Origin: Crenothrix polyspora
GTDB taxonomy: Bacteria; Pseudomonadota; Gammaproteobacteria; Methylococcales; Methylomonadaceae
Direction of reading: 5' to 3'
Length of the DNA: 41,300 nucleotides
NCBI GenBank assembly: GCA_945877505.1
Contig: CAMDWT010000015.1
Location: 1 to 41,300, forward strand
The position numbers were made by a program, and so were the translations under genes. Of this stretch, positions 1 to 41,300 are shown piece after piece (within the stretch, counting starts at the first letter, position 1; the number at the start of each line of letters is the position of its first letter). Below the pieces are notes generated by a model, which saw nothing but the letters and a program-made list of their open reading frames with translations, did no database searches and was not told the origin of the DNA.

Positions 1-854
1 CCATTACCCAACAGTGTCCCAAGTGTGCGAGTAATATTGGCCGTTTCTTTATTGGTGATAATGGTGCCGGCCAACGGCAATTTAAGAAAGCGCCCGTCCC
101 AGACTTTCTTTCTAATCGGATCAGCAAATTGATACTTCATATAACTTGAAATAAAAATAAAACCGATCAGTAAGGCCCACCAATAAGCTTGCAGCCATTC
201 TGCCAGTCCGACAACAATCTGAGTGGAGATCGGCAATGCTTTGCCGGCACTTTCAAACATTTCGGTAAATTGCGGTACCACAAACGTCAACATAATAAAT
301 AAAGACGCCAAAGACATGACCAGCAAGATAATAGGATAAATCAACGCAGTACTAACAGAATCTTTTAATTCCTGTGAGCGCTCCAAATAATCGGATAATC
401 GTGTTAAAACTTGATCCAGACTGCCGCCCGCTTCACCGGCACGAATCATATTTAAATAAAACTTAGTAAATACGCCTTGTTGCTGCTCAAGCGCCTCGGC
501 TAAAGAGGTACCACCTTTAACTTTTTCTAAAACGCGCGTAATTAACTTAGACAAACGTTCATTGTCTTCAGTTAAATCGATTAACACCAGTAATGATTTA
601 TCCAAGGGCAAACCAGACTCGAGTAAAGTCGCTAGTTCACCGGTTAACAAGGCGATGTCTTTTTGAGATAGTTTTGAGGTTTTAAGACCAAAACCTAGGC
701 TAAAAAAAGAGCGGTTACTACCTGCAGTAACATGAAGGGGGATTAGACCTTCAGCTTGTAATGCCGTGATTAGGAACTGCTCATCAGCGACCTCTCTGGT
801 GCCTTCTTCGGTTTCGCCTAGTTGGTTAATGGCTTTGTAAGTAAATAAAGCCAT
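1..854 (-). CDS. gspF: Type II secretion inner-membrane protein GspF (C-terminus beyond window)
   Basis: Polytopic platform protein of the type II secretion system, thought to link the cytoplasmic ATPase GspE to the pseudopilus. The minus-strand frame starts at ATG 854 (MALFTYKAINQLGE) and stays open to base 1, so about 284 residues are visible of a family near 400; the C-terminal end lies outside. The N-terminal MALFxYKA start and the segment LLTGELATLLESGLPLDKSL are typical of the GspF/PilC fold and favour GspF over PilC. A membrane segment is clear around residues 165-190 and another near 215-230. The start lies 1 nt past the gspE stop, implying translational coupling. PilC remains a less likely alternative. 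Confidence 0.85.
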   Translation of the reverse strand, partial: MALFTYKAINQLGETEEGTREVADEQFLITALQAEGLIPLHVTAGSNRSFFSLGFGLKTSKLSQKDIALLTGELATLLESGLPLDKSLLVLIDLTEDNERLSKLITRVLEKVKGGTSLAEALEQQQGVFTKFYLNMIRAGEAGGSLDQVLTRLSDYLERSQELKDSVSTALIYPIILLVMSLASLFIMLTFVVPQFTEMFESAGKALPISTQIVVGLAEWLQAYWWALLIGFIFISSYMKYQFADPIRKKVWDGRFLKLPLAGTIITNKETANITRTLGTLLGN

Positions 855-855
855 C

Positions 856-2541
856 TTAGGTTTCGGAAGTAACGCGCATGACTTCTTCCAGAGTCGTTAT
901 GCCTTCTATCGCCTTAACCAAGCCATTGTCATACAACGTTTGCATACCTTCAGCGATAGCGAGTTTTTGAATAGCTCCGGCTTCTTCATGGGCCATAATT
1001 AATTTACGAATAGGGTCGGTCATGGGTAAAAACTCAATAATAGCCAGTCGCCCACGGTAGCCCGTATTTGAGCAAGCAGAGCAACCAACAGGCTGAAATA
1101 AAACAATATCACGCTCAGAGGTAAAGCGTTGTAAACGTAAATTATTGACTGTTTCGGGTCCAGCAATGGCGCCTTTTTTGCAGTGAGGACACAGTTTTCT
1201 AACCAGCCGTTGTGCCAATATGCCATTAACGGTAGACGTCAGTAAATATTCCTCCAAGCCCATATCCAGTAGTCGTGTTACCCCGCCAGCGGCATCATTA
1301 GTATGTAGCGTTGATAAGACCAAATGCCCTGTAAGCGCTGATTGCACAGCAATTCTCGCTGTTTCTAAGTCACGCATTTCACCAATCATAATAACATCAG
1401 GATCTTGACGCACAATAGAGCGCAATGCTGAGGCAAATGTTAAACCTATTTGTGGTTTTGCTTGAATTTGATTAATACCCTCCATTTGATATTCGACCGG
1501 ATCTTCAACCGTAATAATTTTTCTTTCTGGCGTATTTAATTGTTTTAAGGCGGCATACATCGTCGTTGATTTACCGCTACCGGTTGGGCCAGTAATAAGA
1601 ATAATACCGTGTGGCTGCGATAATACATCAATAAACTGTTGTAAATGTCGACCAGAAAAGCCTAGCGCGGCAAAATCAAGGACGGTATTTTCTTTGTCTA
1701 GTAAACGGATAACGACACTTTCGCCGTGCATAGTGGGGATTGTAGAGACCCGTAAATCAAGTTCTTTGCCTATCATTTGCACTGTGATACGACCATCTTG
1801 GGGGAGTCGTCGCTCGGCAATATTAAGTTTGGCCATAATTTTAATACGTGAAATGACCGCCGCTGTTGATTTGACATTGGGCGCGTCAATTTCCTGTAAC
1901 ACGCCATCGATACGCAAACGGACTTTTAACGTTTGTTCAAAAGGCTCAATGTGGATGTCTGAAGCTCTGGTTTCTATCGCGCGTTGCATAATCAAATTAA
2001 CCATCTTGATAACAGGCGCTTCGCTGGCTAAATCTTTTAAGTGTGCTAAATCTTCTTCGCCCAAATCATCAGACATTGAATCGGCGATCAGTTTATCGGC
2101 TTTCGAACGGTCTTCACCGTACTGAATGTCAAGGGCGGCATCTATTTCTGAAAGCAAACCTACTTTGGCAAGGATGGATTTGCCGGTCGCCAATCTAAGG
2201 CTATTGATAGCAAAAGGATCGGCAGGATCCATCATAGCAACGGAGATAGTGTCTTTTGTCTGGGCTAAGCCGGTGATGTGATAGTACTTTAAAAAACGTA
2301 AAGACACCGTTTCAGGGAGTTGTATGTCCTGCGGATATTGATGTGCGGTTACTTTTTCAAACTGACTCGACTCAACAAAAGCATCCGCTACATCAAGCTC
2401 TGAACATAAGCCTAATTTAACTAATAATTGAGGCAAGCTTTCTGCGGGCGAGGTTTTTTGAACGTGTTCTGCTTTTTTTAACTCAGAGACTGAAAGTTTA
2501 TTGCTTGCTTGTAATGTTTGTAGCAAAGACTGATAAGTCAT
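856..2541 (-). CDS. gspE: Type II secretion ATPase GspE
   Basis: Cytoplasmic hexameric ATPase that powers type II secretion. The 561-residue protein has an N-terminal T2SSE_N/MshEN-like region (about 1-150), then the secretion ATPase core: Walker A GPTGSGKST, an Asp box (ASDIHIEP), Walker B region DPDVIMIGEMRD, a His box (GHLVLSTLHTNDA), and a tetracysteine zinc motif CPHC...CSAC typical of GspE. It is somewhat longer than the usual ~500 residues because of the N-terminal region. gspF follows at once (stop TAA 858-856, next ATG 854). PilB shares much of this architecture, but the adjacent GspF-like start and the SxxNGILAQRLVRKLCPHC stretch favour GspE. No other gsp genes are in view. Confidence 0.9.
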   Translation of the reverse strand: MTYQSLLQTLQASNKLSVSELKKAEHVQKTSPAESLPQLLVKLGLCSELDVADAFVESSQFEKVTAHQYPQDIQLPETVSLRFLKYYHITGLAQTKDTISVAMMDPADPFAINSLRLATGKSILAKVGLLSEIDAALDIQYGEDRSKADKLIADSMSDDLGEEDLAHLKDLASEAPVIKMVNLIMQRAIETRASDIHIEPFEQTLKVRLRIDGVLQEIDAPNVKSTAAVISRIKIMAKLNIAERRLPQDGRITVQMIGKELDLRVSTIPTMHGESVVIRLLDKENTVLDFAALGFSGRHLQQFIDVLSQPHGIILITGPTGSGKSTTMYAALKQLNTPERKIITVEDPVEYQMEGINQIQAKPQIGLTFASALRSIVRQDPDVIMIGEMRDLETARIAVQSALTGHLVLSTLHTNDAAGGVTRLLDMGLEEYLLTSTVNGILAQRLVRKLCPHCKKGAIAGPETVNNLRLQRFTSERDIVLFQPVGCSACSNTGYRGRLAIIEFLPMTDPIRKLIMAHEEAGAIQKLAIAEGMQTLYDNGLVKAIEGITTLEEVMRVTSET

Positions 2542-3162
2542 AATTGACCCTTTTGTTATAAAAGATGGTATTGAAAGGGTTAAAATTTAGAGCAATTGTC
2601 GCACTAAAAAGTAAAAGATAGAAACTATTATAGGCCATGAAGAGAAAGCGCAATTTCATTGCTGAGCTACTTACTGTAAAAAATATAACGCTTTCACAGA
2701 TAACATTCGATGGGTATTAGTGGTTTGGTGTCACCCCGCCCTAAGCAGTGGAAAAGTTAATCGTTTCAATGTGATAGGCTTGTGTTGACCTAACGGTTTA
2801 ACTGTTTAGGAGATTTATCCCCATAAGCTGTGGATAAGTCTGTGTGCTATGACGTGGATGTTTCGCTAACTCTATAATTTATATTATAGTTTGTTAGATT
2901 GTCTATTATTTGATCAATGTCTCTATAATAATTAAAATCAATAGCTTACGTTGTTTTTAAGGCGTTTATGGGTGTGCATTATACGTTGGGTCGTTATATC
3001 ACTTTGGACAATAAAAATCTGTGGGTAAGTTAAAAGGTGTAGAGATAAAAGCCGCTATGTCAAGTCCATTTGGCAAGAAATAAAGGTTTTTTTCTGAAGT
3101 TGAACACCGGTGTTCTGTTATTAATATGTTAATATTAGTCCTTAGTTTTTACCTTGGTTACC
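2542..3162. other. AT-rich intergenic region between divergent gspE and moaA, with DnaA-like boxes
   Basis: No convincing ORF. It holds both divergent promoters. A perfect DnaA box (TTATCCACA on the minus strand) lies at 2829-2837, a one-mismatch box TTATCCCCA at 2815-2823, and another one-mismatch box (TTACCCACA on the minus strand) at 3020-3028. Next to them is an AT-rich patch (2870-2945) with a perfect inverted repeat CTATAAT-TTAT-ATTATAG at 2872-2889 and a repeated CTCTATAAT (2870 and 2921 areas). This resembles origin-like or DnaA-regulated DNA. No dnaA, mnmG or rpmH is nearby. Confidence 0.45.
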
Positions 3163-4170
3163 ATGACTCCTTTATCCCCCCCCGTTAAATTAATAGATCG
3201 TTTTGGCAGAACGGTTGATTATTTAAGAATTTCTATTACTGATCGTTGTGACTTTCGTTGTGTGTATTGCATGGCAGAGGATATGACGTTTTTGCCACGT
3301 GACCAGGTTTTATCGCTGGAAGAAATTCATACGTTGGCTAAAGCTTTTGCCGAGTTAGGCGTTAAAAAGATTCGGGTGACGGGTGGGGAACCGTTGGTTA
3401 GAAAAGGTGCTTTGGGACTACTGGAAAATATTGGCAAAATTGAGAGTTTGCATGAGTTGGTGATTACAACGAATGGCTCGCAATTGGAACTGATGGCGGC
3501 TGATTTAAAAGCGGCTGGCGTTAAGCGTATTAATATTAGTCTGGATACCTTGGATGCTGATAAATTTAAAGCGATTACCCGAACGGGGGATTTACAGCAG
3601 GTACTTCGGGGTATAGACGCGGTTAAAGCGGTTGGTTTTGAGCGTATCAAAATCAACGCCGTAATACTTAAAGACAGAAATCATCAGGAAGTCGGTGATC
3701 TGGTGCAGTATGCGGTCGATAAGGGTATTGATATTAGTTTTATTGAAGAAATGCCGTTGGGTATCGTTGCTAACCATGATCGCTCAGAAGCTTATTATTC
3801 TAGTGATTTGATTAAACAAGATTTGGCTCGAAGGTTTACATTAGAGGCCTCGCTAGAAAAAACCGGCGGTCCTTCCAATTATTTTTACGTAGTAGGAACA
3901 AAAACACGGGTGGGTTTTATTTCACCGCACAGTGAAAACTTTTGTAGTACTTGTAATCGAGTGCGTTTGACGGTTGAAGGGCGTTTGTTACTGTGTTTGG
4001 GTAATGAACATTCGGTTGATTTAAAGGCTGTACTTAGGGCTAATCCGGGCAATATGGACGTTCTTAAACAAGCCATTATTGAGGCTATGTTAATTAAGCC
4101 TGAAAAACATGAATTCAATATCCACGAACAACCAGTGATCTTGCGTTATATGAGTATGACGGGCGGTTAA
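3163..4170 (+). CDS. moaA: GTP 3',8-cyclase MoaA (molybdenum cofactor biosynthesis)
   Basis: Radical SAM enzyme that, with MoaC, turns GTP into cyclic pyranopterin monophosphate, the first step of molybdopterin synthesis. The protein has about 335 residues. The N-terminal SAM cluster motif CDFRCVYC gives C29, C33 and C36. A second [4Fe-4S] site is made by C261, C264 and C278 ([10 protein letters not shown]...C), which is diagnostic of MoaA, and the chain ends in the conserved Gly-Gly (SMTGG). I chose ATG 3163; an in-frame TTG at 3154 would add three residues. No strong Shine-Dalgarno is visible. It converges on nirH, and no other moa genes are in view. It is not NirJ: the second cluster motif and the GG tail are those of MoaA. 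Confidence 0.93.
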
Positions 4171-4183
4171 CTTTTCTTGACGC

Positions 4184-4206
4184 AACGCCTGAAAACAACC
4201 GGCGTT
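4184..4206. terminator. Weak convergent stem-loop between moaA and nirH
   Basis: AACGCC (4184-4189) pairs with GGCGTT (4201-4206) around an 11-nt loop, in the 34-nt gap between the convergent ends and reaching into the nirH stop codon. There is no long T-tract, so a role as bidirectional terminator is only a guess. Confidence 0.3.
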
Positions 4207-4687
4207 AACTGCGACTTCTAAATCCGGTCTTTTTTAAAATTTTAGTACTGTATAACACTTCACAAGCTCGATTAGCGTGACCTAGCAAATCGCTAATCTG
4301 CTGGATTTGGCTATCAACGTCTGCTTGGGTCTTACCATGAACCATGGCAAAGAGGTTGTAAGGCCAGTCGGGTAAGTGTCTTGGGCGGTGATAGCAATGG
4401 CTAACAAAATCGAGTTGCCCCACTTTTTGTCCTAGTTCATCAATATTTTCATCCGGTACATTCCATACTGTCATACCGTTAAACTGATAACCGAGTTTAT
4501 AGTGATTGGGTATTGCGCCAATTCGACGAATAATACCTTGTGCTTGCATCGCAGTCATACGACTCATGACGACCTCAGTTGTTAAGCCGAGTTGTTCAGC
4601 AATATGTTGATAAGGTTGAGGCGTTAACGGCAAGCCCGCTTGGGTTGCTCGCATAATCAGTAAGTCAGTGTCATCAAGTTTAATCAT
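4205..4687 (-). CDS. nirH: Siroheme decarboxylase subunit NirH (Lrp/AsnC-like)
   Basis: One of four Lrp/AsnC-fold proteins that remove two propionate carboxyls from siroheme to give 12,18-didecarboxysiroheme, the precursor of heme d1. The protein has 160 residues. An N-terminal winged helix (about 1-55; RRIGAIPNH) precedes a RAM-like domain carrying CYHRPRHLPDWPYNLF and MVHGK, the signature shared by the NirL/NirH branch. It is last in the run nirD-nirL-nirG-nirH. Its ATG (4687) overlaps the nirG TGA stop by one base, so it is translationally coupled. Despite the Lrp fold these proteins act as enzymes, not regulators. H versus L is assigned from gene order and similarity. Confidence 0.85.
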   Translation of the reverse strand: MIKLDDTDLLIMRATQAGLPLTPQPYQHIAEQLGLTTEVVMSRMTAMQAQGIIRRIGAIPNHYKLGYQFNGMTVWNVPDENIDELGQKVGQLDFVSHCYHRPRHLPDWPYNLFAMVHGKTQADVDSQIQQISDLLGHANRACEVLYSTKILKKTGFRSRS

Positions 4688-5130
4688 CAGGCTTCCAGTT
4701 TTAAGCCAACAAAATACTCATTGATTTTAGGCATGTTATAAACCCGTAATCCTGTTTTTTGTTCTATGGCGGTAAGCGTCTGCTGAATTTGTTCGGGTGT
4801 CTCGGTTGCAATGACAAACCACATATTAAGCGTATGTTGGCGCGCGTAATTATGGGCGACTTCCGGAAAGGCATTGATGAGGTCTGTGATTTCTGCAAAG
4901 CGATCTTCGGGTGCGGTGACGGCTGCCAGGGTCAAAGCGCCGCCCATGAGTTCGGCATGATAAAGCGGACCAAAGCGGGTTAACGTGCCATTATCCAAAA
5001 GTGCTTGTAGTCGACTAATCAGTTGGTGTTCCGATAAACCTAAGGGTTCGGCAATCGCTTGGTAAGGCTTATCACAAATCGGAAAGCCAGCTTGCAGGCT
5101 ATTGATAATTTGGCGGTCTATGTTATCCAT
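4687..5130 (-). CDS. nirG: Siroheme decarboxylase subunit NirG (Lrp/AsnC-like)
   Basis: Heme d1 pathway protein of the NirD/NirG branch. From ATG 5130 (MDNIDRQIINSL) it has 147 residues; the frame is open further upstream, but the family starts here and this start overlaps the nirL stop by 8 nt, the same arrangement as at nirD/nirL. The RAM-like domain contains the branch signature HNYARQHTLNMWFV, whose histidines are thought to take part in siroheme decarboxylation, and ends with the usual INEYFVGL motif. The coupling to both neighbours suggests stoichiometric synthesis of the decarboxylase complex. Confidence 0.85.
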   Translation of the reverse strand: MDNIDRQIINSLQAGFPICDKPYQAIAEPLGLSEHQLISRLQALLDNGTLTRFGPLYHAELMGGALTLAAVTAPEDRFAEITDLINAFPEVAHNYARQHTLNMWFVIATETPEQIQQTLTAIEQKTGLRVYNMPKINEYFVGLKLEA

Positions 5131-5626
5131 GATCTTCGCGGCTAACATCGGTGTTACTTGAGTAAAGGGCTCCCCGTTGCTTAAAGCAACGGCGACTAAA
5201 TAACACTTCTTGATTAAACTCACCTAAATTGCAGTCGGTATTGAGCTGGTCTAGTTGAGCTAAAACCGTTGCCTTGTTTTTACCATGAATCATACAGTAG
5301 AGGTTATAAGGCCATTGGCTGTGTGGTGGCCGTTGATAGCAGAGCGTTACAAACGTAAATTGGCTAATACGAGCGCCCAGTTGTTTGATCAGTGTGTCGG
5401 GTACATTCCATACAATCATGGCGTTGGCGCGGTAACCCAGTTGATGATGCTTAACAATCACGCCCATCCGCTTAATGAGACCTTGTTGTTTAAGGTGGGT
5501 CAGGCGCTCTAACACCTCGGCTTCAGACATGGCTAGAAAATGGCCAATTTCAGCATAAGGTCTTGGGCAGACGGGTAGTCCGATTTGCATCCTTTCTAAT
5601 AATTGTCGATCACGAGCATCAAGCAT
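5123..5626 (-). CDS. nirL: Siroheme decarboxylase subunit NirL (Lrp/AsnC-like)
   Basis: Third of the four heme d1 Lrp-type proteins in genome order, of the NirL/NirH branch. From ATG 5626 (MLDARDRQLLERMQIG) it has 167 residues. An upstream in-frame ATG at 5668 would add 14 hydrophobic residues that read through the nirD tail and look spurious. Motifs: N-terminal winged helix ending KRMGVIVKHHQLGY, then CYQRPPHSQWPYNLYCM and MIHGK, and a tail EVLFSRRCFKQRG common in this branch. The start overlaps the nirD TGA by 8 nt (ATGCTTGA-type overlap). Confidence 0.85.
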   Translation of the reverse strand: MLDARDRQLLERMQIGLPVCPRPYAEIGHFLAMSEAEVLERLTHLKQQGLIKRMGVIVKHHQLGYRANAMIVWNVPDTLIKQLGARISQFTFVTLCYQRPPHSQWPYNLYCMIHGKNKATVLAQLDQLNTDCNLGEFNQEVLFSRRCFKQRGALYSSNTDVSREDHG

Positions 5627-6077
5627 TTTGTAAGTCCAGTTGAAAACCCAAATCAATAAAAAAATCATCCAGCAAGGGGACTGACATGGTTTTATAGCCC
5701 GTGTCTTGCTCTATATGCTCAAGAACGGCTTGTAAATGTTCGGTGTTGTTTGCAACGGCGACAAACCAAAGATTGAAAGTGTGTTCACGTTCGTAATTAT
5801 GATTAACTTCCGAATAGGCACTGATTTTAACGGCAACCGATTCAAGGTCGTATTCAGGAATTGCCATGGCCACCAAGGTGCTGACACCAAGCTGATTAGG
5901 TGGAATGATAAGCCCTATGCGACTAATAAAATTGTTGTTATTTAACTCAGTTAACGCCAATAAGACGTCTTCTTCACTAACACCTAGTTGATGAGCTATG
6001 TCTTGATAGGGTCTGGAACACAAGGGGAAATCTCGCTGAAAATCATTCAGCAGATGTTTGTGTAAAGGCTTTAACAT
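5619..6077 (-). CDS. nirD: Siroheme decarboxylase subunit NirD (Lrp/AsnC-like)
   Basis: First of the four heme d1 Lrp-type genes in transcription order. The protein has 152 residues: winged helix about 1-55 (FISRIGLIIPPNQLG), then a RAM-like domain with HNYEREHTFNLWFV, the NirD/NirG signature. In some bacteria NirD and NirL are fused; here they are separate but overlap by 8 nt. It starts 4 nt after the nirF stop. The order F-D-L-G-H matches the Pseudomonas aeruginosa nir operon, which supports the symbol. Confidence 0.86.
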   Translation of the reverse strand: MLKPLHKHLLNDFQRDFPLCSRPYQDIAHQLGVSEEDVLLALTELNNNNFISRIGLIIPPNQLGVSTLVAMAIPEYDLESVAVKISAYSEVNHNYEREHTFNLWFVAVANNTEHLQAVLEHIEQDTGYKTMSVPLLDDFFIDLGFQLDLQNA

Positions 6078-6081
6078 CTAT

Positions 6082-7314
6082 CTATAAACCTATCTTATTG
6101 GCTCGTGCACTAAAAAAAATGCCGTTGGGTTTTTCTGCAGGTAGGCGTGTGATTTCTTGTAAGGTTTCGGTATCATAAATAACGACTTGATTATCATCCC
6201 GTATAGCAACCCAGACTTGTTCGCCGCGTGGGGTAAATTCCATGTGTAATACGGCTTTTCCTGGGCTTAAGTTTTTACTTAAGGATAAATCCTTAACATC
6301 AATGACTTGTAGTTGATGGTTGTCGGGCATGGCAAAGTTAACCCAGACTTGTCGGCCATCGGGTCTAGCCATCACAAAAACGGGTTGCCCTGGAACAGGG
6401 ATCGCTTTAACCAATGTCCAGTTTTGTTTGTTAAGAACGAGTACTTCATGTTTGCCAATGGCGGGAACAAAGACATAATCATCCGCTACCGCCCAGCCTT
6501 CTAAATGAGGCATTTTATAGACAGGTAGTTTTTCTTCTGATTTAACATAGTCCGGCAGGATGCGTTTTATCCCTAATTGTGTATTCCATAAGTCCAATAA
6601 GGCCAAGCCACTTTCGCCAAATAAACCAGCAATATAGTAATGTCCATCAGGTGTAATTAAGGCATCGTAAGGCAATTTGCCGATATTTTTGAACTTTTCA
6701 ATGAGCGGATTTTGTGGGTTTTTTAGGTCGAGTGTCCATATTTCACCGGCATCAAACAGACTAAAAACAAAACGCTGTCCAGGCGCATCGACCAAGCCGA
6801 CAACTTTAGAGAGTTTACCGTCAGCGTAAGTCGCTGGAATATCGGCGACCAGTTCCAGTGTGTCAGAAGAAAATACTTTAACGCCGCCGGGCGTGTAATT
6901 GGATACGGCAATTAATTTACCATCTTGAGAAATGGCTCCGCCGATGCTATTGCCGGCTTGAATGATACGTTTATCGAGTTTGTCTTGTAAGAGATCGATT
7001 TTACTTAAGCCACCATCACGTCCAAAAATAAAGGCATAACGTTGATCGCGAGAAAATACCACAGAAGCATGTGATAAATCGCCTAAGTTAGTAATTTTGG
7101 CTAATTGTGTCCGTTGACTGGTATTAATGATCAGTGCGGCACCGGCTTCACGTTCGATGACAATACCTAAATCACCGGTTCCACGGAGTTCTGCGAGGAC
7201 ATTAAAAGACAATAAAAAGCCTAAAACAGGAAGTAATGTTTTTATAGGCCGTTTAAAATTTAGTTGATGCTTTACAAAGAATGGCGAGAGCCGTCGTGCG
7301 ATTGTCGTGAACAT
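6082..7314 (-). CDS. nirF: Heme d1 biosynthesis protein NirF
   Basis: Periplasmic beta-propeller protein needed for a late step of heme d1 assembly; it resembles the d1 domain of NirS but lacks a heme c domain. From ATG 7314 it has about 410 residues, close to family size. An in-frame ATG at 7365 would add 17 residues and overlap nirC by 26 nt; neither start has a clear Shine-Dalgarno. A hydrophobic export segment (PIKTLLPVLGFLLSFNVLA) follows a long basic N-terminus. WD-like blades follow, including HASVVFSRDQRYAFIFGRDG with the conserved His, and LHMEFTPRGEQVWVAIRD near the end. The C-terminus KPNGIFFSARANKIGL is characteristic of NirF. Confidence 0.88.
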   Translation of the reverse strand: MFTTIARRLSPFFVKHQLNFKRPIKTLLPVLGFLLSFNVLAELRGTGDLGIVIEREAGAALIINTSQRTQLAKITNLGDLSHASVVFSRDQRYAFIFGRDGGLSKIDLLQDKLDKRIIQAGNSIGGAISQDGKLIAVSNYTPGGVKVFSSDTLELVADIPATYADGKLSKVVGLVDAPGQRFVFSLFDAGEIWTLDLKNPQNPLIEKFKNIGKLPYDALITPDGHYYIAGLFGESGLALLDLWNTQLGIKRILPDYVKSEEKLPVYKMPHLEGWAVADDYVFVPAIGKHEVLVLNKQNWTLVKAIPVPGQPVFVMARPDGRQVWVNFAMPDNHQLQVIDVKDLSLSKNLSPGKAVLHMEFTPRGEQVWVAIRDDNQVVIYDTETLQEITRLPAEKPNGIFFSARANKIGL

Positions 7315-7339
7315 GTTGGTGTCGTTTCGGGTTTTGATT

Positions 7340-7684
7340 TTATTGTTTATTCTTGCGTAAAACATGAACTAACCATAAGGCGTCATCTTGAGTCATAAAT
7401 GTTTGCCAAGGTGGCATGGCAGTGCCTTTACGCCCGTTTAGTATCGTTGCAACCAAAAAATCATCCGGTTTTCCGGATAAGGTTTCAGGCAATAAAGCCG
7501 GTCCCATTCCACCTTGCAAGGTTAAGCCATGACAGGCGCCACAATCGTTTTTAAGTAAAGCTAATAGTTCATTTTGTCTAGCTGAAGAAGGTTCGGCTGC
7601 CAACACAGGCTGCATAACGCCACTTAAAAAAACTAAGAACAGGCCACCCAGAAAATAATTATAGCGACCTATTAATGCCAGCAT
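7340..7684 (-). CDS. nirC: c-type cytochrome NirC
   Basis: Small monoheme cytochrome c of the nir operon, implicated as electron acceptor or donor in heme d1 maturation or nitrite reduction. The protein has 114 residues: signal peptide about 1-30 cut after VLAA, heme motif CGACH (C48, C51, H52), and the probable Met ligand in RKGTAMPPW. The GGMGPAL and LNGRKGTAMPPW stretches are typical of NirC. It lies between another cytochrome c gene (one-base overlap of TAA and ATG at 7684) and nirF. Secretion and heme attachment in the periplasm are inferred from the signal peptide and motif. Confidence 0.82.
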   Translation of the reverse strand: MLALIGRYNYFLGGLFLVFLSGVMQPVLAAEPSSARQNELLALLKNDCGACHGLTLQGGMGPALLPETLSGKPDDFLVATILNGRKGTAMPPWQTFMTQDDALWLVHVLRKNKQ

Positions 7685-7998
7685 TAAGGCTTTAATTTTG
7701 AGTAATAAGCCGCTACATTGCTAATATCATTATCAGTTAATGAGCCAGCAATGGCATTCATAATATCCGAGCGACGGGTTTTATCGCGATATTGTTCTAA
7801 GGCCAATTTAAGGTAGGTAAAATCACGCCCTGCTAGCGAGGGAAAAGGAGCGTCAGCAGAAGGTTTTTTAATGCCATGACATTGAGCACAGACGGCGGCT
7901 GCTCGTTCCTGACCTGCATAAATACTGGCGCCATTGGCGCTAAGGGCTAATGAATACAGGCCTAGCAGCATGATGCCTGAAATGGCCACGCGTCTCAT
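7684..7998 (-). CDS. Class I c-type cytochrome, probable electron donor to the cd1 protein
   Basis: A 104-residue exported monoheme cytochrome. The signal peptide covers about 1-23 (cut near ANGAS), the heme motif is CAQCH, and a likely Met ligand sits in RRSDIMNAIAGSL, followed by the c4/c5-like helix LTDNDISNVAAYYS. Its start overlaps the stop of the upstream cd1 gene by one base (TAATG), and its own stop overlaps the nirC start in the same way, so three heme proteins are made in tight coupling. By position it corresponds to nirM in Pseudomonas, but it looks more like the c4/c5 group than cytochrome c551, so I give no symbol. Confidence 0.8.
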   Translation of the reverse strand: MRRVAISGIMLLGLYSLALSANGASIYAGQERAAAVCAQCHGIKKPSADAPFPSLAGRDFTYLKLALEQYRDKTRRSDIMNAIAGSLTDNDISNVAAYYSKLKP

Positions 7999-9599
7999 TA
8001 TTTTGCCCCTTTTAGTTGTTGGGCATTTTCAAATTCGTCAGGCGAAAGACCCCGTGTCATATATTTAACACGGCCATGAGAGAAAAGCCCTGCGGGGCTC
8101 TCCATAGGAATGGAGGCTATTTTAGCTAAAGAAGTTGAGTCATAAACAACGACTTCATCACCACTATAGCCCGCACTAACATATAAGAATTTACCATCAG
8201 CGCTGTATTCAGGAAAATAGGCGTGACCACCCACATCTAAGGTTTTGATAACCTCCAGTGATTTTTTGTCGATCAACTGAATGGTGCGCGCGCGCGTGTC
8301 TTTAGAAATAATATCTACAGCTACATACGGGGCATTGGCATGGGCTGCAGGGGATTCTGTGCCGCCAGAAACAGGGACTTGCTTAACCACTTCCATTTTA
8401 TCTAGGTCCCAGACGCTGACGACCATTTTATCGCAATCGCCAAAGTTAGTGCCAAACCCTAAGGTACGGCCGTCAACTTCAACAGCGGCACCGCCACCAA
8501 CATGTGGGACGCAGCCGGCTTCCAGTTTCTTGATAATTTTTCGTTCTTTTAAATCAATGGCGGTGACAATGCTGTCAACATAAGAGGCCACCATTAACTT
8601 GCTACCACCATGGGATAAAAAGGCGTCATGTAGATGTCGACCTACATTTTCAATTTTGGTAACAGGAAAGCCGTCTTTTAAATCAACCACCCAGACTTGA
8701 CCAGCATTTTCCAGAGCAATAGCAAAGATATCAGCGAAGGGTGTGCCGATAATCATGCCTGAATCTGACGATACCATTTTTCCGTCTGGATCTATGCCTT
8801 CTAGATCGAAGGTTTTTAAGGGTTCTAGTGTTTGTGCATCAAGAATAACAGCATTATGTGGCACATAAGATCCGGCCATAATGTATTTACCGTCTCGTGA
8901 AACACCCAATCCCGGTCCATTGAAGCCGGTTTTAACACTACGGACGATTTGCATGGAGTACAAGTCGACTTTAAAGATTTCTGCCGTATCATTTTTTACA
9001 TAAGCCCAGCGTGGATTTGCCGGATCATAGTCAATAATATGCGCCGCCGTTCCTGTTGGAATTTCGCCTATTATTTGATGGGTAACACTATTGATAAAAA
9101 TCGCTTTTGATCCAGTGCCACGGCCATATTTTCCACGTGCTGCAACACCAATAATATTATTAATATCGTCTATGGCATAAGTAGGTTTAGCGGGTAGAGT
9201 CGTTTCATCTTTAACGTAAACTTTTACGGAGGCTTTAATATCCTCAATAGTCCATTTTGGGTTAGCTAATTTGGGCGTGCTTTGTAAATGTTTAACTAAG
9301 CCACGAATTTCATCATCCGATAAGCGACCGTAAAACGGAGGCATTAACGTATCAAAACTGCCTGTCATAATAAGGCTACGCAACGAAGTAGGGCTACGAC
9401 CTTTTAAAGACTCTGAATTTAATGCTGGCGCAATAAACCCACCACGGTCTGAGCCATGGCAACTGGCGCAGTTATCCTCGTAGAGGGTATGCATAGCGTT
9501 GAGCTTATCATCAGAACTTGCTGGATGGCTTATCGGTAAAAGAAGGACGGCTAAGCTAGTAATGATCCGTTTAGAAAGAAGCTTTTTTATTATTTTCAT
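7998..9599 (-). CDS. nirS: Cytochrome cd1 protein, nitrite reductase NirS-like (NirN-like features)
   Basis: Periplasmic protein with a heme c domain and an eight-bladed heme d1 propeller. NirS reduces nitrite to NO; its relative NirN is a dihydro-heme d1 dehydrogenase. I chose ATG 9599, preceded by GGAG at 9 nt, over a TTG at 9629; this gives 533 residues with a signal peptide (about 1-29). Heme c: C44, C47, H48, Met86. Likely d1 proximal ligand H187 (TGTAAHI). H324 (LHDAFLSH) and H366 (CVPHVGGG) match the two NirS catalytic histidines. The last blades (GGHAYFPEYSADG, H459) and tail (MESPAGLF) look more like NirN/NirF. Position at the head of the cluster favours NirS. Family membership is sure; the NirS call is not. 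Confidence 0.7.
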   Translation of the reverse strand: MKIIKKLLSKRIITSLAVLLLPISHPASSDDKLNAMHTLYEDNCASCHGSDRGGFIAPALNSESLKGRSPTSLRSLIMTGSFDTLMPPFYGRLSDDEIRGLVKHLQSTPKLANPKWTIEDIKASVKVYVKDETTLPAKPTYAIDDINNIIGVAARGKYGRGTGSKAIFINSVTHQIIGEIPTGTAAHIIDYDPANPRWAYVKNDTAEIFKVDLYSMQIVRSVKTGFNGPGLGVSRDGKYIMAGSYVPHNAVILDAQTLEPLKTFDLEGIDPDGKMVSSDSGMIIGTPFADIFAIALENAGQVWVVDLKDGFPVTKIENVGRHLHDAFLSHGGSKLMVASYVDSIVTAIDLKERKIIKKLEAGCVPHVGGGAAVEVDGRTLGFGTNFGDCDKMVVSVWDLDKMEVVKQVPVSGGTESPAAHANAPYVAVDIISKDTRARTIQLIDKKSLEVIKTLDVGGHAYFPEYSADGKFLYVSAGYSGDEVVVYDSTSLAKIASIPMESPAGLFSHGRVKYMTRGLSPDEFENAQQLKGAK

Positions 9600-9699
9600 T
9601 ATTAATAACTCCAGATGGTGTTGAATCAATATTATCTTGTCTCATCGAAAAGCTCAAGTTTGATTTTAGCGTGTTATTTTATCTTCAATAAAAGACAAT

Positions 9700-11001
9700 T
9701 TACGTCGATTTACCATGATTTTCAGGAATATTTCGCATTTTTGAACCTGTATAAAGCTGCCGTGGTCGGCCAATTTTTTGATCGGGATCTGCAATCATTT
9801 CATCCCAATGCGCTATCCAGCCTACGGTTCTGCCCATTGCAAATAGAGCAGTAAACATATTACTCGGAATGCCTAAGGCATGAAAAACAATGCCTGAATA
9901 AAAGTCGACATTAGGATAGAGTTTTTTCTCAATAAAGTAAGGGTCTTCAAGGGCTATGCGTTCAAGTTCAAGGGCTAATTTGAATAAGGGATCATCATGC
10001 AAGCCAAGTTCTGTAAGGACTTCATGACAGGTTGCACGCATTAATTTGGCGCGGGGATCATGATTTTTATAAACGCGGTGACCAAAACCCATCAGTCTAA
10101 AGGCGTCGTTTTTGTCTTTTGCTTTGGCAATATAACTGGGGATACGTGAAACATCAGCAATTTCTTTAAGCATATTAAGAACAGCTTCATTAGCGCCACC
10201 GTGCGCGGCGCCCCAAAGACAGGCAATACCCGAAGTTATGCAGGCATAAGGGTTAGCGCCACTGGAACCTGCAAGGCGAACAGTTGACGTTGATGCATTT
10301 TGCTCATGATCGGCATGGAGAATTAAGATTCTATCCAATGCACGCACTAAGACGGGATTAGGCACGAAATCATCGCAAGGGGTAGCAAGCATCATACGCA
10401 TAAAATTTTCCACATAACTTAGTTTGTTCTGTGGATACATAAAGGGCAAACCTGTGCTGTATTTGTGACACATGGCGGCAATCGTAGGTACTTTGGCTAT
10501 TAATCGTATAGCACTGATGTCTCGATCTTTTTTAGATTTTATGTCGAGTGCATCATGATAAAAGGCCGACAACGCGCCCACTACACCGACCATAATGGCC
10601 ATTGGATGCGCATCACGTCTGAAACCTTTGAAGAAATTGGTCAGTTGGTCGTGCACCATTGTGTGAATAGTAATGGTACTTTGAAAATCGAGTAGTTCAG
10701 TGCTTGAGGGTAACTCACCATTTAGCAATAAATAACAAACTTCAAGAAAAGTACATTTTTCTGCGAGTTGTTCGATCGGATAGCCACGGTATAGCAAAAT
10801 ACCTGCTTCACCATCAATGTAAGTAATCGTTGAGCTGCAACTAGCGGTAGAGGTGAAGCCGGGGTCGTAAGTAAACATGCCCGTTTGTTTATACAAGGTC
10901 TCTACATCTATTACATCCGGCCCCGTGGTTCCAGATAAAATCGGTAACTCACATAAGGTATGCGTATTTTCATTTAAGATCAGACTGCGTTTATGGGTCA
11001 T
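9700..11001 (-). CDS. gltA: Citrate synthase (type II)
   Basis: Condenses acetyl-CoA and oxaloacetate to citrate. The 433 residues match the hexameric, NADH-sensitive type II family of gammaproteobacteria. Catalytic residues are visible: H267 ([11 protein letters not shown]), H308 (GFGHRVYK) and D366 (PNVDFYSG). The N-terminal region about 5-60 with [12 protein letters not shown] and [13 protein letters not shown] is typical of this class. It is the last gene of a same-strand series zwf-edd-eda-gltA, 157 nt downstream of eda, so it may have its own promoter or be partly co-transcribed. Its context suggests that pyruvate from the Entner-Doudoroff route is fed towards the TCA cycle. Confidence 0.95.
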
Positions 11002-11081
11002 GTTTTTCTCTTAAGTTTAAAAACAAAGGCTATTTTTTAGAGCCTAGTGCTTAGTTATTTACCGTGTGGAGTGAAGAGTCG

Positions 11082-11117
11082 TTAGTCGCACTAAGCGCTA
11101 CGCTAGAGGGCGACTAA
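11082..11117. repeat. Nested inverted repeat in the eda-gltA gap
   Basis: TTAGTCGC (11082-11089) pairs perfectly with GCGACTAA (11110-11117), and a small AGCG-CTA-CGCT hairpin sits inside the loop. There is no T-tract, so it looks more like an mRNA processing/stability structure or an operator than an intrinsic terminator. Confidence 0.45.
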
Positions 11118-11158
11118 ATTAATCCAAAAGAATAAAATCAACTAAGAATTAAAACGAC

Positions 11159-11809
11159 TTAGATCTGTCCAGCATTTGCAATGGCTAGTCTTGCCAATTC
11201 AGTCACTTTAGCCCAGTTTTTAGATTTAACGGCATCGGCGGGAACAAGCCATGAGCCACCAACACAGGCAACATTACTAAGTTTTAAATAAGCCGCGTAA
11301 TTTTCAGGAGAAATTCCACCGGTAGGGCAAAAGGTCACTGAAGGAATGGGGCCAGCGATAGATTTAAGCATGGGTATTCCACCGGCCGCTTCAGCAGGGA
11401 AAAATTTGAAATGATCCAAGCCATATTCGATGCCCAGCATTAATTCTGACAAGCTTGATATGCCAGGGATTAAGGCAATAGAGCCTTCTTTTGCAGCGGC
11501 TAGTAAGGTGGGTGTTAAGCCTGGACTAATTGCAAAAACAGCGCCTGCGGCTTCAGCCGCTTTTAATTGTTCAGGCGTAGTGATGGTTCCAGCACCCACA
11601 ATCGCATTTTTAACTTCCTGGCTAATCAGTCTGATGGCTTCTAGCGCTATGGGTGTACGTAGGGTGATTTCTAGTACTCTAATGCCTCCTTCAACAAGCG
11701 CTCTTGCTAGAGGCACAGCATCTTCAAGGTTTTGAATAACCATAACAGGCATCACAGGGCCGGCATTTAAAACATCTGTAGGTTGTATTTTCCAGTTATT
11801 TGAACTCAT
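11159..11809 (-). CDS. eda: 2-keto-3-deoxy-6-phosphogluconate (KDPG/KHG) aldolase
   Basis: Class I aldolase that splits KDPG to pyruvate and glyceraldehyde 3-phosphate, the last step of the Entner-Doudoroff pathway; many members also act on 4-hydroxy-2-oxoglutarate. The 216 residues are normal for the family. Key residues: E47 in LEITLRT, R51, the glycine-rich VGAGTI, and Schiff-base K135 in [12 protein letters not shown]. It lies 113 nt downstream of edd on the same strand. In ribulose-monophosphate methylotrophs this aldolase serves one of the cleavage branches that return pyruvate from fixed formaldehyde. Confidence 0.95.
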
Positions 11810-11922
11810 CGCTTTACTCAGTTAGTTGTTTAATCGAAAGGGTGCGTGTTGTATTCGACTAAATAATAAAAATAGTGGGTCAGCCTTAGATAAGAACTAA
11901 CCCAAGTTAATATAGTGGGATT

Positions 11923-13743
11923 TTAATCAACCAGAAATAGATTTGATGCGCCAGTTTCTGCAGAAGATGCACCTAAACGGAAACCTCCAAACATTTCACG
12001 TCCCATTCCATAATGATGATTTTTTGATGAGTTGGGGATAGGGATGCGAGCATTAAATTCCGCTTCTTCAATGAGGACATTAATATGTCCAGTTTGTAGG
12101 TTCATGTAAATGATATCGCCAGTACGTACTTTGGCTAAAGGTCCGCCTGATTCACATTCAGGACACATGTGAATGGCTGACGGGACTTTTCCTGAAGCGC
12201 CTGACATGCGGCCGTCAGTGACCAGTGCAACCTTAAAACCTTTGTCTTGTAAAACACCTAAGGGTGGCGTCAGTTTATGCAATTCGGGCATGCCGTTAGA
12301 ACGGGGTCCTTGAAAGCGTAAAACGGCAATAAAATCTTTTTCTAATTCACCGCGTTTAAAAGCAGCCAACATATCTTCTTGATCATCGAAGACGATGGCA
12401 GGCGCTTCTACAATTTGATGTTCAGGTGATACCGCTGATAATTTAGAGATACCTCGACCTAAATTGCCATGCATGACATGTAAACCACCACCGGTTGCAA
12501 AGGGTTTTTCGACGGTGCAGAGAACAGCGGGGTCTAACGATGTTTCAGGGACAGGTTCCCATATTAATTTGTTATCAATAAGCTTGGGTTCTTGGCAGTA
12601 ATTGTTCATCCCACGCTGATCAGCAACCGTTATAATATCTTCATGTAAAAGACCGTTTCTTAATAGTTCAGCAATTAAGACGCCCATGCCACCGGCTGCT
12701 TGGAAATGGTTAACGTCAGCTGGACCATTGGGGTATATTTTAGTGATTAAAGGAACCGCTTTAGAGAGCTTATCAAAATCATCCCAGTTAAGAATAATGC
12801 CTGATGCTCTAGCTATGGCGATCAAATGCATCGTGTGATTGGTTGATCCACCGGTAGCTAACAAGCCAACAACGGCGTTGACAATGGCTTTTTCAGAAAC
12901 CATGTGCGCTATCGGACGATAGTCGTTACCTAGGGCCGTAAATTTTAAAACTTGTTTAGCGGCCGCTATGGTTAACTCTTCCCGTAAAGGTGTATAAGGA
13001 TTGATAAAGGAACTGCCAGGCAAATGTAAGCCCATTATTTCCATCATCATTTGATTGCTGTTTGCCGTTCCGTAAAAAGTACATGTTCCGGGGCTGTGAT
13101 ACGATGCAGATTCTGCTTCAAGTAGCTCTTTACGGCCTATTTTACCCATCGCGTAATCTTGGCGAGCCCGCGATTTTTCTTTGTTGGTAAGGCCGCTAGG
13201 CATGGGGCCGGCAGGGATAAATAAGGCAGGTAAGTGACCAAAGCTAAGGGCGCCAATGAGTAAGCCAGGGACAATCTTGTCACAAACACCTAAATAAAGA
13301 GCGCCATCAAACATGTTGTGGCTCATGCCAATCGCGGTTGTCATGGCAATTAAGTCACGACTAAACAAGGATAGTTCCATGCCTGGTTGGCCTTGGGTAA
13401 TGCCGTCACACATAGCAGGAACGCCACCAGCAACTTGAGCAACGCCGCCGGCTTCTCGTATGGCCGATTTAATTAAATCAGGTGCGTTTTTGTAAGGTTC
13501 ATGAGCAGAGAGCATATCATTGTAAGAAGTAATGATAGCAATATTGGCTTTTTGATTGCCGGTTAAGTCTGCTTTTTCAGTGGCGCTACAGGCAGCAAAG
13601 CCATGGGCTAAGTTACCACAGCCCATACCTGAACGGATTGGACCTTTTTTTGCGATAGCATCAATATAATTAAGGTAAGCTGAGCGGCTTTTATAGCTAC
13701 GGTCAATAATTTCTTGGGTTACTTTGTCGATCACGGGATGCAT
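11923..13743 (-). CDS. edd: 6-phosphogluconate dehydratase
   Basis: Iron-sulfur enzyme of the IlvD/Edd family converting 6-phosphogluconate to KDPG. The 606 residues match Edd. Visible signatures: [12 protein letters not shown], the IlvD/Edd stretch [20 protein letters not shown], and cysteines at GVCDK and [15 protein letters not shown] that are expected to bind the [4Fe-4S] cluster, plus [19 protein letters not shown] near the C-terminus. The length and the 6-phosphogluconate context separate it from dihydroxyacid dehydratase IlvD. It begins 36 nt after zwf and is followed by eda, so the three enzymes form one route. Confidence 0.95.
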
Positions 13744-13779
13744 TTATTTTTCCTGGTTTATGTTTACACGGAGAATTTG

Positions 13780-15249
13780 TTATTCTTCCCAAGCTCGTCC
13801 ATCTCTGGCAATGAGTGCGACTGAGGCAACGGGTCCCCAAGTGCCTGCAGAATAGGGTTTAGGTGCATCTTTGTAATGATGCCAAGCGTTTTGAATTGAA
13901 TCAACCCACGTCCACGCTTGTTCAATTTCTTCGCGGCTAAGAAAAAGTGTTGGGTTGCCGCGCATGGCTTCTAAAACTAATTTCTCATAACCACCAAAAA
14001 TACGGCTTTCTTTAAAAGTATCAGAAAAGCTTAAATCGAGTTTGGTCTTTTTTAATTTAATATGCTCATCAATCCCTGGGATTTTATTAAGCATTTCAAT
14101 TTCTACACCTTCATTAGGTTGCAGATGAATGATGAGTTTATTAGGCGGCAGATCACGGAAGCTATCTTTGAAAATATTGTGGGGTAATTGTTTAAAGTAA
14201 ACCACAATTTCAGTTCTTTTACTGGTTAAACGTTTACCTGTACGTAAGTAAAAAGGAACGCCCGCCCATCGCCAATTATCGATATCAACGCGTAAGGCGA
14301 CGAAACTTTCTGTGGTGCTTTCAGTGTTAGCACCTTCTTCTTCCAGGTAACCGGGTACGGCAGACCCTTTAATATAGCCAGCACTGTATTGCCCGCGGAC
14401 TGTTTTTTCTTCAACGTTTTGGATAGTAATAGGGCGGAGTGCTTTAAGAACTTTTATCTTTTCGTTGTGGATGCTTTCTGCTTCGAGATTAACTGGGGGC
14501 TCCATAGCAATAAACGTCAAGATTTGTAAAAGATGATTTTGCACCATATCACGTAATTGACCCGTTTTATCGAAATAATCCCAACGACCTTCAATCCCCA
14601 CTTCTTCGGCAACAGTAATCTGTATGTGATCGATGGTGTTATGGTTCCAGTTAGTTGTGAAGATTGAATTGGCAAAACGTAGGGCTAATAAATTTAATAC
14701 CGTTTCTTTTCCTAAGTAATGATCAATGCGGTAAACCTGTTTTTCAGTAAAGACACTAGCCACCACATCATTAATTTCTTTAGATGAATTTAAATCATGG
14801 CCAATGGGTTTTTCCATAACCATGCGAGATGTTTCAGTTAAAACACCGGATTTTGCGAGGCCTTGGCAAATATTTTTAAATAAAAAGGGCGATACCGCAA
14901 AATAATTGACCATGATCCTAGATTTTTGATCAATGACGGCGTTTAGTTGTTTATATTGTTCAGCTTGTGTCAGATCAATTTTTAAGTAAGAAAGTCTGGC
15001 TGAAAATCGCTCCCAAACACTATTATCAATTTCATCACTTAAAAAATCCTGAAGGCTCTTTTGTGCTATTTGAATAAAATCTGAACTCTTGATGTCGTGT
15101 AAATCGACGCCAATGATGCGCGTATCGGGTTCAAGAAAATTGGCATTATCAAGGCGATATAAAGAAATAATAAGCTTGCGTTTCGAAAGATCACCCAGCG
15201 CACCATAAATGACTAAATCACAGGGTTTAAATGTATTTTTGGCTTTCAT
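13780..15249 (-). CDS. zwf: Glucose-6-phosphate 1-dehydrogenase
   Basis: Oxidises glucose 6-phosphate to 6-phosphogluconolactone with NAD(P)+. The 489 residues are normal. The N-terminal Rossmann motif is GALGDLSKRKL, and the substrate/active-site signature RIDHYLGKE covers residues 174-182 (D176, H177, K181). The C-terminal domain ends with FGYEKL-type and WTWVD elements. It is first in the zwf-edd-eda series. No 6-phosphogluconolactonase (pgl) or gnd gene is next to it, so the lactone step must be encoded elsewhere or occur spontaneously. In methanotrophs this enzyme also provides NADPH and supports cyclic formaldehyde oxidation. Confidence 0.95.
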   Translation of the reverse strand: MKAKNTFKPCDLVIYGALGDLSKRKLIISLYRLDNANFLEPDTRIIGVDLHDIKSSDFIQIAQKSLQDFLSDEIDNSVWERFSARLSYLKIDLTQAEQYKQLNAVIDQKSRIMVNYFAVSPFLFKNICQGLAKSGVLTETSRMVMEKPIGHDLNSSKEINDVVASVFTEKQVYRIDHYLGKETVLNLLALRFANSIFTTNWNHNTIDHIQITVAEEVGIEGRWDYFDKTGQLRDMVQNHLLQILTFIAMEPPVNLEAESIHNEKIKVLKALRPITIQNVEEKTVRGQYSAGYIKGSAVPGYLEEEGANTESTTESFVALRVDIDNWRWAGVPFYLRTGKRLTSKRTEIVVYFKQLPHNIFKDSFRDLPPNKLIIHLQPNEGVEIEMLNKIPGIDEHIKLKKTKLDLSFSDTFKESRIFGGYEKLVLEAMRGNPTLFLSREEIEQAWTWVDSIQNAWHHYKDAPKPYSAGTWGPVASVALIARDGRAWEE

Positions 15250-15778
15250 AGGTTTGTAGTTGATTAAAAAAATATAGGCTTAAATAATGAAAAACGAAGA
15301 GTGCAATCGACGATTAATGCCTTATTATCGCAGAATTTGTTGCAACATTCTGTATTGATTGACGGTTGTGGTCGGGCAACTATATTTAGGAGCAGTTGAG
15401 AAATGAATTTACATTAATATTTTTTATAACCCTAATTGATATCAAGATAAAACCAGGGCGGTAAGCTGTTAATTTTTTTATTATCAGAAGATTTATAGTG
15501 GGATTAAATGTATTTTTAAATGCAATCGTGTTTGTAAGTAAAAATAAACTTATTTAATAAGAGGTTCACAAATTAATGTAGAAATAATAAGCAAGGATTG
15601 CCGTGTTTTTCTCTGAATTAAATTTTTTTAAGCGAAATAACTCATAAATTTTTTAAAAATTGCTGTTGTATTTTTACAAAAACAATAATGAGTCAGGCTG
15701 TTTTTGAACGCAGTTGCTTTCTATTTTGGCAGTTATTATAGGCAGACTTGTTATGAGTTTACTCAATAGATTAGGGTT
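15250..15778. other. AT-rich non-coding stretch upstream of zwf
   Basis: About 530 nt with no ORF that I can support on either strand. It must contain the zwf promoter (minus strand), but I could not pick a convincing -35/-10 pair. Its right part leads into the conserved element of the small plus-strand gene at 15907. Confidence 0.5.
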
Positions 15779-15906
15779 GTTGTGGGAATGCAACTGTCTT
15801 TTTTTTGACACTTTTTTTGGATATTACCAACAAATTATTTACTTGTTTTGCTGCATATTCAGGAGGAATATTATCAACACCCATTAATAATTTAGGTCGT
15901 CAATTT
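15779..15906 (+). promoter_or_regulatory. Conserved 5' element of small-protein gene, copy 1
   Basis: GTTG-N8-CAAC (15779-15794), then 66 nt, then the perfect Shine-Dalgarno-like AGGAGGA (15861-15867), then 39 nt, then ATG 15907. Copy 2 (33713-33840, minus) has the same elements at exactly the same distances. The last 28 nt before the purine-rich motif agree at 22 positions, including CTTGTTTTG and TATTC. The purine-rich motif is too far from the ATG to act as its ribosome site, so a leader RNA or an upstream mini-ORF is possible. Confidence 0.55.
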
Positions 15907-16038
15907 ATGAAAATTATAAAATCTTTAATTTTATTTGCGTCTCTGTTTGCCATTGCTGGTGCAGCCTTTTTTCAATTGTTAGTTTTACTCGGTAACAAGC
16001 TAACTTTTAAGCAGAGCTATAGACATCAAGTGCTTTGA
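15907..16038 (+). CDS. Small single-span membrane protein, 43 aa, copy 1
   Basis: I do not recognise the family. The 43 residues start MKIIKSLILFASLFAIAGAA, form one hydrophobic span (about 4-28), and end in a polar basic tail KQSYRHQVL. A second protein of the same length at 33581-33712 (minus) matches at 18 of 43 positions, including LF-IAGAA, QL, N30, KQ, RH and the final Leu. The frame is open upstream to a TTG at 15805, but copy 2 has stops there, so I chose ATG 15907. It could be a membrane-inserted regulator, a toxin-like peptide or a complex subunit. It converges on fae across a shared hairpin. It is real mainly because it has a paralogue. Confidence 0.6.
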   Translation: MKIIKSLILFASLFAIAGAAFFQLLVLLGNKLTFKQSYRHQVL

Positions 16039-16112
16039 TATCTTTAAGGGTATTTTGTTTGCTAATGGTCTAGGTGATTGGTTTTTGTTTCACGTTTTTA
16101 ATTATTTCAGGC

Positions 16113-16138
16113 AAAAAAATACCTTAGCAAGGCTAAGG
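16113..16138 (-). terminator. Intrinsic terminator of fae
   Basis: On the minus strand CCTTAGC-CTT-GCTAAGG forms a perfect 7-bp stem (16122-16138) followed by a run of seven T (16113-16119), 22 nt after the fae stop. On the plus strand it is followed by CATTTTGGG, so it may also stop the convergent small-protein transcript, less efficiently. Confidence 0.88.
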
Positions 16139-16160
16139 CATTTTGGGTGCGTATTTTAAC

Positions 16161-16739
16161 TTAAGCTTCTGATTCGTTGTTAACAGCGAATGGATGTAAA
16201 GCTGTTGATTTGGCAGCAACAACTTCTGCAGCACAAGGTGAGCCAGAAATGGCACGTTTAAGGGCTTCTTTAGTCGCTTCATAGTTGAATTTTTCAATCA
16301 ACGAGTCGTCTTCAGCTTGCCAATGTATAAAAACACCTACACAAATGAATAGATCATCTGCCTCATCTGCTGGGATAGTACCGTCTTCTACACAATCAGC
16401 GACAGCCATGGCAACGCCGCGTTGGGCAGGGCCAAACATTTGGAGTGCTTGCTTAGAGCCTTTGATGGTTACTTTATTAAATAAAATAGTTGCTGGCTTA
16501 ACCATCAGATTAGGTGCAATAACCGCTAATAAAGTAGAAAATCCGTGTTTATTATTGGTTAATGCGTTGGCAAATGCATACTCTGCAACTGAGCCTCTCG
16601 GTCCAACAATTAAATCAATATGTGCAATCTCATTGCCTTCACCGAATAAAGATTCACCCACACATAATTTATTTACAGTTGCTCTAGTTGAATATTCTCC
16701 TGTGCAGAAGAAATTGGAAATGTAGTCCAATATTGACAC
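16161..16739 (-). CDS. fae: Formaldehyde-activating enzyme Fae
   Basis: Condenses formaldehyde with tetrahydromethanopterin to methylene-H4MPT, the entry of the H4MPT-linked formaldehyde oxidation route in methylotrophs; cytoplasmic. The core matches canonical Fae: [12 protein letters not shown] with catalytic H40, [54 protein letters not shown] and HPFA. The 192-residue protein has about 18 extra N-terminal residues and a short acidic tail. The start is GTG 16739, with AAGGGGAT eight nt upstream. It stands alone with its own terminator, divergent from a probable small RNA. Methylotrophs often carry several fae paralogues; whether this is the main one cannot be told here. Confidence 0.93.
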
Positions 16740-16772
16740 TTATGTATCCCCTTAATTTTTAAATATAATGAA

Positions 16773-16792
16773 TGCCATTATTTAAAATGGCA
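16773..16792. promoter_or_regulatory. 20-bp palindrome in the fae leader
   Basis: TGCCATT-ATTTAA-AATGGCA is a perfect inverted repeat, 34-53 nt upstream of the fae GTG. It may be an operator or a leader hairpin affecting fae mRNA; the sequence alone does not decide. Confidence 0.4.
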
Positions 16793-16945
16793 GAAAAACC
16801 TAGTAAACCTCCTGTATTTGACCATGTTTACCTTTAGATACCTAGCATAAAAACTATTCATAATAGATATCAGAGCTAGTTTGTGAAGTATAAAGTGGGG
16901 GAGGGTCACTAATTATGGAGGGTGTGATGCTGATCTAAATAAACG

Positions 16946-16964
16946 GTGTGACAAATTGTCGCAC
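16946..16964. promoter_or_regulatory. 19-bp odd-centred palindrome upstream of the small-RNA promoter
   Basis: GTGTGACAA-A-TTGTCGCAC matches at 8 of 9 paired positions. It has the form TGTGA-N7-TCGCA, one base wider than a CRP site. It ends 6 nt before the predicted -35 (16971), a position suited to a transcription factor. Confidence 0.4.
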
Positions 16965-16970
16965 TTTTTA

Positions 16971-16999
16971 TAGACAGTGTTGTTTCTTTGAGGTAAAAT
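16971..16999 (+). promoter_or_regulatory. Sigma70-type promoter of the probable small RNA
   Basis: TAGACA (16971-16976), a 17-nt spacer, and TAAAAT (16994-16999), each one mismatch from consensus. The -10 is embedded in the odd palindrome GGTAAA-A-TTTACC (16992-17004). A start near 17006 is predicted. Confidence 0.5.
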
Positions 17000-17005
17000 T
17001 TACCC

Positions 17006-17193
17006 CGTTCATGGTTGTACTTAGATTTCAGAGGATCTTGGTTTTTTCATGGATGTAAAGTGAGGGGGAACGCGACCAGTTTATACTGGAAAAATAACAA
17101 GAATAATCGCCATCATTTAAAACTGTAATAATATTACAGTTGTCCAACAATAATAAAAAACAGGACAGGGCCCACTTTGCGTGGGCTTTTTTA
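17006..17193 (+). ncRNA. Probable structured small RNA divergent from fae
   Basis: About 188 nt between a good promoter and a strong terminator, with no ORF and no downstream gene on this strand. Hairpins: CCAGT-TTAT-ACTGG (17076-17089), a perfect 9-bp stem AACTGTAAT-AAT-ATTACAGTT (17121-17141), TGTCC...GGACA (17141-17167), and the terminator. Five GGA motifs occur (17033, 17051, 17067, 17088, 17163), one at a hairpin edge, recalling CsrA/RsmA-sequestering RNAs, though no GacA box is evident. I do not recognise it as 6S, SRP, tmRNA or RNase P RNA. The boundaries are predictions. Confidence 0.55.
17170..17193 (+). terminator. Intrinsic terminator of the probable small RNA
   Basis: GCCCAC-TTTGC-GTGGGC followed by TTTTTTAT. 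It is oriented for the plus strand, on which no protein gene lies upstream for over 1 kb. Confidence 0.88.
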
Positions 17194-17273
17194 TGTCTGA
17201 AAGAAAGGGTTTTAGTGTTTTAGGTCAGGATAACAATCTGATTTCGCTGGTATAATTTGTAAAAAAGGTCTTT

Positions 17274-18272
17274 TTAAGTCTGGGCATTGAGTGCTCTCAT
17301 AATGGCTTTTATACTTTTAAAGGATAAGTTGTTATTAGGGAACAGTAAGTAAGAGGCTTGACGGGTAGGCTGGAATTTTTCCCAGAAAAGTTCGTGCCCC
17401 CCTAAATTGAAAAAATTTTTTGATAAATGGTAGATGCCCTGGGTGATTAACGCTGAAAATCGAGATAGTCCTCTTATTTCACCTAGTTTTTTTCTGGGGA
17501 CTGGGCCAATGGTAACTGACTGACAACCTTCCTTTTCTAATACTTGTAACGTTGAGATAACGAGTAATTCTGAAACGCCATTAGCCGCATCCTTATTAAG
17601 CATAACATTGTTTAAAAGCCACCCGTGATAGCGTTTAAGTTCATTTAGTATTAAAAAGCCAATGATTTCACCGCTTTGTAAGGCATAAAACCAGCGCTTT
17701 CCAATGCGATCATTAAATAAGGTTGGATGCGTTAAGAAAATTTGCGGCCCTTGTCTTTCTTTTTGCCAAGCAGTCGAAATTTTTTCAAGGGCAATTTCTA
17801 CCGATTTATCCTCGGTGATGTATTCTGTGAACGTAATGCCTTCATGTGCAGCATGCCTCAGTTTTTTTCGTAATAAAGCCGATTTTGATCCAGTTAGATT
17901 GATGGGGTTATGGCAGGGATTTAATGTAAAGGTAACCCCGAATTCAATTAACACCGTTGATGGATCATGACTTGCCCGCTGGCTGAAGGCTTCAGATGCA
18001 ATGATATAGACAATGCCTAAAGCTTGCTCAAGGCAAAATTGTTGAAAGGCTTGGGCTAATTGCGACTGGTCTTTTGTAGCGCAGACAGGGTCTCCAAAAA
18101 TGACCGCATTGCCAGATTCAATTCGGTATCCAATGAGTCCTTCTATATCAGGCGTGGTGAAGAATTGGCATGAGGCATCTAAAATGCCATCAGTATTTAC
18201 ATCGCCCCATTGACGAACTAACTTTACTAAGTTGTTACGATCGGGTGTTATTTTTTCAATAGGTAATGTCAT
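17274..18272 (-). CDS. DUF2156 / LPG_synthase_C domain protein (MprF C-terminal-like acyltransferase)
   Basis: Soluble GNAT-like protein resembling the C-terminal catalytic domain of lysylphosphatidylglycerol synthase MprF, without the N-terminal flippase membrane part. About 332 residues from ATG 18272 (a GTG lies two codons upstream). Visible family features: FFTTPDIEGLIGYRIESGNAVIFGDPVC near the start, KLRHAAHEG, GFLILNEL, GVSELLVISTLQ, and VTIGPVPRKKLGE. MprF domains transfer aminoacyl groups from aminoacyl-tRNA to lipids; many stand-alone relatives have no known substrate. It stands alone on its strand, divergent from hrpA. The domain call is confident; the activity is not. Confidence 0.75.
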   Translation of the reverse strand: MTLPIEKITPDRNNLVKLVRQWGDVNTDGILDASCQFFTTPDIEGLIGYRIESGNAVIFGDPVCATKDQSQLAQAFQQFCLEQALGIVYIIASEAFSQRASHDPSTVLIEFGVTFTLNPCHNPINLTGSKSALLRKKLRHAAHEGITFTEYITEDKSVEIALEKISTAWQKERQGPQIFLTHPTLFNDRIGKRWFYALQSGEIIGFLILNELKRYHGWLLNNVMLNKDAANGVSELLVISTLQVLEKEGCQSVTIGPVPRKKLGEIRGLSRFSALITQGIYHLSKNFFNLGGHELFWEKFQPTRQASYLLFPNNNLSFKSIKAIMRALNAQT

Positions 18273-18581
18273 TAACACTAAGCCTCACAACGTCAATTTT
18301 TTCAAATAATCATAGTCTAACCATAGTAAATATAACGTATTAACTCGTGATGATCTACTGTAACTTAATTCAAAAGCCTTTAGATTCAAAATCACTAATT
18401 TTATAATGATAAGGAAAACGAGTAAGGGAAAGCTTTAGAAATTGAATGGAGTCAAGTAATGCGAGGTATCTTTTTAATAGTAGAGCTTGGACTGAACAGA
18501 ATAGGTAAGGTTGGTTTTTGACTAGGTTACAGCTTACTATCAAGCTGTCGTATAATATTGAAATTTTAGTTAACTGTTTTG
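18273..18581. promoter_or_regulatory. Divergent promoter region of the DUF2156 gene and hrpA
   Basis: About 310 nt without a supported gene. A perfect -10, TATAAT, lies at 18551-18556 on the plus strand with a weak TTACAG -35 at 18527-18532 (18-nt spacer). It would give an hrpA leader of only about 20 nt. Nothing else stands out. Confidence 0.4.
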
Positions 18582-21500
18582 ATGACATCACTTGATCTTG
18601 TAAAAAAACTCACGCTACAAATTCCATTCTGTCTTAATCAAGATCGTCATATTTTAAAACGACAGTTAGATCGATTACGGAGTGAATGTCAAAAGGGCAA
18701 AAACCCTGAAGAACAACTTAACGGTTTGGTGTTCCGTATTGAGAAGTCTGTGGCGTCTAGAAGTAAACGCCTTGCCAGTATCCCCGCTCTAAATTTCCCA
18801 GATTTGCCTGTTACGGGTAAAAAAGATGAAATTGCCAAACTGATACAAGAAAATCAAGTCGTTATTGTTTGTGGTGAAACAGGATCAGGTAAAACAACGC
18901 AATTACCCAAGATTTGCTTGTCCATTGGTTTAGGCGTTGCGGGATTTATTGGCCACACACAGCCCAGACGTATTGCAGCGCGAACGGTTGCGGATCGTAT
19001 TGCTGAAGAACTCGGTGAAGTTATCGGTAAATCGGTGGGTTATAAGATTCGCTTCAATGATAAAACGCATTCAGAGTCATTGATTAAGTTAATGACTGAC
19101 GGTATTTTGTTGGCAGAATCTCAAAATGATCCTTATTTAAGTCAATATGACACTATCATTATTGATGAAGCCCATGAGCGTAGTTTAAACATAGATTTTT
19201 TATTAGGTTATTTAAAATGGTTATTACCTAAGCGCCCCGATTTAAAAATAATTATCACCTCGGCTACTATCGATACTCAACGCTTCTCAGCGCATTTTAA
19301 TAATGCACCAATTATTGAAGTATCAGGCCGAACGTATCCCGTTGATATGCGTTATCGCCCTATTGAACAAAAAGAGGAAGACGATGAAACCAGTGATGAT
19401 TTGCAAAATGCAATATTAGATGCGGTTGATGAGCTATATCGTGATTTACGTGGCGATATTCTGATATTTTTGAGTGGTGAGCGGGAAATTAGAGAAACCA
19501 CCGAGTCTTTAAAAAAACATCATCCCACGCAATATGAAATTTTACCGCTGTATTCTAAGCTTAGTGTGAGTGAGCAGGAGCGGGTTTTTAATCCAAAAGG
19601 CGGAAAAATTCGGATTGTATTAGCCACTAATGTCGCAGAAACGTCTTTAACCGTTCCTGGTATTCGTTGTGTCATTGATACCGGACATGCGCGCATCAGT
19701 CGATATAGTCATCGCAGTAAAATACAACGTTTGCCGATTGAACGCATCTCTCAATCGAGTGCCAATCAAAGGGCGGGACGTTGTGGTCGAGTAGCTGAAG
19801 GGATTTGTATTCGGCTGTATTCGCATGATGATTACATGGCTAGGCCTCAATTTACTGAGCCGGAAATCATGCGAACTAATTTGTCTGCGGTTATTTTGCA
19901 GATGATTGCCTTAAATCTTGGTGATATCGAAGATTTTCCTTTTATAGAACCCCCCGAAGATAAAATGATTCGGGATGGAAAAAATGTTTTACATGAGGTT
20001 AATGCGCTCGATAAAGCCGGCAAGCTGACAGAGGTGGGGCGACAGTTGGCAAAATTGCCAACCGATCCAAAATTAGCCCGAATGCTATTAGCCGCAGGTC
20101 ATGAGCATTGTTTAACGGAGGTGGCGATTATAGTTTCCGTGTTAAGTGTTCAGGATCCGCGTGAAAAACCAGCCGATAAAATGCAGCAAGCCGATGCTAA
20201 GCATCTAGTGTTCCGACATCCGGAGTCTGATTTTTTAACGCTCCTTAATATTTGGAATGCGTTTGAAGAGCAGAAAAAGCATCTTTCAAACAGTAAATTA
20301 CGTAAATACTGTGCCGATAATTTTCTGTCATACATCAGAATTCGTGAGTGGATTGATATCCATGCTCAGATTATGCAAGTTATTAAGGGTGATTTAAAAA
20401 TGCACCCGAACACTGATGATGCGAGTTATGAGAAAATCCATCGAGCTTTATTAACGGGCTTATTGTCAAATATTGGTTTCCGGCATGAACAAAACGAGTA
20501 TCTGGGTGCGCGAGGGTTAAAATTCTTCATTTTCCCTGGTTCAGGGTTACATAAACTGAAGCCCAAGTGGATCATGGCTGCAGAGCAGGTGGAAACCAGT
20601 AAGGTTTATGCTAGAAATGTAGCCAGAATTGAACCTGAATGGATAGAGCATTGCGCAGGGCATTTAGTTAAGCATAATTATTATGACCCGCATTGGGAAA
20701 AGAAATCGGCGCGTTGCATGGTGTCAGCAAGAACGTTGTTATATGGTTTAACGTTACAAGCTGGACGAAAGATCCCTTATGATCATGTTGATCCAAAAGC
20801 AGCAAGAGAAATTTTTATTCGTTCGGCACTTGTCGATCATGATTATCACAGTAATGCGCCTTTTTATGTTGCCAATCAAAAACTACTTGAAGAAGTCGGC
20901 ATTATTCAGCATAAAGGTCGCCGTGTAGATTTGGTAGAAGATGAGCAGTGGCTTTATCAGTTTTATGATCATAAGTTACCCCTTGAGGTTGTCAGCGGTG
21001 TTACCTTAGATACTTGGCGTAAAACAGTAGAGCGTGCAGAGCCTAAAATGCTGTTTTTAACCAAGGAAGATTTAACTCGAGAGCATGAAGAGGATTATGT
21101 TAACGAGTGGGATTTTCCTGATAGCAAGAAAGTTGGTAATTTAACCATTGCCCTACAATATCGGTTTGAGCCGGGCCATGATGAAGATGGGGTGACAGCG
21201 ATTATTCCAGTGCATCAATTAAATCAGCTTTCTCAGGCTGCCTTCGATTGGTTAGTACCCGGTTTATTGGAAGAGAAATGTGTTGCCTTGATTAAATCGC
21301 TGCCTAAAACTATTAGAAAGCATTTTGTCCCAGTGCCCCAAACGGTGGCGCAGTGTCTGGAAATTGAACCTGATTTTAAAGGACTAGTGCAAGAATGGTT
21401 GGGTAATCGCTTGCGAAAATTAACGGGTGAAGCTATTCCGCTTAATGCATGGAGTTTGGAGGGCTTGACTGACCACTTAAAGATGAATTTTAGAGTCATT

Positions 21501-22496
21501 GATGATCAAGATAAGTTATTGGATTACGGTCGAGATTTAAAAAAATTACAACAGAAATATGCTGTAAAAGCAGAAGACAGTTTTGATCAGATAGCGACTG
21601 ATGAATTGAGTTATACAGGTTGCATTCAATGGGCATTTGATGATCTGCCCGAGACTTACCAATTCAGTCAAAAGGGCCAGTTTTTCATGGGCTTTCCTGC
21701 GATTATCGATGAAGGTGATGCGGTGGGGGTGCGAATCTTTGATACACAACAAAAAGCACTGATTGAACATCAGTCAGGCTTAATGCGTTTACTGCAGTTA
21801 CAGTTGCGAAAAGAATGCACGTATCTACTTAAAAATATGCCTCAGTCTACTTTGGCAGAATTAACTTATAATCGATTACCAAAGCACTCCATTATCCCAA
21901 CTTTATCGAGTCAGAATTTGGGGTCAAGCGCTTCTTATAAAGATGATATGCTTTTTTTGATATTTTATAGCGTCTTTATTGATGGAAAAACTATCCGTAC
22001 AAAAGAGGTGTTTGAATCGAATTTGCAGCAACATAAGTCAGAATTAATCAACGTCGCTAATGAAGCAGGACAACTTACGCTGGAAATAATGACGCAGTAT
22101 GGTGCTATAAAAGATACTGTGAAGCGAATATTGAAAGTGAATGATCCGTTGTCTATCGATATTAATGAGCAATTGGATTTATTAGTTTATGTGGGTTTTA
22201 TTCGTAACACGCCTTTTCAAGCCCTTAAAGCCATTCCCCGTTATTTAAAAGCCATACAGTATCGTTTAGATAAGTTTGATAATAATCCTCAAAAGAACCA
22301 AGAGGTTGGTCGATATTCAAAAAGATTTTGGAATGAGATAGAAAAAGTTTCTAAAAAGAATTTTGTTGTTCCAGAACAAGATTCATTTCGCTGGGCGCTT
22401 GAGGAGTTCAGGGTTTCGTTATTTGCCCAGCAACTTAAAACTGCTTACCCTATTTCAGTAAAGCGAATGGATAAGCTGTGGGACGAGCGTAGCTAA
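18582..22496 (+). CDS. hrpA: ATP-dependent RNA helicase HrpA (DEAH box)
   Basis: Large DEAH/RHA-family RNA helicase; HrpA of Escherichia coli acts in mRNA processing and in resolving stalled ribosomes. About 1304 residues from ATG 18582 (a TTG lies one codon upstream), matching the usual ~1300. Motifs in order: Walker A GETGSGKTTQ, TQPRRIAA, DEAHERSLNIDFL, SATID, then the helicase C region ending SANQRAGRCGR, followed by HA2 and OB-like domains and the long C-terminal DUF3418 region (about 700-1290) typical of HrpA. It is monocistronic and ends about 90 nt before the tRNA gene. The frame is intact throughout. Confidence 0.95.
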   Translation: MTSLDLVKKLTLQIPFCLNQDRHILKRQLDRLRSECQKGKNPEEQLNGLVFRIEKSVASRSKRLASIPALNFPDLPVTGKKDEIAKLIQENQVVIVCGETGSGKTTQLPKICLSIGLGVAGFIGHTQPRRIAARTVADRIAEELGEVIGKSVGYKIRFNDKTHSESLIKLMTDGILLAESQNDPYLSQYDTIIIDEAHERSLNIDFLLGYLKWLLPKRPDLKIIITSATIDTQRFSAHFNNAPIIEVSGRTYPVDMRYRPIEQKEEDDETSDDLQNAILDAVDELYRDLRGDILIFLSGEREIRETTESLKKHHPTQYEILPLYSKLSVSEQERVFNPKGGKIRIVLATNVAETSLTVPGIRCVIDTGHARISRYSHRSKIQRLPIERISQSSANQRAGRCGRVAEGICIRLYSHDDYMARPQFTEPEIMRTNLSAVILQMIALNLGDIEDFPFIEPPEDKMIRDGKNVLHEVNALDKAGKLTEVGRQLAKLPTDPKLARMLLAAGHEHCLTEVAIIVSVLSVQDPREKPADKMQQADAKHLVFRHPESDFLTLLNIWNAFEEQKKHLSNSKLRKYCADNFLSYIRIREWIDIHAQIMQVIKGDLKMHPNTDDASYEKIHRALLTGLLSNIGFRHEQNEYLGARGLKFFIFPGSGLHKLKPKWIMAAEQVETSKVYARNVARIEPEWIEHCAGHLVKHNYYDPHWEKKSARCMVSARTLLYGLTLQAGRKIPYDHVDPKAAREIFIRSALVDHDYHSNAPFYVANQKLLEEVGIIQHKGRRVDLVEDEQWLYQFYDHKLPLEVVSGVTLDTWRKTVERAEPKMLFLTKEDLTREHEEDYVNEWDFPDSKKVGNLTIALQYRFEPGHDEDGVTAIIPVHQLNQLSQAAFDWLVPGLLEEKCVALIKSLPKTIRKHFVPVPQTVAQCLEIEPDFKGLVQEWLGNRLRKLTGEAIPLNAWSLEGLTDHLKMNFRVIDDQDKLLDYGRDLKKLQQKYAVKAEDSFDQIATDELSYTGCIQWAFDDLPETYQFSQKGQFFMGFPAIIDEGDAVGVRIFDTQQKALIEHQSGLMRLLQLQLRKECTYLLKNMPQSTLAELTYNRLPKHSIIPTLSSQNLGSSASYKDDMLFLIFYSVFIDGKTIRTKEVFESNLQQHKSELINVANEAGQLTLEIMTQYGAIKDTVKRILKVNDPLSIDINEQLDLLVYVGFIRNTPFQALKAIPRYLKAIQYRLDKFDNNPQKNQEVGRYSKRFWNEIEKVSKKNFVVPEQDSFRWALEEFRVSLFAQQLKTAYPISVKRMDKLWDERS

Positions 22497-22546
22497 ATAA
22501 GATTGATACAAAGTTTTAACGTCTAATGATATAAGTTATAAATAGC

Positions 22547-22574
22547 TTGCGTAATGGCGATAAGTCTTTATAAT
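22547..22574 (+). promoter_or_regulatory. Promoter of the initiator tRNA / rimP operon
   Basis: TTGCGT (22547-22552), a 16-nt spacer, and a perfect TATAAT (22569-22574), 13 nt before the mature tRNA 5' end. Confidence 0.6.
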
Positions 22575-22587
22575 GCTCTAAATCAAT

Positions 22588-22664
<77 letters not shown>

Positions 22665-22672
22665 TATTTTAG

Positions 22673-22695
22673 AACCCCATTTTGGGGTTTTTTAT
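22673..22695 (+). terminator. Terminator after the initiator tRNA
   Basis: AACCCC-ATTTT-GGGGTT followed by a T-rich run. With the next hairpin it forms a tandem terminator between tRNA and rimP, so read-through must be partial, or rimP has its own promoter. Confidence 0.8.
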
Positions 22696-22741
22696 TTTCT
22701 GGGCTTCGGTTTTTGAAGCTTAAAATTAGATTGTTAATGGA

Positions 22742-22764
22742 AGAGCCGTAGGCTCTTTTTTTTT
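22742..22764 (+). terminator. Second terminator/attenuator upstream of rimP
   Basis: AGAGCC-GTA-GGCTCT followed by eight T, 27 nt before the rimP ATG. NusA, made by the same operon, controls termination at such sites, so autogenous attenuation is plausible. Confidence 0.82.
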
Positions 22765-22790
22765 GTGTAAAAAATTTAAGTGAGGAAACC

Positions 22791-23276
22791 ATGAAACAGG
22801 CTCCCGAGCATTTGGTTAATTTAATCGAACCAATTGTTGAAGGTTTAGGTTACGAGTGTGTAGGCATAGACTACAACCCACATCCACAACATGGTTTGTT
22901 AAGAATTTATATTGATAGTGAAAATGGAATTTTAGTTGAGGATTGCACTAAAGTAAGTCATCAAATTAGTGGTGTCTTAGATGTGGAAGACCCCATACAA
23001 GGAAACTATCAGTTAGAAGTTTCATCTCCTGGAGCAGACCGACCTTTCTATAAAGTAAGTCAGTTTGAGCAATATGTTAATGAAACAGTATTGGTCAGCC
23101 TGTTTAAAGCAATGGGCGGTAGAAAGAAAATTACCGGCCTGATAAAGAAAGTTGAAGGTGATGTTATTACCCTTCAGGAAGGTGAACAAGTTTATGAGGT
23201 GCCGTTTGACGCAATGAGTAAAGCGCGATTGGTACCAGAATATGTAATTGACAAAGGAGGCCGCAGTGGCAAATAA
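22791..23276 (+). CDS. rimP: Ribosome maturation factor RimP
   Basis: Assists 30S subunit maturation. The 161 residues have the RimP N-terminal alpha/beta domain ([52 protein letters not shown]) and a C-terminal SH3-like domain. ATG 22791 follows GAGGA by 5 nt. The gene end overlaps the nusA GTG start by 11 nt. First protein gene of the conserved metY-rimP-nusA-infB operon. Confidence 0.95.
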
Positions 23277-24765
23277 AGAAATTTTGTTAGTAGTTGAGGT
23301 TTTTTCCAATGAAAGGGAAATTGAAAAGGAAATTGTCTTTCAGGCGATAGAATCTGCATTAGAAGCTGCAACGGTAAAGCGACACGCAAACCCAATTAAA
23401 GCGCGTGTAGCTATTGATAGAAAGACGGGTGATTATGTAACTTTTAGGCAGTGGGAAGTTGTTGCTGCGAATGCATTATGTGATGGTGATGTTGAGTTCC
23501 CAACTACCCAAGTACTTTTAGAGGTTGCACAAATTGATGACCCAGAGATTCAAATCGGTGATGTCGTAGAAGATGAAATTGAATCAGTAGACTTTGGACG
23601 AATTGCCGCGCAAACTGCAAAACAGGTTATCATCCACAAAGTAAGAGAAGCTGAGCGTAGTAAAATTGTTGAAGCCTACCGCAGTCGTGTGGGTGAGCTT
23701 ATTACAGGGATTGTAAAGCGCATTGAAAAAGGCAGTGTTTATCTGGATTTGGGCGGTCATGTTGAAGCCTATATTGCTAGAGAAGACATGATTCCCCGTG
23801 AAGCAATTCGTATTGGTGATCGAATTAGAGGCTATCTGAAAGACGTTAGATCAGAGCCGCGTGGTCCGCAATTATTTGTGAGCCGAACAGCACCTGAATT
23901 GTTAATAGCCTTGTTTCGTTTAGAAGTGCCTGAAGTGGGCGAAGGTCTTATTTCTGTCATTGGTGCGGCGCGAGATCCTGGCTCTCGTGCTAAATTAGCG
24001 GTTAAGAGCAATGACCCTCGATTAGATCCAGTGGGTGCTTGTGTTGGAATGCGAGGCTCTAGGGTTCAATCGGTGACAAATGAGCTTGCAGGAGAACGAG
24101 TGGATATTATTCTTTGGAATCCAAGTGAAGCGCAATTTGTTATTAATGCAATGTCTCCAGCTGAAATTCATTCGATAGTTGTTGATGAAGATAAACACAG
24201 TATGGATCTTGCGGTAAATTCTGATAACCTGTCTCAAGCAATTGGTCGTGGTGGTCAAAATGTTCGCCTAGCAAGTCAACTTACGGGTTGGGAATTGAAT
24301 GTTATTGATGCTTCTAAAGCAGAACAAAATGCTGAAGCTGAAATTGGGAAGATAAAGCAACTTTTTATCGATCAATTAGATGTTGATGAGGATATTGCTT
24401 TAATTCTGGCTGAAGAAGGTTTTATCAGCGTTGAAGAAATAGCCTATGTTCCTGTAAGTGAGATGCTCGAAATAGAGGGCTTTGATGAAGACTTGGTTAA
24501 TGAATTAAGAAGTCGTGCGAAAGATGCTTTGTTGATTAGCGCAATTGCGATGGAAGAAAAAATTGATTCAGCTAAGCCTGCAGACGACTTGCTCGAGATG
24601 GAAGGTATGGATACTGATTTAGCTTACGAGTTGGCTAGTCAGGGCATTATTACGATGGATGATTTGGCAGAGCAATCAGTAGATGATTTGTTGGGTTTTT
24701 CAAGCATGAACGAAGAGCGGGCGGCGAAGTTAATCATGAAGGCTCGTGAGCCTTGGTTTGCTTAA
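23266..24765 (+). CDS. nusA: Transcription termination/antitermination factor NusA
   Basis: RNA polymerase-binding factor that modulates pausing, termination and antitermination. The start is GTG 23266 (VANKEILLV), five nt after a perfect AAAGGAGG inside the end of rimP; this gives about 499 residues. Order: N-terminal RNAP-binding domain (about 1-125), S1 domain ([21 protein letters not shown]), two KH domains ([25 protein letters not shown]), and two C-terminal acidic repeats as in gammaproteobacteria. Translational coupling to rimP is expected. Confidence 0.96.
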
Positions 24766-24795
24766 GGCACATAGCGAGTAAGTAAGGGTGAAAAA

Positions 24796-27423
24796 ATGAG
24801 CGATAAAACAGTACAACAATTGGCAGAGATAGTTAAGATACCTCTTGAGCGATTATTAGAGCAGTTAAAAGAAGCAGGATTATCTGCAACCGGCCCTAAT
24901 GATTTAATTAATGAAGATGAGAAAATGCAGTTGCTTGCACATTTGCGCAAGCGTCATGGTAAGGATGAGGGCGAAAACTCAAACTCGCCTAAGCGAGTGA
25001 TTTTAGAGCGCCGAAAAGTGACTGAAATCAAACAAGCAACTATGCCTGGCAGTTCCACTAAAACGATTAGTGTTGAAGTGCGTAAAAAGAAAACTTACAT
25101 TAAGCGTAGTGATGTAGAAGATTCTGATTTGCCTAAGAAAGAAGAGTTGTTGTCATCAGTCGTAGCGTCCAGTAATAGTGATGAAGAGCTGATAACCCAG
25201 CTTGAAGTACTTTCGCCTCTTGATGCTCCTGTAACTGCAGTCGTTGAAGAAATTGAGACTGAGCTTGAAAAACCCGAACAAGACATACTTGAAGCCAGCA
25301 TTATTGAAATTGAATCTGAGCCTGATGACACCATTGACTCAGAAGCAAAATTTGAAGCGCTGAAGATTAAAGAAGAAAAGAAAATTAAGCAGGAAAAATC
25401 GATTAAAACTAAAGAAGCAGAAGACGCTAGAAAAAAACAACTAGAAAAAGAAAGTAGACTTGAAGAGTCGATTAGAAAAAATGCCGATAAAGTAAGGCAA
25501 CAAGCTGCTGTAAAGCAAGAAACGTTGCATAGAAAAAATCAAGAAGAGGGCTCACGCCCATCGGGTAAAGATAATAAAAGAGGCAAGAAAAAAGGGAAGC
25601 AACCTCAGCGCAATAATGTGCAATCTGATGGTAAGCATCAATTTGAGATGCCGGTTACCCCCATCATTAAAGATGTCACAATACCAGAAATGATCATTGT
25701 GTCTGATTTAGCCCAAAAAATGAGTGTTAAAGCGGCTTTAGTGATAAAGCATCTCATGAAGTTAGGCATTATGGCGACCATCAATCAAAGTATTGACCAA
25801 GATACCGCGGTGATTTTAGTTGAGGAAATGGGGCATAAAGCCATCATGCAAAGTGATGATGATCTTGAGCAAGAAATGCTTGCTGAGGCTCAAGTTGAAG
25901 ATACGCGCATCGAATTACCTCGTGCGCCTATTGTTACTATCATGGGACATGTTGATCACGGTAAGACGTCTTTATTGGATTATATTCGTAAAACTCGTGT
26001 TGCCGCAGGTGAAGCGGGTGGTATTACACAGCACATAGGTGCTTATCAGGTTAAAACGGATCATGGCTCCGTTACTTTCCTAGATACACCTGGACACGCC
26101 GCATTTACTGCGATGAGAGCCAGAGGCGCGGACATTACCGATGTGGTTATTGTTGTTGTTGCCGCTGATGATGGTGTGATGCCGCAAACAAAGGAAGCCG
26201 TTGAGCATGCGAAAGCGGCTAATGTTCCCATTATTGTCGCAATTAATAAAATAGATAAGCCTGATGCTAATCCAGAAAAGGTTATGCAAGAGTTATCTGT
26301 TATTAATGTTCTTGCTGAAGAGTGGGGCGGCGATGTGCAATTCCTTAAGATTTCAGCAAAAACAGGTGAGGGCATTGATGAGTTAATTGAGGCTTTGATC
26401 GTTCAAACTGAAATTTTAGAATTAAAAGCGCCGATTGAAGGTGCAGCGTCTGGGCTTGTCATTGAGTCAAGATTGGATAAGGGACGTGGCGCAGTTGCCA
26501 CCATAATGATCCAAAAAGGCACGTTAGAAAGCGGTCAAATGGTGTTGTGTGGCCAAGAATATGGTCGTGTTCGTGCAATGTTTAATGAGAATGGTAAGGC
26601 GATTAAAGAGGCGGGGCCCTGTGTACCTGTTGAAATATTGGGCTTATCTGGAACACCTAATGCAGGTGATGAATTTTTGGTTGTACAAAATGAACGTATT
26701 GCTAAAGATTTGGCTAAACATCGTGAAGATCGTAAAAAGTTCACCAAACATGCCGCACAGCAAGCATCTAAGTTGGACGAAGTATTTTCCAGAATGGCTA
26801 CGGGTGAACTCGCTAGCGTAAATTTGGTTATTAAAACTGATGTTCAAGGTAGTTTGGAAGCTTTACGTGGCTCCTTGGTTGCTTTGTCAAATGAAGAAGT
26901 TGAAGTTAAGGTGGTTTTTGGTGGTGTGGGTGGTATTAACGAAGGCGACGCAAATCTTGCTTTAGCCTCCGGCGCAATCCTAATCGGCTTTAATGTTCGA
27001 GCTGATGCAACCGCTAGAAAATTAATAGAAGAAAAAAATATCGACCTGCATTATTACAGCGTAATTTACGATGCAATTGATGAAGTCAAAAAAGCTATTA
27101 GTGGCATGTTGGCTCCAGAGATTAAAGAGCAAATTGTCGGTCTGGCTGAGGTTCGTGACGTTTTCAAATCACCAAAATTTGGTGCAATTGCGGGCTGTAT
27201 GGTTGTTGATGGTTTCGTTAAGAGAAACTTACCGATACGTGTTTTGCGTGAAAACGTGGTCATCTATGAAGGGCAATTAGAATCATTGCGCCGATTTAAA
27301 GATGATGCGGCTGAAGTTAAAATGGGCATGGAATGTGGTATCGGCGTGAAGAATTACAACGATGTTAAGCCAGGCGATCAAATTGAAGTATTTGAACGCA
27401 TAGAAATTAAACGGGAATTATAA
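24796..27423 (+). CDS. infB: Translation initiation factor IF-2
   Basis: GTPase that delivers initiator tRNA to the 30S subunit. The 875 residues comprise an N-terminal IF2_N-like domain (about 1-50), a long charged and repetitive linker rich in Lys and Glu (about 50-290), a second IF2_N (about 295-345), and the G domain with G1 [12 protein letters not shown] near residue 384, [16 protein letters not shown], and NKIDKP, then the C-terminal initiator-binding domains. A Shine-Dalgarno AAGGGTGA precedes the ATG. The initiator tRNA it uses is encoded at the head of the same cluster. Confidence 0.96.
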
Positions 27424-27427
27424 GTTT

Positions 27428-27802
27428 ATGGCAAATGAATTTGGCCGTAATGCCCGTGTTTCATCGCAAATGCAAAAAGAATTATCGTTGATTTTGCAAC
27501 GAGATATTGATGATTCAAGATTGGGTTTCATCACAATTAATGAAGTTGTTGTGACGAAAGATCTTGCTGTTGCTAAGGTTTATGTCACCGTGTTAAATGT
27601 TGATGAACAGGGCAAGCGGGCTAATGTTAAATTATTAAATGAGTTATCGCCTGTTATTCGACATCAGTTAGCAAAAAGAATGCGCTTGAGACATATTTCT
27701 GAATTACGATTTCATTATGATGATTCTTTTGACACGGGTATGCGGGTTGCTGAATTATTAAGTGAAGTTGGCATGCATGGATTGGATAAGTCTGATACAT
27801 GA
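27428..27802 (+). CDS. rbfA: 30S ribosome-binding factor RbfA
   Basis: Cold-shock-related KH-like factor for late 30S maturation. The 124 residues contain RVSSQMQKELSLILQRDI, VVTKDLAVAKVYVTVL and LRFHYDDSFDTGMRV, all typical. It starts 4 nt after the infB stop and its TGA overlaps the truB ATG (ATGA at 27799). Confidence 0.94.
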   Translation: MANEFGRNARVSSQMQKELSLILQRDIDDSRLGFITINEVVVTKDLAVAKVYVTVLNVDEQGKRANVKLLNELSPVIRHQLAKRMRLRHISELRFHYDDSFDTGMRVAELLSEVGMHGLDKSDT

Positions 27803-28734
27803 GTAAACGCAAGTCCGGGCGTAATGTTCATGGCATTTTGTTGTTAGATAAGCGCTTGGGTGTTTCTTCCAATAAGGCCTTGCAAGAAGTAAGGCGTTTA
27901 TTTAATGCTAATAAAGCGGGGCACACGGGCAGTCTTGATCCTTTGGCGACTGGATTGTTGCCGCTTTGTTTTGGTGAAGCCACCAAAGTATCGGCCTTAA
28001 TGCTGGATGATAATAAGCGTTATCAGGTTGTTGTTCAGTTAGGTGTTATGACAGATACAGGTGATGCGGAAGGCGTTGTCATTGAAACAAAGTCGGTTAC
28101 AGATTTATCCATTGAAGAAATACAGGCTTGCTTGCAAAAGTTTACGGGTGAAATTGAGCAAGTTCCCCCTATGTATTCTGCGCTAAAGCATAATGGTAGA
28201 AAACTCTATGAATTAGCAAGGGAAGGTAAAATAATAGAGCGCAAAGCAAGAAGCATAAAAATTTACGAACTAACGTTGTTAAATTATTTTGATGCAGAAA
28301 GCGAAACACCCAATCAATTGATGCTCGATGTGTATTGCTCTAAAGGCACTTATATCCGATCTTTGGCTGAAGACATTGGCCATATGTTGGGTTGTGGTGG
28401 CACTGTAAAAGTCTTGCGTCGATTAGAGGCTGGGCAATTTTCCATCAAAGAAGCTAAAAGCATTGAGCAATTAATGGAGATGTCTGAAGCGGACTTATTT
28501 TCGAGCTTAATTAATGTCGATAAGCCATTAGAATCAATGCCTGATATTCATTTATGCGATTTGCAAGCCACTGCCATTAAATTTGGCCAAGCTATTTCTC
28601 TTTTACCCAGTTCGAGAACGGATTTATTTGAAGGTTCATTAAGAATGTATCACGAAGGTGTCTTTTTGGGCTTGGGAGAAATGGGATTAGATGGTAAAAT
28701 AGCCCCGAAAAAGTTATTTAATATGAATAATTAG
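27799..28734 (+). CDS. truB: tRNA pseudouridine-55 synthase TruB
   Basis: Makes pseudouridine 55 in the T-loop of tRNAs. The 311 residues include GILLLDKRLGVSSN, catalytic D47 in GHTGSLDPLATGLLP, PMYSALKHNGRKLYELAR, and GTYIRSLAEDIG. Family length is normal. The start is coupled to rbfA by a 4-nt overlap. Confidence 0.95.
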   Translation: MSKRKSGRNVHGILLLDKRLGVSSNKALQEVRRLFNANKAGHTGSLDPLATGLLPLCFGEATKVSALMLDDNKRYQVVVQLGVMTDTGDAEGVVIETKSVTDLSIEEIQACLQKFTGEIEQVPPMYSALKHNGRKLYELAREGKIIERKARSIKIYELTLLNYFDAESETPNQLMLDVYCSKGTYIRSLAEDIGHMLGCGGTVKVLRRLEAGQFSIKEAKSIEQLMEMSEADLFSSLINVDKPLESMPDIHLCDLQATAIKFGQAISLLPSSRTDLFEGSLRMYHEGVFLGLGEMGLDGKIAPKKLFNMNN

Positions 28735-28794
28735 TAGAGATATAAAGTATATCTCTACACTAAATATTGATTTCTACACCCTAACGTGGAAATC
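28734..28794 (+). promoter_or_regulatory. Tandem hairpins in the truB-rpsO leader
   Basis: Hairpin 1 is a perfect 11-bp stem (GTAGAGATATA / TATATCTCTAC, 28734-28758) with loop AAG, beginning at the truB stop. Hairpin 2 is GATTTCTAC / GTGGAAATC (28769-28794, one G-U pair) around an 8-nt loop. Neither has a T-tract. They may be RNase sites or part of an S15-responsive leader; in Escherichia coli S15 represses its own mRNA through a leader structure. Confidence 0.5.
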
Positions 28795-28806
28795 AGTTTA
28801 CAAAAA

Positions 28807-28831
28807 GTCGCCATTTGGCGGCTTTCTTTTT
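28807..28831 (+). terminator. Attenuator-like terminator upstream of rpsO
   Basis: GTCGCC-ATTT-GGCGGC (one G-U pair) followed by TTTCTTTTT, 24 nt before the rpsO ATG. It could limit read-through from truB into rpsO-pnp. Confidence 0.65.
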
Positions 28832-28854
28832 AATTTTAATCTTAGGGATTATAA

Positions 28855-29124
28855 ATGCCATTTACAGCAGAACAAAAAAAAGCGGTAGTTGAAGCTTATC
28901 GTCAATCAGAAACCGATACAGGTTCACCAGAAGTACAAGTTGCTTTGTTAACAGCACATATTTTACATTTAACACCGCACTTTGCCGCTCATAAAAAAGA
29001 CAACCATTCACGTCGTGGTTTATTACGTATGGTTAATCAACGTCGTAAATTGCTAGATTATTTGAAAAATAAAGACAGCAGTCGTTACCGTTCATTAATT
29101 GAGCGTTTAGGTTTACGTAAGTAA
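28855..29124 (+). CDS. rpsO: 30S ribosomal protein S15
   Basis: Primary 16S rRNA-binding protein of the central domain. The 89 residues match the family exactly, with [37 protein letters not shown] and YLKNKD. AGGGA precedes the ATG by 7 nt. As in Escherichia coli it is followed by pnp. Confidence 0.97.
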
Positions 29125-29155
29125 AATAGTTCTCGTATTACGCTACCACTGTAGG

Positions 29156-29179
29156 TTGGGTTAGCAGGTGCTAACCCAA
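29156..29179 (+). promoter_or_regulatory. Perfect 10-bp hairpin in the pnp leader
   Basis: TTGGGTTAGC-AGGT-GCTAACCCAA, 41 nt before the pnp GTG, with no T-tract. In Escherichia coli the pnp leader contains a long RNase III-cut stem through which PNPase represses itself; this hairpin sits in the corresponding place and is a plausible counterpart. Confidence 0.6.
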
Positions 29180-29219
29180 TACTAACCTCTATATAACCTT
29201 TACACAAAGGAACCCAATA

Positions 29220-30617
29220 GTGAATCCTATTAGGAAAGAATTTCAGTACGGCGATAAACTCGTTAGTCTAGAAACTGGTGAAATTGCACGTCAAGCTGAC
29301 GGCGCAGTTATTATCGATGTTGATGGTACCTCCTTACTGGTTACTGTCGTTGGTAAAAAAGAAGCGGCTGGTGGAGATTTTTTTCCATTAACGGTCAATT
29401 ATCAAGAAAAAGCCTATGCAGCCGGAAAAATCCCCGGTGGCTTCTTTAAAAGAGAAGGGCGTCCTAGCGAAAAAGAGACTTTAACATCAAGACTCATTGA
29501 TAGACCTATACGCCCTCTATTTCCTGAAGGCTATACCAACGAAGTTCAAATTATTGCCACAGTCATCTCACTGAATCCAGACGTTGATCCAGAAATTCCT
29601 GCGTTGTTAGGTGCATCAGCTGCATTAGCCGTTTCAGGCTTGCCTTTCAATGGCCCTATCGGTGCCGCTTGTGTGGGTTACAAAGACGGTGCTTATTTAA
29701 TAAATCCATCGCCAAGTGCATTAAAAGAGTCAGAGTTAACGCTCGTTGTTGCTGGTACAGCGCATGCCGTCTTAATGGTTGAATCTGAAGCGATTGGCCT
29801 ATCAGAAGAAATAATGCTGGGTGCAGTATTATTTGGTCACGAACAAATGCAAATCGCCATCAATGCGATCAATGAATTTGCTAATGAGGCAGGTGCGGGT
29901 GTTGTTGAGTGGGTCGCTCCAGAAGCTAATAATGAATTGATTAGATTAGTGACCGCTGAAGTTGAAGCTGGCATTAAAGAGGCTTATACCATCGCTGAAA
30001 AATTAGTACGCCAAGAACACCTTAAAGGTATTCGTACTGCGGTTGTTGAAAAGTTATCGATCAATTATGCCGAAAAAGATATTCGAGGCATTATTGAACA
30101 TCTAGAATATAGCATCGTACGTAACGCCATTCTTAATGAAGGTAAGCGTATTGATGGTCGAGCCCTAGATAAAATTAGACCCATTAGCATTAGAACAGGT
30201 GTTTTACCAAGAACGCATGGTTCTGCTTTGTTTACGCGTGGTGAAACTCAAGCCTTAGTGGTGGCTACATTGGGTACTGCTCGTGATGCACAAATTATTG
30301 ATGCGTTGGCCGGTGAATATAAAGAACCCTTCATGTTGCATTACAATTTCCCTCCGTATAGTGTTGGAGAGACTGGTTTTGTTGGTTCTCCAAAACGACG
30401 TGAAATTGGTCATGGCCGATTAGCAAAACGTGGCGTAGCCGCTGTTCTACCTAATATGGATGAATTTCCATATACGATTCGTGTGGTTTCTGAAATCACT
30501 GAGTCAAATGGCTCAAGCTCTATGGCTTCAGTCTGTGGTAGTAGTTTGGCGTTAATGGATGCCGGTGTGCCTATTAAATCACCTGTTGCGGGTATCGCAA
30601 TGGGCTTGATTAAATAA
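29220..30617 (+). CDS. pnp: Polynucleotide phosphorylase, N-terminal part, ended by in-frame TAA
   Basis: 3'-5' phosphorolytic exoribonuclease of the RNA degradosome. GTG 29220 (AAAGGA upstream) starts the usual [11 protein letters not shown] sequence, and 465 residues run through the first RNase PH core ([31 protein letters not shown]), the alpha-helical linker, and most of the second core ([30 protein letters not shown]). The frame then meets TAA 30615-30617, where relatives read ...GL(V/I)KEGDN. Sequence identity with the family resumes at once downstream in the same frame. The catalytic Asp pair and the KH and S1 domains are therefore cut off. It may be a recent nonsense mutation, a base-call error or a read-through codon. 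Confidence 0.9.
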
Positions 30618-30647
30618 GGCGACAACTTTGCAGTTTTATCTGACATT

Positions 30648-31295
30648 ATGGGTGATGAAGATCACTTAGGTGATATGGATTTCAAAGTAGCAGGATCAGT
30701 AGACGGTATTACGGCACTGCAAATGGATATCAAGATTGATGGCATTACGTCAGAAATCATGAAGACTGCTTTGGAACAAGCTAAGCACGGTCGTTTACAT
30801 ATCCTAGGCGAAATGAACAAAGCCTTGGCGAGTACACGTGACGAAATGTCTGATTTTGCGCCACGCATTATTACTTTCAAAATTGATCCTAGTAAAATTC
30901 GTGAAGTTATTGGTAAGGGCGGCGCTACTATTCGCAGCATTACTGAACAAACCGGTGCCAGTGTTGATTTGACTGATGACGGCATTGTTAAAGTAGCTTC
31001 TGTTGATAAAGCAGCGGGTGAAGAAGCTAGACGTCTGATTGAAGAAATTACCGCTGAAGTTGAAGTGGGTAAAATTTACGAAGGTAAAGTCGCTCGATTA
31101 ATGGATTTTGGTGCTTTCGTAACGATTCTTCCTGGTAAAGACGGTTTAGTTCATATCTCACAAATTTCTGATGAACATGTTGATAAAGTCAGCGACCGCT
31201 TAAATGAAGGCGATATTGTACGAGTAAAAGTACTTGAAATTGACCGTCAGGGTAGAGTTAGACTCAGTATCAAAGAAGTTGAAAAAGAAGACTAG
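30648..31295 (+). CDS. pnp: Polynucleotide phosphorylase, C-terminal part (catalytic Asp motif, KH, S1)
   Basis: In-frame continuation of pnp after the TAA. Without a stop the protein would be 691 residues, normal for PNPase. From ATG 30648 the 215 residues begin [16 protein letters not shown], holding the two catalytic aspartates of the second RNase PH core, followed by the rest of that core, a KH domain ([20 protein letters not shown], about 85-140) and an S1 domain ([19 protein letters not shown], to the end). The ATG has no Shine-Dalgarno, so independent translation is doubtful. The region shows no other damage, so the lesion is recent, artefactual or tolerated. Confidence 0.85.
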
Positions 31296-31317
31296 AAAAC
31301 GCTTCTAAAGTAAAAAA

Positions 31318-31338
31318 GGGCCGAAAGGCCCTTTTTTT
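31318..31338 (+). terminator. Intrinsic terminator of the rpsO-pnp operon
   Basis: GGGCC-GAAA-GGCCC with a GNRA-type loop, followed by seven T. Confidence 0.92.
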
Positions 31339-31454
31339 ATGCCATAAGATTAAGGCTTGCTAGTAAAAAATCTTTTAATCTAATGGCTTTGACAGATTAT
31401 CAAGCAACTTGTCTGCTAAAATAACAGAAGCCAGTAGGGAATCTGGTGTTAACG

Positions 31455-31943
31455 TTATCTAGTTAGATTAAATCCATGCGCACCAGCTGCCGCGCCCATT
31501 ACAGCCAGTAAACTCAGGAACAGTAATATTTTGTGGAAGTTGTATATCAGTGCTAATGCCTTGCTGCTGTTTTTTTCGGCTTGTTGATGAAACCATCGAT
31601 GTAAAAATAAGGGTTCAAGTACAAATAGAACAAGGGTGAATAAGAACCATATAAATGTCATCAACGGTATCCACCAAAATTGTAATTGCTGATAATGATC
31701 CCAAGCATGGATAACGTCTAACATATAGAAGCCGGAAAGCCCTGTAAGCAAGGTGGTTATCTTGGCTTGGAACGAAAAACGACTTTCAAGTTGTTCAAAT
31801 AAGGTGATTTTATTGGTTGAATTACCCAGTTTTTTGAGTGATGGTAATAGAACCGTTGTAACAAAAGCGACGCCGCCTATCCAAATAACGACGGCGACAA
31901 CATGTAGCGCATGAGCAAAAATATAATAATTAAGATGATTCAT
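31455..31943 (-). CDS. CopD-like four-helix membrane protein
   Basis: A 162-residue integral membrane protein with four hydrophobic segments (about 7-30, 58-80, 88-112, 137-158). The first carries HALHVVAVVIWIGGVAFV; the His pair followed by WIGG is typical of CopD/cytochrome b561-like and urate-oxidase-N families, where such histidines can bind heme or metal. ATG 31943 follows AGGGAG. It is divergent from the truncated haemoglobin gene 170 nt away. I would call it CopD-like without claiming copper transport. Its N-terminal motif resembles that of the membrane protein at 32677. Confidence 0.6.
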   Translation of the reverse strand: MNHLNYYIFAHALHVVAVVIWIGGVAFVTTVLLPSLKKLGNSTNKITLFEQLESRFSFQAKITTLLTGLSGFYMLDVIHAWDHYQQLQFWWIPLMTFIWFLFTLVLFVLEPLFLHRWFHQQAEKNSSKALALIYNFHKILLFLSLLAVMGAAAGAHGFNLTR

Positions 31944-32113
31944 AAAACTCCCTATTTAAAGCGTTAGTATAGGCAGTGATTACCTAATAGAACAGGCTTA
32001 TCAAATTTATTAGGCAAAGCTAGGCTTGTGATATGCTTAAATCTAATTTATCGGTATCAGGTAAGATGCACAATCCAGCCTGTTAAACATCCTAATTTTT
32101 AAGAGAATTTATC

Positions 32114-32494
32114 ATGACAACCCAAACGCCTTATGCCTTGATGGGGGGCGAAAAAAGCATCCTTAATCTGGTAGATCGGTTTTATTACTACATGGACGTG
32201 CTGCCAGAAGCTCAGGGTATACGAGCCATGCATCAAGCTGATCTTGATTCGGCTAAAACAAAGCTGTTCAAGTTTTTGTCAGGTTGGTTGGGGGGACCTA
32301 ATTTATACATTGAAGAATACGGCCATCCAAAGTTACGTGCACGTCATTTTCCCTTTGTGATTGGCGACTCAGAACGCGACCAGTGGATGCTTTGTATGAA
32401 TAAAGTATTGGCAGAAATGACTATGGATCCACTGGTAGAAGCGAATGTTCAAAATGCTATACAGCAACTTGCAACCCATATGATTAATCAATAG
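32114..32494 (+). CDS. Group II truncated haemoglobin (GlbO type)
   Basis: Small cytoplasmic 2-over-2 globin binding O2 or NO through heme. The 126 residues contain YALMGGEKSILNLVDRFYYYMD, LFKFLSGWLGGPNLY, and YGHPKLRARHFPF, where the His in ARHFPF is the expected proximal ligand region, then RDQWMLCM with the group II Trp. Such globins are often linked to NO or O2 handling, which would suit a methanotroph that may make NO by a cd1 nitrite reductase. A weak Shine-Dalgarno (AAGAGAA) precedes the ATG. An NsrR-like half-site AAGATGCAC lies at 32063-32071. Confidence 0.92.
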   Translation: MTTQTPYALMGGEKSILNLVDRFYYYMDVLPEAQGIRAMHQADLDSAKTKLFKFLSGWLGGPNLYIEEYGHPKLRARHFPFVIGDSERDQWMLCMNKVLAEMTMDPLVEANVQNAIQQLATHMINQ

Positions 32495-32580
32495 AGATTG
32501 TTTGGTTATTTAAAGTTTATTGGCTTACTAAAAAATCAGTCATCTATTTATAACCCTGTAGCTACATGGGATACTATTTT

Positions 32581-32639
32581 TTGATTGGCGTATTACTATA
32601 AATATGCTATGAATGAACGTGTCACAACAAAGATTGTGA
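32581..32639 (+). promoter_or_regulatory. Promoter and palindromic operator upstream of the PuuD-like gene
   Basis: TTGATT (32581-32586), 16-nt spacer, TATGCT (32603-32608). A perfect inverted repeat TCACAA-CAAAGA-TTGTGA (32622-32639) lies just downstream of the predicted start, a position suited to a repressor. Confidence 0.4.
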
Positions 32640-32676
32640 TGTTACATCAATAATTATTTTAACTGAGGAGGTTGTT

Positions 32677-33375
32677 ATGGAATTAGTTACTACAGCGGCT
32701 GGTTATGAAATGCTTTTGCGATGGGGACATTTATTGGCAGGCATTACCTGGATTGGTTTACTTTACTATTTTAATCTTGTGCAAGGTGAGTATTTTAAAG
32801 ACGCAGAAGCGTCGGCTAAATCAGATGTTATTCAAAAATTAGTGCCTAGGGCATTATGTTGGTTTCGCTGGGGAGCCGTTGTTACGCTTCTGACTGGAAT
32901 TGGTATGTTAGGGATAAGGGGAGGCGGCTCAGTTGATATTTATGTCGGCGCTCTTTTGGGTATTATAATGTTTACCAATGTTTGGTTAATCATTTATCCT
33001 AATCAAAAAATTGTCATAGCCTCTGCTACCCAAATGGCAAATGGCGGCGAAGCATTGCCTGAAGCTGCTGGAGCATTGGCTGCTGCTGGCTTGGCATCCA
33101 GAACCAATGCACTGTTTTCTGTTCCAATGCTCTATTTTATGGGAGCGTCATCTCACTTCCCGCATAGTTTTAACGTGTTTTCTTTCCTGATTGCCGCGTT
33201 AATAATTATGGCTTTAGAATATAACGGCGCCTATCCAGCATTAAAAAATATAAGTTTTTTACAGAAACTACCCGCTGGTGGAAAAATGGCACCTTATGCA
33301 AGTATTAAAGGTGTTATTCATTGTGGCTTAGGACTGACTATCGTTTTATTTTTAATCGTCCATTTTATTAAATAA
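32677..33375 (+). CDS. Urate oxidase N-terminal (PuuD-like) membrane protein
   Basis: A 232-residue membrane protein of the urate-oxidase-N/PuuD family, lacking the C-terminal cytochrome c domain found in true PuuD urate hydroxylases. About six hydrophobic segments; the first has LRWGHLLAGITWIGLLYYFN with a conserved His, another has SVPMLYFMGASSHFP. GAGGAGG precedes the ATG. No purine catabolism gene is near, so urate oxidation is unlikely to be the role; heme-based electron transfer or gas sensing is a guess from the histidines and the globin next door. Confidence 0.75.
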   Translation: MELVTTAAGYEMLLRWGHLLAGITWIGLLYYFNLVQGEYFKDAEASAKSDVIQKLVPRALCWFRWGAVVTLLTGIGMLGIRGGGSVDIYVGALLGIIMFTNVWLIIYPNQKIVIASATQMANGGEALPEAAGALAAAGLASRTNALFSVPMLYFMGASSHFPHSFNVFSFLIAALIIMALEYNGAYPALKNISFLQKLPAGGKMAPYASIKGVIHCGLGLTIVLFLIVHFIK

Positions 33376-33490
33376 TACCCACGCTAAAAGCTATTAATTG
33401 AGTATGATGCTCGATTAAGTCAAACAGAAAAGTTGGGTAGTTAGCTTGATAAATAAGAAGTTATAACGATTTAACCAAGCAAAGAGGAAT

Positions 33491-33523
33491 CCAAAAATAG
33501 CCGCTTAAAGTGGCTATTTTTGG
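33491..33523. terminator. Bidirectional terminator between the PuuD-like gene and the small-protein gene
   Basis: A perfect 12-bp inverted repeat CCAAAAATAGCC / GGCTATTTTTGG around a 9-nt loop, with A and T runs on both sides. It serves the convergent ends at 33375 (plus) and 33581 (minus). Confidence 0.75.
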
Positions 33524-33580
33524 TTAAAAACGTGACCGTATTTAAAAGTGCTGAGCTCTTAAAAACCCTACACGGGAGAT

Positions 33581-33712
33581 TTAGAGTATTTTGTGCCTGA
33601 AGTCCTGCTTAATAATAACTTGGTTTTTTACTATCTCGATAAGTTGAAGAAGTGCCGCTCCAGCTATGACAAATAAGGTGGCTAATGCAATAAATAGGGT
33701 CAAAGTTTTCAT
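33581..33712 (-). CDS. Small single-span membrane protein, 43 aa, copy 2
   Basis: I do not recognise the family. It is a paralogue of the protein at 15907-16038, with the same length, one hydrophobic span (MKTLTLFIALATLFVIAGAA onward), and the tail KQDFRHKIL. Eighteen of 43 residues are identical (M1, K2, A11, L13, F14, I16 to A20, Q23, L24, N30, K35, Q36, R39, H40, L43). The minus-strand ATG 33712 has only a weak AAGAAGA upstream. The gene ends on the bidirectional terminator. The conservation of the polar C-terminal tail, with the loop residues free to vary, argues for a translated protein and a partner that reads the tail. Confidence 0.6.
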   Translation of the reverse strand: MKTLTLFIALATLFVIAGAALLQLIEIVKNQVIIKQDFRHKIL

Positions 33713-33840
33713 AAATTATCTTCTTAAAGTTATTTTATTTACAGTCAATAATCCTCTTGAATAACCGTCAAAACAAGAAAATTATTAATTTGATAACGTC
33801 AGTTATTTATTGGAAAAAACGGTCGTTGTATATATCCAAC
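33713..33840 (-). promoter_or_regulatory. Conserved 5' element of small-protein gene, copy 2
   Basis: On the minus strand: GTTG-N8-CAAC (33840-33825), 66 nt, AAGAGGA (33758-33752), 39 nt, ATG 33712. Spacing is identical to copy 1, with no net insertion or deletion. In the protein frame stops occur upstream of the ATG, so this part is not a coding extension. Confidence 0.55.
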
Positions 33841-34248
33841 AATCTCCCTAATATAGGGCTTAGTTGCTAACGATTGAGAGTCAATAATTCTCTATTTTAG
33901 TAAAAAAATTGAAAAAAAATTAGCAAATAAAATATTTTTATTTGCATAAAAACAACAATATAGGGCGGAGGTTTAGGTGTCTAAATAAATTCAAAATGTG
34001 CATAAATAAGCGCAATCACTGCCTGAATTTAGTTTCGAAGCTGACAATTAGCGTTGGTTGAAAGTCTAAGAGTGAGAAACAAAAAATAGCACATATGACA
34101 TCGACACACTGGATTGCTTATTGGGTATCGATCAACTTGAGGCGCTATAAAGTTTAGCCCTGATTTATTTATTTTCAGTATTACAGTGGAGATTTCCAAC
34201 GGTGAATTATTTGTTCCATACTTGCTTAGCCTTATGAGCCGTTTAATG
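33841..34248. other. AT-rich non-coding stretch
   Basis: About 400 nt with A/T runs and no supported gene. It must hold the promoters of the small minus-strand gene and of the exported protein gene at 34249. No clear site was identified. Confidence 0.45.
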
Positions 34249-35280
34249 ATGTGCAGGAAATTGAATCCAAACATTGGATTGTTGTTCATGAGTTTGCTGC
34301 TGCTGGGTGACTCTGTTTTAGCTGGTCCATCACTTCAGGTTGATGAGGTGTTAAGTGTTTTGGGCATGGATAAAGGGCAGATTGCCAAACTAGTGGAGGC
34401 GCAACCGCTTAGTTATGCTTTAAACGAAGGCCGTTCCGATGAGGTTGCTGTTGCTGTGGTTTGGTACTTACCGGTGCCTCTAGCCAAAGTATCTGAATAT
34501 TTGCGGCTAGAAAATAGTGGCTCATTAGACGACGATGTCGCTGATTACGGATTATTGACGGAAAAGGGTGGAGCAAGCTCCTTAACACCCATTGCGCTTT
34601 CCAATGAAGACACTATGGCATTGTTAGAGGCTGAGCGAGGGGATGAATTTAATTTATCGGCTCATGAGTACGCCAGTTTCAAAGCACTTAAGAAAACACT
34701 CAAACATAGTCCTCAAAAGAACATTGATGGTTTAGTTGGACTGCATTATCGAGATATTCTATTTCAGCGATTTCTAGCCTATCGGCAAGGGGGATCTTAT
34801 GCGATTGCACCCTATATGCGAGAGGATGGTCTTGATTCAAAGCCTTCTTTGGAATTGAATCAGGCCGCCAATGAAAGTGCTATTTTAACGCGTTATTTTC
34901 CTACCTTACTTGAGGCGTGGTTAGATTACCCAAAAACATTGCCGCTAGGTGTAAAAGAGACGTTTCCTTGGGTGAAAAAAAATGTAGAGGGTCGGGTGGC
35001 AACCATTTTAAGGCACCGCATCGATACTGATTGGAACGGTGGAACTTTAATTTTAACGCGTGAGTTTTATGCCTCGCACTCTTACAATGCTAGTCAGTGG
35101 ATAACGGGTTGTCTACCTTATCGTGATGGCACGGTTATCTTTCAGCAGGTTCGTAGTTACACGGATCAAGTTGCCGGAGTGGCCAGCGGTGTTAAGCATC
35201 TAGTGGGTAGAGAGTTACTGAAAGATAAAATGCTCAAGTATTTTAAGCGCCTTTGTGGCATCTTAGGCCAATGCGAGTAA
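34249..35280 (+). CDS. Exported hypothetical protein
   Basis: I do not recognise the family. The frame is open from GTG 34186, but ATG 34249 gives a good signal peptide (MCRKLNPNIGLLFMSLLLLG, cut after VLA), so I prefer it; ATGs at 34234 and 34246 are alternatives. The mature part of about 320 residues has no membrane segment and contains TRYFPTLLEAWLDYP, HRIDTDWNGGTLILTREFYASHSYN and a CLPYRDGT stretch, with few cysteines. It probably acts in the periplasm or at the surface. It is convergent with the next gene across a hairpin, and no neighbour hints at a role. Confidence 0.7.
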   Translation: MCRKLNPNIGLLFMSLLLLGDSVLAGPSLQVDEVLSVLGMDKGQIAKLVEAQPLSYALNEGRSDEVAVAVVWYLPVPLAKVSEYLRLENSGSLDDDVADYGLLTEKGGASSLTPIALSNEDTMALLEAERGDEFNLSAHEYASFKALKKTLKHSPQKNIDGLVGLHYRDILFQRFLAYRQGGSYAIAPYMREDGLDSKPSLELNQAANESAILTRYFPTLLEAWLDYPKTLPLGVKETFPWVKKNVEGRVATILRHRIDTDWNGGTLILTREFYASHSYNASQWITGCLPYRDGTVIFQQVRSYTDQVAGVASGVKHLVGRELLKDKMLKYFKRLCGILGQCE

Positions 35281-35324
35281 GTCAGGCCAGCATCATAAAT
35301 AAAATAGCGAGTTGGAAACGGCTT

Positions 35325-35348
35325 AATGTATTCATGAGTGAATACATT
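35325..35348. terminator. Hairpin between convergent genes
   Basis: A perfect 10-bp stem AATGTATTCA-TGAG-TGAATACATT between the ends at 35280 (plus) and 35359 (minus). It is AT-rich with only a weak T-tract, so terminator function is likely but not certain. Confidence 0.5.
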
Positions 35349-35358
35349 TAATCTGAAA

Positions 35359-35763
35359 TTATTCAGGCATGTTCAAATAATCACCTGAAACGATTTGCTT
35401 TAGATTAAGAATGTGATGATTAAAAAGATATACCCATGCTGAAATTTTACGTCCGTTAGAAAGTGAAATGTTTAGTTTTTCTCGTCGATATTCTTGAGGT
35501 TTAGGATAGTTATCGGAACAAGACTCATAGTTATCTAATTGAGAAAACACGAACGCGCTGTTAGTTATTGTATATACGTCGCCATACACTATATCCCTAG
35601 GGTTATCCGAAAGAATGGCACCTGGATAACCATCAACGTCGTAAAGTTTACCTTGCATGGTTGCTTCAGAATAATAGGAACAATCCGGCTCTAACATATA
35701 ATGCTTGTTTAACGTAGTGTCTTTCCGTAAGGTGCCATAGACAAAAATGAACTCGATAGACAT
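35359..35763 (-). CDS. Gamma-glutamylcyclotransferase-like (AIG2/GGCT) protein
   Basis: Small cytoplasmic protein with the GGCT fold. From ATG 35763 (AGGA 8 nt upstream) it has about 134 residues; an upstream in-frame ATG at 35808 is less likely. The substrate loop FVYGTLRKD is at the N-terminus; GKLYDVDGYPGAIL, VYGDVYTI and LDNYE follow, the last with the usual acidic catalytic position. Members act on gamma-glutamyl peptides or amines; the substrate here is unknown. Confidence 0.8.
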   Translation of the reverse strand: MSIEFIFVYGTLRKDTTLNKHYMLEPDCSYYSEATMQGKLYDVDGYPGAILSDNPRDIVYGDVYTITNSAFVFSQLDNYESCSDNYPKPQEYRREKLNISLSNGRKISAWVYLFNHHILNLKQIVSGDYLNMPE

Positions 35764-35945
35764 CTGTTGTGTCCTTTTTTTTAGCGTTAAATTAAGGGGA
35801 TTCGGCAACTTTTATAAAAATATGGTTTAAACAAGCTAATTTGGATGACGATTAAATAAGGGTAAAATCATTAATGATGAACTTCTAAAACTTTCGTAGG
35901 TCTAGTCCATAATTATATTCTTTAGCGCCAAAATGGAAAATTTAA

Positions 35946-36176
35946 ATGATGATTAATTTACCCCTATCACTTTTTTGTATAGCATTACTGTTAGGTTGCA
36001 CCAGTAATGAAGCGACTAAGCAGAATCACGTGGACATTCATTCTGACTATTTTCAGGATTCGTCAGCTTGTCATAAAATAGCTGAAATTAACGCTCAACC
36101 TATGATTCCGGCGGAGAAAAGCCCCGTTATCTATTTGCAATGTATGAAGAAAAAAGGGTGGACGGTTGAGCGATAA
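35946..36176 (+). CDS. Small lipoprotein
   Basis: A 76-residue protein with a type II signal peptide and a lipobox LLGC (Cys near 18), so it should be lipid-anchored in the envelope. The mature part has two further Cys (SACHK and LQCMKKKGW), possibly a disulfide, and the CMKKKGW ending is a common feature of short proteobacterial lipoproteins. Two adjacent ATG codons (35946, 35949) are possible starts. Function unknown. Confidence 0.65.
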   Translation: MMINLPLSLFCIALLLGCTSNEATKQNHVDIHSDYFQDSSACHKIAEINAQPMIPAEKSPVIYLQCMKKKGWTVER

Positions 36177-36183
36177 ACTATCA

Positions 36184-36211
36184 TTTCTAGACGTTATTAA
36201 CTGTCTGGAAA
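36184..36211. terminator. Convergent hairpin between the lipoprotein and adhesin-E-like genes
   Basis: TTTCTAGAC / GTCTGGAAA forms a 9-bp stem with one G-U pair around a 10-nt loop, in the 38-nt gap between the convergent stops. Confidence 0.5.
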
Positions 36212-36214
36212 AGT

Positions 36215-36616
36215 CTATTGCGGATGACAGGCCATTTTAAAATAGTATTCATCAACGGTTTCTGGTTTCATTGAATAAGCTTTAGCTTTGATGTTTTTAT
36301 GGGAATAGGTCACATCGCCCTTTTTCATATTTCCTGAATACAGGGTTAAATCTAACAATCTAGTGGTTTCCTTAACACAATCATATTCATGACGGCTTAC
36401 GGATGACAAAAAGCTATATTTTTTAAACGTCTGAACTTTGCTGTAATCAAGCATTCGCCCTATTTTGACTTTGTTGCCTTGCTTTTGAATTGACTTCTGG
36501 TCGACATATTGCGTTATATCATCATTTACGCCTGCAAACCCAACCACCACCCATTCAGCGAAAACATCTGTTGAGCAGAGCAAAAAAAAGAACAGTAATG
36601 TTGGTTTTTTCATCAT
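36215..36616 (-). CDS. Surface-adhesin E-like exported protein
   Basis: A 133-residue exported protein: signal peptide MMKKPTLLFFFLLCSTDVFA, then EWVVVGFAGVNDDITQYVDQ, SIQKQGNKVKIGRMLDYS, and YDCVKETTRLLDLTLYSG with a second Cys near the end. This pattern matches the small proteins annotated as surface-adhesin protein E in many proteobacteria. A binding role is only suggested by the family name. It lies downstream of pilU on the opposite side of a 180-nt gap but on the same strand. Confidence 0.6.
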   Translation of the reverse strand: MMKKPTLLFFFLLCSTDVFAEWVVVGFAGVNDDITQYVDQKSIQKQGNKVKIGRMLDYSKVQTFKKYSFLSSVSRHEYDCVKETTRLLDLTLYSGNMKKGDVTYSHKNIKAKAYSMKPETVDEYYFKMACHPQ

Positions 36617-36793
36617 CTATCCTCGGCAAGTAATTTTATTTTTATTGTAATCTCATTTTAGATTTATGTTATGTTTTTTAAAACTACCGACTGCTGCTGA
36701 AGCCTGATGAATTTATGGGTTAAGGACAGTTGTCAAAGTACTGCACTTTAAGGTGATCCTTGTTATCTTAAATCATGTGCACAAACTAAAAGT

Positions 36794-37987
36794 TTAATCA
36801 GGTAATTTAAAAAAGACTGGAGCGCCTTTATAAGGCTCATCGGTAGTCTCTTGGTTATCGGTAGATTCAGAATCACTTGAATGTTTAACTAGTTCAAAAT
36901 TAAGCCCCCCGGTTTTATTTTCTCCATTACCCGCTGCTAATTTTATCTTTAGACGGACATTGTTAGCAGAATCGGCATTACGATAAGCCTCGTCTTCTGT
37001 GATACGACCTTCCAGATGAAGTTTAATTAAGGCATTATCGAAAGTTTGCATGCCCAAATTCACAGATCTTTCCATGATTTCTTTGATGCTATCAAACTCG
37101 CTACGCAAAATTAATTCTGAAATAGTCGGCGTGCCTAATAAAATTTCAATTGCGGCGATCCGCTTATGATCGACAGTGGGAATTAATCGCTGCGATACAA
37201 TGGCGCGTAAATTTGATGATAAATCCATCAATAATTGCGGGCGACGTTCATCAGGAAAAAAGTTAATAATTCGATCAAGCGCTTGGTTGGCGTTATTAGC
37301 GTGTAAGGTTGAAATGCACAAATGTCCCGTTTCTGCAAATGCTAGAGCATGTTCCATGGTTTCTCGATCTCGAATTTCACCAATTAAAATAACATCGGGG
37401 GCTTGCCGTAATGTATTTTTAAGGGCGGCGTGAAAACTACGCGTGTCAACGCCAACTTCGCGTTGATTAATAATCGATTTTTTATGTGAGTGCACAAACT
37501 CAACAGGGTCTTCTATGGTAATAATATGGCCCGCGCTATGCGTGTTGCGATGATCAATCAGTGCGGCTAATGATGTTGATTTTCCTGAGCCAGTGGCGCC
37601 AACAAATAAGACTAACCCGCGTTTAGTCATAATCACATCAGTGAGTATTTCAGGTAAGTGTAAATCTTTATAGTTGGGGATGACGGTGACAATGTTTCGC
37701 GCCACAATCGATATTTGATTACGTTGATTAAAAATATTAATCCTAAATCGACCTACCTCGGGAACCGATACAGCCAAATTCATTTCAAGCTCTCGCTCGA
37801 ATTCAGCTTGTTGATGCGTGTCCATCAAACTATAGGCAATTTCTTTGGTATCGCCAGGTTTGAGGCGAACATCTGATAATGAGCGCAGTTTACCTTGAAA
37901 CTTTGCCGAGGGGGTGGCGCCTGTACTGAGATATAAGTCAGACCCACCTTCGGCAGATAAAATTTTTAAATAATCATGAAAAAGCAT
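36794..37987 (-). CDS. pilU: Type IV pilus retraction-type ATPase PilU
   Basis: PilT-family ATPase that assists pilus retraction. The 397 residues include the N-terminal PilT domain (GGSDLYLSTGATPSAKF), Walker A GATGSGKST, DPVEFVH, IGEIRDRETMEHAL, and GHLCISTLHANNANQALDR. The EIRDRETM form and the long C-terminal tail beyond residue 345 favour PilU over PilT. No pilT is adjacent; in many relatives pilT and pilU are neighbours, so pilT would have to lie elsewhere. Confidence 0.88.
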   Translation of the reverse strand: MLFHDYLKILSAEGGSDLYLSTGATPSAKFQGKLRSLSDVRLKPGDTKEIAYSLMDTHQQAEFERELEMNLAVSVPEVGRFRINIFNQRNQISIVARNIVTVIPNYKDLHLPEILTDVIMTKRGLVLFVGATGSGKSTSLAALIDHRNTHSAGHIITIEDPVEFVHSHKKSIINQREVGVDTRSFHAALKNTLRQAPDVILIGEIRDRETMEHALAFAETGHLCISTLHANNANQALDRIINFFPDERRPQLLMDLSSNLRAIVSQRLIPTVDHKRIAAIEILLGTPTISELILRSEFDSIKEIMERSVNLGMQTFDNALIKLHLEGRITEDEAYRNADSANNVRLKIKLAAGNGENKTGGLNFELVKHSSDSESTDNQETTDEPYKGAPVFFKLPD

Positions 37988-38072
37988 AACAAGCGCTCCA
38001 AGGGTACCAACAAGTTAACTAACAAAATTAAAACACGACTGCACTATATAGGTTTTATCTGCTCTGTTGCAA

Positions 38073-38993
38073 CTAAGGCTTTAGACCAAGTTCTGATATA
38101 GGGGTATGTAACAGCCACCCGATACTAACTAGCGCGCCCATTAAAATGAGCAGATGTAACCAAGACCATAATAGGTAACGTCGCGATAAATCATCTTGTA
38201 TAAGGTTGCTGATAATATACAGCTTGCCATCACGTGGTTTACAGATAAAGTTCAACTCTGGAGTGGCTTGGACCTCACGTAATCGTTTGCCGACTTCTCT
38301 TTTAGCTGCTGCTCTTGCCAGCGTCCATTCTTGCAAATTCAGTTCGCCATCCTTATCCAGATCAAAACGAGCTAGTAAAGCAGGCATGTCTTGTTTCCAC
38401 TCGGCCAATACAGCACTTAATTCGTCTCGCGAATTAAATTCAATGGTGTTGCCACCCTGAGTATGGAAGTAACCCACGACATAAAGCGTGTCATGGGCAA
38501 ACAGATTCCATTCTGTATAGCGGCAATCTGACTCTTTCCACTGTTTACGATGCTGAGTGATGATTTCTGCGTGCTCCGGATCAATCAGACATTCACCTGT
38601 GTTATCGCGCAGGATAAATGAATCCCAACTTTCACCCCTGTCTATGATATTCCATTCATTTTCGGAGGAGCGTTGCTCAATCTGGTAGCGGAACCACAAG
38701 CACGGGCGCAAGGACAGTTTACTGATTAAAGGTGTTTCTCCAAACGCAAGACCCCATCCGTAAAGCTCCACATAACCTTGTGCGGCAGAAGCTACTTTAG
38801 ACGTCGGTGTATCGCGGACGGTACGTAATCGATTTAAGGCTGACAGCCACGTCATTATGCTTAAGCCCGCCATCAGTAAAAGACAAACCAGCCAGCCTAC
38901 ACGCGATTCCAACCTGAAGCCGATTAACAGTAAAACCAACTGGGTGCCGGAGGTGATCAGTTGGAGGTATCCACGGCGCAGTGTGTCCAGCAT
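38073..38993 (-). CDS. GIDE-domain membrane protein with an EF-hand
   Basis: A 306-residue membrane protein downstream of lemA. Two N-terminal hydrophobic segments (about 12-50), a central GIDE-like domain (VASAAQGYVELYGWG, CLWFRYQIEQ, FILRDNTGECLIDPE), a canonical EF-hand loop DLDKDGELNLQE (about 212-224) expected to bind calcium, and a last membrane helix near 275-298. Bacterial GIDE proteins resemble the non-RING part of mitochondrial MAPL/MUL1 and often sit next to lemA. The EF-hand insertion is unusual and suggests calcium input. Function unknown. Confidence 0.7.
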   Translation of the reverse strand: MLDTLRRGYLQLITSGTQLVLLLIGFRLESRVGWLVCLLLMAGLSIMTWLSALNRLRTVRDTPTSKVASAAQGYVELYGWGLAFGETPLISKLSLRPCLWFRYQIEQRSSENEWNIIDRGESWDSFILRDNTGECLIDPEHAEIITQHRKQWKESDCRYTEWNLFAHDTLYVVGYFHTQGGNTIEFNSRDELSAVLAEWKQDMPALLARFDLDKDGELNLQEWTLARAAAKREVGKRLREVQATPELNFICKPRDGKLYIISNLIQDDLSRRYLLWSWLHLLILMGALVSIGWLLHTPISELGLKP

Positions 38994-38998
38994 AAGTG

Positions 38999-39565
38999 TT
39001 AATTAAATAACTGCTTTATATCGACATCCGTTTTCTCGGCAGCGGTAACTTCCAGAAGAGGCTTTTCTCTAAAATTAAAGGTCCTTGCAAGAATGCTAGC
39101 TGGGAAAACTTCGATTTGCACGTTATTGATAGTGACTGACTCGTTATATAACTCACGGCGGTCCGCTATGGCGTTTTCTAGCGAAGTGATGCGATTTTGC
39201 AATTGCATGAAATTTTCATTTGATTTTAAATCAGGATAAGCTTCCGCTATAGCAAAGAGGCTTCCCAAGCCAGTGCGTAATTGTGCCTCTGCGGGCCCTA
39301 GGGCTAGAATGTCCTGTTGTTGACGTGCATTTTGCACCAATGAACGTGCTTCGATAACTTTCTGCAGGGTGTCTTGTTCAAACTGTTTATATTGTTTGCA
39401 GACCTCAACCAATTTGGGTAGTTCATCATGGCGCTGCTTAAGGAGTACATCAATATTTGCCCATGCTTTACCCACCGCATGCTTAACCGTTACTAGGTGA
39501 TTGTATAAACTGATCGCATAAATCAGCAAAACAGCAACGATAGCCAGAAAAACTAATAAAATCAT
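38999..39565 (-). CDS. lemA: LemA family protein
   Basis: A 188-residue protein with one N-terminal membrane helix (about 1-22) and a helical coiled body. Signature NHLVTVKHAVGKAWANIDVLLKQRHDELPKLVEV, abbreviated here as NHLV...AWANIDVLL...LPKLVE, and later LKSNENFMQLQNRITSLENAI and YNESVTIN. AGGGAG precedes ATG 39565. Its stop is 6 nt before the GIDE-domain gene, a pairing common in bacteria. Role uncertain; this LemA is unrelated to the sensor kinase once given the same name. Confidence 0.9.
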   Translation of the reverse strand: MILLVFLAIVAVLLIYAISLYNHLVTVKHAVGKAWANIDVLLKQRHDELPKLVEVCKQYKQFEQDTLQKVIEARSLVQNARQQQDILALGPAEAQLRTGLGSLFAIAEAYPDLKSNENFMQLQNRITSLENAIADRRELYNESVTINNVQIEVFPASILARTFNFREKPLLEVTAAEKTDVDIKQLFN

Positions 39566-39970
39566 GTTTACTCCCTTAGCGAGGTGATAAATAGGTTACT
39601 TTCTTGGTGCAGCGGTTAGGCATCAAAGGCTGATGCTATAAGGGGTCTACAAATAGTGTGTGAATTTAATTCACATGGTTAAAAAGATTAATCATGTCGC
39701 TCACTTTGCAAACTTCTCGCAGAAAGAATAGAAAATTCACCCGCACAAGTCAACACAACTCTCACTCGCCTGCCTATTAATACGACTTGAGGGTGTCCCA
39801 TGTTTTGTGTAAGTGACGGTTATGTAAAAGCCAAAAATGCTTTAATCAAGGTTAGCGTTATCCCTTTATTCCAACTTCAAAACCATAATTTCTTAAAATT
39901 GTCTAAGTAGTTTTTACGTGAATATAGAACGCAGAGTCGACAACAATCATTAAGACGAGAGGTTACAAGC
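39566..39970. other. Intergenic region upstream of lemA with an odd-centred palindrome
   Basis: About 400 nt with no supported gene. TGTGAATT-T-AATTCACA (39659-39675) is a perfect palindrome of the form TGTGA-N7-TCACA, about 95 nt upstream of the lemA ATG. A 36-codon plus-strand frame near 39799 has no ribosome site or family features and was not called. Confidence 0.45.
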
Positions 39971-40340
39971 TCATTTTAAGTATACCGCTTCAAAACGCGC
40001 AAGCACTTGATCGCCATTGAGTAGGAGTAGACGCTCACCTTCGATACGGTAGGCGTTAATAGCATTGAGCATCGTAATGAATTGGCTTTCGAGTGCCATG
40101 AGCGGTGACTCACACGCGCTTAAGGTGCCAGCCATCTGTGTGAACCGAAGGGCGTTACCCTTCTGTTTATAGACACCGGTAAACGAGTTGCAGCCACTGA
40201 AACCGGATGCCCTAGCATCTTCGCTGGCTAAAGTAATACGGACTTCTCTCGGTTGCGCTGTAGCCATTGTGATCTTGGTTCCGTTAAGCTCGTTTAGTTT
40301 CCAATAGGTATCTTTTAAGGTGGACTTCACGCTATTTTTT
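39971..40340 (-). pseudogene. META (HslJ-like) domain, 3' part of a frameshifted gene
   Basis: The C-terminal META domain of a YbaY-NlpE-META envelope protein, reading in the +1 frame relative to the upstream part. Residues include DTYWKLNELNG, SGCNSFTGVYKQKGNALRF and a CESP region, all typical of META/HslJ. There is no suitable start of its own: the in-frame ATG at 40456 lies inside the preceding domain and reads it out of frame. The break is at an A6 run (T6 on the plus strand, 40335-40340); with five A the two frames would join as SKNSVKSTLKDTYWKL. It may be a mutation, a homopolymer error or slippage. Confidence 0.75.
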
Positions 40341-41300
40341 GCTAGTAGCCAACGAGCGACAACTAGCTCCAGGCTGAGCACTGTTGAAGTGTTCAACCAC
40401 AAGCTGTTCACTTGAGGAACCTTCCATTGTAGGAAGGCTGTTGAGCCGACCTTCAAAGTTAACTAACAGCGGCTCAGAAGGTGGGCTTTTAGCTTGCAAG
40501 TAGTTGTGTTCCATCGTCTGGTAATCTTCAGTCATCGCTACGGGCCATTGCGCACCGCTAGCACAATCGGTATACATGGCGGTATCGTCTAAATAGAGTA
40601 ACTCGCCTTGCCAATGCTGCGACGCAGTGAGCGGATCGACTTGTACATTGGGCTTTAGGTTTAAGGTCATCATTGGGACAAATGGCTGCCCTAGGTGATC
40701 GAGTTGGCGCAAGGATGTGTTATCCATTATCTCCATCAGTGATAGCGTCGCGCCGCTGAGTAGGGTCAGTCTTTTGCCGCTGGCATCTATCGCCCAGCGA
40801 CCCAATTCTGTATAAGTACTGTTGGGCTTATCTTGGTAGATGAGACGTAAGTGATAAAGGCCATCAGCACGCAAGGTAAGGGTTTGCTCTATAGCGGGGC
40901 AATCGGCGCAAGGCAGCATGCCAACAAAGGTGGCAGGTAGCGTTAAACTGATTGAGGACGTTGATGCCTTAGTTGGTTTTGGCGGAGGCGTTATTGGGGG
41001 TGTCGACTGCGCAGCCTCAAGTAACAGATCAGCGTTGTTAGATGCACCTTGTGTGAGTACCGCATAGCGCCGCGTGGTAGTGAATTTTAGTTGATCACCC
41101 ACTGTTATCGTTGCGTAGATAGCATAACTGAGTTGTGGATCGATGAGGGTACTTGGCACCTTCAGTGAAAAGGGGATGGGTACTTGACGGGCGCCAAACG
41201 TTTCACGCGTTTGAGCTAACACCGGTGCAGATGCATCAGCTCTCGACACATCTTCGACGCTAACCGTTAGTACCGCATCGGCAGGCATCGCTATGCGTTG
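40332..41300 (-). CDS. YbaY / NlpE-N domain envelope protein, 5' end beyond window and frameshifted 3' end
   Basis: The frame is open to the window edge; residues QRIAMPADAVLTVSVEDVSR continue a YbaY-type lipoprotein beta domain upstream of the first visible Met (41288), so the true start lies outside. After a Pro-rich linker (PPITPPPKPTK), an NlpE N-terminal-like domain follows (LPATFVGMLPCADCPAIEQT, with the CxxC of copper-responsive NlpE). The frame stops at TAG (40334-40332) just after an A6 run, before the META domain. Related proteins with this YbaY-NlpE-META order are envelope stress or heat-shock lipoproteins. The signal peptide cannot be seen. Confidence 0.75.
   Translation of the reverse strand, partial: QRIAMPADAVLTVSVEDVSRADASAPVLAQTRETFGARQVPIPFSLKVPSTLIDPQLSYAIYATITVGDQLKFTTTRRYAVLTQGASNNADLLLEAAQSTPPITPPPKPTKASTSSISLTLPATFVGMLPCADCPAIEQTLTLRADGLYHLRLIYQDKPNSTYTELGRWAIDASGKRLTLLSGATLSLMEIMDNTSLRQLDHLGQPFVPMMTLNLKPNVQVDPLTASQHWQGELLYLDDTAMYTDCASGAQWPVAMTEDYQTMEHNYLQAKSPPSEPLLVNFEGRLNSLPTMEGSSSEQLVVEHFNSAQPGASCRSLATSKK

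What the first reader, a model, noticed from the sequence alone, without database searches (positions are those of the whole stretch)
15779..16038. Unrecognised 43-aa membrane protein family, copy 1, with a long conserved leader
The gene at 15907-16038 has a paralogue at 33581-33712 on the other strand. Both proteins are exactly 43 residues and agree at 18 positions, with the conserved residues concentrated in LF-IAGAA and in the polar tail KQ--RH--L. The 5' regions are also colinear: GTTG-N8-CAAC, 66 nt, ARGAGGA, 39 nt, ATG, with no net indel. A strong ribosome-binding-like motif 39 nt from the ATG cannot serve that ATG directly, so the leader may be a regulatory RNA, a standby site or a mini-ORF. 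Two scattered copies with conserved regulation suggest a defined, undescribed small-protein system.
Basis: seen in the sequence. Interest (0 to 1): 0.78.

Follow-up and report, generated by a model that had tools for sequence, protein, structure and literature searches.

The report
Methanotroph microprotein with phase-locked promoter
Methylobacter and related methane-eating bacteria carry an undescribed tiny membrane protein whose gene seems to be preceded not by a regulatory RNA but by a dedicated promoter with a distant protein-binding site kept on one face of the DNA helix.

Summary
Two 43-codon genes (15907-16038 +; 33581-33712 -) encode related single-helix proteins (19 of 43 identical) with colinear leaders. 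The family is real: found in 21 of 23 same-genus genomes and in 6 genera of one family; no credible match elsewhere in the order and class samples. No Pfam, NCBIfam, PHROGs, PADLOC or PDB family matches credibly.

The leader reading is not supported. Across 45 loci the leader is a GTTG-N8-CAAC palindrome, then CTTG and a -10-like GAWTAT (42 of 45) at a 17-nt spacer (44 of 45), then 34-40 nt to ATG. The "RBS" is spacer and -10 sequence. The palindrome-to-promoter gap takes only three values, 46-48, 59-60 and 69-71 bp, about one helical turn apart, with 5 switches on the best tree. That suggests an upstream activator contacting RNA polymerase from one face of the DNA. In 35 same-genus genomes a model of this promoter gives 37 strong hits: 33 at this gene, 4 at a different, 85-aa-type membrane-protein gene.

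Best reading: a conditionally expressed membrane microprotein that binds a larger membrane partner. Activator and partner are unknown; CRP/FNR looks unlikely.

The parts
15779..15794 (+). Copy 1: palindrome GTTG-N8-CAAC, predicted binding site of a dimeric activator (centre about -91.5 from the inferred start site)
15843..15848 (+). Copy 1: -35 element TTGTTT (preceded by an invariant C)
15866..15871 (+).
15907..16038 (+). Copy 1: 43-aa single-helix protein, predicted to lie in the membrane
16122..16138 (+). Copy 1: terminator-like hairpin in the gap to the convergent fae gene (weak: 1 found, 0.7 expected by chance)
33825..33840 (-). Copy 2: palindrome GTTG-N8-CAAC
33771..33776 (-). Copy 2: -35 element TTGTTT
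33748..33753 (-). Copy 2: -10 element GATTAT
33581..33712 (-). Copy 2: 43-aa single-helix protein, predicted to lie in the membrane
33491..33523 (-). Copy 2: strong hairpin with A- and U-rich arms, possible terminator (stretch z -3.74; the consensus terminator scan found none here)

Best explanation
Each copy is a free-standing transcription unit: palindromic activator site, weak sigma70-type promoter, short 5' UTR, a 41-58 aa membrane protein. [quoted passage not shown] promoter identity and activation inferred). The product is a single helix with a conserved AGAAxxQ-type small-residue face and a polar, basic tail (predicted helix and conservation shown; membrane insertion inferred). It most likely acts by packing against a larger inner-membrane protein and adjusting its activity or stability under the inducing condition (inferred by analogy with known small membrane proteins).
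For: In 45 of 45 loci CTTG is followed by a -10-like hexamer (GATTAT 33, GAATAT 9, GATGAT 2, GAACAT 1); the spacer is 17 nt in 44 and 18 nt in L020. The palindrome gap falls only at 46-48 (18 loci), 59-60 (11) and 69-71 (16) in a scanned range of 40-89, with 5 class changes on the best tree, built without that region. Of the 10 loci with a changed palindrome, 4 changed on both sides, 3 of them symmetrically to GTGG/CCAC. The combined pattern gives 37 matches in 251 genomes and 0 for the reversed control; 34 lie at this gene. A sequence-only promoter model (14 loci) gives 37 hits at E below 1e-4 in 35 genomes, none at a gene outside the two families; 6 distinct family loci not in the earlier set (L184, L186, L200, L203, L211, L212) have gaps 47, 47, 48, 60, 48, 48, again in the classes. 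dN/dS of the two copies is 0.22. AlphaFold gives one helix, residues 2-42, mean pLDDT 95 in residues 11-20.
Against: No start-site, expression or binding data. The hexamers are poor sigma70 matches (TTGTTT 3 of 6, GATTAT 4 of 6) and the consensus scans do not list them. 39 of 45 loci keep some G-rich run before the -10 (32 with an SD-like core), which a plain promoter does not explain. In 10 of 45 loci the palindrome departs from GTTG/CAAC by one or two bases; in L025 and L026 its register is ambiguous; with stricter scoring some degenerate loci give other best positions. Starred tree branches alone force only 3 changes for each of the two longer-gap classes. No activator gene was identified. 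The partner is conjecture; neighbouring genes differ between clades.
Confidence: 0.66

Rival explanations
1. The leader is a regulatory RNA (riboswitch, thermosensor or standby site) and ARGAGGA is a distal ribosome-landing site.
For: The SD-like core is present in 32 of 45 loci and some G-rich run in 39; many genes have only a weak SD (3-4 bases) near the ATG; the palindrome could form a small hairpin, and half-site covariation (GTGG/CCAC) would also suit an RNA stem.
Against: Leaders of the two window copies fold no better than shuffles (z -0.62, -1.34); no Rfam match there; 6 of 45 loci have no G-rich run yet keep CTTG and the -10-like hexamer; gap lengths differ by about whole helical turns.
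Confidence: 0.1
2. The proteins are type I toxins: small hydrophobic peptides kept silent by an antisense RNA.
For: Small size, one hydrophobic helix, basic tail, free-standing loci, occasional duplication.
Against: The helix face is strongly conserved, which I recall as unusual for such toxins; the promoter looks activator-type; no toxin family matched credibly (best related name: entericidin antitoxin NF007319 at E 0.022 in 6 of 33 members). An antisense gene was not searched for beyond consensus scans.
Confidence: 0.1
3. The small protein is incidental; the loci are small-RNA genes whose promoter is what is conserved.
For: The promoter is the most recognisable part and a version of it lies before a different ORF family in 4 genomes.
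Against: The ORF is intact in all 45 loci, dN/dS is 0-0.46 among the close relatives listed, and the protein profile alone finds the family at E down to 2e-26.
Confidence: 0.07
4. The palindrome is a repressor site or an architectural protein site rather than an activator site.
For: No activator gene is known; far-upstream sites can also serve looping repressors (recalled).
Against: A single site about 91-113 bp upstream, the weak promoter hexamers and the helical phasing suit activation better; a looping repressor would need a second site near the promoter, and none is apparent by eye in the 14-locus alignment.
Confidence: 0.15

Closest known systems
Class I activator-dependent sigma70 promoters (CRP as the model case)
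   Same: One palindromic site upstream of a weak promoter at positions about one helical turn apart; CRP acts from near -61.5, -72.5, -82.5 or -92.5 on the same face as RNA polymerase (one passage of PMC5352689 seen).
   Different: Inferred sites here are at about -91, -103 and -113, the half-site is GTTG/CAAC, not TGTGA/TCACA (recalled), and the activator is unknown.
Single-helix regulatory microproteins of E. coli (AcrZ, MgtS, CydX, KdpF; recalled)
   Same: Under 60 aa, one transmembrane helix, often conditionally expressed (recalled; the abstract start of PMC11539335, seen in the listing, calls well-studied small membrane proteins regulators).
   Different: No credible match to NCBIfam, Pfam or PDB; not next to a constant candidate partner gene; found only in one methanotroph family in the samples searched.
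Type I toxins (TisB, Hok, Ldr; recalled)
   Same: Small hydrophobic membrane peptide, free-standing gene.
   Different: Conserved helix face, activator-type promoter; antisense gene not searched for.

Membership tests
Class I activator-dependent sigma70 promoter | -35 and -10 elements 16-18 nt apart at fixed spacing | tested here: met
   17 nt in 44 of 45 loci, 18 nt in L020; the hexamers themselves match the consensus poorly
Class I activator-dependent sigma70 promoter | Upstream palindrome on a fixed helical face | tested here: met
   45 of 45 gaps in 46-48, 59-60 or 69-71 under a relaxed palindrome score; 6 distinct further loci agree
Class I activator-dependent sigma70 promoter | Expression depends on the activator site | not testable with these tools
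   needs reporter or binding assays
CRP/FNR superfamily as the activator | A CRP/FNR-type HTH protein in every genome that has the gene and site | tested here: not met
   Of 21 genomes (13 with the gene, 8 without) 20 have a PF13545 match over the cut-off; G142 (99% complete, about 290 contigs, has gene and site) has only one below it (E 2.9e-4). A gap in that assembly is not excluded
Known protein family (Pfam, NCBIfam, PHROGs, PADLOC, PDB) | Profile match above cut-off | tested here: not met
   No credible match among 33 members: best Pfam E 0.0031 (DUF6804, 3 members) and 0.0065 (DUF5562, 2 members), NCBIfam 0.022; PHROGs and PADLOC none at 0.01; PDB 0.91
Structured leader RNA / riboswitch | Stable fold or Rfam match | tested here: not met
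   Rfam: only a tRNA in the window; fold z -0.62 and -1.34
Type I toxin-antitoxin | Antisense RNA gene overlapping the toxin mRNA | not tested
   only consensus promoter scans were run; these are at chance level
Single-helix membrane microprotein | One hydrophobic helix spanning a membrane, under about 60 aa | tested here: met
   helix 2-42 by AlphaFold, 41-58 aa; membrane insertion itself inferred from hydrophobicity

The most novel reading that the evidence does not exclude
A dedicated, non-CRP/FNR activator of methanotrophs runs a very small regulon of membrane microproteins (this family in most same-genus genomes, plus an 85-aa-type membrane protein with a version of the same promoter in 4 genomes), giving a condition-specific subunit to a membrane complex of methane oxidation or respiration.
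Probability: 0.12. Interest if true: 0.78.

Novelty: new member of a known kind. Interest (0 to 1): 0.5.

Why it matters
It adds an undescribed microprotein family to nearly all sampled Methylobacter-type genomes, methane consumers of lakes and wetlands (ecology recalled). It also offers a natural experiment on promoter geometry: on the best tree five switches between site positions, each by about whole helical turns. It turns a vague 'conserved leader' into testable predictions (start site, operator, 5-bp insertion) and gives a DNA bait for finding the activator.

Tried and rejected
Leader as RNA: folding z-scores and Rfam gave nothing. Leader peptide: no ORF follows ARGAGGA consistently (by eye). 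Operon partner: neighbours are clade-specific (a glk-like gene at L095/L099/L110/L112, a malQ-like gene at L097/L098/L106/L107/L111, an rnr-like gene at L096/L104/L105/L108, a tsaB-like gene at L086/L087/L089/L047/L048; names recalled from the sequences), so no constant partner gene. CRP/FNR as activator: spoken against by G142. Wider regulon through the palindrome alone: TGTTGY-N6-RCAAC is rarer in the genome than its reversed control (5 against 14); its other sites lie before a porin-like gene beside glnA, or inside coding sequence. LexA and sigma54 were considered from memory only; the -35/-10 form argues against sigma54. The only class-wide hit besides the window's genome at E 0.001 (G328) is the signal peptide of a cytochrome-c-like protein, probably a chance likeness. 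Two architecture matches (G034, G077) fall where no family ORF follows and look like chance in coding DNA. Weak promoter-model candidates L210, L213, L214 and L217 lack the architecture. Literature searches with 'Methylobacter' or 'methanotroph' and small-protein or promoter terms listed nothing on this family (listings only). No match in the plasmid or phage collections at E 0.1.

Full report
Observation. The two ORFs lie at 15907-16038 (+) and 33581-33712 (-), both 43 codons, 19 of 43 residues identical. Leaders are colinear as stated. A pattern for the promoter part gives 2 matches in the window against 0.01 expected. The family profile finds no third copy in the assembly.

Family. A profile of 33 relatives finds the gene in 21 of 23 same-genus genomes and, at E below 1e-15, in 17 further genomes of the same family: 38 of 251 order-wide, over 6 genera. 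Four more genomes (E 6e-4 to 8e-3) were set aside as partial matches without being opened. In a class sample of 369 genomes, at E 0.001, only the window's genome and one false hit rang. Named records are Methylobacter or uncultured Methylococcaceae/Methylococcales. No Pfam, NCBIfam, PHROGs, PADLOC or PDB match is credible. Proteins are 41-58 aa: MK, a hydrophobic stretch resembling ASLFAIAGAAFFQL, and a polar tail often with NRH. AlphaFold predicts one helix over residues 2-42. dN/dS is 0.22 for the two copies (dS 1.89, near saturation) and 0-0.46 for the close relatives listed. The median over 152 pairs with dS 0.1-1.2 is 0.34, but some distant pairs reach 1.65, so values on 43-46 codons are rough. 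On the tree the two window copies are sisters (93/94 support, not starred), so a duplication in this lineage is likely but not secure.

What the leader is. I collected 45 distinct loci: 35 after removing 8 duplicates, plus 10. All have CTTG, then a -10-like hexamer 17 nt after the -35 hexamer (18 in L020): GATTAT 33, GAATAT 9, GATGAT 2, GAACAT 1; then 34-40 nt to the start codon. The SD-like core inside the spacer is present in 32 of 45; of the 13 without it, 7 keep some G-rich run and 6 (L006, L025-L027, L101, L102) do not. So the most constant thing is the -35/-10 pair, though the frequent G-rich run is not fully explained by a plain promoter. Some genes have a good SD next to their start (L047, L049: GGAGG at 7 nt); many have only 3-4 matching bases.

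The palindrome. GTTG-N8-CAAC is exact in 35 of 45 loci; the other 10 differ by one or two bases, and three of them (L046, L047, L049) change both half-sites symmetrically to GTGG/CCAC. Scanning gaps of 40-89 with a relaxed score, the best palindrome lies 46-48 bp from the -35 in 18 loci, 59-60 in 11 and 69-71 in 16, and nowhere else. With stricter GTTG/CAAC scoring a few degenerate loci gave other best positions (gap 78 or 100), and L020 gave 61 or 39 in the wrong register. A tree built from promoter plus gene, without the palindrome and gap, needs 5 changes between the three classes; well-supported (starred) branches alone force 3 changes each for the 59-60 and 69-71 classes. The steps are about 9-12 or about 22 bp, that is, about one or two turns. 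If each change could end at any phase, landing within 1 bp of a whole turn has a chance of about 0.29, so five in a row is about 0.002 and three about 0.02 (my arithmetic; it ignores short indels and tree uncertainty). Assuming a start 7 nt after the -10, the site centres are near -91, -103 and -113. CRP acts from -61.5, -72.5, -82.5 or -92.5 on the same helix face as RNA polymerase (PMC5352689, one passage seen).

Specificity and prediction. The combined pattern matched 37 times in 251 genomes, against 0 for the reversed control: 34 at the family gene, 2 (G034, G077) with no family ORF behind them, 1 before an 85-aa membrane protein in G242. A sequence-only model of the promoter (14 loci) was searched in 35 same-genus genomes. 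It reaches E below 1e-4 in 29 of them with 37 hits (E up to 8.3e-5; the next starts at 0.0037). Reading all of these (29 loci, the other 8), 33 lie at the family gene and 4 at the 85-aa-type gene. Six distinct family loci that were not in the earlier set (L184, L186, L200, L203, L211, L212) have gaps of 47, 47, 48, 60, 48 and 48, again within the classes.

The second gene. In G645, G148 and G648 the orthologues of the 85-aa gene keep the palindrome (CCAC in one) and the CTTG, but their -10 has drifted (CACTAT), so only G242 fits the strict pattern. The other 26 loci of this protein family brought in have no match to the pattern (16 of them also read by eye). Some match to the protein exists in 28 of 35 same-genus genomes, weak ones included. 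This looks like a second gene that acquired the same control in one clade.

Mechanism. Shown: a protein-coding family with dN/dS below 1 in close comparisons, and a promoter-like module with a phase-locked palindrome. Inferred: that the module is a promoter, that a dimeric activator works through RNA polymerase, and that the protein modulates a membrane partner. A CRP/FNR protein would fit the geometry, but G142 has gene and site and only a sub-threshold HTH_Crp_2 match, so another family is likelier unless the assembly lacks it. Neighbour genes differ by clade, as expected of a self-contained unit. Copy 2 is followed by a strong hairpin that the terminator scan did not list.

Verdict. A real, undescribed microprotein family; the leader is best read as a promoter with an upstream activator site, not as an RNA device.

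Noticed in passing
window 29220-31295 (+): The PNPase gene is interrupted by one in-frame TAA at 30615-30617, near the second RNase PH C-terminal domain; a genuine lesion or an assembly error.
   Followed up: partly
L148 / L151 (G242:C189), L152-L154: An 85-aa (74-aa in L153 and L154) single-helix-like protein has a palindrome and promoter layout like that of the 43-aa family; its other relatives fetched do not match. The protein has no Pfam or NCBIfam match.
   Followed up: partly
L101, L102 (G108) and L211 (G647): Divergent family members (41, 41 and 57 aa), recognisable by promoter architecture as much as by protein sequence.
   Followed up: partly
L114 position 1501: In the window's genome a palindrome AGTGTTGCTCTATAACAACACT lies between divergent glnA-like and porin-like genes, about 35-40 nt before the porin-like start.
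   Followed up: no
L109 (G328:C24): The microprotein's first 20 residues resemble the signal peptide of a cytochrome-c-like protein; probably chance.
   Followed up: partly
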